A DNA stretch of 45,694 nt from a virus, in IMG/VR virus record IMGVR_UViG_3300046777_000473, positions 1 to 45,694 of that record; one strand, written 5' to 3'. A program made the translations under genes and the position numbers. The notes beneath the pieces are model-generated. The model searched no databases and was not told the origin of the DNA. It worked only from the letters and a program-made list of their open reading frames with translations. This document shows positions 1 to 45,694 of this stretch, piece by piece; position 1 is the stretch's first letter; each line of letters begins with the position of its first letter.

Positions 1-127
1 CAGAACATCCTAGGGTATTCAAGATTATGCCTAAAGGTTTCTTTGTGGTGAGGAGAGGTTCCAAGCAGGCTGTCTATAGAACCTATAGTTATGATGAAGC
101 TGTTGTTGTGGCTAATGAGTGGTTAAA
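1..127. repeat. Terminal direct repeat, left copy
   Basis: Bases 1-127 are identical to 45568-45694. The repeat lies inside a coding sequence, and joining the two ends gives one uninterrupted 185-codon gene. A length of exactly 127 matches a k-mer overlap commonly left by assemblers on circular contigs, so I read it as an assembly overlap rather than a physical terminal repeat. The sequence alone cannot exclude a real short terminal redundancy. Confidence 0.95.
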
Positions 128-206
128 GGATAAAACTATTCATAGATGGGACAATTCTTACTCAAGTTCTATTAAAGCTACGTTAGAATCTCTAAGTTTT
201 AAGTAA
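1..206 (+). CDS. 3' part of the junction-spanning HNH/AP2-like protein
   Basis: The frame opens at base 3 and ends with TAA at 204-206. It continues the gene that begins at 45216, so this is its C-terminal part. The segment FFVVRRGSKQAVYRTYSYDE followed by AVVVANEWL resembles the AP2-type DNA-binding motif found after HNH domains in phage homing endonucleases (family knowledge, matched by eye). It is not truncated in the phage: the break is where the circle was cut. A strong promoter (P1) follows 68 bp downstream of its stop. Confidence 0.8.
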   Translation, partial: EHPRVFKIMPKGFFVVRRGSKQAVYRTYSYDEAVVVANEWLKDKTIHRWDNSYSSSIKATLESLSFK

Positions 207-229
207 AATCTCTTCTAATTTCTATAAAA

Positions 230-302
230 ATAAAAAATTTTCATAATTATGTGATATTTTTACAACTAAAGACTTGACTTTTCGACTCACATACATTATG
301 TA
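230..302 (+). promoter_or_regulatory. Promoter P1 with AT-rich upstream element
   Basis: The -35 is TTGACT at 274-279, the spacer is 17 bp and the -10 is TATGTA at 297-302. The spacer carries CGACTCACATACAT, shared exactly with the promoter at 45019-45047, and includes a GACTC (GANTC) site at 284-288. The stretch 225-265 is nearly all A/T and may act as an UP element. It should drive the tRNA region and the head genes. Confidence 0.75.
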
Positions 303-308
303 CCTCCT

Positions 309-379
309 ACAGAGGCAAAAGAACCAGACCCCTCCACAATTTCCTTGCATCAAGGGTTGTCCGTGGTTTGAGCCTCTGT
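309..379 (+). ncRNA. Structured 5' leader downstream of P1
   Basis: An 8-bp stem pairs ACAGAGGC (309-316) with GCCTCTGT (372-379). Inside it AACCA pairs with TGGTT, and CCTTG pairs with CAAGG across a CAT loop. The outer stem starts about 7 nt after the -10 box of P1, at the expected transcription start, so the late transcript would begin in a closed hairpin. It lacks a tRNA T-arm or CCA and matches no riboswitch I recognise. Function unknown. Confidence 0.4.
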
Positions 380-484
380 TACTTTTCCTAGGACGAAGTT
401 GTATCCCGTCCGAGGTATTATGACAAAGCCCCCTAGGTTTGTGGTTATCCTTGTCCCCTCCGGGGTTGACTAGAAACCACCTTT
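380..484 (+). other. Non-coding stretch before the tRNAs
   Basis: No credible gene. Two further small hairpins can be drawn: GGACG...CGTCC near 391-411 and a GTCCCC...GGGG.GAC pairing near 450-470. The region may hold processing signals for the downstream tRNAs or a weak attenuator, but no U-tract follows either hairpin. Confidence 0.3.
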
Positions 485-559
485 ATCGGTGATGCAGTGT
501 GGTTCTGCCGGGAGTCTCCAAAACTCTTAGACAGGGTTCGAGTCCCTGCACCTTTGCCA
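485..559 (+). tRNA. tRNA-Trp (anticodon CCA), imperfect acceptor stem
   Basis: Canonical T-arm: CAGGG (532-536), loop TTCGAGT, CCCTG (544-548), then discriminator G and an encoded CCA at 557-559. The anticodon arm GGAGT/ACTCT encloses loop CTCCAAA, giving anticodon CCA. The D-arm is GCAG (494-497)/CTGC with a short 7-nt loop. The acceptor stem ATCGGTG/CACCTTT has two mismatches in the middle, and there are two bases between the D and anticodon stems. It may be a functional but divergent tRNA or a decaying one. Confidence 0.6.
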
Positions 560-564
560 GTTTC

Positions 565-640
565 GCCCCAAAAGCATTTAATGGATGATGTTTGGTTTTG
601 TAGTCCAAGGAAATCGGTTCGATTCCGGGTTGGGGCACCA
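565..640 (+). tRNA. tRNA-Thr (anticodon TGT)
   Basis: The 7-bp acceptor stem GCCCCAA (565-571)/TTGGGGC is perfect, followed by A and an encoded CCA ending at 640. The anticodon loop TTTGTAG gives TGT, reading ACA codons. The closing pair of the anticodon stem is a T-T mismatch. The T-arm loop is TTCGATT, with a weak outer T-stem pair, and the D-stem is short. It lies 5 nt after the tRNA-Trp, so the two are likely one transcript processed together. Confidence 0.75.
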
Positions 641-665
641 GTTAATATTAGAATAAGAGGCCACC

Positions 666-1079
666 ATGGCAAAGCTACTCCCACATCGTCTAGAGATTGC
701 TAAAGCCATTCGCCAACAGATTGCTGCTGGTGTGGCTATGAAGACAGTCCTAGACTATATTCAAAAATTCAAAGATGCTCCTACATCACTGAATGGTATG
801 TACAAGACTTATCGCAATGACATTGCTGATGCTCGTGCTACCATGGCAGAAGAAATGGGTAACATTGTTATTCAAGCTGCTCGTGATGGTGATTGGAAAG
901 CTGCTGAACTCTATCTACGCTCCAAAGCTGGTTGGTCGCCAACTCAGACTATTGTTGAAGCTGAACCTGAACAAGAAACCACAGACAATGGGGCCATTGA
1001 TGATTTGCTTGCTCTGCTAGGCAAGAAGAAAGAAGTCCCCGACAATGATGACGAAGAAGAAGACAACTCAAAAGAGTAA
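666..1079 (+). CDS. terS: Probable terminase small subunit
   Basis: A 137-residue protein directly before the large terminase, the usual position of the small subunit that recognises phage DNA and hands it to the packaging motor. The N-terminal 60 residues are basic and helical, compatible with a helix-turn-helix. The last 30 are very acidic (DNDDEEEDNSKE) and could contact TerL. The call rests mainly on position, size and composition. AAGAGG precedes ATG. It overlaps terL by 35 nt, suggesting translational coupling. Confidence 0.6.
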   Translation: MAKLLPHRLEIAKAIRQQIAAGVAMKTVLDYIQKFKDAPTSLNGMYKTYRNDIADARATMAEEMGNIVIQAARDGDWKAAELYLRSKAGWSPTQTIVEAEPEQETTDNGAIDDLLALLGKKKEVPDNDDEEEDNSKE

Positions 1080-2499
1080 GCCACAAGTAAAGAAGGTTGT
1101 CTCTAAGCCTGTAATTGAAACAGGTAAGAATGGCCTTCCTTTACATGCTGATGATCTAAGGGCTATGGGTGAAGATGTTGTTGATCTTCTTCTACAACTA
1201 GACCCAAAGAAGGCCGAGGAACTTCGTTACAATTGGAAGTTTTGGGCTAGACCTAATCAACTTTCACCACAAGGTGATTGGAACACTTGGTTTATTAACG
1301 CTGGTCGTGGCTTTGGTAAAACAAGGGCTGGTGTTGAATGGGTAAGGCAACAAGTTATTCTAGGTAAGAAGCGTGGTTGTGCAATTGCTGCTACCAACTC
1401 GGATATTGAACGAGTTATGATCAATGGTGAGTCTGGCTTTCTAAATTGTTGTTGGGAAGGTGACAAGACTGTAAAAGGTGCCAGACTAGGTAAGCCCAAT
1501 TGGTCCCCCACAAAACGTACACTGACATGGGAGAATGGGGCGCAAATCCAATTCTTCTCGGCAGAAGAACCTGAACGTCTTCGTGGCCCTCAGTTTGAGT
1601 TTGCGTGGTGTGACGAATTAGCTGCTTGGAATAGGGACAGAGACACTTGGGACATGCTCCAATTCTGTCTTCGTCTAGGTAGGCACCCACAGACTTGTGT
1701 TACTACTACACCTAAGCCAACCAAGTTGGTACGTGATATTCTAAAGAACCAAAAGACTGTTGTTACGTCTGGTTCTACTTTTGATAACTCAGCAAACCTA
1801 GCTGCTCCCTACCTTCAAGCTGTAAAGGCTCAATATGAGGGTACTCGTCTAGGTCGTCAAGAACTTTATGCTGAAATTATGGACGAAGCCTCTGGTGCTT
1901 TGTGGAACAGACAACTCTTGGAAAAGTGTGAGGTAGATGTTCCTGATCCTGTAGAGTTTGCAGAAAAGTTGGCAAGAGTTGTTGTGGCTATTGACCCTGC
2001 TGTTACTTCAAATGCTGAAAGTGACATGACAGGTATTGTTGTGGCTGGTATTGACATCAGTGGTAATTCCTTTGTTCTGGAAGATGCCACAGACAGATAT
2101 ACTCCTGAGCAATGGGCTACAAAAGCTGTTGACCTGTACTTCAAGTATTCTGCTGACAGGATCGTTGCTGAACGCAACCAAGGTGGTGATATGGTTCGCC
2201 ATACTATCCAAACTGTCAATGAAGTAATCCCCATTCGTCTTGTTCATGCTTCTCGTGGCAAATTTGCTCGTGCTGAACCTGTCTCTTCTCTTTATGAGCG
2301 TGGCAAAGTAAAGCATGTGCGTGGTCTTGACGAATTGGAAAACCAAATGGTTCAATGGGAACCACTAGGCAGCATCGGTTCACCCGACAGACTTGACGCT
2401 TTGGTTTGGGCAATTACTGACCTTGCCCTACAAGGTATCTCCAAACCATCCCTTAATTTGGCCTATGCTGATGCGAAAGGTCTGATAGCAAAATCTTAG
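1045..2499 (+). CDS. terL: Terminase large subunit (packaging ATPase/nuclease)
   Basis: 484 residues. The N-terminal ATPase shows Walker A AGRGFGKT (86-93), Walker B FAWCDE (186-191) and the coupling motif TTTPKP near 220. The C-terminal RNase H-like nuclease shows the acidic triad AIDPA near 316, VAERNQGG near 375 and DRLDAL near 453. It cuts concatemers and pumps DNA into the prohead through the portal encoded next. Length and motif order are complete. The start is ATG-ATG within the end of terS, with no good ribosome site, consistent with coupling. Confidence 0.95.
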   Translation: MMTKKKTTQKSKPQVKKVVSKPVIETGKNGLPLHADDLRAMGEDVVDLLLQLDPKKAEELRYNWKFWARPNQLSPQGDWNTWFINAGRGFGKTRAGVEWVRQQVILGKKRGCAIAATNSDIERVMINGESGFLNCCWEGDKTVKGARLGKPNWSPTKRTLTWENGAQIQFFSAEEPERLRGPQFEFAWCDELAAWNRDRDTWDMLQFCLRLGRHPQTCVTTTPKPTKLVRDILKNQKTVVTSGSTFDNSANLAAPYLQAVKAQYEGTRLGRQELYAEIMDEASGALWNRQLLEKCEVDVPDPVEFAEKLARVVVAIDPAVTSNAESDMTGIVVAGIDISGNSFVLEDATDRYTPEQWATKAVDLYFKYSADRIVAERNQGGDMVRHTIQTVNEVIPIRLVHASRGKFARAEPVSSLYERGKVKHVRGLDELENQMVQWEPLGSIGSPDRLDALVWAITDLALQGISKPSLNLAYADAKGLIAKS

Positions 2500-2507
2500 G
2501 TATCCCA

Positions 2508-3890
2508 ATGAAAAAATTGTCCCTTTCTGCATCTAAGGTCGAACTTGGCGTAAGTGGTCAAAATACTTACTCAGGTCTACCATATGCTGACGACTTTCTG
2601 ACAGAACTTCGTGGCAACAAGGCAATCCAGAAATACCGCGAAATGAGAGATAACAATGCCACGATTGGCTCTGTTATGTATGCTGTTGAGCAAACCCTTC
2701 GTGACGTGGAGATTAAAGTTGTCCCTGTTGATGATAGCGATGCTGCAAAGGATGCCGCCGAGTTTGTACGATCCATCTTCGATGACATGGACCACAGCCT
2801 TGACGATCATATTGCCGAGGCTCTCTCCTTTCTGACATACGGCTTTGCTTGGTTTGAGACTGTCTATAAGACCCGTGGTGGTGACAGCCCTAACCCCAAG
2901 AAAAACAGCAAGTACAATGATGGTCGTATCGGTGTAAAGAAGATTGCTATTCGCGCACCTTGGACTATTCAGCGGTTTGAAGTAGATAAAGACAATGGCG
3001 ATGTGCTTGGTGTACATCAGATGGTCACATGGGGTAAAATCCCTGTAATGATCCCAATTGAAAAGTCTGTCTATTATCGTACCACAAGCCTTAACAATGA
3101 CCCATCAGGTCGTTCTGTACTTCGTAATGCTTTTGTGGCTTACACTTACCTTAATCGTATTCAGAACTATGAAGCAATTGCTATTGAGCGTGAACTTCAT
3201 GGTATTCCTCTAGGGCGTATGCCTGCTGAATATCTAAGTGCTGATGCCACAGCCGATCAAGCTGCCCTTCGTTATCAGTTTGAGACAGCCTTGCGTGATG
3301 TCAAGAACAATGATCAAGGTTATCTGCTTCTACCCTCAGACCTTTATGTTGATGTTGATGGGAAACCTACAAATCAACGTCTGATGGACATGGAGTTGAT
3401 TACTGCAAATGGTTCTCGTTCAATTGACATTGATCCTGTTATTCGTCGTTACCAGCATGACATTGCCCGTTCCCTCATGGCAGAGTTCCTTATGCTTGGT
3501 GGTGGATCAGGTGGATCGTATGCACTTTCCAAGACAAAGACCGATTTGTTCCTCCGTTCAATGGAAAGCTATATCAATGCTATCGTTGACACACTAAACA
3601 AACAACTCATTGAACCTTTGTGGCGTCTAAATGGCCTGCCATGGGAAACAATGCCTAAGTTGGTTGCTGGTGATGTTGCTCCACATGACTTGAAAGAGTT
3701 GGCTTCGTTCCTCCGTAACATCAATGGCGCTGACATCAATGTTGCTGATCAAGTTGACACTGTGGAAGAACTGATGCACATTGCTGAACTTCCTTTTGAC
3801 AGGGAACAGTACAAGAAAGACCTTCAAGAACAGAAGGCTCAACAACAAGCGGAGATTATTGCTCCCAATCAACCTAATAATGGAGCCTGA
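2508..3890 (+). CDS. Portal protein (DUF935/Mu gp29-like)
   Basis: 460 residues forming the dodecameric head vertex through which DNA enters and leaves. The central part (TYGFAWFETVYK, then APWTIQRFEVD, later RYQHDIARSLMAEFLML) looks like the DUF935 portal family. The C terminus is Gln-rich. It starts 8 nt after terL and ends with a TGA that overlaps the next ATG. Family assignment is by recognition of the sequence; the position agrees. Confidence 0.85.
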   Translation: MKKLSLSASKVELGVSGQNTYSGLPYADDFLTELRGNKAIQKYREMRDNNATIGSVMYAVEQTLRDVEIKVVPVDDSDAAKDAAEFVRSIFDDMDHSLDDHIAEALSFLTYGFAWFETVYKTRGGDSPNPKKNSKYNDGRIGVKKIAIRAPWTIQRFEVDKDNGDVLGVHQMVTWGKIPVMIPIEKSVYYRTTSLNNDPSGRSVLRNAFVAYTYLNRIQNYEAIAIERELHGIPLGRMPAEYLSADATADQAALRYQFETALRDVKNNDQGYLLLPSDLYVDVDGKPTNQRLMDMELITANGSRSIDIDPVIRRYQHDIARSLMAEFLMLGGGSGGSYALSKTKTDLFLRSMESYINAIVDTLNKQLIEPLWRLNGLPWETMPKLVAGDVAPHDLKELASFLRNINGADINVADQVDTVEELMHIAELPFDREQYKKDLQEQKAQQQAEIIAPNQPNNGA

Positions 3891-4264
3891 TGATGGCGTT
3901 TCTTCAAACTACTGTTTTTGATAATGGGTTGTCATACCTGACATCTAACGTCACAACCCTTCATATCCTTCAAGGTGCATCTGACCCTGCAACTTTTGCA
4001 GATGTTACCACAAACACCTTGGGCAATGCTGCTGTTACTGTAGGTTCCCCCGGCGCTCGTACTGGTGGTGGTCGTAAGGTAACTGTTCCTGCTATCAGTT
4101 CTGGCTCTGTTACTGCCACTGGAACAGCTACTCGCTATGCCCTAGTAAAGACTGCTACATCAGAACTTATTGCTGCGGGTTCACTTAGTTCCTCTCAGAG
4201 TGTCACATCTGGCAACACCTTCAGCCTGACAACCTTTGATGTTGGTATCCCTAACCCTGCATAA
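3890..4264 (+). CDS. Virion-associated protein of unknown role
   Basis: 124 residues, beginning MAFLQTTVFDNGLSYL and rich in Thr, Ser and Val with TGTATRYALVKT and TSGNTFSLTTFDV segments. Similar small beta-rich proteins occur in many phage head/fibre blocks without a proven role. Its ATG overlaps the portal TGA (two ATGs are tandem at 3890 and 3893). Its neighbours suggest a structural protein. No catalytic motif is visible. Confidence 0.6.
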   Translation: MMAFLQTTVFDNGLSYLTSNVTTLHILQGASDPATFADVTTNTLGNAAVTVGSPGARTGGGRKVTVPAISSGSVTATGTATRYALVKTATSELIAAGSLSSSQSVTSGNTFSLTTFDVGIPNPA

Positions 4265-4276
4265 TTGAGGTAAAAG

Positions 4277-4483
4277 ATGGAATATCAGTATTTTACTCAA
4301 ATAACCAATTCAATTGTTACTGATATTCGCAAAACCACCAAGCAATTTATGGAAGAAAACCCCAATCTTTATACAGGTTTTTGGGTAGAAGTGTCTGAAA
4401 ATGATCCCTATCCTGCTATTGGGTGGGGATGGGATAAAGACAAAGGGTTTTCTCCACCTATTGAAGTAGGGACAGAGACATGA
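4277..4483 (+). CDS. Small hypothetical protein (68 aa)
   Basis: A short acidic protein with aromatic-rich C-terminal part (GFWVEVSENDPYPAIGWGWD). GAGGTAAAAG precedes the ATG. Its stop overlaps the next start by 4 nt (ATGA). I do not recognise it. Its place between virion genes suggests a structural or assembly accessory protein. Confidence 0.6.
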   Translation: MEYQYFTQITNSIVTDIRKTTKQFMEENPNLYTGFWVEVSENDPYPAIGWGWDKDKGFSPPIEVGTET

Positions 4484-6186
4484 CCTTTGCAACAGGCGGT
4501 ACAGTCACTACAGCAACTATTGGTGGCGTAACTTATCGTGTTCACACCTTTACCGCCGATGGCAACTTTGTTGTAACAACAGGCGGTTCTGACATTGAAT
4601 ACCTGATGGTTGCTGGTGGCGGCTCTGGTGCCGTTGCTAGTTCTACTGGTGGCGCTGGTGGTGGTGGGGGCGGTGGTCTTCGCCAGAATATCGGTTCTCC
4701 AATTACACTATCTGCTGCGACATATCCTGTTGTCGTTGGTGTAGGTGGTGCAGGAAGAACACTCACTAACGCTGGTAATAACGGTACTAACTCTACCTTC
4801 AACGGTCTTTCTGCTATTGGTGGTGGCCGAGGGGGTAACGGTAGTACTAACGCCAACAGTGGTGGCTCTGGCGGTGGTGGTGGTTCAGGAACCAGTCTTA
4901 CTCCTGCCGGAAGTGGCACTTCTGGACAAGGTAACAGTGGTGGTGCTGGCTTCCAAAGCACTACTGCCTCAGTACGTGCAGGCGGCGGTGGTGGTGGGGC
5001 GGGTGCTGTTGGTGGTGCTGCTTCAAGTGCTACAGGTGGTAACGGTGGTAATGGTGCCACATATAACTTCAACGGCACTTCAACTACCTATGCAGGTGGT
5101 GGTGGTGGTGGTACTGCCTCTGGAACAGGTAACGTAGCTGGTTCTGGTGGTACTGGTGGTGGCTCTGCTGGTTCTGCTACAGGTGGAACTACCGCAGCGG
5201 GTACAGATGGACTTGGTGGTGGTTCTGGTGGTACTTATGGTAACTCAGGCAAGGGTGGTGATGGTGTTGTCATCATTCGCTATGTTTATGTCCCACCAAA
5301 TGATAGCCTAACCTCTACAGGTATTACTTCTGGTACTCCTGTTGTCGGTACATCAACACTTACTCAGAAACACACACTAAGTGCAACTCAGATTGACTCT
5401 GGTGCAGTAAGCATCCAGACCTCTTCTATAAGTCAAAACCATACTTTAACTTCTGTTGGCTTTGTTTCTGGTAATCCAGATTTAGGTACACCAGTTCTTT
5501 CACAATCCTCTAGTACAGTAGACCTAACCTCTACCAACATTACCTCTGGTACACCCTCTGTTGGGACCAGTGTACTATCTCAAGTACATACTCTGACATC
5601 GGTTGGTTATACCTCTGGTACACCTACCCTTGATAGTGCCACTTTAAGTCAAATTTATACACTAACATCTGTAGATATTACTACAGGAGCGGTTGAGGTA
5701 GGTACTCCTACGGCAGCACAGTCTTCTACACTAATTTCTACTAATATTAGTACAGGTTCTCCTACTCTTGGTGGCTCAACACTTTCACAAGTGCATATCC
5801 TGTCCTCTCAGGATATAACCACACAAGCTGTCTCTCTAGGAACTCCTGAACTAACCTATGTACCTATTGGTGTTGCTCTTACTGCTGTAGGGATTACCTT
5901 TGGTGTACCTTCTGTAGATGCTTCTACACTATCACAAGTACATATTCTTTCCTCTCTGAATGTGGAGACTGGAAGTCCAGATGTACAATCTTCACAAATC
6001 TCAGTAAAAAGCAACTTTGTGGCTTTGGGTATCACAACTGGGCAACCAGTACTTAGAAACCCTGCTTTGAATGCTGCGCCTAGACGTTCAGTCCTTATTG
6101 ATGATGTTTCCACTAATGGTGTCACGATTTTGGACGACAGTAATGTTGTTTCACTTGAAGGATCGAATGGAGTTGTTGTAAAATGA
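4480..6186 (+). CDS. Glycine-rich, repeat-containing fibre-like protein
   Basis: 568 residues in three parts. Residues 1-50 are a beta domain ending in IEYLMVAGGGSG, typical of phage glycine-rich fibre domains. Residues about 45-265 are a very Gly/Ser/Thr-rich segment. Residues about 270-545 hold ten or eleven copies of a 23-residue repeat (consensus LTSxxITSGTPxVGTSxLSQ). This composition fits an exposed receptor-binding or decoration fibre. It lies between portal and protease rather than in the tail-tip region. The repeats are diverged at DNA level. Confidence 0.65.
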   Translation: MTFATGGTVTTATIGGVTYRVHTFTADGNFVVTTGGSDIEYLMVAGGGSGAVASSTGGAGGGGGGGLRQNIGSPITLSAATYPVVVGVGGAGRTLTNAGNNGTNSTFNGLSAIGGGRGGNGSTNANSGGSGGGGGSGTSLTPAGSGTSGQGNSGGAGFQSTTASVRAGGGGGGAGAVGGAASSATGGNGGNGATYNFNGTSTTYAGGGGGGTASGTGNVAGSGGTGGGSAGSATGGTTAAGTDGLGGGSGGTYGNSGKGGDGVVIIRYVYVPPNDSLTSTGITSGTPVVGTSTLTQKHTLSATQIDSGAVSIQTSSISQNHTLTSVGFVSGNPDLGTPVLSQSSSTVDLTSTNITSGTPSVGTSVLSQVHTLTSVGYTSGTPTLDSATLSQIYTLTSVDITTGAVEVGTPTAAQSSTLISTNISTGSPTLGGSTLSQVHILSSQDITTQAVSLGTPELTYVPIGVALTAVGITFGVPSVDASTLSQVHILSSLNVETGSPDVQSSQISVKSNFVALGITTGQPVLRNPALNAAPRRSVLIDDVSTNGVTILDDSNVVSLEGSNGVVVK

Positions 6187-6506
6187 CCTTTGTAATTAAA
6201 CAAGGTGATACTTCGCCTTCAATTAAAGCAGTACTTACTGATTCTGATGGTGTGGCAATAAACCTCACTGGTTGTTCAGTTGATTTTGTGATGAAAGACT
6301 ATAATAACGGTGTCGTCCTTAATGAAGCAATGACTATTGTTACACCACTGCAAGGTATTGTACAATATGATTGGCAGATTGGCGACACCGATAATACTGG
6401 GACTTACTATGCAGAGTTTAAGGTGACTTATACTAACCTTTCTGTAGAAACTTTCCCAAATAACTCTAATGTTACTGTGGTAATTTATCCAGCACTGGTG
6501 CCATAA
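6183..6506 (+). CDS. BppU/Ig-like virion domain protein
   Basis: 107 residues. The N terminus FVIKQGDTSPSIKAVLTDSD, with later VDFVMKD and GTYYAEFKVTY, matches the pattern of small BppU N-terminal/Ig-like beta-sandwich domains used on fibres and baseplates. It starts within the stop of the preceding fibre-like gene (ATGA overlap), so the two are likely made together and may bind each other. Inferred role: adaptor for the fibre. Confidence 0.55.
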   Translation: MTFVIKQGDTSPSIKAVLTDSDGVAINLTGCSVDFVMKDYNNGVVLNEAMTIVTPLQGIVQYDWQIGDTDNTGTYYAEFKVTYTNLSVETFPNNSNVTVVIYPALVP

Positions 6507-6507
6507 A

Positions 6508-7248
6508 ATGACTAATTGGCTCAGGAGATTGTTTGAACTAGAGCCTTTAGCTATCTCTAAAGGAGAATCCAATTACCACTCTGTTGTCTTTATTAGTGGT
6601 AAAAACTCTAACGTACTAGCTACACCAGAGACAATCTGGAATGTTGGTGGCAGATACCCATGGTCTGCATGGAATGGTGGTAATAAAGCCATTCATATTG
6701 TCAGTGACAGTGCAAGTGATACTTACCCTGTTATCCTGTCTGGATTAGACCAGAACTACAACCCTGTAGTTTATCAAATTACTTTGAATGGTACTACCCC
6801 TGTTACTACACCAGCTTTGTTTTATAGACTTAATAGTGCTATTTATCTTGATGGCCCGAACTCAAATACTGGAACAATCAATTTCAGGATTACTGATGGC
6901 TCTGGTACAATCGTTGCTAGGATTGATCCTCAGATTGGCAACACCTCCATGTCAATCTACACTGTTCCAGCTAACCACACAGCCTACAGTTATTGGGGTG
7001 ACTTCTCGGTAAACAGGAACGAAGGCGCTCAATTTAACGCTATGTGGCGCTTCTATGGGACAAGTTTTATTTCTGTCTACTCTACAGAGGTATATCAGCA
7101 ACATATTGCTACGGCTCCCCCACTACCTGGTGCTATACCAGAAAAAACTGACATAGATAACGTAGTAAGATTTGTGACCAGTAATGGTACGCGAGTTTAT
7201 TCTAATCAACAATTGCTTTTGGTGAACAACGATGCCCTACACAAGTAA
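6508..7248 (+). CDS. Virion protein of unknown function (246 aa)
   Basis: A beta-rich protein containing VVFISGKNSNVLATPETIWN, YPWSAWNGG and a long Asn/Thr-rich segment; similar proteins recur in marine phages next to head genes. It has no signal peptide or membrane segment. It lies one base after the previous stop, and its end overlaps the protease gene start by 17 nt. Structural role inferred from context and composition only. Confidence 0.55.
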   Translation: MTNWLRRLFELEPLAISKGESNYHSVVFISGKNSNVLATPETIWNVGGRYPWSAWNGGNKAIHIVSDSASDTYPVILSGLDQNYNPVVYQITLNGTTPVTTPALFYRLNSAIYLDGPNSNTGTINFRITDGSGTIVARIDPQIGNTSMSIYTVPANHTAYSYWGDFSVNRNEGAQFNAMWRFYGTSFISVYSTEVYQQHIATAPPLPGAIPEKTDIDNVVRFVTSNGTRVYSNQQLLLVNNDALHK

Positions 7249-8077
7249 TTCAGAACTACCAAAAGCCGTTCGTAGTAAACTATCAGAGCATCAACAGGAT
7301 GTCTTCCGAAACGTCTTCAACTCAATGATGGGTGAAGATGGTATGACTGAAAGCAGGGCCTTCGCTGGTGCTTGGTCTAAATCCAAACAGGTAAAAAAGA
7401 CAGATGAAGTAGAGAAAGCTGAATACGAAGGTAAACAGGTAAAGCTGGACAAACCTTTCAGGCTTCCTGCGGGATCATCTAAGAAGTTTGGTGTTTATGT
7501 CAAAGATGGTGACAAGGTAGTAAAAGTCACTTTCGGTGATCCCAACATGGAAATTCGTCGGGACAATCCAGATGCACGGGCTGCTTTCAGGTCACGACAT
7601 TCTTGTGATACAGCCACAGATAAGACTTCTGCCCGTTATTGGTCTTGCCGTATGTGGGATGATGATCAGTCTGTATCAGAACTTACAAAAAATATCCAAG
7701 GTCAAATCCTAAAGGCTGACACTGATCAGCGAATGGTATGGGGTTGGGCTTCTGTGATTAGTGAAAATGGTGTCCCTGTGGTTGATACACAAGGTGATGT
7801 CATTAAGGCAGAGACATTGGTGAAGGCTGCTACTGAGTTTATGCTTTCAACCCGTGTCACAAAAGAAATGCACTTTGGCGACAAGGTTGGTGAGTTTATC
7901 CACTCTCTACCACTAACAAAAGACCTTGCCGAATCTTTGGGCATCAAATCGGATAAAGAAGGCTGGATCGTAGCCTGCAAAGTTTATGATGATGCAGTTT
8001 GGGAAAAAGTCAAATCCGGTGAACTGAGAGCCTTCTCCATTGGTGGAAGGGCTAAACGGGAGAAAATCAATGAATGA
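7232..8077 (+). CDS. Prohead maturation protease, XkdF-type, with N-terminal ChaB-like domain
   Basis: 281 residues. Residues 1-60 (LPKAVRSKLSEHQQDVFRNV...AFAGAWS) are ChaB-like. A middle segment holds RLPAGSSKKFGVYVKDG. The C-terminal 130 residues, from MVWGWASVI onward, fit XkdF-like proteases, with candidate catalytic His in KEMHFG and Ser in AFSIGG. The family's conserved final strand (ELDEVSLVDFPANKS) is not in this frame: it lies at the start of the next gene, in the +1 frame. The protease would process scaffold and capsid during head maturation. Confidence 0.75.
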   Translation: MPYTSNSELPKAVRSKLSEHQQDVFRNVFNSMMGEDGMTESRAFAGAWSKSKQVKKTDEVEKAEYEGKQVKLDKPFRLPAGSSKKFGVYVKDGDKVVKVTFGDPNMEIRRDNPDARAAFRSRHSCDTATDKTSARYWSCRMWDDDQSVSELTKNIQGQILKADTDQRMVWGWASVISENGVPVVDTQGDVIKAETLVKAATEFMLSTRVTKEMHFGDKVGEFIHSLPLTKDLAESLGIKSDKEGWIVACKVYDDAVWEKVKSGELRAFSIGGRAKREKINE

Positions 8078-8828
8078 ACTCCTTGATCTGGAACTAGACG
8101 AGGTATCTCTTGTGGATTTTCCTGCCAACAAGTCTGCTACCGTAGTCTTAGTAAAACGGGATTCCACTATGAGGAAGAAGAAAACAGAAACTGTGCAAGA
8201 CTTGGAAAAAAGTGTTTGCATTGAGATTGAAATCAAATCGCCGGAAGAAGAACAAATGGCAGAAATGAATGTAGAAGACAACCAAACAAAAGTCGAAGGC
8301 GTAGAGAAAGCAGAAGAGATTGACACTGAGGGTCAGATTGCTTTCCTTACTTCGGAAGTAGAGCGTCTTACTAAGGCTCTCGAAGAAAAGAGTGAAGTCG
8401 AAAAAGCAGAAGAAATGATCGACTTCGGTGGTGAGAAAGTTGCCAAGTCGGCTATTCCTGCACCAGTTCTCAAGAAACTAGAAGAAGTCCAGAAAGCCCA
8501 AGAAGAGTCAGAACTTCGTAAGCGGGCAGATGAACTACTACCAAATTTTGCTGGTACATCTGTTGTAAAGGGCAAACTTCTAAAACAAATTGGCGATGAT
8601 GCAGAACTTCTTGCACTGCTGAAATCTGCCGATGCTGCCTTTGCTGGTCTTACTGTTGAGATTGGCAAGACAGATGCGGACAGCGACTTCCAAGACCCTC
8701 AAGACAAGCTGAATGCTCTTGTTAAGGCTCGTCAAGAAGACAAGAAGGAAGACTTCTACAAAGCCTATGCTGCTGTAACAAAAACTGCTGAGGGTAAAGC
8801 CCTCCTGCTTCAAACCTATAAGAAATAA
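8070..8828 (+). CDS. Scaffold-like protein carrying the protease family's C-terminal strand
   Basis: 252 residues from ATG 8070, which overlaps the protease stop and has GGGAG upstream. The first 30 residues (ELDEVSLVDFPANKSATVV) look like the missing tail of the XkdF protease. The rest is Glu/Lys-rich and predicted coiled coil (residues 80-160), as expected of a capsid scaffold. An in-frame ATG at 8256, after GGAAGAAGAAC, could yield scaffold alone. A fused protease-scaffold made by frameshift is possible. Confidence 0.65.
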   Translation: MNELLDLELDEVSLVDFPANKSATVVLVKRDSTMRKKKTETVQDLEKSVCIEIEIKSPEEEQMAEMNVEDNQTKVEGVEKAEEIDTEGQIAFLTSEVERLTKALEEKSEVEKAEEMIDFGGEKVAKSAIPAPVLKKLEEVQKAQEESELRKRADELLPNFAGTSVVKGKLLKQIGDDAELLALLKSADAAFAGLTVEIGKTDADSDFQDPQDKLNALVKARQEDKKEDFYKAYAAVTKTAEGKALLLQTYKK

Positions 8829-8840
8829 GGAGCCTTAATT

Positions 8841-9206
8841 ATGGCATTCACTGAAAATATGTCCACTCGGACTGTTGTAACCTCGGCTGCTGTTGAGCAG
8901 TTCCGTTTCATCGTACTTACAAACGGTGTTGCAGCCAAAGTCGGTACTGCTGGTGTTCGCGCTGACGGTGTTTCGATCACTGACGCTTCCGCCTCTGGTC
9001 AAGCCCTTGCTGTAGCCTATGATGGTCGTGTGACTGTTCTGGCTGGTGGCACAATTGCCAAAGGCGCTGCCGTAGCTTCAACCAACGCTGGTAAAGCTGC
9101 TACTGCAACCACAGGCCAAATCATCCTTGGTACTGCCCTAGAAGCTGGTGTTGATGGTCAGGTTATCACAATCGACATTCGGCGTGACGGCACTGCTGCT
9201 GCCTAA
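8841..9206 (+). CDS. Capsid decoration protein (DUF2190-like)
   Basis: 121 residues, Ala/Gly/Thr-rich with no charged clusters. The order RFIVLTNGVAAKVG, ADGVSITDASASGQALAVA and AYDGRVTVLAGGTIAKGAAV follows the DUF2190 family of small trimeric head-cement proteins that stabilise capsids. It lies between scaffold and major capsid protein, the standard place. AAGGAG is 9 nt before ATG. Confidence 0.8.
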   Translation: MAFTENMSTRTVVTSAAVEQFRFIVLTNGVAAKVGTAGVRADGVSITDASASGQALAVAYDGRVTVLAGGTIAKGAAVASTNAGKAATATTGQIILGTALEAGVDGQVITIDIRRDGTAAA

Positions 9207-9236
9207 TTAGCCACAATTAAATAAGGATTACCAACT

Positions 9237-10244
9237 ATGGCTATGCTAACTCCAAATTCCGTCCATATCGACCAGCCACTTACTAACCTGACCGTTGCTT
9301 TCCTGCAAGATCAGACTGGTTTTATCGCTGATCGCGTATTCCCCCGTGTACCTGTTGATAAGAAAACCAACAAGTACTACATCTACAACCGTGCTGACTT
9401 CAACCGCACTGGTCAGGTCCAGCTTCGCGCTCCCCGTACAAAAGCCCCAGTAGTTGGCATGTCGCTCTCGACCGACACCTACTCGGCTGATGTATATTCG
9501 CTGGCTACCAACTTCGACTTCGAAACACTGGCCAACGCTGATGCTGCTCTGAACATCCGGGCCGCTGGCGCTCAGATGCTGACCCACCAACTCCTGATTG
9601 ACCGTGAAATCAAGTGGGCTTCGACCTACTTTGCTGCTTCGGTTTGGGGTACTGACTGGGCTGGTGTTGCTGGTTCGCCTTCGACCAACCAAGTTCGTCA
9701 GTGGTCGGATTACACCAACTCGACCCCCATCAAAGACGTTACTCTGCTGATGCAGACTGTACAACTCAAGTCGGGCGGCTTCAAGCCAAACGTTATGGTT
9801 GTTGGTAAGCAGACCCGTGACGTTCTGGTTAACCACCCTGACATCCTTGCTCGTCTGAATGGCGGTGCAACTGTCACCAATACCGCTCTTGTCACCGATG
9901 CCAAGCTGGCTGAAATCTTCGGTGTTGAAGAGTTCTTGGTTATGGAAACAGTCAAGAACACTGCTGGTGAAGGTCTTGCCGAAAGCAACTCGTTCATTGG
10001 TGGCAAGGCTGCTGCCCTTTACTACCGTCCACGCGCTGCTGGTCTGATGGTTCCATCGGCTGGTTATACCTTCACTTGGAACTCCAACGACAATGCTTCG
10101 GGCTACGGCATCGACATTCGTTCGTACACTGGTGATTTCCTCCGTGTTGAAGGTATCGCTGAACTTCTGGAAGCCAACATGGCTTATGACCAGAAAGTAG
10201 TATCGACAGACCTTGGTGGTTTCATCGACACTGTTATTGCCTAA
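9237..10244 (+). CDS. Major capsid protein
   Basis: 335 residues, opening with LTNLTVAFLQDQTGFIADRV, then PRVPVDKKTNKYYIYNRADF, a pattern typical of HK97-fold major capsid proteins of this type. The gene follows scaffold and decoration genes. Its codon use is distinct: third positions are richer in C and G (TTC, TCG, GAC) than in its neighbours, as expected for the most highly translated gene. AAGGATTACCAACT precedes ATG. Confidence 0.9.
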   Translation: MAMLTPNSVHIDQPLTNLTVAFLQDQTGFIADRVFPRVPVDKKTNKYYIYNRADFNRTGQVQLRAPRTKAPVVGMSLSTDTYSADVYSLATNFDFETLANADAALNIRAAGAQMLTHQLLIDREIKWASTYFAASVWGTDWAGVAGSPSTNQVRQWSDYTNSTPIKDVTLLMQTVQLKSGGFKPNVMVVGKQTRDVLVNHPDILARLNGGATVTNTALVTDAKLAEIFGVEEFLVMETVKNTAGEGLAESNSFIGGKAAALYYRPRAAGLMVPSAGYTFTWNSNDNASGYGIDIRSYTGDFLRVEGIAELLEANMAYDQKVVSTDLGGFIDTVIA

Positions 10245-10258
10245 TAAGGAAGCAATCA

Positions 10259-10660
10259 ATGACCCGACACATTGATAAAATCTTTAACCCAGCACGGCCT
10301 CTGTTTGTAAAGACACCTGTGCAAAGTGCTGGGAAAGTTTGGGATCGTGGTGAACGATACAATTGGGAGTTTCTTCAAATCCCTCTTGATAAAGTTCAAG
10401 CAATGTTTATTGGTGGATGGGTTCACCACAACCCTGAACTTGAAGAAGAGGTTGTAAAGAAAGTCACTATTGGCGATGGTCTGGAAGAGTTGGACCTAGA
10501 CCAGTTGCATGTACTTGTAGGAAACATTAACGCTAAGGTCAAGGATAAGACCAAAAATAATAGCGAGTTTCTTGCAAAGAAGTGTCCAACAAGTAGACTG
10601 AAAGACAAGCAGATCGCCCTTATTCGTAGGTGGCGAACTGCTTACGGTGATATGGAATAA
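10259..10660 (+). CDS. Hypothetical head-completion region protein
   Basis: 133 residues, charged, with WDRGERYNWEFLQIPLDKVQ and a Lys-rich C-terminal half. It lies between the major capsid protein and the head-tail adaptor; proteins here often join or complete the head, but I recognise no domain. AAGGAAGCAATCA precedes ATG. Confidence 0.65.
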   Translation: MTRHIDKIFNPARPLFVKTPVQSAGKVWDRGERYNWEFLQIPLDKVQAMFIGGWVHHNPELEEEVVKKVTIGDGLEELDLDQLHVLVGNINAKVKDKTKNNSEFLAKKCPTSRLKDKQIALIRRWRTAYGDME

Positions 10661-10676
10661 TTGAAAGGAGACGATC

Positions 10677-11144
10677 ATGAGTTGGTCTTATAACCCCGCT
10701 GACTTGGTTACTAGCACGGCTTCTGGTCGTCTGAACATCGTACGCCTCCTGATTGGAGATACTGATGAAACTGAACAGATTTTGCAAGATGAAGAAATTG
10801 TTTTCTCTCTTGATCAAACCAACAACAATGTTTATTACGCTGGTTCTTGGGCTTGCCGGATTGTTGCTGCTAAATTCTCTAGGCTTGTAGATACAACTAT
10901 TGACAGTGCAGGCTCTAGCCGCTACAGCCACAGAATTGACCACTTTACTATGTTGGCTCAACAACTGTCTGACCTTGGTAAAAAGACCTATGGTAAATCT
11001 TTGGGTCTGTCTGCTGGTGGTATCTCTAATACAGCCATGGACGTTGCAAGATCAAACACAGATAGGCCAGATGGTTTCTATGTAGGTCAGTTTGATAACT
11101 TGGGGGCTGGAACTTACTCTTCTGGTTATTATAGTGGCGTTTGA
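10677..11144 (+). CDS. Head-tail adaptor protein
   Basis: 155 residues. The N-terminal pattern NIVRLLIGDTDETEQILQDE, followed by helices with YYAGSWACRIVAAKFSRLVD, fits the gp6/gp15-like adaptor family that docks on the portal. The C-terminal third is Gly/Ser-rich and probably flexible. AAAGGAG is 7 nt before ATG. It overlaps the next gene by 11 nt. Confidence 0.7.
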   Translation: MSWSYNPADLVTSTASGRLNIVRLLIGDTDETEQILQDEEIVFSLDQTNNNVYYAGSWACRIVAAKFSRLVDTTIDSAGSSRYSHRIDHFTMLAQQLSDLGKKTYGKSLGLSAGGISNTAMDVARSNTDRPDGFYVGQFDNLGAGTYSSGYYSGV

Positions 11145-11496
11145 TACATATTCAATCAGATACTTCATTAAAGAGCATGGTGTTGTCACCACCCTAAAGA
11201 AAAGAACAAAAGGTGCCTATAACTCTACAACTGGTTCTGTAAGTTTTACTACTGTTGACCATAAGGTTTATGGTTTCTCATACAAGGCTTCTCCTGAATC
11301 ACTACAAGAAAACTCTGTAGTAACTTCTATGAGAAAGGTTATTGTCTCGGCAATAAAGACTAACCACAAACCTTTGCCTCTTCCTACTGTAGACGATCAG
11401 ATTGTTATCAATGGTACTACCTATGACATCTTGAAAGTGTCAGATGTAAAATCTGCAAACAATGTTATTTTCTACACTCTAGATGTAAGAGGTTAA
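11134..11496 (+). CDS. Head-tail stopper/neck protein
   Basis: I choose GTG 11134 (protein starting AFDTYSIRYFIKEHG), 120 residues; an ATG at 11092 in the same frame would overlap the adaptor gene by 53 nt. The segment FIKEHGVVTTLKKRTKG, then GAYNSTTGSV and DQIVINGTTYDILKV, is typical of small beta-barrel head-closure proteins. It follows the adaptor and precedes the gp10-like gene, the usual neck order. The start is uncertain because neither site has a clear Shine-Dalgarno. Confidence 0.65.
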   Translation: MAFDTYSIRYFIKEHGVVTTLKKRTKGAYNSTTGSVSFTTVDHKVYGFSYKASPESLQENSVVTSMRKVIVSAIKTNHKPLPLPTVDDQIVINGTTYDILKVSDVKSANNVIFYTLDVRG

Positions 11497-11497
11497 T

Positions 11498-11932
11498 ATG
11501 GTACAAGTAAGCGTCCTTAAGCAACTCCAAAAGGTTGAACAACAGTTAGAAAAATTTCCTGAGTTGTTTCTAAATAAGGTTGCTGACTACTTGGTAAAAG
11601 CCTCCCCCGTTGATACTGGTGCCTACATTGAATCTCATACTATTACTACTGGAAGAACCAGTGGTCGTATGAGACGATCAGATGTCAGAGAGACATCATC
11701 TAATCCACAAGCAAACAGAGATACTGCAAGAACCTTGCTGTCGTCAGACATACAATCCTTGCCAAAGGGTGTAACAAAGGTCTATGTAAAAAATCGTTCA
11801 CCACATGCAAAATATGTAGAGAATGGTAGCCCAATGTGGAAGAACACAGGGCCTTACAAGGTTTATGCTAACCTTCGTCTAAACGTAGGCAGGTTTGCAC
11901 AAGAGGCAGCACAAGAAGCAAGGAATTTGTAA
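11498..11932 (+). CDS. HK97 gp10-like tail completion protein
   Basis: 144 residues. The core KASPVDTGAYIESHTI, with later AKYVENGSPMW, is characteristic of the HK97 gp10/tail completion family, in which PVDTG and the YVENG turn are conserved. It joins the neck to the tail tube. The start codon lies 1 nt after the stopper stop, and the next gene begins immediately after its stop. Confidence 0.8.
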   Translation: MVQVSVLKQLQKVEQQLEKFPELFLNKVADYLVKASPVDTGAYIESHTITTGRTSGRMRRSDVRETSSNPQANRDTARTLLSSDIQSLPKGVTKVYVKNRSPHAKYVENGSPMWKNTGPYKVYANLRLNVGRFAQEAAQEARNL

Positions 11933-12337
11933 ATGTCAGTTGATAGTATTCGTGCTTGCTTAGACAAACACCTACAAACCCTGCCTTCTGCACCAGACCT
12001 ATCTTTTGAAAACGTCACATATGTACACACTGTTGGTGTACCTTTCATCAAGGCTACTCTAGTACCAAATAGCATTCGTCCTGCTACTCGTGGTCTTGAT
12101 CCTTGGCTAAGATATGATGGTATTTATGCAGTAAATATCTACACACCAGAGGGTCAAGGCAGTGGGGCAGGATATACCCTAGCCGATGATGTCTTAGAAC
12201 ATTTCAAAGCTACTAACTACATCACTGATGGCGCTTTCTCGCTAACAGTTGATTATGCTGAGGTCGGGACAAGTTTCCTTGACTCACCCTTCTATTGCAC
12301 TCCTGTAAATGTTGTGTGGTACACTTACATCAAGTAA
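11933..12337 (+). CDS. Tail terminator (DUF4128-like)
   Basis: 134 residues. It follows gp10-like and precedes the tube gene, the usual place for the tail terminator ring that caps the tube. The sequence VPFIKATLVPNSIRPATRGL, with RYDGIYAVNIYTPEGQGSG, resembles the DUF4128 group. It has no ribosome site of its own beyond the overlapping upstream gene, so coupled translation is likely. Confidence 0.75.
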   Translation: MSVDSIRACLDKHLQTLPSAPDLSFENVTYVHTVGVPFIKATLVPNSIRPATRGLDPWLRYDGIYAVNIYTPEGQGSGAGYTLADDVLEHFKATNYITDGAFSLTVDYAEVGTSFLDSPFYCTPVNVVWYTYIK

Positions 12338-12349
12338 AAGGAAACTATT

Positions 12350-13279
12350 ATGGCTTTTCTCCAAGGCTCTCGTTCTGGTCTGGCGTATGTCACCGAAGTT
12401 ACTTACGGTACAACTCCAACCACACCAACACTGACCCCTATTCCCTATACCTCTCATACGCTCAATCTGGCAAAACAGCGTGTACAAGGCAATGACATTC
12501 AACCTGACCGTATGCAGCGTGTAGACCGTCATGGCAATCGTACTGCTGCTGGCGATGTTGTGGCTGATCTTCGTAAGACAGATTATGATGCTTTCCTAGA
12601 ATCTGTATTTATGAACTCTTGGGCTACAAACGTTCTAAAGGTTGGTACAACCCTAAAGTCTTTCTCTATTGAAGACCAAGCTAACGACACCAACGCCACA
12701 GATGCTTTCCGTCTGTTTACAGGTATGTCTGTATCTAAGCTAGATGTGTCGATCCGTCCAAACCAAATGGTAACAGGCACTTTTGGCTTTGTTGGTTCAG
12801 ATATGTCAACAGCGGCTACAAGTGCTGGCACTAACGGTGCGCTAACTAACTTCAAACCTTTTGATGCTTACTCAGGCACAATCAAGATTGCTGATGCTGG
12901 TGGTGTTCTGGCAAGTGTAGCAACTATCACTGGTGTTGACTTCTCTATTGATAACGCATTCAACCCTACCTTCGTAGTTGGTAGTGCAATTACCCCCCAA
13001 CTAGAGTATGGTATGGCTACTGTAGAAGGTACAATCACAGCATACTTTGATGATCGTACACTGATCAACCGCTTCTTGAACGAGACAGAGACAGCCTTTG
13101 AAGTACAGGTAGACAGCCCTGATGCCGCTGCTGGTCAAACATGGTTCTTCCCTCGCGTTAAGTTCAACGCTGCTGATGTACCTGTAACTGGCCCAGAGTC
13201 TCGTATCATCACAATCCCCTTCGTTGCTCTCTACGACACCACAGAAGCAACCAACGTCAAACTAACCCGCAACACCTAA
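12350..13279 (+). CDS. Major tail (tube) protein
   Basis: 309 residues. It has features of siphovirus tube proteins: GLAYVTEVTYGTTPTTPTL at the N terminus, NDIQPDRMQRVDRHGNRTAA, then a beta-rich body. It is followed by the frameshifted tail chaperone and the tape measure, fixing its identity by gene order. AAAAGGAAACTATT precedes ATG. A structured intergenic region with a promoter follows the stop. Confidence 0.85.
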   Translation: MAFLQGSRSGLAYVTEVTYGTTPTTPTLTPIPYTSHTLNLAKQRVQGNDIQPDRMQRVDRHGNRTAAGDVVADLRKTDYDAFLESVFMNSWATNVLKVGTTLKSFSIEDQANDTNATDAFRLFTGMSVSKLDVSIRPNQMVTGTFGFVGSDMSTAATSAGTNGALTNFKPFDAYSGTIKIADAGGVLASVATITGVDFSIDNAFNPTFVVGSAITPQLEYGMATVEGTITAYFDDRTLINRFLNETETAFEVQVDSPDAAAGQTWFFPRVKFNAADVPVTGPESRIITIPFVALYDTTEATNVKLTRNT

Positions 13280-13292
13280 TCCCTTCGGGGTA

Positions 13293-13351
13293 GGGGCAGG
13301 TAGGTTGTGTCGGGCAGTCTCCTGCCCCGTTTATATGATTTGTCCGACACA
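13293..13351 (+). terminator. Hairpin/pseudoknot-like element after the tube gene
   Basis: GGGGCAGG (13293-13300) pairs with CCTGCCCC (13321-13328). Within its loop, TGTGTCGG (13306-13313) can pair with CCGACACA (13344-13351) beyond the first stem, an H-type pseudoknot topology. The first stem is followed by only a short T run (GTTTATATG), so as a terminator it is weak. It may instead set the ratio of tube protein to downstream tail proteins. Confidence 0.5.
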
Positions 13352-13435
13352 CTTAAAAAATATTTTTTCTAAACTCTTGACAAGTACAGGCAACATCCTA
13401 TTTAAAGTATTGTCTGTACCCCCCTTAATATATAC
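13352..13435 (+). promoter_or_regulatory. Promoter P2 / conserved 59-bp block, sense copy
   Basis: A palindromic A/T run (AAAAAATATTTTTT, 13355-13368) precedes TTGACA at 13377-13382. The 59 bases from there to 13435 match 38485-38543 at 54 positions, including the final 33. The -10 is unclear (ATTTAA at 13400-13405 with a 17-bp spacer). The block ends in GTACCCCCCTTAATATATAC. Unlike the other promoters it has no GANTC. Its position suggests a second late promoter for tail genes. Confidence 0.6.
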
Positions 13436-13457
13436 ATCATACTAGGACATTCCCGAC

Positions 13458-13856
13458 ATGGACCTATCTACTCTTATTCCATCTACTGACACCATTACAT
13501 TTACTGTTAAACATCCTATCACTAGTGAACCACTACTAAAGGATGATGGTAAGGAAATGACTGTTACTCTTTACTCACCTTACTCCAAAGAGTTTAAGGC
13601 AGTAATGCACGAACAAGCAAACAAACGTATCTCTAAAGCACAGAAGTCTAAGAAGATTGTGCTGACAGCAGAAGAGATTGAAGAAGGTAGTCTAGAACTT
13701 CTAGCAAAGACTACAAAGACTTTCGATCTACAGCTAGACAAGAAACCTGTTCCTTTTTCTGTGGCTAAGGCTATGGAAATCTACTCTAAAATTCCTTGGC
13801 TTAAAGAACAGGCTATTGAGGCTCAAGAGGATTATACATCTTTTTTGAAGAGTTAA
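13458..13856 (+). CDS. Tail assembly chaperone, short form (gpG-like)
   Basis: 132 residues, with the beta-rich N terminus and helical C terminus common to siphovirus tail chaperones. It lies between tube and tape measure. Near its end the zero frame reads TCT TTT TTG AAG AGT TAA, placing a perfect X XXY YYZ slippery heptamer, T TTT TTG, at 13841-13847. A fraction of ribosomes should shift to -1 and make the long form. The chaperone coats the tape measure during tube assembly and is absent from the virion. Confidence 0.85.
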   Translation: MDLSTLIPSTDTITFTVKHPITSEPLLKDDGKEMTVTLYSPYSKEFKAVMHEQANKRISKAQKSKKIVLTAEEIEEGSLELLAKTTKTFDLQLDKKPVPFSVAKAMEIYSKIPWLKEQAIEAQEDYTSFLKS

Positions 13857-14194
13857 TCCTTGACCTAGAAGATTATGCGGAATGGGAATTTAAGTTAAGT
13901 ATACCAGATGAAAGTGGTGTAACACTTAGAGAACATTTAGAGCAGGTTGAGAGGCAGACAGGACATACTCCAAAAGATTTAGAGGGACCAAGTTTTCCCT
14001 ATCTTCTTGAGCATGTCTGGTCTGCCTTTTTGCAATTAAGCCCTACCCGTGGTCAAGGTATATCAGGTGTATTACCTCTTACCTATACAGAAATACAAAG
14101 TTGGATAAACACAACTGGTGAGTTACTTACCCCACAAGAAGTAAGAATACTAAAGAAACTTGATGAAGTCTACAGGAGAGTTGTGAATGGCTGA
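13847..14194 (+). CDS. Tail assembly chaperone, -1 frameshift extension (gpGT-like)
   Basis: This frame has no start codon. It opens at the slippery heptamer (13841-13847) and runs 115 codons to TGA at 14192-14194, overlapping the tape measure ATG by 8 nt. The product has EELILDLEDYAEWEFKLS at the junction and ends DEVYRRVVNG. Fused to the short form it gives about 245 residues. An uninterrupted frame between chaperone and tape measure, entered only through T TTT TTG, is the classical gpG/gpGT arrangement. Confidence 0.85.
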   Translation, partial: EELILDLEDYAEWEFKLSIPDESGVTLREHLEQVERQTGHTPKDLEGPSFPYLLEHVWSAFLQLSPTRGQGISGVLPLTYTEIQSWINTTGELLTPQEVRILKKLDEVYRRVVNG

Positions 14195-16319
14195 TCTAGG
14201 TGAAATCGTAGTTCCTGTAAACTTTACTGAGGTTCTTGATGGCATCAAAGCCGCAAAATCTTTTGAGAGACAAATTCAAGTATTAAGTAAAGCCATTTCT
14301 AGTGGTGCTATCACTACTAATCAGTATAGAAAAGCTATGCTTGAACTTAAACGTGAGTATCAAGCACTTGGTGTAAGTTCTCAAAAAGCAACGGCTGTAG
14401 TACAAGGCTATGCAAAATCTCTTGTTGATTCTAAAAAGGCCCAAGATGATCTAACTGCTGCAAAACAGAGGGCAGAAACAGCTTTTGCTCTTGGTGCACA
14501 AAAAGCCAAGGAAGAAGCTAGGGCCATAGAAGAATCAGCAAAAGCACAAATTCAAGCTGAAAGAGCCGTTGTAAGAGAACGAGAGGCTTGGTTTGCTCAA
14601 CAACGCCGCCGACTTGCCATGATGCGAGAGAGTGAGCGTATGGCCGAAATACAAGCAATGGCAACTGATAGAAGTACTGGTGCTTTTGGTCGCTTTGGCT
14701 TCGCTGCCCAACAGGCTGGCTATCAAGTTGGTGACTTTTTAGTACAGATTCAATCTGGAACAAATCCTCTTGTGGCTTTCGGACAACAGGCCACACAGCT
14801 TGCAGGTCTTCTGACACTTTCTCTTAATCCCGCCATTGTGGCGTGGGGTGTTGGTCTTTCTATTATTGTGCCTCTTGTTACTGCAATTGGTGCAACTTTT
14901 ATGAGAACCAAGAAAGATGTAGAAGAATATAATAAGCCCTTAAACGAAGCCTTGGAAATAACAAAGAAACTTCGTGAGGAAACAGACGCAATCAGATTTC
15001 CTGATGCCACGAAAAAAGTCATTGATGATCTTCAAGTCAGGTTTGAAGAAGCCAGACAAAAAGTAGTAGACCTTCAAAATCAAATAGCTAGAGGTCAAAT
15101 TGCTGCTGGACAAGGTGGTGCTGGCGCTATAATGTTTGCTCTAGCAGGTAATCAGGCCCAAGAAGAACTTGATGCAGCCACACTTGTCCTTGAATCTCTG
15201 AAAGAGGAAATTAGACTAAGAGATTTGCTTGTACAAAGAGAGAATGCTAGAGTAGCTGATGCTAAAGCATATCTTGCTGAACTCCAAAAGCAGAAAGAAG
15301 AACAGAAAAAGATGAACGATAAGATAGAGTATGGTAAAGATGTATTCCATGCTCTTGCTGGTGAAACTTCTTCTGTATCTTTTTACATGAGTGAAGCATT
15401 TAAGTCTGCCGTTGGTTTGTCTAATGTCAACTTTGACAACATTAAAACAGCGGCTTTTTATATGTCAAGTCTTAGTCAGTTTGGCCGAGGTCTTCCAGCC
15501 GCACCCGGTGGTCCCAGAAAAAGTTATTTTGCACCAACAGATTTTAGTAATACTAATTTTGGTGGGAGTCGTGCAGACAGTCGTATGGCAGGAGCGCCTC
15601 CCCCTGTAGAACCACCTACTATTTTATCGGGTAGTGGTGGGGGTGAAGGTGGAGGGGGCGGACAGTCTCCTGAACAGATCATTGCTGATATGCGTAAACA
15701 GCTAGAGTTGCAAAAGGCTCTTGTTGGGACATCTGATGAATATCAAAAGATTGTTCAAGCAGTTGGCATTGAGTATGCTAAGGCTAATCCACAGATCGTC
15801 AAAGGTCTTATTGACCAAATGCAAGCACTAGACGAACTTATGGAGAAAGAGAAAAAGCGGCAACAGTTGTTCAACTCTGTCCAAAGTTCACTAGAAAATG
15901 GCTTCATGTCAATGATTGATGGAACTAAGTCTGTCAAGGAAGCGTTTAGGTCTATGGCCTATGACATCATTAAAGAACTTTACAAGGTGCTTGTGGTTCA
16001 ACGAATGGTTGGTTCTTTCAACAATTCGACAGGGCAAGGTTCTGGTCTTATGGGTCTTATCAGCACTGGATTTAGTTCAGTAGTTGGTGGTGCAAGTGCT
16101 ACACCCAAAGCATCCCCACCTCCGATGGCTCGTATGTCAGCACCAAATAAAGGCGAGGCTGTCACTGTAAACAATGTCATCAACGTAACAGGTACAGGTG
16201 ATGCTGCTTATGTTCGTGGTGAAGTTGCTAAAATGATGCCTCAGATTACTGGTGCCACAAAAGCTGCTGTGATTGAAGCACGTAAACGTGGTGGTCAAAT
16301 GGCTGCTGCTTTCAAATAA
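14187..16319 (+). CDS. Tape measure protein
   Basis: 710 residues; it sets tail length, which at about 0.15 nm per residue predicts a tail near 105 nm. Residues 1-175 are coiled-coil rich (AKEEARAIEESAKAQ). About 195-255 hold two hydrophobic segments (QLAGLLTLSLNPAIVAW and a following one). The middle has more coiled coil, and Pro/Gly-rich linkers lie around 430-500. No peptidase motif is seen. It starts within the end of the chaperone extension, so it is translationally coupled to it. Confidence 0.9.
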   Translation: MADLGEIVVPVNFTEVLDGIKAAKSFERQIQVLSKAISSGAITTNQYRKAMLELKREYQALGVSSQKATAVVQGYAKSLVDSKKAQDDLTAAKQRAETAFALGAQKAKEEARAIEESAKAQIQAERAVVREREAWFAQQRRRLAMMRESERMAEIQAMATDRSTGAFGRFGFAAQQAGYQVGDFLVQIQSGTNPLVAFGQQATQLAGLLTLSLNPAIVAWGVGLSIIVPLVTAIGATFMRTKKDVEEYNKPLNEALEITKKLREETDAIRFPDATKKVIDDLQVRFEEARQKVVDLQNQIARGQIAAGQGGAGAIMFALAGNQAQEELDAATLVLESLKEEIRLRDLLVQRENARVADAKAYLAELQKQKEEQKKMNDKIEYGKDVFHALAGETSSVSFYMSEAFKSAVGLSNVNFDNIKTAAFYMSSLSQFGRGLPAAPGGPRKSYFAPTDFSNTNFGGSRADSRMAGAPPPVEPPTILSGSGGGEGGGGGQSPEQIIADMRKQLELQKALVGTSDEYQKIVQAVGIEYAKANPQIVKGLIDQMQALDELMEKEKKRQQLFNSVQSSLENGFMSMIDGTKSVKEAFRSMAYDIIKELYKVLVVQRMVGSFNNSTGQGSGLMGLISTGFSSVVGGASATPKASPPPMARMSAPNKGEAVTVNNVINVTGTGDAAYVRGEVAKMMPQITGATKAAVIEARKRGGQMAAAFK

Positions 16320-16325
16320 CAAATG

Positions 16326-16351
16326 AGTCCCTGACAGAAATGTTGGGGACT
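16326..16351 (+). other. Small hairpin between tape measure and distal tail gene
   Basis: AGTCCC (16326-16331) pairs with GGGACT (16346-16351) over a 14-nt loop. There is no T-run long enough for a good terminator. It may be a processing or attenuation site. Confidence 0.3.
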
Positions 16352-16373
16352 TAAATACTCATAAAGGTTGATT

Positions 16374-17000
16374 ATGGCTATTACATACCCACTCACTGTC
16401 CCGACAAACATTGGTATTGCCAATATCATCATAGGTGCTGAAAATGCTGTTGGTATTAGTCAGTCTCCCTTTACTTATGAACAACAAGTAGTAGTACATC
16501 CCGGTCAAAGATGGACTGCCTCTGTAACCCTACCTCCTATGAAGAGGCAAGATGCAGAACCTTGGATTGCTTTCCTTATGAGTCTTAAAGGCCCTATTGG
16601 GACATTCCGTCTACCTATCCCAGATTATCCCGGTCCTAGAGGTAGTGCTAATACTACTCCCGGAACACCTCTAGTTAATGGTGCTAGTCAAACTGGTTCA
16701 ACACTTAACATTGATGGTCTGCCCATCAACACTGTTGGTTATCTACTTCCCGGTGACTATTTCAAACTAAACACAGTAAGCCCACAACTGTATAAAGTTC
16801 TGTCACAAGTTGATAGTAATGCTTCTGGTCAAGCCACTGTAGATATTTGGCCAAACCTTCGTACTTCTCCCGCTGATAATGCAGTGTTTAGATTGGCTAA
16901 CATCGAAGGTCTGTTTAGACTAAAATCAAATATCCAACAATGGGAAATCAATAATATATCTTCTTATGGCATTAGTTTTGATTGTGTGGAGGCACTATGA
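16374..17000 (+). CDS. Distal tail protein candidate
   Basis: 208 residues from ATG 16374, chosen over an in-frame TTG at 16368 because AAAGG is well placed for the ATG. The sequence GISQSPFTYEQQVVVHPGQR, then WIAFLMSLKGPIGTFRLPIP, resembles the distal tail/minor tail proteins that start the tip after the tape measure. It overlaps the next start (ATGA). The role is assigned by order and partial resemblance. Confidence 0.65.
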   Translation: MAITYPLTVPTNIGIANIIIGAENAVGISQSPFTYEQQVVVHPGQRWTASVTLPPMKRQDAEPWIAFLMSLKGPIGTFRLPIPDYPGPRGSANTTPGTPLVNGASQTGSTLNIDGLPINTVGYLLPGDYFKLNTVSPQLYKVLSQVDSNASGQATVDIWPNLRTSPADNAVFRLANIEGLFRLKSNIQQWEINNISSYGISFDCVEAL

Positions 17001-17557
17001 CTAGGGCTTTAACACCAGAGTTTGTTACAGCAATTAATGCTAAAGTTGTAGAGGTTTTCTTTGCAGTTTACCTAGACTTTGAATCAGGACCAGTTGGTAT
17101 CTGGTCAGGTTATGGTGATCTGACTTGGGATGGTAAAAGTTTCTTAGGTGCTGGTGAACTTCTCAGTATTTCTTCTGTGGAAGAAAGTTCAGAGATTGAG
17201 GCTAAGGGTGCAAGTGTGACACTTAGTGGTATTCCTTCTGCATATCTATCTCTAGCCCTGACAGAACCATATCAAGGTCGATCCTGCACAATCTATTTTG
17301 GTGTAAGGCTTGCTTCTGGTTCTGTCGAGTTTACCGAAGTGTTTAGTGGTGAACTGGATCAGATGAATATTACAGAGAATGCTGACACCACAACCATTGC
17401 AGTCAGTGCAGAAAATGTGTTGATCCGCCTTGAACGTCCAGTTATACGTAGGTATACTGATCAAGATCAGAGAACAAGGTTTGCAACAGACGGTGGTTTT
17501 AAGTTTGTAGCTGCACTTCAAGATAAAGAAATCTATTGGGGCCGTAAGGCTTCTTAA
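16997..17557 (+). CDS. Tail hub-like protein
   Basis: 186 residues from ATG 16997 (GGAGG 6 nt upstream), overlapping the previous stop by 4 nt. The sequence AVYLDFESGPVGIWSGYGDL, with FSGELDQMNI and later AVSAENVLIRLERP, is typical of the DUF2163-like hub domain of siphoviruses and gene transfer agents. It sits between the distal tail protein and the large tip protein, so it probably forms the hub ring. It lacks any peptidase domain. Confidence 0.65.
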   Translation: MTRALTPEFVTAINAKVVEVFFAVYLDFESGPVGIWSGYGDLTWDGKSFLGAGELLSISSVEESSEIEAKGASVTLSGIPSAYLSLALTEPYQGRSCTIYFGVRLASGSVEFTEVFSGELDQMNITENADTTTIAVSAENVLIRLERPVIRRYTDQDQRTRFATDGGFKFVAALQDKEIYWGRKAS

Positions 17558-17574
17558 CATAAAGGCAACCCGAC

Positions 17575-18027
17575 ATGCCTACCTATAAGCAAGAATTTCT
17601 AGTAAATGTTATGGAAGACATTAAGCCTCTTCTTGATAAACATTGGGAAGAGATTGCCACAAACAAACATGCCATAAAATTAAACCCTGATTGGGATGCT
17701 TACAAAATCCTGGAAGATCATGGCAATCTAAAAATATTTACTGCAAGAGACAACGATAAACTAGTTGGGTATTTTGTGGTTATTGTAAGAACTCACATAC
17801 ACTATAAAGACCATCTGTTTGCAGCAAATGATGTATTGTATCTAGACAAAGATTACCGTAAAGGTTTTACTGGTGCAAAACTTATAAAGTTTGCTGAGAA
17901 GTGTCTGAAAGATGATGGTGTTTCTGTCTTGGTGGTTAATACTAAAAGACATAAGCCATTCGATCAACTTCTTCAATGGCTTGGTTTTAATCATGTAGAA
18001 AATACCTACTCCAAACTATTGAGGTAA
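17575..18027 (+). CDS. GNAT-family N-acetyltransferase-like protein in the tail module
   Basis: 150 residues. The core LVGYFVVIVRTHIHYK, LYLDKDYRKGFTGAKLIKFA and FDQLLQWLGFNHVENTYSKL follows the GNAT pattern: a beta-4/5 strand, an acetyl-CoA pyrophosphate loop (here RKGFTGAKL instead of the consensus RGxGIG) and a C-terminal signature. It is embedded between hub and tip genes in the same operon. Related genes occur at this place in other phages. Whether it modifies a tail or a host protein is unknown. Confidence 0.75.
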   Translation: MPTYKQEFLVNVMEDIKPLLDKHWEEIATNKHAIKLNPDWDAYKILEDHGNLKIFTARDNDKLVGYFVVIVRTHIHYKDHLFAANDVLYLDKDYRKGFTGAKLIKFAEKCLKDDGVSVLVVNTKRHKPFDQLLQWLGFNHVENTYSKLLR

Positions 18028-18029
18028 AA

Positions 18030-20588
18030 ATGGCTGTTTCTGCTGTTATGGGCGCACTTAGTGCTGGTACTACTGCACTTACTGGTGGTACTCTTATTGG
18101 TGGTTTTCTACTAGGGGCTGGTGCTGCTGGTACTTTTCTTACTCACTTTCTTGTCTCAACTGCAATGGGTGCTGCACTTAATGCTCTAGCACCTAAACCA
18201 AACCTAGGTAGTTCTCGTGGTTATTCTCTCAAAGGTGAAAGCGGCTCTGCACTAGACCACCAAATTATCTATGGTAAAACCAAGGTTGGTGGTGTACGTA
18301 TCTATGACGCTTCCACAGGAACAAACAACAGTTTCCTACATCGTATCCTAGCCTTTGCTGGCCATAGGATTGAAAGCTACGAAGAGATTTATCTGAACGA
18401 TGAACTCTTGACCCTTGATGGTTCTGGTAACGTAACTAGTCCCTCAAAGTACAATGGGTTTGTAAGAATTAAACAGTATCTTGGCACAAATAACCAACTA
18501 GCTGATCCTGACCTTATTGCTGATACTACAGACCTTACTGACGACACAGGACGTTGGAAGAACGATTATAAACTGTCTGGTATTGCTTATCTATATATCA
18601 GGTTGAAGTATTCTTCTGATGTATTTCCAAATGGTATTCCAGCCTTCTCTGCCGTAATCAAAGGCAAACGTGTATATAACCCTGCCACAGATACAACAGC
18701 TTGGTCTGATAACCCTGCTCTATGTCTAAGGGATTACTTGACAACTGCTACAGGTCTAAATGTATCAGAAGACAAAATCTCCGATACTCATGTCAATGCT
18801 GCTGCAACTATCTGTGACCAGACAGTAGACTCTGAAAAGAGATATACTTGTAACGGTGTATTTACTACGGGTCTTCTACCAAAACAGATTATCTCAGATA
18901 TGACTACCTCTATGGGTGGTATTCTGTGGTACTCTGGTGGCCTGTGGAAGATGAAGGCTGCTGCATACACCACACCAACAATTACGCTGACAGAAGATGA
19001 TCTACGTTCTGGTGTATCTGTATCAACAAGGTTCTCTCGTAGAGAAAACTTTAATGCTGTAAAAGGCACTTTCCGTGGGGAAGAATCTGATTGGCAAGAG
19101 ACAGATTATCCAATTGTAGATGATCAGAGTTTCCTAATTGCAGACAATAACATTGAGAATGTAATTGACTTTACTTTGCCATTTACATCTTCATCTAAAA
19201 CTGCACAAAGGCTTGCAAAGATATTCCTATTCAGAAATAGGGAACAACTGACAATCTCTGCATCTTGGGGGCTAAGGGCCTTTGAGGTTGATGTAGGTGA
19301 CATCGTAAAGGTTAGCCTTAGCAGGTTTGGTTGGGTTGAGAAAGAGTTTGAAGTTACCTCTTGGACCTTTGGCTTGGCAGATGAATTTGATCTTCAAGCC
19401 AGCATGGTTCTAAGGGAAATCTCTTCTCAAGTTTTCCAAGATGTTTCTGGTAAAGTCTTTGAAAACAATAATACAAACTTGCCTTCCGCTTTTTATGTCC
19501 CATCTGTTGGTATATCGCTTTCAAGTGATCTTGTCACAGTCAATGAACATGCTGTTAACGTAGTCTATGCCACAATAACTGCCGAAGATGCTCCTGCTGT
19601 AGAGCATGTTGAATTGCAATTCAAGAAGTCGTCTTCTTCAGTTTGGAGGTCTGGTGGTACTGGTGATCTAGGTGAGTATGAAATTGTTGACCTAGAAGAA
19701 GTCCCTTATGACTTTAGGGCAAGAGCCTATAGTTTTCTTGGTGTTAAGGGTGAGTGGTTTACCATTAGTAGTTATACACCAGAAGGCAGTTCTGCAAACC
19801 CACCAGTAGTGCAAGATTTCTCCGCACAGTTGATTGGTTCATCAGTAAACCTTAGCTGGACACCCTCTACTGCTGCTGACTTGTCTTACTACCGTATTCG
19901 TCATTCTTTTGACGAGACAGGTGCAATCTGGTCAGATGCTTCGACTTATGTTGACAAGGTTCCTCGTCCAGCCACAAATATAACTGTTCCTGCAAAACCT
20001 GGGACATATTTGATAAAGGCTTATGATAAGACTGGTCATGTGTCTGAAAGTGCTGCTTCTGTGGTTATTCCCGCTGTTGCTTTGGAGACATTTACTAATA
20101 CTATTTCAAAGCAGTACGACCCAGCCTTCAATGGTGCTAAAAGCAATACTACAGTAATCTCTAACACTCTAAGACTTACAACTGTTACAGGTACACCACC
20201 TTTCAGTGGAAACTATAGCACAACTAACCTTGCTAATATTATTGATACTGGTGCAGTTAGAAGGTTCCGGGCTAGGGTAGATTTTGACTTTACGAGACTT
20301 GATAACGCAACCTCTTTGTTTGACGGTCTTAGTGGAAAAATTGACACTCTTTCTGGTCTTTGGGATGATCTTACTGGTGGCACTCAATTAGAGGATGTCA
20401 ATGTTGTAGCATTCATTTCTACAACAAATGATGATCCTGCTGGTACTCCTACATGGTCTGCCTATGAGCCTATCAGAGTTGGTGATTATTATGCAAGAGC
20501 AGCCAGATTTAGATTGAGGCTAGAAAGTAACACAGTAGACGTTACCCCAAGCGTATCGTTTATGAAGGCTTATGTCCAATACAATTAA
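18030..20588 (+). CDS. Tail tip/host-specificity protein (gpJ-like)
   Basis: 852 residues. A hydrophobic Ala/Gly-rich N terminus (residues 1-60) is followed by LDHQIIYGKTKVGGVRIYDA and ARIFLFRNREQLTISA-like tip-domain motifs, with fibronectin-III-like segments from about 540 (VEHVELQFKKSSSSVWRSGG; NLSWTPSTAADLSYYRIRHS). The C-terminal 150 residues are beta-rich and probably contact the receptor or the fibre. Size, order and domains fit the central tail tip protein. It ends 10 nt before the fibre gene. Confidence 0.85.
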   Translation: MAVSAVMGALSAGTTALTGGTLIGGFLLGAGAAGTFLTHFLVSTAMGAALNALAPKPNLGSSRGYSLKGESGSALDHQIIYGKTKVGGVRIYDASTGTNNSFLHRILAFAGHRIESYEEIYLNDELLTLDGSGNVTSPSKYNGFVRIKQYLGTNNQLADPDLIADTTDLTDDTGRWKNDYKLSGIAYLYIRLKYSSDVFPNGIPAFSAVIKGKRVYNPATDTTAWSDNPALCLRDYLTTATGLNVSEDKISDTHVNAAATICDQTVDSEKRYTCNGVFTTGLLPKQIISDMTTSMGGILWYSGGLWKMKAAAYTTPTITLTEDDLRSGVSVSTRFSRRENFNAVKGTFRGEESDWQETDYPIVDDQSFLIADNNIENVIDFTLPFTSSSKTAQRLAKIFLFRNREQLTISASWGLRAFEVDVGDIVKVSLSRFGWVEKEFEVTSWTFGLADEFDLQASMVLREISSQVFQDVSGKVFENNNTNLPSAFYVPSVGISLSSDLVTVNEHAVNVVYATITAEDAPAVEHVELQFKKSSSSVWRSGGTGDLGEYEIVDLEEVPYDFRARAYSFLGVKGEWFTISSYTPEGSSANPPVVQDFSAQLIGSSVNLSWTPSTAADLSYYRIRHSFDETGAIWSDASTYVDKVPRPATNITVPAKPGTYLIKAYDKTGHVSESAASVVIPAVALETFTNTISKQYDPAFNGAKSNTTVISNTLRLTTVTGTPPFSGNYSTTNLANIIDTGAVRRFRARVDFDFTRLDNATSLFDGLSGKIDTLSGLWDDLTGGTQLEDVNVVAFISTTNDDPAGTPTWSAYEPIRVGDYYARAARFRLRLESNTVDVTPSVSFMKAYVQYN

Positions 20589-20598
20589 GGAATCTTAA

Positions 20599-21273
20599 AT
20601 GGCTACGCATGATTATGACATTGCAAACCAAACCTCTGCAAGTTTTAGATCAGACCTAAACAATGCTTTGATGGCTATTGTTAGCACTAACTCTAATGCT
20701 ACTGCACCTACTACAACATATGCTAATATGCTGTGGTATGATACTGCTAACAATCAAATTAAGAAGCGTAATGAAGCTAATAGTGCTTGGATTACTCTTG
20801 GCACTATTGATGAAACTGCTGGCACTTTCACCAGTAACTTTGCTCCTGCCACACAGGCTCAGGCAGAGGCAGGCACTAACAATACCGCAAACATGACACC
20901 ACTAAGGACAAAGCAAGCTATTGATGCCTTGTCTGTAATTAAGAGGCAATACATTAGCACAAACCAGACAATTACAACTTCTGGTCTTTTGACATTGGCA
21001 CACAGCTTGGGTGAAGTCCCAAAAATCATCTTTCTAGAGTTGGTGTGTGTGACAGCACAAGCTGAATATGTTGCTGGTGATGTGGTAATGATTGGTATCA
21101 ACTCTTCTACAACATCTGAAAACAGGTTCTCAAGCGTCTACTATGATGCCACAAACGTCTATGTAAGGTTTGACAACAGTACAGAAGTTTTTACTTTGGC
21201 AACTAAAAATGGTGGTGTTTCGTCGGCACTTACTAATGCTAACTGGCGTCTTCGTGTGAGGGCTTTTGCATGA
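20599..21273 (+). CDS. Tail fibre protein
   Basis: 224 residues. The N terminus contains ANMLWYDTANNQIKKRNEAN, a fibre attachment motif, and ATQAQAEAGTNNTANMTPLR, the repeat-like linker common in tail fibres. The C-terminal 90 residues are a compact beta domain. It overlaps by 4 nt with a tail-fibre-type assembly chaperone, supporting the call. It probably carries the receptor-binding tip. Confidence 0.8.
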   Translation: MATHDYDIANQTSASFRSDLNNALMAIVSTNSNATAPTTTYANMLWYDTANNQIKKRNEANSAWITLGTIDETAGTFTSNFAPATQAQAEAGTNNTANMTPLRTKQAIDALSVIKRQYISTNQTITTSGLLTLAHSLGEVPKIIFLELVCVTAQAEYVAGDVVMIGINSSTTSENRFSSVYYDATNVYVRFDNSTEVFTLATKNGGVSSALTNANWRLRVRAFA

Positions 21274-21620
21274 CAACTCTTCACTTTGTTAATGAAGATG
21301 GTGTTTATCTTGGGGGGTTTGGTGATGGTGCTGAACCTCCTGAGAACAGCATTGAAGTAGAAGCCCCTCCCCATGGCCTAGCTAGATGGAGTGGTACTGA
21401 TTGGTACTTTACTCCCGAAGATATGGCAACTATTGTCAGGAAAGAAAGAGATTCAATTCTGACAAATGTAGTCGATCCCATAGGTCTTAATGCCCTTCGG
21501 TGGGCTGCTATGGAGCAAGAGTTGAAAGATGCTTGGCTACTATACCGTCAAGAACTTCTAGATGTACCACAACAAGAAGGTTTCCCCTTTGATGTTGTGT
21601 GGCCTGTTAAACCTGAGTAA
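21270..21620 (+). CDS. Tail fibre assembly chaperone-like protein
   Basis: 116 residues. The C terminus has YRQELLDVPQQEGFPFDVVW, the signature of the phage tail assembly chaperone family (YRxxLxDxPxQxGFPxxVxWP). The N-terminal half (HFVNEDGVYLGGF, ARWSGTDWYF) is the usual fibre-interacting beta part. Its ATGA overlap with the fibre gene fits a dedicated folding helper. Confidence 0.75.
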   Translation: MTTLHFVNEDGVYLGGFGDGAEPPENSIEVEAPPHGLARWSGTDWYFTPEDMATIVRKERDSILTNVVDPIGLNALRWAAMEQELKDAWLLYRQELLDVPQQEGFPFDVVWPVKPE

Positions 21621-21630
21621 AGGAAAAGAT

Positions 21631-22107
21631 ATGACAATCAAGAAAACCATTTCGGCAGTTGTTGTGGCTTCTGTGATTGCCATATCTACCCCCTTTATTG
21701 CTAAGTGGGAAGGTCTAGAAACAACTGCTTATCGTGATATTGTAGGTGTTCCTACTGTCTGCTATGGGGAAACCCGTGGTGTTAAGATGGGGGACACTTA
21801 TACTAAAGAACAGTGTATGGAAATGCTCAAGAAGGGTGTGGCCGAGTACTATGCCAAGCTACAACCTTATATGACTAACCCTAATATTCCTATCAGTGTA
21901 CAAGCCTCAATGCTTGAACTAGCCTACAATGTAGGTGTAAGTGCTGTAGGTAACTCTACCATGATGCGTCTAGCCAATCAAGGTAAGTATGTAGAAGCCT
22001 GTAATGAACTCAGTAAATGGGTAAGAGCAGGTGGTAAAGTAGTAAAAGGTCTTGAGAATAGACGAGCCGACAGTAAGTACAATCTTTGTCTTAAAGGTCT
22101 AAGATGA
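21631..22107 (+). CDS. SAR-type endolysin, GH24 lysozyme
   Basis: 158 residues from ATG 21631, preceded by AAAGGAAAAGAT; an ATG at 21562 lies inside the upstream gene and is less likely. Residues 7-24 form a weakly hydrophobic Ala/Ser/Val segment, typical of a signal-arrest-release anchor. The GH24 triad is intact: E27, D36 and T42 with spacing E-8-D-5-T. It cuts peptidoglycan after release from the membrane. Four Cys could control activation. It overlaps the spanin candidate by 4 nt. Confidence 0.9.
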   Translation: MTIKKTISAVVVASVIAISTPFIAKWEGLETTAYRDIVGVPTVCYGETRGVKMGDTYTKEQCMEMLKKGVAEYYAKLQPYMTNPNIPISVQASMLELAYNVGVSAVGNSTMMRLANQGKYVEACNELSKWVRAGGKVVKGLENRRADSKYNLCLKGLR

Positions 22108-22421
22108 AGTACCTAGTCCTCTCTTTCTTCTTATTTCTAGCAAGTTGTAGTGGTCCCTTAGACCTCTTGCTTGGTGGCCCTAATGTGGCTGCACAAGTAC
22201 AGGCAGGTAAGGAAAACACACAACAAATTGTAGCCAATCAAACCACAACAGAAGCTGGTAGAGATATTGTCACGTATGATACCCCTATCTCAGCTAAACA
22301 AATAGAAGAAGTGAACGTTCAACAGACCCCTGTGTGGATGATCCTTCTCCTGATACTCGGATGGCTATTGCCTTCTCCAAATGAAATTTCTAGATGGATT
22401 AGAGGACTCTTCAAGAAATGA
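22104..22421 (+). CDS. Lipoprotein with C-terminal membrane segment, candidate unimolecular spanin
   Basis: 105 residues. A signal peptide with lipobox LASC (Cys 15) is followed by about 55 polar residues and then a strong transmembrane segment (PVWMILLLILGWLLP) near 77-91 with a basic tail. An outer-membrane lipid anchor plus an inner-membrane helix is the architecture of unimolecular spanins such as T1 gp11, which fuse the two membranes in the last step of lysis. It lies between endolysin and holin-like genes with 4-nt overlaps on both sides. Confidence 0.65.
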   Translation: MKYLVLSFFLFLASCSGPLDLLLGGPNVAAQVQAGKENTQQIVANQTTTEAGRDIVTYDTPISAKQIEEVNVQQTPVWMILLLILGWLLPSPNEISRWIRGLFKK

Positions 22422-22651
22422 TTTACGAATATCTCAACCACATCATAGCCACAGTCATAACAAGTGTTGCTGGTATTATCGCATGGCTGTTTAGAACAGT
22501 TCTTACCAATCAGAAACAGATTTCGTTACTTCAACAAGAGATAAAAGACCGTGATGATCGCCGTGAAGAAGACAGGGCAATGTGGAAAGAACTAAAAGAA
22601 GATGTGAAAGAGATAAAGCGAGATATTCTCGACATTTACAAGAAGAACTAA
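22418..22651 (+). CDS. Holin-like single-TM, coiled-coil protein
   Basis: 77 residues with a transmembrane helix (TVITSVAGIIAWLFRTVL, about 12-29) and a highly charged coiled-coil C terminus (EIKDRDDRREEDRAMWKEL). The layout resembles hemolysin XhlA-like phage membrane proteins and some holins. It is the last gene of the late operon, followed at once by a strong terminator. A lysis role is likely from context; holin function is not proven by sequence. Confidence 0.55.
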   Translation: MIYEYLNHIIATVITSVAGIIAWLFRTVLTNQKQISLLQQEIKDRDDRREEDRAMWKELKEDVKEIKRDILDIYKKN

Positions 22652-22700
22652 AAAGTAAACCCCGGTCAGGATTGATTTCCTGCCGGGGTATTTTTATTTT
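22650..22700. terminator. Bidirectional intrinsic terminator between convergent operons
   Basis: CCCCGG-T-CAGGA (22660-22671) pairs with TCCTGCCGGGG (22678-22688) around a short loop. A T-rich tract (TATTTTTATTTT) follows on the plus strand and an A-rich tract precedes it, giving TTTACTTTTT on the minus strand. It would stop both the late plus-strand and the minus-strand transcripts. Confidence 0.9.
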
Positions 22701-23145
22701 ACATTACTGCTGGTGAGAAAGCATGTAGCTTCCACTTTAGTTTGTTGTGGTAGTCAATACGATCTTCAATAAAATTGATGATACCAAAGTCATCATAGAG
22801 CATTGCTTGATCATGTGCCTCATTAAGAGCCTTGAGGATATTCATGTTATCATCCTCTAGCTGCTTGATCATAACAAGTGCAGGCAGTAGGGTAATGCTT
22901 GCATCTTGTACAAGGGTGATACGAGCAAAGTCTGTCAGACCACCAGAAGGAAAGTCTCCTAGTGTACGGATATGCTCTGCATAATCATCTACACTTTCCC
23001 ATACCTCTTGATACACATCACCGAAGAAACCATGAAACTGAGCAAAGTCAGGACCAGTTACGTTCCAATGATAGTTATGGGCTTTGAGGTAAAAGGTAAA
23101 CACTGTGGCCAATGCTACATTAAGGGCTTCACCTAGTGGGGTCAT
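22699..23145 (-). CDS. dps: Dps-like ferritin
   Basis: 148 residues, full length for the family. The signature HWNVTGPDFAQFH and VDDYAEHIRTLG gives ferroxidase-site residues H26, H38, D53 and E57. The acidic residue normally four after the second His is Gly here (G42, next to D43). Dps dodecamers oxidise iron with peroxide and shield DNA. A phage copy at the end of the replication operon could protect DNA from Fenton damage. Its ATG overlaps the previous stop by 4 nt. Confidence 0.85.
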   Translation of the reverse strand: MTPLGEALNVALATVFTFYLKAHNYHWNVTGPDFAQFHGFFGDVYQEVWESVDDYAEHIRTLGDFPSGGLTDFARITLVQDASITLLPALVMIKQLEDDNMNILKALNEAHDQAMLYDDFGIINFIEDRIDYHNKLKWKLHAFSPAVM

Positions 23146-23402
23146 TGATTTTCTTCCATCTGTTTAATAAGCAGTTCAGCGTAGTGGATAACCTTCTTCA
23201 AGTCTTGGATACCACCCTTCTGCTTGTAACGACAAGTATACTTGACAATGTTCCCTTCACAGAAACCTAGACCATTAGCCAAGATAAACTCTACTGGCTG
23301 AATCTTCATTGTCTTGTAGTGATCACCACCAACCTGTTGATTGAATGGGTCTTCCACTTTATACTCTTTAGGCATAATATGATAGTATTCAGTATAACTC
23401 AA
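23142..23402 (-). CDS. DUF3310 protein, TTG start
   Basis: 86 residues. The motif QQVGGDHYK, then QPVEFILANGLGFCEGNIVK and YTCRYKQKGGIQDLKK, is the DUF3310 signature found widely in phages, function unknown. I keep TTG 23402 because AAGGAG lies 7 nt upstream and TTGA overlaps the PhoH stop; the first ATG, nine codons later, has no ribosome site. Confidence 0.8.
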   Translation of the reverse strand: MSYTEYYHIMPKEYKVEDPFNQQVGGDHYKTMKIQPVEFILANGLGFCEGNIVKYTCRYKQKGGIQDLKKVIHYAELLIKQMEENQ

Positions 23403-24100
23403 ATTCCGTCTCCTTCAAATGCGATGATCCACCGCTTACACATATCAGAACGAACAATGTCATCAACACCAAACTCTACCACAGGAACAGGTAGTTTATA
23501 CTTCTTTGCTAGATGGATAATCTTGATCAGGCCAGAAGAAGTGTTAATATCTGACTGTTTGACATCACCGTTAATGACGACCTTACAATCTTTGCCTACC
23601 CTTGTCAAGAACATTTTAATCTCATGGACAGTAGTATTCTGTGCTTCATCAAGGATGATAAAGGCATCATGGAAGGAACGACCACGCATAGTAGATAGTG
23701 GTGCCATTTCAATGTTACCATTCTTGATGGCAGTCTCTACAACACCTTTACCTAGTTGCTCAATCAGTACATCAAGGATAGGCATAGCCCAAGGAGCAAA
23801 CTTCTCTTCTAAAGTACCGGGGAAGTACCCAAGGTCTTTACCTACAGAAATGTTAGGCCGAGTAATGATGATCTTGTCAATGTCTTTCTTGGCATACATA
23901 TTAGCAGCTTTTGTGGCAGCTATGTATGTCTTACCTGTACCTGAGAAACCACAAACAATGACTTGTTCATACTCATTTAGGTAGTTGATATAGAGTTTCT
24001 GATTGTCATTCAGAGGGACTAATGAGACTGTCTTTGTAGCTGCCTCTTCATCTGCATGTTTATATTTCGTGGCTCTCTTTGTTCGTGGCTTCTCAATCAT
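23399..24100 (-). CDS. phoH: PhoH-like ATPase
   Basis: 233 residues. Walker A is GFSGTGKT (about 50-57) and Walker B is FIILDEAQN (about 148-156), with NGDVKQSD after it: the complete P-loop core of PhoH. PhoH genes are common in marine phages. The role is not settled, with RNA helicase-like and stress functions proposed. Its start overlaps the glutaredoxin stop by 8 nt. Confidence 0.85.
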   Translation of the reverse strand: MIEKPRTKRATKYKHADEEAATKTVSLVPLNDNQKLYINYLNEYEQVIVCGFSGTGKTYIAATKAANMYAKKDIDKIIITRPNISVGKDLGYFPGTLEEKFAPWAMPILDVLIEQLGKGVVETAIKNGNIEMAPLSTMRGRSFHDAFIILDEAQNTTVHEIKMFLTRVGKDCKVVINGDVKQSDINTSSGLIKIIHLAKKYKLPVPVVEFGVDDIVRSDMCKRWIIAFEGDGI

Positions 24101-24347
24101 TTTGGTTCACTTCAAACAACTCCAACCAGTTTTCCAGATCAGCGTACCCACCAATATAGGTGTTGCCAGCAGGGGTTTCAACCCAAATCTGAGGAACAGT
24201 GTTAAGACTAGCCCGCTTCATCAGAAGAACGAGCATGGGATGTTCCTTGTAGTGGAAGTCCCTGAACGGGACTCCCTTTTCTTCTAGTAGGTTCTTGGCC
24301 TTATCACACCAAGGACAATCATCTTTACTGATAATTTTGAACATCAT
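24093..24347 (-). CDS. grx: Glutaredoxin
   Basis: 84 residues with the dithiol site CPWC (Cys 11 and 14), a cis-Pro region TVPQIWV and GGYADL near the C terminus: a complete glutaredoxin fold. It likely reduces the phage ribonucleotide reductase encoded just upstream in the same operon. Two tandem ATGs (24347, 24344) are possible. Its 5' end overlaps a small membrane-protein gene by 23 nt. Confidence 0.9.
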   Translation of the reverse strand: MMFKIISKDDCPWCDKAKNLLEEKGVPFRDFHYKEHPMLVLLMKRASLNTVPQIWVETPAGNTYIGGYADLENWLELFEVNQND

Positions 24348-24465
24348 CTTCCTGTTCTTCTACAAGTTCTTCTAGGGCTTGAATACGTTGCTCTGCATCT
24401 TGCAGCCCCTTATAGAAAATCCAGACAATAAAGATTGTCAAAGCGTCAATTAGAAGTCCAACCAT
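24325..24465 (-). CDS. Small membrane protein (46 aa), coupled to RNR
   Basis: A single hydrophobic helix (LLIDALTIFIVWIFY) then a charged coiled-coil-like tail (EQRIQALEELVEEQEDD). Its ATG shares one base with the RNR stop (TAATG), and it reads into the glutaredoxin gene. I do not recognise it. The tight junctions on both sides support a real gene. Confidence 0.6.
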   Translation of the reverse strand: MVGLLIDALTIFIVWIFYKGLQDAEQRIQALEELVEEQEDDVQNYQ

Positions 24466-26435
24466 TATACCAAATCCACAATCTCGCACGATCCACCTAC
24501 ACAGGCAAAAGTGCTGGTTCCTTTAGAGGTATCTTCTTTCTCATAGTCAGAAAGTTTAACCCAGTCAATCTTCTCAGGCATAACACTTAGAAGGTCATTG
24601 TACTCACGTTCAGTTACTTCCTCGTAGGGTGCCTGTTGATAAGTATGATCAGAGTGTGGCAAAAATGATACACCAGATACTTCATCGAAGTGTGCATATA
24701 CCCATGCCCCTACCTCTAGCCATTCATGGTCACGCACTGTAATAGTTACAGAAGGCTTATGTTCACACCAATAGCGTTGATAAGTCAGCCAATGTTCTAG
24801 TTGCTCAATGGCTGTCAGATCATTCCGAGTAATAGCACCCTCTGGTGACTTCTGAGGGAAACTAAACACTGTTGTACTATCAGGCTTCATAACATCAGGT
24901 TCAGCAGGAATACCCTGATCCTTCATAAACTGTGTCAGTGGGTCTTTATTATCACCACGAACACGACGAATATAGTAAGCAGAGTGACGAGCATGAATGC
25001 CGCTGGCACTATCAACCAACTGGGATACAGTGCCAGAAGGCTTAACAGCAGTAATAGCCACAGACTGATTAATACCAAGTTTCTCTGCCCATTCTTTGTT
25101 AGTGTCGATAGCTACTTGCTTTAGTTCCTCTAGAGTTTCACCCAGTGTCCAATTATCACCAAAACCCGGCTCTTTGCCTGACAAATGTTTATGGTCCATG
25201 ATGCCAGTAAGAGAAACACCAAGTAGACGTTCTTCCTCAGTATTCTTCTTCCAGATAGGACGAAGGTATGGGAAGTATGTAAGTGTAGACTGAATTGTGC
25301 CTACAATAGTAGCAATCTTGACTTTACGCTTTAGGTCTTCTAGTGTGTCTGTGGCTCGTACTACTACCTCGCTCAGATTACAGAACTGATATGGCCGAAG
25401 GATAATCTCCGAACAAGGGTTCGTTCCAAACTCTTGATTAGGGTCACGACGACCATTCTTAGCTGCCTGCTTCTTGGATGCAGGACGACTAAAGATACCT
25501 CGTTCACCACTCTTGCTCTCAACTAGTGCAAGCCATTCACGCATGAAGGTTTCCATGTCTGGCTTCTCAGTATAGGCTACTGAGTTGTTAGCCAAAGCAC
25601 GTTGACCATTCTTCTCCCACCATTGACCCGACTTTGCATGACGCATACGATCATCAGATAGGTTAGATAGGCTGATCATTGCTGAACGACGAACACCACC
25701 AACCACAACAACTTCACCAATCTTGCAGAGGATGTCGTGGCATTCTAGTGAAGAAAGACGACGACCCTTAGCATTGACAAAGACATTGATGACAAAGTTG
25801 AACAATTCTTCCAGAGGGGCAGGACCAGAGGCACGACCGCCAAAGGTCTTTAGTTTAGTACCAGCAGGGCGAACTTTAGAAGTATCCCACTTGGGGATTT
25901 CACCAGCATAAAGCATTGCAATCACTTTACGTAGTGCCTTAGCCCAACCCTCTTTGCTATCCTTTACAACAATAACATCCTCTGATTGAAACATAGTCTC
26001 AGGGACTTCTGGTAGCTTGCTGATGTATTGACGCTCTACAGAGAAGCCTACACCAGTACCACACAGAAGAATGAACATAGCTTCGTCAAAAGACTTGGGA
26101 TCATCTACAGGAAGGTAGGAGCAGTTGTAACCAGCAGTATTGTCACGTTCCAGTGCAGGACCAGCGGTCATCATTGCCCGCATAGAAGGCATGACTTCCA
26201 AGCGGAGAATAGCCTCTTTAATCTCCGCAATACATTTGCGCTGTTCGTCTGTAATCAAGGCATGGTAAGAGTCTCCCATATCTTTGCATTCTTCGGAGAT
26301 TTTTGGGACAATAACGTTATTAATATAACGTCCGACAGTCTCTCCCCAAGTCTCTCGGCGTTGTTCTTCGTCTACCCAACGGGCATAACGTGATGTGGCA
26401 ATAAAGGCCTGATAGTCAGTTGGTAGGGTTGTCAT
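24465..26435 (-). CDS. nrdJ: Adenosylcobalamin-dependent (class II) ribonucleotide reductase
   Basis: 656 residues. N terminus with MPSMRAMMTAGPALERDN; central GTGVGFSVER; ECHDILCKIGEVVVVGGVRR; active-site loop NPCSEIIL near 340-350, containing the thiyl-radical Cys; C-terminal Cys pair FACVGGSCE for re-reduction. This monomeric triphosphate reductase needs coenzyme B12 and works without oxygen, turning NTPs into dNTPs. No intein or frameshift is visible. Confidence 0.9.
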   Translation of the reverse strand: MTTLPTDYQAFIATSRYARWVDEEQRRETWGETVGRYINNVIVPKISEECKDMGDSYHALITDEQRKCIAEIKEAILRLEVMPSMRAMMTAGPALERDNTAGYNCSYLPVDDPKSFDEAMFILLCGTGVGFSVERQYISKLPEVPETMFQSEDVIVVKDSKEGWAKALRKVIAMLYAGEIPKWDTSKVRPAGTKLKTFGGRASGPAPLEELFNFVINVFVNAKGRRLSSLECHDILCKIGEVVVVGGVRRSAMISLSNLSDDRMRHAKSGQWWEKNGQRALANNSVAYTEKPDMETFMREWLALVESKSGERGIFSRPASKKQAAKNGRRDPNQEFGTNPCSEIILRPYQFCNLSEVVVRATDTLEDLKRKVKIATIVGTIQSTLTYFPYLRPIWKKNTEEERLLGVSLTGIMDHKHLSGKEPGFGDNWTLGETLEELKQVAIDTNKEWAEKLGINQSVAITAVKPSGTVSQLVDSASGIHARHSAYYIRRVRGDNKDPLTQFMKDQGIPAEPDVMKPDSTTVFSFPQKSPEGAITRNDLTAIEQLEHWLTYQRYWCEHKPSVTITVRDHEWLEVGAWVYAHFDEVSGVSFLPHSDHTYQQAPYEEVTEREYNDLLSVMPEKIDWVKLSDYEKEDTSKGTSTFACVGGSCEIVDLV

Positions 26436-26447
26436 TTTTCTTCTTTC

Positions 26448-26612
26448 TTACTCTACAATAATTCCAACACGATGTGGTTGTACCACAATACGGTTCATAG
26501 TCAAATCTGCTTTAGCCATCAGAGGGTTTTGAATAGACCACTCTATCAGCACTACAGGTACAGTCTTGTCTCTGATCGTCTCAAGTTTATAGATCAGTTC
26601 TTCTACTGTCAT
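26448..26612 (-). CDS. Small hypothetical protein (54 aa)
   Basis: It starts MTVEELIYKLETIRDKTVPV and ends RIVVQPHRVGIIVE: a helix, then likely strands. ATGA overlaps the MazG-like stop, so the genes are coupled. It ends 12 nt before the RNR start. Not recognised. Confidence 0.55.
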   Translation of the reverse strand: MTVEELIYKLETIRDKTVPVVLIEWSIQNPLMAKADLTMNRIVVQPHRVGIIVE

Positions 26613-26974
26613 TTGATTAGATCGTCTAGTTTGACTTTAGGATAGTCAGGGTTCTTCATAATCTTACCATCTGCCCTACGCTTGATAGAACCATCTGGTT
26701 GAATACAGCGACCTACATTGTTGGCGTGTACACGTTCAATTGCTTGATCAAGGTCATAACCACGAGCATTAGCATAACCATAGATCACATAGACCAGATC
26801 AGCAAGTTCCTTTAGTTCAGCTACACCCTTCTCGTCTTCATGTAGCCATTCGTTGTATTCTTCGACGATCAGACCTTCATAAAGAGATACTTTAGGTTCT
26901 TGCCCTGTAACCTCTGCAAACTCTCGTACCAAATCCATAGTAGTACGAGTTATACCATAACTCCATTTAGCCAT
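26609..26974 (-). CDS. MazG/PRA-PH-like nucleotide pyrophosphohydrolase
   Basis: 121 residues. The metal-binding pattern EEYNEW ... ELKELADLVYVIYG is that of all-alpha NTP pyrophosphatases (two Glu in the first helix, Glu/Asp in the second). These enzymes split NTPs to NMP and pyrophosphate, to clean or redirect nucleotide pools. The ATG shares a base with the preceding stop (TAATG). Confidence 0.8.
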   Translation of the reverse strand: MAKWSYGITRTTMDLVREFAEVTGQEPKVSLYEGLIVEEYNEWLHEDEKGVAELKELADLVYVIYGYANARGYDLDQAIERVHANNVGRCIQPDGSIKRRADGKIMKNPDYPKVKLDDLIK

Positions 26975-27123
26975 TAGTTGTCTTCCTGTTCATAGCGTTC
27001 CAGATAGATATAGCCTAGGTTATCTAGGATTTCAAGTACCTTCCACATAGTCAAGTTGTGGTCAGCAAGGATATTCTTTAGACCATAATCTTCAATTAGT
27101 CGTTGGATTTGTTCTTTTTGCAT
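26974..27123 (-). CDS. Small hypothetical protein (49 aa)
   Basis: Starts MQKEQIQRLIEDYGLKNIL and ends in an acidic tail. Helical throughout, possibly DNA- or partner-binding (LADHNLTMWKVLEILDNLG resembles a small helix-turn-helix). TAATG overlap with the MazG-like gene supports translation. Confidence 0.55.
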   Translation of the reverse strand: MQKEQIQRLIEDYGLKNILADHNLTMWKVLEILDNLGYIYLERYEQEDN

Positions 27124-27127
27124 TTAC

Positions 27128-27679
27128 TTATAGACGATGAATGAACACAGGGAAATCAGTTTCTTCTCTAGCAGTTGGCTTGAATACATACCAAGCATAG
27201 TTGTCTTTACCTTTAACCTTGTTTGGTTCCCAATAAAGCCTTCCTACGCTAATAATCATCCAACCATATTGATTTAGGAAAGGTGCCATGTACTTGTTGT
27301 GCATCATATCAGCAGGCAACAGGAGCCATGTCTCTTTCTTTGGCAGGATATGCTGCATAATAGATAGCAGAACTTCTTTAGTGTATGGTGGATTAGTAAT
27401 TACCACATCAGCGTGAGATAGTTGTTCATCTGTTAGCAAAGAGGCATTAGCTTTACCTACAAATGGGTGTTGTGGTTCTACATCATATGCTGCCACACAA
27501 GCTAGGTTAGGTGCTGCTTCTTGCAGTAAATCAACCAGATCAAATTTGCCTGCACAAATCTCCATATAGTTGCCATCAAAAATGTCACTTTGTGACTTGA
27601 AGAAAGCTACTGCCTCTGGGTCAATTGTACTATAGAAGTCCCTTGGCTTCTTCTCAAAACCTTCTGAACGTTTACCCAT
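27128..27679 (-). CDS. SAM-dependent methyltransferase with NPPY motif
   Basis: 183 residues. Motif IV NPPY (VVITNPPYTKEVLL, about 94-107) is typical of N6-adenine/N4-cytosine DNA methyltransferases. Motif I appears as EICAGKFDL rather than the usual E-CAGDG, a change at the SAM-binding loop. The N terminus KRSEGFEKKPRDFYST and the later ISVGRLYWEPNK are shared with a widespread group of phage proteins. The target is unknown. It overlaps the phosphoesterase gene by 8 nt. Confidence 0.7.
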   Translation of the reverse strand: MGKRSEGFEKKPRDFYSTIDPEAVAFFKSQSDIFDGNYMEICAGKFDLVDLLQEAAPNLACVAAYDVEPQHPFVGKANASLLTDEQLSHADVVITNPPYTKEVLLSIMQHILPKKETWLLLPADMMHNKYMAPFLNQYGWMIISVGRLYWEPNKVKGKDNYAWYVFKPTAREETDFPVFIHRL

Positions 27680-28445
27680 ATGCTTTCCTTAAACTATCAA
27701 GACTAATGAACTGAGGCTCATAGACACCATTACAGATTTCTCGTTTAATCACAACACCAGACCACCAACCACGGTTAGCCTGTCCTGCCCATCCTTCATC
27801 ACCACCCTTGAAGCAACCAGCCACAAGGCCCATGATGCCATTAGGGTGAGCATCATCCTTGAAGTACAGTGAGCGTTTGTGGCTATGACCACAGGTAGAA
27901 CTAAAGTTCCTTAGTTGAAGGATTGAGTAAGCGTGATGAAGACCTGAAATAGCGGTCCCAAAATTCCCGCTACTAAAGTAGTGAGCATAGGAGACACCAT
28001 CATAGTCTGCAATAGCAGGGCCTTCATTTTCATACTCATGGTATTCATCAAACCAATGATCTGTTTGTAGATGTGAGAAAGACACACCATACTTACTGCC
28101 TTCTAGTCGAGGGTCATGGGCAATAGCTTTCTTGATCCTATGTTCATGGTTTCCTTCAAAACCAATTCGGAAAGGACGCTTCTTTTTACTAATGCGGTAG
28201 CGATCCCAAATACGAGATTGAGCATCATTGTATGTCTCAATATCTCTCTCGTAGGATTGTGTTACAATAGCTTGAGGATAACGACCATCAAAGGTGTTAA
28301 GGCTACGCATATCAGCCCCATCACCTAGATCAACCACATAGTCAGGTTTAATGTCTTCAATCAAGTTACCTAGCCAATCAAACCGTTCATTACTAATGCT
28401 TGGGTCTGCATGGGCGCAGGTATAGACAATAGCTGTCTTGTTCAT
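27672..28445 (-). CDS. Calcineurin-like metallophosphoesterase
   Basis: 257 residues. All main motifs are visible: CAHAD near the N terminus (D-x-H variant reversed to H-A-D), DLGDGAD, GNHEHR, and GHSH near residue 189. The enzyme binds two metals and cleaves phosphomono- or diesters; the phage substrate is unknown, perhaps nucleotides or RNA ends. It overlaps its neighbours by 4-8 nt. Confidence 0.85.
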   Translation of the reverse strand: MNKTAIVYTCAHADPSISNERFDWLGNLIEDIKPDYVVDLGDGADMRSLNTFDGRYPQAIVTQSYERDIETYNDAQSRIWDRYRISKKKRPFRIGFEGNHEHRIKKAIAHDPRLEGSKYGVSFSHLQTDHWFDEYHEYENEGPAIADYDGVSYAHYFSSGNFGTAISGLHHAYSILQLRNFSSTCGHSHKRSLYFKDDAHPNGIMGLVAGCFKGGDEGWAGQANRGWWSGVVIKREICNGVYEPQFISLDSLRKAYG

Positions 28446-28729
28446 GTATTCTCTTTCAAGAAAGTAGGAAGTTCATCAACCACATTGTCAACTTCCATAA
28501 TAAAAGGAGTGATATTCTGCTTGAAGTGCTTGACAACCTCATAGGCATCATCAAATGTCCAGAAGGTTAGTTCCTCTACCTCAAAGCCACCATAAGCATT
28601 CTCTACTTGGCACAGTAGTACCCAACAATCATCATCTTCATCCCAGTCAGGAATGTCAGAAGAATGAAATGGCCCTTCTACAATACCATAAATTACTACG
28701 TTGTGGTCATAGTCGATTACGTTAGCCAT
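28442..28729 (-). CDS. Hypothetical acidic protein (95 aa)
   Basis: Begins MANVIDYDHNVVIYGIVEG and has PDWDEDDDCWVLLCQVEN. Very acidic, mixed alpha/beta. It overlaps endonuclease I by 13 nt at the start and the phosphoesterase by 4 nt at the end. I do not recognise it. Confidence 0.6.
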   Translation of the reverse strand: MANVIDYDHNVVIYGIVEGPFHSSDIPDWDEDDDCWVLLCQVENAYGGFEVEELTFWTFDDAYEVVKHFKQNITPFIMEVDNVVDELPTFLKENT

Positions 28730-29103
28730 TCTTTAGGAACCTCTTTGTCTGCATAAAGGAAGCCATGTTGATTACACCAGTCAGCATAGGTTGTCTTAGA
28801 GCCTTTGTTTATCTTACTCTTAGAATTAGTAAAGACAAACCGAATATCAAGATCAGGATGCTGCTTTTTTACCAGAAGATGCTTTTTCCTATCAGAAGCC
28901 ACAAACCTACCCTTAGTCTCAATAATGATGCCATTTGGCAACTTGAAGTCTGGTGTGTATGTCTTGTCTTCTTCTAGTCTATACCTGATCTTGAATTTCT
29001 CATACTCGGCTTCTACACCACATTCTTTTAGTTGTGTGGCAATCTTTACTTCTAGACCTGACCTATAACCATGTTTTATACCGTTTGAAATTTTAGTGGA
29101 CAT
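28717..29103 (-). CDS. T7 endonuclease I-like Holliday junction resolvase
   Basis: 128 residues. Catalytic residues match T7 gp3 in spacing: E18 (SGLE), D52 (YTPDF), E62 and K64 (IETKG), followed by DIRFVFTNSKSKINKGSKTT and a YADWCNQHGF segment. It resolves branched replication intermediates before packaging and may degrade host DNA. It overlaps the DpdA-like gene by 28 nt. Confidence 0.9.
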   Translation of the reverse strand: MSTKISNGIKHGYRSGLEVKIATQLKECGVEAEYEKFKIRYRLEEDKTYTPDFKLPNGIIIETKGRFVASDRKKHLLVKKQHPDLDIRFVFTNSKSKINKGSKTTYADWCNQHGFLYADKEVPKEWLT

Positions 29104-29738
29104 TGCACTGAATCAATCCTTTCTGCCATTTCTTTAGTATCTTTCTTTATCTTATGACTTCCATGATTTCTGGCAATATTGGTTGAATCAGCAGAAGCAA
29201 AAGGCCACCTATGACCACAAACTTTTAAACCTCGCATCATATGGACCCTAGGTCTACTACCTGTCTTGTCTATGGCTTCCCAAGCCTCGTCTGCTCTATT
29301 TTCCCACTCTTTTGATAAAACCTTCCAATAAGTCCCACTGGAACCAAAACAGATATTCGGATACTTATCAACCAGTTCGACTAACCAAGAAATAGGCAAA
29401 TCCATATGCCAGACAGCGTATGAAAGATGTTTTGGATAAGGCCATGCCTTTAGAAAGTCTTTTTGCTGCTCCACTGTGCCACCAATAATGTCTGGGATAA
29501 CTGCCCAATTTGCCCCATACAATTTATCATCAAGCCATTTAATATAACCTTCTGTATCAAAGAGTTTACCTTTAGTATAAGCAGTAAAGGCCCCATTATC
29601 CCACATGATACTTTGTGCATTATCAATACACCATTTTGCGTCCTGTGGGTGAGCGTAGGAGACACAGAAGTGCCTCCCTTTTAGTTGCTCTAAACAAGGG
29701 CTTCTTGGAGTGATTGGAGTGCCATGATAATGGATCAT
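29076..29738 (-). CDS. dpdA: DpdA-like DNA transglycosylase (7-deazaguanine insertion)
   Basis: 220 residues from ATG 29738, which forms ATGA with the transporter stop. It follows the tRNA-guanine transglycosylase fold: MWDNGAF (D47) in place of the TGT DSGGF, IPDII (D83), VHMMRG (166-170) and ADSTNIARNHG, with D184 as the likely nucleophile. Phage DpdA proteins exchange guanine in DNA for preQ0/preQ1-type bases and so block restriction. At 220 residues it is a short phage form. No zinc site is seen. Assignment is by motif reading. Confidence 0.75.
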   Translation of the reverse strand: MIHYHGTPITPRSPCLEQLKGRHFCVSYAHPQDAKWCIDNAQSIMWDNGAFTAYTKGKLFDTEGYIKWLDDKLYGANWAVIPDIIGGTVEQQKDFLKAWPYPKHLSYAVWHMDLPISWLVELVDKYPNICFGSSGTYWKVLSKEWENRADEAWEAIDKTGSRPRVHMMRGLKVCGHRWPFASADSTNIARNHGSHKIKKDTKEMAERIDSVQCPLKFQTV

Positions 29739-30253
29739 TTTTTGTACTTGTAATACAACCACAACCCCACAGCTACAGCAGCACTTGCATACAGCTTTGC
29801 TACAGTGTTGCCAACCGAAAGTTCCAAGGAACCAAAAGCAAGGTAGACAAAAAGTACACTGTCAACAAATGACCCTACAACACCAGAGGCAAGAACCGCC
29901 AACTCTTTCCCCCTTTTACGAAGTGGCGTATAGACTGTTAGATCAAGTGTTTCTGCTACAAAATAAGCTGCGGCTGATGCCATCGCAATAAAAGGGTTTG
30001 CAAAAATAAATGACAAAACTGTACCAAAAACAACAGCCCCGAAAGACCACTTCCAATCAGTCAATTCTTGAAGCCAATCCCTTAGAACAAGGGCAAGCCC
30101 TACAAACAACACCCCACTTGGGGCCATTAGACTGAAACCTACAGGGATCAAGCAAGGTCCGTCTGGAATACATTCCGTACCAACGTTGCCAATAAACCAA
30201 TTTGCAAGTGGGATCATTGCTGAGAAAAGCAAGAAAACTAAATATTTAAGCAT
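29735..30253 (-). CDS. yhhQ: VUT family (YhhQ-like) queuosine-precursor transporter
   Basis: 172 residues from ATG 30253 (TGATG overlap with the exonuclease stop); an ATG at 30283 would add ten residues of unlikely sequence. Five or six membrane helices, LVLRDWLQELTDW, ASAAAYFVAETLDLTVY and FVDSVLFVYLAF match the VUT/COG1738 family that imports preQ0/preQ1. The gene is coupled directly to dpdA. No precursor biosynthesis genes (QueC/D/E, FolE) are seen, so base precursor would come from outside or the host. Confidence 0.8.
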   Translation of the reverse strand: MLKYLVFLLFSAMIPLANWFIGNVGTECIPDGPCLIPVGFSLMAPSGVLFVGLALVLRDWLQELTDWKWSFGAVVFGTVLSFIFANPFIAMASAAAYFVAETLDLTVYTPLRKRGKELAVLASGVVGSFVDSVLFVYLAFGSLELSVGNTVAKLYASAAVAVGLWLYYKYKK

Positions 30254-30945
30254 CAGTATTTTTCCATTGTGGGGGGTTGCCATGTCTCATTCTCTTTACG
30301 ACGAAGATACACCAGACGAGCAGTCTTTGTCAAATCCTCTAGATTTCCCTCGTAAGCCTTAAGGACAGCCTTGAACATTTCCTCGTCTGTGGTAAGTCCT
30401 TTAAGGATTTTTTCAGCAGTCTTAGGGCCACAACCTTGTAGACCCTTGATGTTGTCCACCGTATCTCCTGTCAGCACTTGCTTCCAGAAGTTATACTTGG
30501 CACCCAGTTCATCAATCAAGAGCCAAGACTTCTTCTTGTAATCATAGATCATACAAGGAAGTTGCTTAAAGTCTTTGTCCACTGATACAATGATACTATC
30601 TTCATAGCCATTCTCTGTAACAGCAATTGCAATAGCATCATCAGCTTCTTGTCCCTCAGTAACAGTAGCGCCCCATTGGTCGATCAGACGTTGACGGGCC
30701 AGAGAATGAGTAGCTGGCTTACTGCCTTTCCTGTTTGCCTTGTAGGCCTCAGATACCTCATTACGGAAGTTACCCTTACCTGTCAGGAAGGTGCTGTATT
30801 CAAAGTCTTTACCTTCTGCACTGCACTCCCACAAAATGTCTTCCATGATGCTGTCAACTTTAGCTACAACACCTGAGACTGTGTTACCCTCTTTACTATA
30901 GGCTGCGTGGTAGGCAATAACATCTGCATCAATGAACAGTCTCAT
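30253..30945 (-). CDS. 5'-3' exonuclease (T7 gp6/FEN-like)
   Basis: 230 residues from ATG 30945, chosen because AGAAAG lies 9 nt upstream; ATG 30954 would sit on that site. Acidic metal ligands in MRLFIDAD, EGQEADDAIA and SVDKDF are followed by the helix-3-turn-helix TVDNIKGLQGCGPKTAEKIL. It removes RNA primers and degrades host DNA for reuse. TGATG overlap with the transporter gene. Confidence 0.85.
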   Translation of the reverse strand: MRLFIDADVIAYHAAYSKEGNTVSGVVAKVDSIMEDILWECSAEGKDFEYSTFLTGKGNFRNEVSEAYKANRKGSKPATHSLARQRLIDQWGATVTEGQEADDAIAIAVTENGYEDSIIVSVDKDFKQLPCMIYDYKKKSWLLIDELGAKYNFWKQVLTGDTVDNIKGLQGCGPKTAEKILKGLTTDEEMFKAVLKAYEGNLEDLTKTARLVYLRRKENETWQPPTMEKY

Positions 30946-31252
30946 TATTATCATCTTTCTTTGATAGGTTATCTAGGAAATCGCTATAACCATCAAACTT
31001 GACAGCAAACCTGTCAGACCAATACGCTTGATTGTCAACGATTTTCAAGAACAATACATGCCTAAATCCATCCTCTCTTTTATCTCGTTGGATAGAGATA
31101 TAATCAGGTGTAGAGGCTTTTGCTGCAAGAGCGTTGATAGTCCTTAGTTGTTCCTTGCTAAGAACAATAGAGGTAACGTTTACTTTCCATTGAAAGAAGG
31201 ATACTGCCTGATAGATATATCCTAGAGTTCTGTTTTTAACGTAACTAAACAT
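30929..31252 (-). CDS. Hypothetical protein (107 aa)
   Basis: Starts MFSYVKNRTLGYIYQAVSFF; the central part IVLSKEQLRTINALAAKAST could be a helical DNA-binding segment. It overlaps ThyX by 8 nt at its start and the exonuclease at its end. No family recognised. Confidence 0.55.
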   Translation of the reverse strand: MFSYVKNRTLGYIYQAVSFFQWKVNVTSIVLSKEQLRTINALAAKASTPDYISIQRDKREDGFRHVLFLKIVDNQAYWSDRFAVKFDGYSDFLDNLSKKDDNNETVH

Positions 31253-31907
31253 TTTCCTCTTTCTTATTTAAGACTGTAGGGAAAGCTGGTGCAAGCACCT
31301 TCCTAATTTCCCTCGCCAGTAGGACATGCTCCCATTGGGTAACACCCGGATCATCCCGAACATCAAGATAATGTAGCCAAGAACGAAGTGTACCATTGAC
31401 ATACAGGCGAGACATGGTTAGTCCCTCTGGAAGCACTACACGGGCACATTCTTTAGCCACACCAACATCACGCATAGACTTGTAAAACTCTACAACGTCT
31501 TGTGTCATAAGTTCTACACTGTCTTTAATTGTCTCGTGGATATCTTCATTCAGATCATCGACAGAGTTCTGACGGTTCTTTGTGTCTTGACGACGAAAAT
31601 CCCGATCAGTAAACTCAATCTCGTCTGAGTATCGTTGGCTAAACTCCTGAAAGCTGAATGACCTATGACGAAGAAGTTGCCGTGTAATGTCCCGTGGGGC
31701 CTCTACCTCTACAACAGCATTAACCATTTCAAAGATTGACCAGTGTTTGTGGTTGATGCAGTAGTCTAGCAGCTTCTTATAGTCAGGGTTGTCTTGATTA
31801 GAGGGGTTGGAAACCCTAGCGCAATATGCAACTAGGGCCTCCGCATTAGCCGCAGGCACTTCCACGGTGGGTTGTGTAATACCTACCAACTTGGCAGAAA
31901 TTTTCAT
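31245..31907 (-). CDS. thyX: Flavin-dependent thymidylate synthase
   Basis: 220 residues from ATG 31907, one base after the preceding stop; an upstream in-frame start would overlap that gene. The ThyX motif RHRSFSFQEFSQRY (80-93, RHRxxSxxxxSxR) is intact, and RSWLHYLDVRDDPGVTQWE near the C terminus carries the second set of substrate contacts. It makes dTMP from dUMP with FAD, NADPH and methylene-tetrahydrofolate. Confidence 0.95.
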   Translation of the reverse strand: MKISAKLVGITQPTVEVPAANAEALVAYCARVSNPSNQDNPDYKKLLDYCINHKHWSIFEMVNAVVEVEAPRDITRQLLRHRSFSFQEFSQRYSDEIEFTDRDFRRQDTKNRQNSVDDLNEDIHETIKDSVELMTQDVVEFYKSMRDVGVAKECARVVLPEGLTMSRLYVNGTLRSWLHYLDVRDDPGVTQWEHVLLAREIRKVLAPAFPTVLNKKEENV

Positions 31908-31908
31908 G

Positions 31909-32109
31909 TTATCGAACTGTCCAGACTTGTTCTTTATTGCCTTTATCAACCCCTACTGCTTCTACATAGCTATACCCCGAAGCACGAAGGAAAGTAAGCA
32001 TCAACTCTAGTACATCATCAAGGTACTCAACACCATCTTGACTGACATCCGCTGTACGAGTTGAATCAAACTCTTTGTCATAGTCTGACATACTAAATTG
32101 GAAACGCAT
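31909..32109 (-). CDS. Small hypothetical protein (66 aa)
   Basis: Begins MRFQFSMSDYDKEFDSTRTA, with an internal helix VEYLDDVLELMLTFLRASGY. It shares one base with the preceding gene's stop and ends just before thyX. Not recognised; probably accessory to nucleotide or DNA metabolism by position only. Confidence 0.55.
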   Translation of the reverse strand: MRFQFSMSDYDKEFDSTRTADVSQDGVEYLDDVLELMLTFLRASGYSYVEAVGVDKGNKEQVWTVR

Positions 32110-32609
32110 TATTCTACTTCCTCTTCCTTGGTGTATTCTACAAGTTCAACGATCTTGACTTTGGTGAGTGAAGTACGAGATACACGGCTCATTTTACCAG
32201 TATCTTTATCACGTACATCAAAGGTCTGGATCAGGTTAGTGATCTCAGCTACAGTGCCGTTACCAATCAGGCCCTCTTCTTGTGTCCAAGGTTTACCATC
32301 AGGACCAACTACCTTTGGGGCACCGCCTGCCTTTTCAATAACCTCACCAGCTTTAGACTTTACTACATGCTGACGTTCAAACTTGACGGCAATCTGACCA
32401 TCCATCAGACGCTTATTGATTGGCTTCTTCTGAGAACCAGCTTTCTTTAGCTTTTCATACTCGTCTTTTGTAAGAACTTGAACGACAGTGTAGGCACCCT
32501 CACAGTCTTCATAGATACCTTCAAAACCCGTCATATCACGGTTGCCTTCAAAGATACGTGCCCATTCGATAGGGCCAGTGGTGGTGACTTCTTTATATGT
32601 GGTAGCCAT
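32109..32609 (-). CDS. ssb: Candidate single-stranded DNA-binding protein
   Basis: 166 residues. The N-terminal pattern GPIEWARIFEGNRDMTGFEG, then CEGAYTVVQVLTKDEYEKLK, is seen in T7 gp2.5-like SSBs of marine phages, and the C terminus is strongly acidic (EYTKEEEVE), the usual protein-interaction tail. It lies close to the DNA polymerase. No ring or zinc motif. AAAAGGAATACAAACCT precedes ATG. Confidence 0.65.
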   Translation of the reverse strand: MATTYKEVTTTGPIEWARIFEGNRDMTGFEGIYEDCEGAYTVVQVLTKDEYEKLKKAGSQKKPINKRLMDGQIAVKFERQHVVKSKAGEVIEKAGGAPKVVGPDGKPWTQEEGLIGNGTVAEITNLIQTFDVRDKDTGKMSRVSRTSLTKVKIVELVEYTKEEEVE

Positions 32610-32629
32610 AGGTTTGTATTCCTTTTGAG

Positions 32630-32905
32630 TTATTTTTCTACAGGTGTGTAGATGGTGGTAATTACTGCTTTAGGTGAAACTTTTACTAATTCAAGTTCAG
32701 GGTCGCATTCTTGGTACTCTGTGCTTCCTCGTGTCCATCGTGCTTCCCAAAACTCTTTTGTAGTTTTATGTTGAAAGACCTGACTAAGGTATGTGTACCA
32801 TCGCCCTTGGTCACTAATTTTTTCTTCTGTTACACTTTCAAAAGTGTCCCCATAAAAAACGTCTTTCATGGGGTCTTCAAACTCAGTCATGTCATACTTA
32901 ATCAT
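32630..32905 (-). CDS. Hypothetical protein (91 aa)
   Basis: Acidic and aromatic, beginning MIKYDMTEFEDPMKDVFYGD. It contains WYTYLSQVFQHKTTKEFWEA. AAGGAG lies just before the ATG. It sits between SSB-like and polymerase genes. No recognised domain. Confidence 0.6.
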   Translation of the reverse strand: MIKYDMTEFEDPMKDVFYGDTFESVTEEKISDQGRWYTYLSQVFQHKTTKEFWEARWTRGSTEYQECDPELELVKVSPKAVITTIYTPVEK

Positions 32906-32952
32906 AAGTACTCCTTAGTGGGAATGATGATATAGTTGTTGCCTTGATAAGA

Positions 32953-33396
32953 TCAAGAGATTTTTTGATAATAACTAAATTCTTTCGTGGCTTTATCGCT
33001 CTTAGTATCAACGTCTACTACACGACCCATCTGGTAACTGCTGACGTTATAGCCATCTACAATGTAGAAAGCACCTTTCTCTACAGCACCAACTTTTGAC
33101 AAGTAGTGATAGATTGTTCCATTATTTGAAAACTGTACACCAATGGTGTATGGCATTACTTTGGAGATTTTCTTAGGGTCAATGGCTTCTACAACACCAG
33201 TGCCCTTAATCTCCATAACCCACTTACCTAGTGAGTTTTCTGCCAGTTTGGTGCCAAACCGAACACCAGTAATATCATCACTAATCTCATACAGTGCGTT
33301 GTCCATAGCTTTTCCTTTGTGTGTTTTGGTTTTAGTGGTTTGTCTAACAGCGGGTTTTGTAAAAGTAAAGTAGTCTTCAAAATCTTCATCAACCAT
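32953..33396 (-). CDS. Hypothetical protein (147 aa) near the polymerase
   Basis: I choose ATG 33396 because AAGGAG stands 6 nt before it; a longer frame would run into the polymerase gene. Two-part protein: a charged N terminus (MVDEDFEDYFTFTKPAVRQT) and a beta-rich body with YEISDDITGVRFG and GAFYIVDGYNVSSYQMG. Not recognised. Confidence 0.6.
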   Translation of the reverse strand: MVDEDFEDYFTFTKPAVRQTTKTKTHKGKAMDNALYEISDDITGVRFGTKLAENSLGKWVMEIKGTGVVEAIDPKKISKVMPYTIGVQFSNNGTIYHYLSKVGAVEKGAFYIVDGYNVSSYQMGRVVDVDTKSDKATKEFSYYQKIS

Positions 33397-33406
33397 GTGT
33401 ATCTCC

Positions 33407-35263
33407 TTAATGAACTGAGGCGTAATCAGACCCAAACTGAACATCAACGTCTAGATCAATGTTCAAGTTCAGTTTCTTGTTAGTGTAGTCGATAGCCTCT
33501 TTGAGCAAAGTCTTGGCAGTCTCCTCGTTACCGATAGCCACAGGACAAAGCTGTTCGTCATGGAATTGAGCAGACAACTTCATCCCCAATACTCTAGAGA
33601 AACCTACCCAAGTGTCAAAGCAGTAGACACCTGTACTTTGGTTAAGAGTAGAGAAAATATCCTTCTCTGCCCTTAGTGAGTGCCAGAACTTGGAGACAGG
33701 GTTTTGTAGCCACATGCGGCTCTCCCAAATCTTTACCTTCTGTTGTTCTGACACCTTCTTGATTGACCAATTCCTACGCCAGTATGCCTCAATAAGACCC
33801 TCTGCTTCCTTGACTGGAATATCCAAGGTTCTAGCCAACTTTGCTTTACCTACACCATAGACGCAGCTATAGTTAGCAGCCTTGAATTTCTTACGTACAG
33901 GTTTTAGGTTGATCTTACCTTCGTTGTGTTGATCAATCTGTTCCTGTGTCACAGCACCAGCAAATGCAGCCAAGTTAAGATGTGGATCGAACCCCGGTTG
34001 CATCATTTCTTCTACATATTTAGGGTCAAGAGGACGCATGTAGTGGCGTTTAGTATTATCCTCTAGACTTACCATGTCTGAGCCAGCCCACACATAGTCT
34101 TCTGGTGGCAAGAGACAACCCCTAATCTCTTTTCCCCATGGTTTATCCACGCCGGGTAGATTTACTACAGGGTCTTTGTGCTTGAACCTGAAAGTGTTTG
34201 TGATACCCTCAATACCAGCATAGATGCGTCCATTGTCGTGTGCCCTCAAGAAAGACTTGAAGATACCTAGTCGGTGTGTAATGACTGTAAGACCCTCTAG
34301 AATTTTCACTGCGGGGTCTTTCTCAGCCAGTTCTACTACGCTCTCACATAGTTCGCCATCTACTCGTACCTGTTCAATAGAGCGTTCTTGGCCTGTCTTT
34401 TTGTCACGTACAAACTTGTAAGTAGCTGGCTTCCATCCTAAACTGTACAACCATTCCTTCACCTGTTGATGGGAACCGGGATTACCATCTTCTACATAAT
34501 CTACTACGTTTACTGGACCTACAGTTGTGTGTGGCAGCTTTAGTTCGGTCAGAACATTCAACCACTTCTTACCAGCCTCAGATAGACTACCATCCTTTTT
34601 GTACATGCTCTTAGGTTTATTCACTGTCTTATAGTGAGTTTTCCTAGGCATGGCCTTGGCTAGTTCTGCTACCTTCTCTTCTTCCATACGAGACAAAGTG
34701 TCATAGTGTTCTTGAGCCTTTGCTACGTCTAGTCGAATACCTGTCTCTTCTGCCTCTCTTGCACAATCCATCTTGAAGCTAAGATATTGGATCAGACGGA
34801 TAGCCTCTTCTTCATCCCTGTATAAACCTTTTAGACGGCCCCACAGGTCTTGCCACAAAAGCCAGTTGATCTTGGTATCTTCCTCACAACGATGTTTGTA
34901 GTCTTCGTATGTAAGGTTCTCCCAATCATCTACTTTTGGCTTTAGTACACCAAACTCAATACCATAACTCTCTAGACCATGCTTGGGTCTGCTTTCGTTA
35001 AGATACCAAGACAGAGCAAGGCTATCAACAAAGGTCTTGTAGTTAAGGTTAGTGCCAAGAACCTTGTTGAACAATGGTAGGTCATGTCGGATACTATTAT
35101 GTGCGACAAAGAAGGCATCTTTACTGTGCAGTAAACTACGCATTTCCTCGTAGTCATTAGTGGATTTGAAAGTCTTACCATCCTCTGTCCATGAAAGCAC
35201 ATGGATTTTGGTGGCATCTTTCCATAGGCCATCACTCTCACTGTCAAGGACAATAAACTTCAT
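33407..35263 (-). CDS. polA: DNA polymerase I-type (family A, T7-like)
   Basis: 618 residues. 3'-5' exonuclease: LDSES (D7, E9), FVAHNSIRHDLP and FVDSLALSWYL. Polymerase: motif A SDMVSLEDN (D396, E401), motif B RKKFKAANYSCVYG (457-470, with Y465 where T7 has Y526) and motif C HDE (568-570). It lacks a 5'-3' nuclease domain, which is the separate gene at 30253-30945. The replicative enzyme of the phage. The ATG overlaps the upstream stop by 4 nt. Confidence 0.95.
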   Translation of the reverse strand: MKFIVLDSESDGLWKDATKIHVLSWTEDGKTFKSTNDYEEMRSLLHSKDAFFVAHNSIRHDLPLFNKVLGTNLNYKTFVDSLALSWYLNESRPKHGLESYGIEFGVLKPKVDDWENLTYEDYKHRCEEDTKINWLLWQDLWGRLKGLYRDEEEAIRLIQYLSFKMDCAREAEETGIRLDVAKAQEHYDTLSRMEEEKVAELAKAMPRKTHYKTVNKPKSMYKKDGSLSEAGKKWLNVLTELKLPHTTVGPVNVVDYVEDGNPGSHQQVKEWLYSLGWKPATYKFVRDKKTGQERSIEQVRVDGELCESVVELAEKDPAVKILEGLTVITHRLGIFKSFLRAHDNGRIYAGIEGITNTFRFKHKDPVVNLPGVDKPWGKEIRGCLLPPEDYVWAGSDMVSLEDNTKRHYMRPLDPKYVEEMMQPGFDPHLNLAAFAGAVTQEQIDQHNEGKINLKPVRKKFKAANYSCVYGVGKAKLARTLDIPVKEAEGLIEAYWRRNWSIKKVSEQQKVKIWESRMWLQNPVSKFWHSLRAEKDIFSTLNQSTGVYCFDTWVGFSRVLGMKLSAQFHDEQLCPVAIGNEETAKTLLKEAIDYTNKKLNLNIDLDVDVQFGSDYASVH

Positions 35264-35466
35264 CCACTTACCTCTCGCAAAACAACATCAAGTTTGAAAG
35301 TCTCTGCACAATGTTTGCACAGACCTGCATAATCCCCTGCACCATCAGGGACAGGTCTTCCTTCTTTGTTAAACTCAACTGGACCTGACCGGCCCCAACT
35401 AAGATTGGAATCGTAAAAGGCTTTTGACCCACAAACTAGGCAAAAGCAATAATCACAAGATGCCAT
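35260..35466 (-). CDS. Small Cys-rich protein (68 aa)
   Basis: Cys pattern CDYCFCLVCGSKAF at the N terminus and CKHC at 51-54 form a likely zinc ribbon. It lies between two replication genes, overlapping the polymerase start by 4 nt and sharing one base with the next gene's stop. Probably a nucleic acid- or protein-binding accessory factor. Confidence 0.65.
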   Translation of the reverse strand: MASCDYCFCLVCGSKAFYDSNLSWGRSGPVEFNKEGRPVPDGAGDYAGLCKHCAETFKLDVVLREVSG

Positions 35467-35675
35467 TACTTACCTTCTTTCTTTTTCTCTCGTGCCAGTT
35501 TAAGACGCTCCAAAGCAGCTTTGCGCTGTTCCTCTGTCATTTGACGCTTTACATAGGGGTTCTTACCGAACCTGAAAGCATGAAGAGGACACTTGACTAC
35601 AGTACAAAGTTTTACTTCCCCTGCATCATATACACAGTCAAGACACTTAGCACGAATTGCTTCTAGAGGCGTCAT
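35466..35675 (-). CDS. Small zinc-binding phage protein (69 aa)
   Basis: N terminus IRAKCLDCVYDAGEVKLCTV, then KCPLHAFRFGKNPY: a four-Cys arrangement seen in a common family of small phage proteins. The C-terminal half is a basic helix. It ends overlapping its neighbour by one base. Role unknown. Confidence 0.7.
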   Translation of the reverse strand: MTPLEAIRAKCLDCVYDAGEVKLCTVVKCPLHAFRFGKNPYVKRQMTEEQRKAALERLKLAREKKKEGK

Positions 35676-37267
35676 TACATCATCTCTTTCTCACTGAGTG
35701 TAAAGGTTTCACTATCGAACAAGAGTTGTCCAGCGTCACCCTCAAAGCCACATGGCCTATTCTTCTTTACTATCAGATTCGTAGTGTTCTTGTCAAGCAG
35801 ATTGTCAGCCTCTTTGTCACGATCTAGGTCAATAACCACAGAAGCACGTTGAGCAATCATCTTGCAATACTTAGGATCACCATTCTCGTTAGTGTGGGCG
35901 ATAGTGATAATGCCTACATTCAGATCAGCAGCCATCTTAGATAGTTTGACTGACAAATCAGCAAGGATAGCTTCTTTGCTTTCATCATTAGAGATAGTCA
36001 CCACATCTTGGATAGGCTCAAAGAAGATATACTGGCAACCATACACCTGTGTCAAGACCCTGATCTGATCAATCAGACCATCAGCATCAGACTCTTCTAG
36101 ATGAAACTGCATATACCCTGTGTTATGGGTAATATACTTGATAGCATCCTCTACGTCCTTCATACGTCCTTTCTCTTGGATCAAGTCCTTTCGAGTAAGG
36201 TTGTCGTTTAGATAGTAGGAGATTACCCCTAGCAGACTACGTAGCTTAGTTTCTTCTAAGTGCCATGTAGCAAAACGTACATGAGGATGGTTCTGAATTA
36301 GATTGTATTCCAGATACCGCATGAACTCAGATTTACCAATACCTGTAGGTGCCTTGATCACTGTGAAATGTCCTTGCATAAGACCAAGGATTTTCTGATC
36401 CAGTTCATAGATACCTGTAGGAATATAGGCATGATCTGGTGTATCGTGCAGTAGTTCTAGAAACTTTTCCTCTGTGGCATAGATGTTCTCAGGCGTGTAT
36501 AGGCCAGAAGACCACCATGCTTTACGGTATTGTTCACCAGCAGCAGCTTGAAGAAACTCATTAGCGTCTTTGTATTTGTCATGTGGCACCTTATAGACAC
36601 GACCGGGGAACAGTTGCATCAAAGTAGTGGCAAACTTGTCTGCCTTATCGTCTGCATCTAGACTAAGGTAAATCTTCTTGAATGACCCTAGCCAATCCTT
36701 GGCATTCTCCAAAAGTTTCCTCGAAGGGGTAGCACTTGGTAGTGATACGACAGGATACTTTGAGCCAAGCATCTGATAGGCAGACATAGCATCTAGTTCG
36801 CCCTCAGTAATAGTTACAGCTTCGGCAGAACCAGCAGGAAAAAGGTTCATACCATACAGTTGATCAGACTTGAAGTTCTTTACATAGAACTCTTTAGGGA
36901 AAATCCTAGTCTTGTTTCCACCGTCAGGGTAGATGTATGAATGCTTGATAGGATCACCAGAAGCATTGAAATAAGTCTGACAGTTGTAGAACCTCATTGT
37001 GGCTGGTAGGATACCACGATGTTCTACATATTCCCCGATACCCTCCACAACAGATAGATCATCTTTCATATCATAGTCTTCTTTCTTTGCTGTAAAACCT
37101 TTCAGTTGGTATGCTTGTAAAGCCCAATCATATACCTTCATTCCCTTGTGTGGGTATGGTTGACCACAAGAACGACAAAGACCTACCTTCTTCTCTGTCT
37201 CATAGTCAAAGGCATCAGATGAACCACAATCAATGAAAGGACAAGGTTGATGAATTAACTCTGCCAC
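35675..37267 (-). CDS. Primase-helicase (T7 gp4-like)
   Basis: 530 residues from GTG 37267, immediately after the preceding stop. The N-terminal zinc ribbon has Cys 9, 14, 31 and 34. The Toprim primase core shows TEGELDA (154-160) and SLDADD (202-207). The C-terminal RecA-like helicase has Walker A APTGIGKS (306-313) and FEPIQDVV. It unwinds DNA and primes lagging strands beside the polymerase. Confidence 0.9.
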   Translation of the reverse strand: MAELIHQPCPFIDCGSSDAFDYETEKKVGLCRSCGQPYPHKGMKVYDWALQAYQLKGFTAKKEDYDMKDDLSVVEGIGEYVEHRGILPATMRFYNCQTYFNASGDPIKHSYIYPDGGNKTRIFPKEFYVKNFKSDQLYGMNLFPAGSAEAVTITEGELDAMSAYQMLGSKYPVVSLPSATPSRKLLENAKDWLGSFKKIYLSLDADDKADKFATTLMQLFPGRVYKVPHDKYKDANEFLQAAAGEQYRKAWWSSGLYTPENIYATEEKFLELLHDTPDHAYIPTGIYELDQKILGLMQGHFTVIKAPTGIGKSEFMRYLEYNLIQNHPHVRFATWHLEETKLRSLLGVISYYLNDNLTRKDLIQEKGRMKDVEDAIKYITHNTGYMQFHLEESDADGLIDQIRVLTQVYGCQYIFFEPIQDVVTISNDESKEAILADLSVKLSKMAADLNVGIITIAHTNENGDPKYCKMIAQRASVVIDLDRDKEADNLLDKNTTNLIVKKNRPCGFEGDAGQLLFDSETFTLSEKEMM

Positions 37268-37444
37268 TTACTCTTCCCAGTACTCTAGTTCTTCTAGCAT
37301 GTCTTCTATCTCTAGTCTCTTAGCGTAACCTTCTGGTCCTTCAGTCCACGCCAAGAATCTTGCTTGACTTACAGTCACACCACTTTCTTGTAGTAAGATC
37401 AAAGCAGTGTGCTGAATAAAAGGATCATTTTCTGTATCAGTCAT
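37268..37444 (-). CDS. Small acidic protein (58 aa)
   Basis: Begins MTDTENDPFIQHTALILLQE, ends LEELEYWEE. Its ATG lies inside the 3' end of the last gene of the GC-rich cassette, next to the repeat AATGACTGA. Base composition is phage-like, so this is the native gene on the far side of the inserted cassette. Not recognised. Confidence 0.6.
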   Translation of the reverse strand: MTDTENDPFIQHTALILLQESGVTVSQARFLAWTEGPEGYAKRLEIEDMLEELEYWEE

Positions 37445-37544
37445 TATTGTTATCTTTCTCTATTTCGGCCCGCAGGCGCTTCACTAGATCATCACTCATT
37501 GGGTCTCTCCTTGTCAATGGACATGGCTTTAGATCGACGGTCAT
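37437..37544 (-). CDS. Short fused ORF at the end of the GC-rich cassette
   Basis: 35 residues from ATG 37544 (ATGA overlap with the 142-aa gene), or 20 from ATG 37499, which has AAGGAG 7 nt upstream. The start MTVDLKPCPLTRRDP and MSDDLVKRLRAEIE look like the beginnings of longer host-phage proteins, and the tail is KDNNND. The same DNN-D-stop tail ends the gene at 38116. I read it as a truncated gene fused to a repeat of the native sequence. Confidence 0.5.
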   Translation of the reverse strand: MTVDLKPCPLTRRDPMSDDLVKRLRAEIEKDNNND

Positions 37545-37969
37545 CCCTCACCCCCTTCCCGTAGACGCGCGGCCTCGGCGCGGATTTCGTCGGCTGTGCC
37601 TTGCATCATGGCGGCAACATCTACCATGCCGCAGTTGCGCAGCATCGGAATGCCCGCCTCAATCTTTGTCGCCGCCATCTCCATCCCCTCGGCCCGCAGC
37701 GTGGGGGCGATCTGGGCGTGAAGGGCGGTGGCTTCTGGAAGCCATGTCTCAGAAAGCCGACATTGAGCGGCATCTGCCAGCGCCCCCACCAGCGTCTCGA
37801 TCAGCGCGTCGGCTGCGGCAAGGCGGGCAGTCGCGGCGTCGTGAATGTCCGCGCGGACGTATTCCGCCAAGTCTGGATCATCGTCAAATTCGTCCGTCAG
37901 GTTCAGCCACGGCGATCCAGCATATCTATGCTCCCTAGCCAGCCAAATCCGTTCCGGTGCTTGCGTCAT
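37541..37969 (-). CDS. GC-rich gene of foreign origin (142 aa)
   Basis: Begins MTQAPERIWLAREHRYAGSP, then an Ala/Glu/Arg-rich helical body (DAATARLAAADALIETLVGA). Such proteins are common in prophages of Rhodobacterales and related high-GC alphaproteobacteria. GC content looks above 60%, against the low 40s around it, with G/C third codon positions. Function unknown. It is the main gene of a cassette whose ends carry a short repeat. Confidence 0.7.
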   Translation of the reverse strand: MTQAPERIWLAREHRYAGSPWLNLTDEFDDDPDLAEYVRADIHDAATARLAAADALIETLVGALADAAQCRLSETWLPEATALHAQIAPTLRAEGMEMAATKIEAGIPMLRNCGMVDVAAMMQGTADEIRAEAARLREGGEG

Positions 37970-38019
37970 TCCAGTCTCTCCCCCGCCTGCCGCTCGGCGT
38001 TTGAGGTGTCAACGGTCAT
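37966..38019 (-). CDS. Micro-ORF (17 aa) within the GC-rich cassette
   Basis: MTVDTSNAERQAGERLE, with ATGA overlaps on both sides. It resembles the first residues of longer phage proteins and may be a remnant or just a translational relay between its neighbours. Confidence 0.35.
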   Translation of the reverse strand: MTVDTSNAERQAGERLE

Positions 38020-38123
38020 GGCGACGGCTCCACACGATCCAGATTGCGATGATTCGAAACCGCGATTCCACCAACGCAGAAAAGGGCGATGCCCATATAG
38101 ACGAACCCATAGAAGTCAGTCAT
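38016..38123 (-). CDS. Small membrane protein (35 aa), first gene of the GC-rich cassette
   Basis: MTDFYGFVYMGIALFCVGGI, then AVSNHRNLDRVEPSP: one transmembrane helix, outside-in signs unclear. Its first codons coincide with the repeat AACAATGACTGA at the cassette edge, and its composition is GC-rich. Not recognised. Confidence 0.5.
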   Translation of the reverse strand: MTDFYGFVYMGIALFCVGGIAVSNHRNLDRVEPSP

Positions 38124-38373
38124 TGTTGTCAGCCTCATATTCAACCATTGCCTCTTGTACCTTTTTCAAGGTTTCAATGAGTTCTCCCAAGGATTTTTTG
38201 CTGAAGTGAGAAGCACAGTTATCATTAAAGTTTGCACCAATGACAAGCCTTACCTCTTTTACACCTTTGTCATTAAACTCAGAAGGCTCAAGAGAAAAAT
38301 AAGAATAGCAAGGACCATCACCATTGATTACTTCATTAATCTCACCGTCTACTACAGCGTTCAGATATTCCAT
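38116..38373 (-). CDS. Hypothetical protein (85 aa)
   Basis: I start at ATG 38373 (AAGGAACTCGAT before it), because a promoter -10 lies at 38401-38406 and a longer frame would begin upstream of it. Sequence MEYLNAVVDGEINEVINGDG, with a Lys-rich helix near the end and tail EADNND. Not recognised; GC is phage-like. Confidence 0.65.
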   Translation of the reverse strand: MEYLNAVVDGEINEVINGDGPCYSYFSLEPSEFNDKGVKEVRLVIGANFNDNCASHFSKKSLGELIETLKKVQEAMVEYEADNND

Positions 38374-38400
38374 ATCGAGTTCCTTTGTGGTTAGACATAC

Positions 38401-38435
38401 TATGTAATACAGTGACCACATAATGTCAATGATTC
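38401..38435 (-). promoter_or_regulatory. Minus-strand promoter before the 85-aa gene
   Basis: On the minus strand TTGACA (38429-38424), 17 bp, TACATA (38406-38401). A GAATC (GANTC) site at 38435-38431 abuts the -35. Confidence 0.65.
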
Positions 38436-38484
38436 TCTTATGTGGCATTATTACCACACTGATAACTATCTTTCCTTTAGGGTC

Positions 38485-38543
38485 TTGACAAGTTCATGCA
38501 ACAACCCATCTAAAGTATTGTCTGTACCCCCCTTAATATATAC
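38485..38543 (+). repeat. Conserved 59-bp promoter-like block, antisense copy
   Basis: TTGACAAGTTCATGCAACA opens a block matching 13377-13435 at 54 of 59 positions and ending in the same GTACCCCCCTTAATATATAC. No plus-strand gene follows; it points against the minus-strand early genes at 38550-42130. It could be an antisense promoter or a protein-binding site. No A/T run precedes it, unlike the copy at 13377. Confidence 0.7.
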
Positions 38544-38549
38544 TCCCTA

Positions 38550-38657
38550 CTAGTCTTCATTATCCTCTAGATCATCTAATAGTTCTTCATAATCTTGAAT
38601 GTTAAAGTAGTCCTTCCAGTCTTCTCCTAGATATTCTGTCATTCTATACTCAATCAT
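38550..38657 (-). CDS. Small acidic protein (35 aa)
   Basis: From ATG 38657 (or ATG 38642) it reads MTEYLGEDWKDYFNIQDYEE and ends LLDDLEDNED. Very acidic, DNA-mimic-like in charge only. It overlaps the preceding gene's stop by 8 nt and ends 7 nt before the 59-bp block. Confidence 0.5.
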   Translation of the reverse strand: MIEYRMTEYLGEDWKDYFNIQDYEELLDDLEDNED

Positions 38658-38808
38658 CTTCAAAGTCTTCTAGATCACTATCTGGTAGATCATAACAGTC
38701 TTGACATACAACCATGTCATGACCTATGTACTCCATCTGATGATCTGGCTGTAGGTTGCCACAGCAAGGACAACGAACTAGATCATCTTTTCCGTAGTGG
38801 TTAAACAT
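38650..38808 (-). CDS. Small zinc-ribbon protein (52 aa)
   Basis: CPCCGNLQPDHQ and CQDCYDLPD give two CxxC knuckles separated by 18 residues, a classical zinc ribbon, with an acidic tail. The ATG lies 1 nt after the previous stop. Likely a regulatory or nucleic-acid accessory protein. Confidence 0.65.
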   Translation of the reverse strand: MFNHYGKDDLVRCPCCGNLQPDHQMEYIGHDMVVCQDCYDLPDSDLEDFEDD

Positions 38809-38809
38809 T

Positions 38810-39010
38810 TTACGTGTCCTCTACATAGACAGGATAGTATTCACTTCCTGTGGTTTGGTTATACTGAAAAACTCTCTGTAACTCGTGCTGGTATGGTTCA
38901 GCTTTTTGTGGCTCTCCTGTCCTGTAATGGATAGCAATCATCTGTTCTAGACTTTCCCAATACTTTTGTAATGGTACAAAAATTGTCACTTTGGGTATGT
39001 TACTATCCAT
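38810..39010 (-). CDS. Hypothetical protein (66 aa)
   Basis: MDSNIPKVTIFVPLQKYWES then a helix with LEQMIAIHYRTGEPQKAEPY. AAGGGACTGACTGTA precedes the start. Not recognised. Confidence 0.6.
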   Translation of the reverse strand: MDSNIPKVTIFVPLQKYWESLEQMIAIHYRTGEPQKAEPYQHELQRVFQYNQTTGSEYYPVYVEDT

Positions 39011-39026
39011 TACAGTCAGTCCCTTC

Positions 39027-39434
39027 TCATTCGTTTAGCAGAAGAAGCCTCTGATCTAGGTCACGCATGTACAGCCACCAAGAATCATCTTCCAGAGAAC
39101 AATGCTCTTGGTTAACATTACCATGTTTGACCATGCCAGAGTTTTCTGTAGTCAAACTAGTTACGATTACCACATCACCTTTCTTTGGTGTGATGTAATC
39201 CTCATGTGGTTTTACCAGAACATACTTCTTACCAACCTCAATCTTGGTTGGAGAGTATTCTTCTACCAAATCATAACTATCATTTAGGTATGTAAAAACT
39301 TGTCCATTTTCTACGAACACCATTTCGGTTTCAGGGTCTTGTACATGATTTCCCCAACCCCAAGTATCAGGAATAAGTGCAGGGCTAATAGTACCATCAC
39401 GACGAATGTAGCGTTTACCAGCTTCGGGTTTCAT
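39027..39434 (-). CDS. Hypothetical protein (135 aa), two SH3-like halves
   Basis: Contains GKRYIRRDGTISPALIPD and, later, GKKYVLVKPHEDYITPKKGD: two similar segments beginning GK-Y, each like a small beta barrel. It ends with YMRDLDQRLLLLNE. AGGAGATACTACA precedes ATG. Not recognised as a named family. Confidence 0.6.
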   Translation of the reverse strand: MKPEAGKRYIRRDGTISPALIPDTWGWGNHVQDPETEMVFVENGQVFTYLNDSYDLVEEYSPTKIEVGKKYVLVKPHEDYITPKKGDVVIVTSLTTENSGMVKHGNVNQEHCSLEDDSWWLYMRDLDQRLLLLNE

Positions 39435-39452
39435 TGTAGTATCTCCTATGTG

Positions 39453-39716
39453 TTAGCGAATGTCGATTACTTTGTCAGCATAAAAGCTGATCCACTTTTT
39501 CTTCTTTAGGTCATAGAATGGGATTTGACCACGCTGACGCATAGCTTCCGACTGCATCTGACCACGTTCAGAACCTACGATATGGCTCGAAGGCTTGAAC
39601 AAACCATTAGCCACACGAAGTGACCCATCAACTTTTACAAATTCTACTGTGGCAATCTTGGTGTTCTTCTCTTCAATCAAGTGCTGCACAGTTTCCATAG
39701 ACAGAGTGCTGTTCAT
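39453..39716 (-). CDS. WYL_2/DUF2693-like Sm-fold protein (87 aa)
   Basis: VEFVKVDGSLRVANG and IPFYDLKKKKWISFYADKVI match the pattern of the DUF2693 family (KKDGTLR ... VYDxxxxxxRSFxxDxI), a small SH3/Sm-like barrel common in phages. A regulatory or nucleic-acid role is plausible but unproven. Its own promoter lies 30-60 bp upstream. Confidence 0.65.
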   Translation of the reverse strand: MNSTLSMETVQHLIEEKNTKIATVEFVKVDGSLRVANGLFKPSSHIVGSERGQMQSEAMRQRGQIPFYDLKKKKWISFYADKVIDIR

Positions 39717-39744
39717 TTCAGTGTTCCTCTTTGCTTGTGGTAAT

Positions 39745-39773
39745 CTTATACAGGGTTCTTAGTGATTCGTCAA
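39745..39773 (-). promoter_or_regulatory. Minus-strand promoter before the WYL_2-like gene
   Basis: On the minus strand TTGACG (39773-39768), 17-bp spacer, TATAAG (39750-39745). The spacer begins with a GAATC (GANTC) overlapping the -35 (39768-39764), giving CGAATCACTAAG. Confidence 0.75.
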
Positions 39774-39783
39774 GAAGTTTCTT

Positions 39784-39990
39784 TTACCATTCCTTCTTGT
39801 TACCAGATGCTTCATTGTCGTCCCAACCAGCATTGTATGCTTCAATGTCTTCTTTGGTGAGTTCTTTACCCTCCACCAGATCAGACATGTAAGAACCACC
39901 CTTGAAGTAGTGAGGATTATACCTACGACCATAGTAGCTATCTGCACCACCACGATCATAGGGGCCACCATGACGAGTATCATATTTCAT
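39784..39990 (-). CDS. Conserved phage protein of unknown function (68 aa)
   Basis: From ATG 39990, chosen because GAGGA lies about 10 nt upstream and the promoter ends at 40017; a longer frame would start before the transcription start. The sequence MKYDTRHGGPYDRGGADSYY, then a C-terminal AYNAGWDDNEASGNKKEW, recurs in many unrelated phages. Role unknown. Confidence 0.7.
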   Translation of the reverse strand: MKYDTRHGGPYDRGGADSYYGRRYNPHYFKGGSYMSDLVEGKELTKEDIEAYNAGWDDNEASGNKKEW

Positions 39991-40016
39991 GTCTGCTTTC
40001 CTCTCTTGATGTTTAG

Positions 40017-40045
40017 ATATTACATACATCAGGTGATTCTGTCAA
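40017..40045 (-). promoter_or_regulatory. Minus-strand promoter before the 68-aa gene
   Basis: On the minus strand TTGACA (40045-40040), 17-bp spacer, TAATAT (40022-40017), near consensus. GAATCACC (GANTC at 40038-40034) lies at the start of the spacer. Confidence 0.8.
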
Positions 40046-40048
40046 GCA

Positions 40049-40159
40049 TTATTCTAGGATAGTCAAAGCATCTACTGTAGAGTACCGCAAAAACTTCCAC
40101 ATATTGTCTGCTTTGTGGTGCCGGAAGTAGTCTTTATACTCTTCAAAAGTCATATCCAT
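40049..40159 (-). CDS. Small hypothetical protein (36 aa)
   Basis: MDMTFEEYKDYFRHHKADNM, then WKFLRYSTVDALTILE. Its ATG shares a base with the preceding stop (TGATG); it ends beside the next promoter -35. Basic-aromatic, unknown. Confidence 0.5.
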   Translation of the reverse strand: MDMTFEEYKDYFRHHKADNMWKFLRYSTVDALTILE

Positions 40160-40473
40160 CACGCAACACTCCATTCAATATCATCAGCACATTCGATATG
40201 CTCTGAACCATCATACTCTTCAATACGGAACTTCGTCCCAACAGGAAGCCATGCCACCCTGATATTGTCCCAACCACCAGTGTAGAGGTCGTCGTCACCA
40301 AAGATTTCTTGGGCAATAGGGTCAATGTCCTCCACACCATTCTCTGCTGCCTCCACAAACTTGGGGTGATATAGGACAATCTTCGCCCTACCCCCACGCG
40401 CCCAAGTGGACCAGCCAGCACCATATCCGGGGGAATACAGCACTGCAACCTTACCGTCACGGATAACCTTCAT
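40159..40473 (-). CDS. Conserved phage hypothetical protein (104 aa)
   Basis: The N-terminal half VAVLYSPGYGAGWSTWARGG and the central PKFVEAAENGVEDIDPIAQE match a protein seen in many tailed phages without assigned function. It lies 1 nt after the pentapeptide gene. Confidence 0.7.
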   Translation of the reverse strand: MKVIRDGKVAVLYSPGYGAGWSTWARGGRAKIVLYHPKFVEAAENGVEDIDPIAQEIFGDDDLYTGGWDNIRVAWLPVGTKFRIEEYDGSEHIECADDIEWSVA

Positions 40474-40474
40474 C

Positions 40475-41281
40475 TTAGTAATCCTCTGCTTCTTTTCGAG
40501 TCAGGAAAAAGTGGATGCCATGGGTACACTCCACACGAATGTCGGGATCATACTTGTTAGGGTATACAGTCTGGCCTACCTCATACCGGGTTTTGCCACA
40601 GTGAATAGACTCTCCTTGCCCTTCAATAACGACAGCATACTCAGCCCGACACTTACGACCTACAAGTGTTGCAGTTCTTTCAGCTTCTGCGGGGATAAGC
40701 AAGGTCACAATTCCTCCCAAAACTTTCTTGAATCCATAGAGAGGATAGCCCTTTGGTGTAATTTGAAAATGTGGCAGGTTAGCCCCTTCAAGGCTAGCCC
40801 CTTCAAGGCTAGCCCCTTTAAGGTTAGCCACTTCAAGGTTAGCCCCTTTAAGGTTAGCCCCTTCAAGGTCAGCCCCATAAAGGTTAGCCCCTTCAAGGTT
40901 AGCCCCTTCAAGGTTAGCCCCATAAAGGTTAGCCCCATAAAGGACAGCCCCTTCAAGGTTAGTCTCTTTAAGGTTAGCCCCATAAAGGTTAGCCCCTTTA
41001 TGGTAAGCCCCTTTAAGGTTAGCCCCATAAAGGTTAGCCCCTTTAAGGTTAGCCACTTCAAGGTTAGCCCCTTTAAGGTTAGTCTCTTTAAGGTTAGCCC
41101 CTTTAAGGTAAGCCCCATAAAGGTTAGCCCCTTTAAGGTTAGCCCCTTTAAGGTTAGCCCCTTCAAGGTCAGCCCCTTTAAGGTTAGCCACTTCAAGGTT
41201 AGCCCCTTTAAGGTTAGCCCCATAAAGGTTAGCCTCTTCAAGGTTAGTACAAGGCTCAATCTTGTATCCGTTGACTTCCAT
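40475..41281 (-). CDS. Pentapeptide-repeat protein with C-terminal DUF5758-like domain
   Basis: 268 residues. From about 11 to 170, roughly thirty A(N/D)LxG pentapeptides form a right-handed beta helix with the size and charge of DNA, as in Qnr/MfpA-type DNA mimics. Residues 180-268 ([20 protein letters not shown] ... [14 protein letters not shown]) are DUF5758-like. At DNA level the repeats are a nearly perfect 15-bp tandem array. Targets could be gyrase or a host DNA-binding defence protein; both are speculation. Confidence 0.85.
40780..41245. repeat. 15-bp tandem repeat array encoding the pentapeptides
   Basis: About 31 units of a 15-bp repeat. The plus strand reads AAGGTTAGCCCCTTT with variants CCTTCA and CCATAA in the last part. 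Unit number is likely to vary by slippage, so other isolates may carry a different count. Confidence 0.9.
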
Positions 41282-41307
41282 TATTCTTCTCCTTCGTTGT
41301 GAGTATG

Positions 41308-41336
41308 TGTATAAGTGATTCTTTCCTGATTGTCAA
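41308..41336 (-). promoter_or_regulatory. Minus-strand promoter before the pentapeptide gene
   Basis: On the minus strand TTGACA (41336-41331), 17 bp, TATACA (41313-41308), with GAATC at 41321-41317 close to the -10. Confidence 0.8.
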
Positions 41337-41339
41337 GTA

Positions 41340-41822
41340 TTATTTGAACCACTCAGGAACCTCTCGGTTAGTCCACACCATACTAAACTTGTCTTTCTTG
41401 GTCTTGTAGTAGTTCCTGTATGATTGGACAGGATCACCCTTTACGATACACTCAGGTTCATGCTGCATGGCAAGAGCAAAAGGTGTACACTCTTTATCAG
41501 AGATACCAGAGGGAAACCTGTTAAGAACACCAGCCAGCTTGGTTTCACACAGATGTACTTTACCATACCTGTTAGTGTACTCTTCACATAGAGCAAGGAA
41601 GTGATCAAAGAGCCATTTGTAGTTAGCTTTGGACTGTCTGGCCCATACACTGCAAGGATGATTCTTATGTGTAGGTTTGTACATGATAGCATCAGCACTA
41701 CCACAAAGATGATGTGCAGTAGAAAGCATCTGTGCAGTCTCAAGGATCATCTTGACTACGTGCTTGTCACACTGCATCTGTGCAGCTTCTACAGGGTTGT
41801 CAGACAGTACAAAGATGTTCAT
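41340..41822 (-). CDS. Conserved phage protein (160 aa), sometimes called pyrimidine dimer glycosylase-like
   Basis: From ATG 41822 (ATGA overlap with the deaminase stop). MNIFVLSDNPVEAAQMQCDK, then HVVKMILETAQMLSTAHH, later NHPCSVWARQSKANYKWLF: a family found in many phages, some annotated as pyrimidine-dimer DNA glycosylase; I cannot confirm that activity. His/Cys-rich. Confidence 0.7.
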   Translation of the reverse strand: MNIFVLSDNPVEAAQMQCDKHVVKMILETAQMLSTAHHLCGSADAIMYKPTHKNHPCSVWARQSKANYKWLFDHFLALCEEYTNRYGKVHLCETKLAGVLNRFPSGISDKECTPFALAMQHEPECIVKGDPVQSYRNYYKTKKDKFSMVWTNREVPEWFK

Positions 41823-42130
41823 GTGTGTACTACTTCCTTGATGTTTGTGGCAGCTATTGCACTCTGGCATACAGGGCAAGGTTTAGCTGATCTTGTGTTG
41901 CCTTCATTGTCATAACGTGTTACCACGATTCGATGTGCTTTGTCAAGTTGTTTGCACCTTGTGATAGCATGTATTTCAGCATGTAGGTAAATCTTTTCAG
42001 GAAGACCTACACACTCTGCATGATGTGACTGTAAAGGATGTGTTTTGTGGTAGCTGTTCTGACCAATAGATAGCACTCGACCCCGCTTGTCATATATGAT
42101 AGCAGTAATCTCATACCTCTTTTTAGTCAT
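41819..42130 (-). CDS. dCMP/cytidine deaminase-like zinc enzyme
   Basis: 103 residues. Zinc site HAE (50-52) and PCPVC (84-88) with the catalytic Glu 52: the CMP/dCMP deaminase core. The protein is short and lacks the long C terminus of classical dCMP deaminases. It may supply dUMP for ThyX. It is the first gene after a strong promoter; GGGGAG lies 6 nt before ATG. Confidence 0.75.
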   Translation of the reverse strand: MTKKRYEITAIIYDKRGRVLSIGQNSYHKTHPLQSHHAECVGLPEKIYLHAEIHAITRCKQLDKAHRIVVTRYDNEGNTRSAKPCPVCQSAIAATNIKEVVHT

Positions 42131-42160
42131 TTCGTACTCCCCATCTGCTTCGTTGCATTC

Positions 42161-42189
42161 TTTATAACTGATTCGTAGTCAGTTGTCAA
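42161..42189 (-). promoter_or_regulatory. Main minus-strand early promoter
   Basis: On the minus strand TTGACA (42189-42184), 17 bp, TATAAA (42166-42161), close to consensus, and GAATC at 42174-42170 near the -10. A second TTTGACAAC lies 25 bp further upstream. It should drive the deaminase and possibly the whole left operon. Confidence 0.8.
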
Positions 42190-42230
42190 CAAGTTTTTCT
42201 GCTTTGTTGTCAAAGTTTTATATAGAAAAA

Positions 42231-42336
42231 TGAACATTTCCGCGCAGGTTTGGAAAAAGGCGAACATTTCCCTCTTAGGTTTTGGCGAACATTTCCCTCG
42301 TGGGGTATTTCTTGAGCTTTTCCCTCGTGGGGATAG
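42231..42336 (+). repeat. Iteron-like repeats GAACATTTCC(CTC)
   Basis: Copies start at 42232, 42262, 42287 and 42314 (the last is GAGCTTTTCCCTC). Spacing is 25-30 bp, about 2.5-3 helical turns. The third and fourth share CCCTCGTGGGG. They sit in the divergent control region. They could be origin iterons or regulator sites. Confidence 0.6.
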
Positions 42337-42339
42337 GAT

Positions 42340-42857
42340 CACATATAGGCGATTTCTGCGGGTGCATTGCCGCAGCGCAGCGTTAGCACGACAGAATCAA
42401 TCGTATTTGCAAAGATGTCACGTCAAGCAGAATCTTTTCTGCAAGCCACAAAAAATATTAGTGTGACATTTTTAGCACTTGCAGCAAAGCTGCTCGGTGA
42501 TTCGCTATTGCCCAGCCTCCCCCAAGCCCGTAGGGCGACGGCATTCCATGCCTAGTGTTTTTTGCGAACGCAATGTGCGCCCCTGCCCGACCGAATCGAG
42601 TTCATATGACGTATATAAGGCGAATCGGTATGAGATGCAAGCGGAAAATTTAGGGCAGCTTGCCGCTTGGAATAACGATCAATCGAGTCGTGTATTATCC
42701 TGGTTCTCTTGTGTTTTGACCTATTGACAGCCAAGCGAATCGCGGCTTATAAGGTGCCTATGCCGCCACCCATATAGGGGCCGGGGGAGTGGGTCTGACG
42801 GGCCTGCCTAGTGCCCGAATCTTGATTGATAGGGCCGGATAAAACTTTCCTCTTTTC
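42340..42857. other. Divergent control region, no firm gene
   Basis: Nothing here is convincing as a gene except possibly a 46-residue frame 42415-42555 (MSRQAESFLQATKNISVTFL) with no ribosome site. The region is GANTC-rich (at least eight sites) and includes a plus-strand promoter at 42724. Candidate origin or regulatory region. Confidence 0.5.
42724..42753 (+). promoter_or_regulatory. Plus-strand promoter for the right-hand small genes
   Basis: TTGACA (42724-42729), 18-bp spacer, TATAAG (42748-42753). The spacer holds GCGAATCGC, an odd-centred palindrome with GANTC in the middle. Confidence 0.65.
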
Positions 42858-42860
42858 ATG

Positions 42861-42879
42861 CACCTAAGCGGGTTAGGTG
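42861..42879 (+). other. Stem-loop before the first right-hand gene
   Basis: CACCTAA (42861-42867) pairs with TTAGGTG (42873-42879) over a five-base loop, about 24 bases before the next ATG. Possible leader regulation or weak pause. Confidence 0.4.
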
Positions 42880-42902
42880 TATCAACTAGGGAAAGCAAAA
42901 GC

Positions 42903-43121
42903 ATGATTTATACTGACTTAGACTCGCTTGCCGTCGCAGCAGCTAACACCGTAGGGCAGGAAAACTTCGCAAGGCTTGGAAAGCTTGTCCAAGTTTACTT
43001 TGACGCGCTGGAAAACCCGCCTGCCGGAATCATTGGAGTCGGCGCTATCGCCTATGCTGAGCAAGCCTTGATTGGTTACCAAATCAGTCTGATTCATCTG
43101 TCTGATATGGTGACTGAGTGA
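42903..43121 (+). CDS. Hypothetical protein (72 aa)
   Basis: From ATG 42903. MIYTDLDSLAVAAANTVGQE then AAGIIGVGAI-like hydrophobic stretch, probably helical. First gene of the right-hand operon; ends with GTGA overlap with the next gene. Not recognised. Confidence 0.6.
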   Translation: MIYTDLDSLAVAAANTVGQENFARLGKLVQVYFDALENPPAGIIGVGAIAYAEQALIGYQISLIHLSDMVTE

Positions 43122-43195
43122 TACGGGAAACAATATCAACTGTCCTATTCCTAGTGCTGGCCTATGTTCTGGCTGTAACACTCTTCGCAATCTGA
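43118..43195 (+). CDS. Tiny membrane protein (25 aa), GTG start
   Basis: One hydrophobic helix (ISTVLFLVLAYVLAVTLFAI). GTG overlaps the previous stop (GTGA). Such one-helix proteins are often phage toxins or inhibitors; no direct support for this here. Confidence 0.45.
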   Translation: MIRETISTVLFLVLAYVLAVTLFAI

Positions 43196-43210
43196 AAAGG
43201 AAAAACTGGA

Positions 43211-43408
43211 ATGCAAGTTTCTCTGTCAATTGAAGTCTCTAGCGGCAACGAGTCTTTCCAAGGCGGAAACCATGGAAGCGAAATTGCAAGAATCTTGTCT
43301 GCTTTCAGCGAATCTATCTTACAAGGGAATGAGGGGCCTTTTGTATTGCGGGACGCTAATGGGAACAAAGTAGGGGAAGCCTTTTTTGAGGCTTGGGAAA
43401 AGGACTAA
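43211..43408 (+). CDS. Hypothetical protein (65 aa)
   Basis: MQVSLSIEVSSGNESFQGGN, ARILSAFSESILQGNEGPFV: mixed alpha/beta. AAAAGGAAAAACTGGA precedes ATG. Not recognised. Confidence 0.6.
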   Translation: MQVSLSIEVSSGNESFQGGNHGSEIARILSAFSESILQGNEGPFVLRDANGNKVGEAFFEAWEKD

Positions 43409-43412
43409 CACA

Positions 43413-43637
43413 ATGGCAATGCTGAAAATTCGCGCCCTGAACGATAACACCAAGGGCTTTCGGTTTGATGTTATCGGGATCAAAGGCTTGTATCGAAAAC
43501 GTTCCTTCAAGACTCGGTATGAATTGAATATCGGTCACGGCGATACTTTCTCTGACATTCATTTCGGCAAGCGTTCTCTGTATATTGAACAAATTGCCCC
43601 TTTGCGTAAACTGTTCGCTTTTGCTGGCAATAAATAG
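43413..43637 (+). CDS. Hypothetical basic protein (74 aa)
   Basis: MAMLKIRALNDNTKGFRFDV, then Arg/Lys-rich YRKRSFKTRYELNIGHGD. Small basic and beta-rich; a nucleic-acid-binding role is possible. It starts 5 nt after the preceding stop; a longer frame from 43386 would overlap it. Confidence 0.6.
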   Translation: MAMLKIRALNDNTKGFRFDVIGIKGLYRKRSFKTRYELNIGHGDTFSDIHFGKRSLYIEQIAPLRKLFAFAGNK

Positions 43638-43648
43638 GGATTTTCGGG

Positions 43649-43677
43649 ATAGGCTGTTAATTCGGCCTATTTCATAA
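43649..43677 (+). terminator. Weak hairpin after the 74-aa gene
   Basis: ATAGGC (43649-43654) pairs with GCCTAT (43665-43670), followed by TTTCATAAAA. Marginal as a terminator. Confidence 0.35.
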
Positions 43678-43700
43678 AAACCCTAACAAGGAAAGAGACA

Positions 43701-44372
43701 ATGCGAGTCCACATATCCTATCGTTCAAATAATGCCAAAACAGGCCCGATTCCTGTTACCACAACAAGCGCCGACACTTGCCCGCCATCTTGTCCGTTCA
43801 ATGATGGATCATGTTATGCTAAATCCGGCCCCTTGGCGATACACTGGAAAGCGGTTTCCAGCGGTCAACGTGGGTTAGACTGGCAAGCATTCTTGCGGGA
43901 ATTGGCAAGCTTTCCCATGGGTCTTTGGCGAATGAATCAGGCGGGGGATTTGCCGGGTGATGGAGACTCGCTGGACGTTGAAAAACTGGCGCAATTAGTC
44001 AAAGCAAACAATGGCCGGAAAGGTTTCACGTACACTCACAAGCCTCTTGCTACACAAAAGGAAAGGGATGCGGTTCAACAGGCAAACGCTAACGGATTCA
44101 CTATCAATCTATCAGGCAACAGCCCTAGTCATGCCGATACACTAGCAGACTTGGCCATTGCCCCGGTGACAACCGTTCTGCCCCATGACATGCTGGAGAA
44201 CACCACAACACCCAAGGGAAGGCGCATTGTCATATGTCCTGCCGTTACACGCGACAACGTATCTTGCGCCACATGTGGGCTTTGTCAGATAGCAGATAGA
44301 GGCTGCATTGTCGGTTTCCCTGCTCATGGCATAGCTAAACGCAAAGCTTCGGCTATCGCCTCAACCGCCTAA
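43701..44372 (+). CDS. Cys-rich conserved phage/plasmid protein (DUF7227-like)
   Basis: 223 residues. N terminus NAKTGPIPVTTTSADTCPPS, CPFNDGSCYAKSG; centre WRMNQAGDLPGDGD and FTYTHKPLA; C terminus CPAVTRDNVSCATCGLCQIA. The Cys/His pattern suggests metal clusters at both ends. The family is widespread in phages and plasmids and has no known function that I can state. AAGGAAAGAGACA precedes ATG. Confidence 0.7.
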   Translation: MRVHISYRSNNAKTGPIPVTTTSADTCPPSCPFNDGSCYAKSGPLAIHWKAVSSGQRGLDWQAFLRELASFPMGLWRMNQAGDLPGDGDSLDVEKLAQLVKANNGRKGFTYTHKPLATQKERDAVQQANANGFTINLSGNSPSHADTLADLAIAPVTTVLPHDMLENTTTPKGRRIVICPAVTRDNVSCATCGLCQIADRGCIVGFPAHGIAKRKASAIASTA

Positions 44373-44425
44373 CGGCTTAACTTCTGCTATCGCCTCTAAC
44401 TGAACCTCTATCTAGGAGTCTATCT

Positions 44426-44590
44426 ATGTTCTATCGCCTCGCCCTTGATCTTCCGAACCTTGAAGCCTTGGCTTGCACCTTTGGCCCTATCTTTAACAAT
44501 GTGGAAAGCGCCCTGAAGGCCCGGTCCTTCTTGGAATGTTCTGGCAAGGCCAAATATCCGGTTATGGTAGTCAATCTAAAGACCCCGTAA
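44426..44590 (+). CDS. Hypothetical protein (54 aa)
   Basis: MFYRLALDLPNLEALACTFG and ending VMVVNLKTP. GGAGTCTATCT precedes ATG. The decamer CTATCGCCTC occurs at about 44352, 44389 and 44432, just before and inside the gene. Not recognised. Confidence 0.55.
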   Translation: MFYRLALDLPNLEALACTFGPIFNNVESALKARSFLECSGKAKYPVMVVNLKTP

Positions 44591-44602
44591 CCTAGTCAGA
44601 TT

Positions 44603-44637
44603 CCCCATGCTGCATTGTCCTTCTTTGTGGCATGGGG
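44603..44637 (+). terminator. Hairpin after the 54-aa gene
   Basis: CCCCATGC (44603-44610) pairs with GCATGGGG (44630-44637) over a 19-nt loop. No T-run follows, so it may be a processing site rather than a terminator. Confidence 0.4.
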
Positions 44638-44659
44638 CTTCCCATATGTTCTCGTTATG

Positions 44660-44688
44660 GTTCAATATGTTATACTATAACATTGAAC
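44660..44688. promoter_or_regulatory. Imperfect palindrome, possible operator
   Basis: The 29-bp dyad runs from GTTCAATATGTTATA to TATAACATTGAAC, with one unpaired base. It is A/T-rich and has no T-tract after it. A dimeric regulator could bind here. Confidence 0.5.
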
Positions 44689-44825
44689 GGTTCTGATCCG
44701 TTATGAGTGTATTTGAGCGATTATGAGCGATTCTTAATGTGAGTGGCGAATCAGTATCCTAGCGCCTATTTTTACCAAATTTAGTATGTCAAGCTATTTA
44801 TTTCCACTATGGATAGATATTTCTA

Positions 44826-44863
44826 TTGACATATGGGACCCCCAGGATTATACGGGGTGATTC
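44826..44863 (+). promoter_or_regulatory. Plus-strand promoter with downstream GANTC
   Basis: TTGACA (44826-44831), 17 bp, TATACG (44849-44854), then GATTC at 44859-44863. It precedes the 28-aa frame. Confidence 0.55.
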
Positions 44864-44935
44864 GTTTTGGGGGTGTTAGACCACTTGGAATCCAAGACAA
44901 AAATTCTTCGCCTCTACCTAAAGGAGAGTACCGTT

Positions 44936-45022
44936 ATGGATCATCTGTTATGGATAAAAATAGAATCGTTATGGATCAATGCGTTATGGTTTTTAGAAAA
45001 AAAAATATTTTTCGAGACTTGA
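44936..45022 (+). CDS. Micro-ORF (28 aa) built on GTTATGG repeats
   Basis: MDHLLWIKIESLWINALWFL then EKKIFFET, with AAAGGAG 9 nt before ATG. The DNA has GTTATGGAT-type repeats at 44933, 44947, 44968 and 44983. Either a small hydrophobic peptide or an accidental frame over a repeat with another role. Confidence 0.4.
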   Translation: MDHLLWIKIESLWINALWFLEKKIFFET

Positions 45023-45047
45023 CACACCGACTCACATACATTATCTA
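44993..45047 (+). promoter_or_regulatory. Promoter P3 with AT-rich upstream element
   Basis: AAAAAAAAATATTTTT precedes TTGACA (45019-45024), 17-bp spacer, TATCTA (45042-45047). The spacer contains CGACTCACATACAT, identical to P1, with GANTC at 45029-45033. It would drive the junction-spanning gene. Confidence 0.8.
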
Positions 45048-45146
45048 TAGTACTGTTCGGTCCCCCCTCCTATATATACCACCTACTATTACAATCCTAC
45101 TGAGTATCTACATCAAGTACTTGATTATCTGCTATAGATGATTATC

Positions 45147-45214
45147 TGTACCCTACAGTATATACCACAAAGGAAGATGTTGTACCCTACAGTATATACC
45201 ACAAAGGAAGATGT
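45147..45214 (+). repeat. Tandem 34-bp repeat in the leader of the junction gene
   Basis: Two exact 34-bp copies (45147-45180 and 45181-45214), each with TGTACCCTAC, GTATATACC and AAAGGAAGATGT, so the ribosome site is duplicated. The GTACCC...TATATACC part resembles the ends of the 59-bp blocks and the P3 leader. Confidence 0.85.
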
Positions 45215-45215
45215 A

Positions 45216-45694
45216 ATGAAGAGTATGGAAGATAACACCTATAATGGATTTACTAGACTTGACCTAGAACATAGGTTTATCTATGATCCTATCGGTGGTA
45301 CTTTCTTTAATAAGAAGAATGGTAGACCATTGACATCTACTAGAGAAGGTAGATTAGTACTTGTGGTTAGAGACAATGACCGTATTGTATCATTGAGTGC
45401 TGCTAAGGTAGCTTTGATGATGATGGATGAGAAAGTATTGACTAAAGATGAGACTATTAGGTTTATTGATGGTAATCCTCTCAATCTGTCATACAAGAAC
45501 ATAGGTGTTATGCCTAAGTCTAAGACTGTAAAGGTTAGATCAGTAGAACAACCATATTCTGTGGCCACAGAACATCCTAGGGTATTCAAGATTATGCCTA
45601 AAGGTTTCTTTGTGGTGAGGAGAGGTTCCAAGCAGGCTGTCTATAGAACCTATAGTTATGATGAAGCTGTTGTTGTGGCTAATGAGTGGTTAAA
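45216..45694 (+). CDS. Degenerate HNH/AP2-like DNA-binding protein (junction-spanning, 185 aa)
   Basis: Starts at ATG 45216 after AAAGGAAGATGTA and continues at base 128 of the window to a stop at 204-206. FIYDPIGGTFFNKKNGRPLT, then DETIRFIDGNPLNLSYKNIG, follows the layout of phage HNH endonucleases, but the expected catalytic His residues are absent (FIDGN where HxDGN is usual). An AP2-like C terminus follows. It may be a DNA-binding regulator derived from a homing endonuclease. Confidence 0.6.
   Translation, partial: MKSMEDNTYNGFTRLDLEHRFIYDPIGGTFFNKKNGRPLTSTREGRLVLVVRDNDRIVSLSAAKVALMMMDEKVLTKDETIRFIDGNPLNLSYKNIGVMPKSKTVKVRSVEQPYSVATEHPRVFKIMPKGFFVVRRGSKQAVYRTYSYDEAVVVANEWL
45568..45694. 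repeat. Terminal direct repeat, right copy
   Basis: Identical to bases 1-127; see the left copy. Confidence 0.95.

Follow-up and report, generated by a model that had tools for sequence, protein, structure and literature searches.

The window that we analysed, a stretch of 45,694 bases that amounts to a complete marine phage genome as judged by its terminal repeats, carries a short DpdA, i.e., a putative 7-deazaguanine DNA transglycosylase, directly preceded by a membrane transporter of the Vut_1/YhhQ superfamily. We put the probability at roughly 70% that these two genes work as a DNA modification cassette fed by salvage. While the type of enzyme is already known, the pair constitutes a recurrent phage module that was not previously recognised as such. 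Because identical 127-nt repeats are found at both ends, the genome is considered complete, and the absence of deazaguanine genes from it is therefore meaningful. The features that matter here are listed below by position.

1..127, no strand: left copy of the terminal direct repeat (127 nt, 100% identical to the right copy)
28717..29103, minus strand: endonuclease I, downstream edge of the insertion site (Pfam Phage_endo_I, E 4e-55)
29076..29738, minus strand: short DpdA of 220 aa, putative 7-deazaguanine DNA transglycosylase (phrog_887, profile matches to MED16, 7-11 and 9g, AlphaFold2 model, viral fold matches)
29735..29738, minus strand: ATGA overlap between the transporter stop and the DpdA start (read from the sequence)
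29735..30253 (ATG at 30253), minus strand: Vut_1/YhhQ-superfamily membrane transporter of 172 aa, putative 7-deazaguanine importer (Pfam Vut_1, phrog_4899, TIGR00697 below cut-off)
30253..30954, minus strand: 5'-3' exonuclease, upstream edge of the insertion site (Pfam 5_3_exonuc_N)
45568..45694, no strand: right copy of the terminal direct repeat (127 nt, 100% identical to the left copy)

Both genes of the pair were confirmed on the minus strand where the original prediction had placed them. Besides the ATGA shared by the two genes, the exonuclease/transporter junction is a TGATG overlap and the DpdA/endonuclease I junction an overlap of 28 nt, while the start of DpdA is better set at ATG 29738 (MIHYHGTPI..., matching its relatives) than at GTG 29762, as given by the ORF finder. 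The replication genes of the window show ~70% DNA identity to those of Roseobacter phages (CRP-6, CRP-4 and others), a kinship that suggests a host among Rhodobacteraceae. In CRP-6, the exonuclease and endonuclease I genes abut, with no pair between them, and the same holds for the closest pair-less relatives (e.g., L098-L110, L112, L113). The Vut_1-DpdA pair lies between these two genes in the window and in L019, where it is equally bare; the closest relative, L018 (79% identity), has Vut_1, a protein of ~85 aa, DpdA and endonuclease I, and in L020, L022 and L026 the pair is placed after a phosphoesterase gene.

Elsewhere in the window, a pentapeptide-repeat protein of 268 aa (40478-41281, minus strand), possibly a DNA mimic, has Qnr/MfpA-type NCBIfam matches, and about thirty 15-nt repeats occupy the region of its gene (40686-41352). 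It is adjoined by a pyrimidine-dimer DNA glycosylase-like protein (41343-41879, minus strand; Pfam Pyr_excise, E 7e-9). A ferritin/Dps-like phage protein is encoded at 22702-23145 on the minus strand (Pfam Ferritin, E 6e-20, along with DpsA-type NCBIfam matches). Finally, two intergenic copies of 86 nt (13360-13445 and 38468-38553, 83% identical), which contain TTGACA and TAATATATAC, are perhaps shared promoters.

That the downstream gene encodes a DpdA-like transglycosylase, as originally proposed, is borne out by profile comparisons. The protein matches phrog_887 (“queuine tRNA-ribosyltransferase” in PHROGs) with an E-value of 9e-40, and a profile built from it and 40 IMG/VR relatives, from which the DpdA of MED16, 7-11 and 9g were all left out, scores 190 bits against MED16, 148 bits against 7-11 and, more distantly, 36 bits against 9g. 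On these matches, we assign the window DpdA to the short group of 7-11 and MED16. Its small size had been regarded as unusual, which does not stand: the DpdA of 7-11 and MED16, two phages whose DNA carries dADG and which have no preQ0 genes, count 234 and 261 aa, so that a length of ~220–260 aa without biosynthesis genes is normal in this group and not an oddity, whereas the DpdA of 9g is longer (317 aa). In the alignment of the 41 sequences, D47 and D83 never vary and D184 hardly does; D47 (DNGAF) and D184 (ADST) align with DSGAF and CDSS of the 9g DpdA and form a putative active site, the catalytic role of which rests on published TGT work.

The AlphaFold2 model of DpdA (pLDDT 90) displays a TIM-barrel fold resembling that of DpdA/TGT. 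Structure prediction against known DpdA had been suggested as a check, and in a library of viral folds the significant matches are mostly annotated as queuine tRNA-ribosyltransferases or are unnamed phage proteins, whereas the PDB fold search returned TIM barrels in general, at weak E-values, and placed TGT 1q63 no higher than rank 35. For such a predicted model, we consider that the PDB comparison alone is no proof of TGT kinship and that the viral library is more telling. Neither the window DpdA nor its profile gave a meaningful sequence match in the PDB, and when IMG/VR was scanned with this one sequence, 0 relatives were recovered, an alignment being needed as query.

The upstream gene passes the cut-off of Pfam Vut_1 (E 4e-10, 40.7 bits for a cut-off of 27.2) and matches phrog_4899 in PHROGs. 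Together with the ATGA overlap, this upholds the claim of a VUT/YhhQ-like transporter translationally coupled to DpdA. The preQ0 transporter YhhQ (COG1738 in E. coli) belongs to the Vut_1 superfamily as well, but the window protein is shorter (172 aa) and falls below the NCBIfam cut-offs for both the queuosine precursor transporter (TIGR00697: E 1e-7, 31.9 bits for a cut-off of 50.95) and YhhQ itself (PRK11212: 27.4 bits for a cut-off of 252), which leaves its substrate putative. It probably imports the replacement base for DpdA.

Profile searches for QueC, QueD/PTPS, FolE, radical SAM (QueE) and QueF, each with positive controls in known genomes, were negative in the window. Hence, the prediction that no QueC/D/E, FolE or other deazaguanine gene would be present holds for a complete genome, and so does its corollary, i.e., that the precursor comes from the host or from scavenging, since a DpdA and a coupled transporter are found where biosynthesis genes are not. 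The window thus combines DpdA, a complete genome and no preQ0/G+ pathway gene, like the third group of Hutinet et al. (PMC6884629), which in 2019 was the largest (76 dpdA phages without biosynthesis genes) and for which the source of the base was left open. In contrast, phage 9g, in the dG+ system of which DpdA inserts 7-deazaguanine into DNA, has its own precursor genes (Gat-QueC, FolE, QueD and QueE; annotated as GTP cyclohydrolase, QueD and QueE). QueC is also missing in 41 of the 42 related phage records tested, all with a short DpdA; the sole carrier, L039 (considered over its whole record), has Vut_1 too.

According to the proposed mechanism, Vut_1 would bring a 7-deazaguanine, in the form of preQ0 or possibly preQ1, into the cell during infection, thereby topping up the stock of the host. 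Once the phage DNA has been replicated, DpdA would cut out selected guanines by way of a covalent intermediate on Asp and put the imported base in their place. Because the window phage has no recognised base-reworking enzyme, the expected product is dPreQ0 or else dADG, the base seen in MED16 and 7-11, in either case probably at a low density. The substrate, the direction of transport, DNA as the target and the benefit to the phage are what we infer here. In MED16 and 7-11, dADG was detected by LC-MS without any biosynthesis gene in the phage (PMC8306585, PMC6884629); unlike the window, they have no Vut_1 adjoining dpdA. MED16 argues against assuming a broad protection from restriction, since only ~0.13% of its G is modified to dADG and its DNA is cut by most of the enzymes tested at G-containing sites (PMC8306585). 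Against the cassette reading itself speaks Mycobacterium phage Orion, which has a DpdA but unmodified DNA (quoted in PMC8306585). Our claim is accordingly worded as “works like a DpdA salvage cassette” and not as “protects this phage”.

The two-gene form had also been deemed unusual, but a Vut_1 gene lies beside DpdA in 47 of the 80 related IMG/VR loci (same strand, within 600 nt), i.e., in 39 of 67 clusters once the DpdA sequences are grouped at 90% identity, whereas none of the 51 control loci, which were retrieved through endonuclease I, has one (Fisher p ~4e-13). These 80 loci are the DpdA-profile matches that lie closest to the query, and since Vut_1 is less frequent among the more distant ones, the figures are no rate for all DpdA. 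Vut_1 is upstream of DpdA in 30 loci and downstream in 17, and comes in two sequence subtypes. The pair further occurs in the cultured phages Pam5, RHph_N3_2, RHph_X2_30, Tbat1_6, PEAT2, ECO111 5-P and AB3P2. In four of these (Pectobacterium phage PEAT2, Rhizobium phage RHph_N3_2, Pseudanabaena phage Pam5 and Flyfo siphovirus Tbat1_6), the two genes are adjacent or one small gene apart, on the same strand and sometimes overlapping; compared to the window, their order differs and sequence identity is 28–51%, and in their records the two genes are not presented as one system. YhhQ homologues had been noted in phages, yet without correlation with any group (Hutinet et al. 2019, PMC6884629).

Could the transporter carry some other vitamin or base, unrelated to DpdA, and owe its position to sites where accessory genes gather? 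The Vut_1 superfamily is broad, the NCBIfam equivalog cut-offs were missed, and Vut_1 genes are also found in phages devoid of this DpdA. However, an adjacency that recurs across clusters in both orders and with both subtypes, and never in the controls, is hardly expected from such gathering. Moreover, a QueD-like gene, which flanks DpdA in 10 of the 80 loci, never does so together with Vut_1 (9 clusters with QueD-like and 39 with Vut_1, overlap 0, p 1.6e-4), as if the two partners were mutually exclusive. We thus regard an unrelated cargo as unlikely.

Slightly less likely still is that DpdA acts on tRNA, the pair serving a queuosine-type tRNA modification during infection instead of modifying DNA. 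The kinship of DpdA and TGT in the literature and the name given to the family in PHROGs speak for a tRNA target, as does the presence of a tRNA TGT in each of the 30 bacterial genomes with related dpdA genes; conversely, with TGT already there, these hosts would have the activity at hand. The window DpdA has no match to the Pfam TGT profile up to an E-value of 1, and its comparison with 30 TGTs using hhalign was insignificant, probably because both alignments are shallow. In addition, the two tRNAs of the window (Trp-CCA and Thr-TGT) are without G34, the base that queuosine replaces, and the relatives tested by LC-MS have the modified base in their DNA.

The same 30 genomes were used to look at preQ0 synthesis in the hosts. 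QueC is missing in three of the seven in which dpdA has a Vut_1 partner, compared to none of the 23 others (p 0.009), and these three hosts are also without QueD, yet have a tRNA TGT. PreQ0 synthesis is possible in the remaining four of the seven; in two Vut_1 hosts, a lower-scoring QueC was at one point taken as atypical, which we rejected given that QueD adjoins it, so that both are counted as preQ0-makers. Such a contrast is in keeping with a transporter of most use in salvaging hosts, but it may reflect host lineage, since QueC is recognisable in only about 43–47 of 151 genomes sampled from the family of one such host. Among 385 genomes from the class of one host, no related dpdA gene was found beyond the known one. 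As a separate observation, a weak second TGT match, QueC, QueD and Vut_1 are clustered on one contig at G051:C24:472700-479173, perhaps as a bacterial island for deazaguanine DNA modification.

The Vut_1 and dpdA genes are both under strong purifying selection, with pN of 0.13–0.19 for pS of 0.70–0.81 against L018 and L019. Like the two families, their coupling and the missing biosynthesis genes, the recurrent linkage and this selection are read from the sequences themselves. Varied insertion sites combined with pN far below pS therefore make the pair a unit that moves but is functional. That it is a decaying or inert passenger is very improbable: although close relatives lack the pair and it sits at varying positions among related phages, the frames are intact, the putative active-site residues conserved, the fold confident and both genes constrained.

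The salvage cassette of the window has counterparts in which the short DpdA keeps other company. QueD-like genes accompany it in L059, L073, L078, L081, L082, L085, L088, L091 and L006, with no other preQ0 gene among those tested; when four of these partners were compared to Pfam PTPS, two scored above the cut-off and two just below. A second family, of ~85 aa, lies beside DpdA in 23 of the 80 loci, 15 of which also have Vut_1. Its members (e.g., L018 603-845, L094 5210-5455 and about 30 other loci) mostly correspond to phrog_37496, of unknown function in PHROGs, and have an invariant Cys-Pro, two Glu and one His. The AlphaFold2 model of such a protein (pLDDT 95) matches the QueF-Like archaeosine synthase 5jyx (TM 0.82, E 8e-5), and on this predicted structure phrog_37496 is likely a base-reworking partner of DpdA. 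Neither the QueD-like nor the ~85-aa family is found in the window. Work from 2023 reportedly dealt with further phage 7-deazaguanines, DpdA subfamilies and proposed accessory enzymes, and may already have described part of this picture of QueD-like and QueF-Like-fold partners.

Taken together, the short phage DpdAs could belong to a modular salvage system, in which Vut_1 or a QueD-like protein secures the precursor, an optional QueF-Like-fold protein reworks it and DpdA installs it, a generalisation that we hold tentatively, at a little under even odds. If it is true, the window represents the barest version, an importer and a DpdA, and a phage so equipped could modify its DNA even in hosts unable to make preQ0. 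The survey of partners also suggests a function for phrog_37496, a family of unknown function. The recurrence of importer and enzyme as a translationally coupled operon, to the exclusion of the QueD-like partner, makes the question of the precursor directly testable, and a salvage cassette of this kind would tie the chemistry of phage DNA to nutrient salvage.
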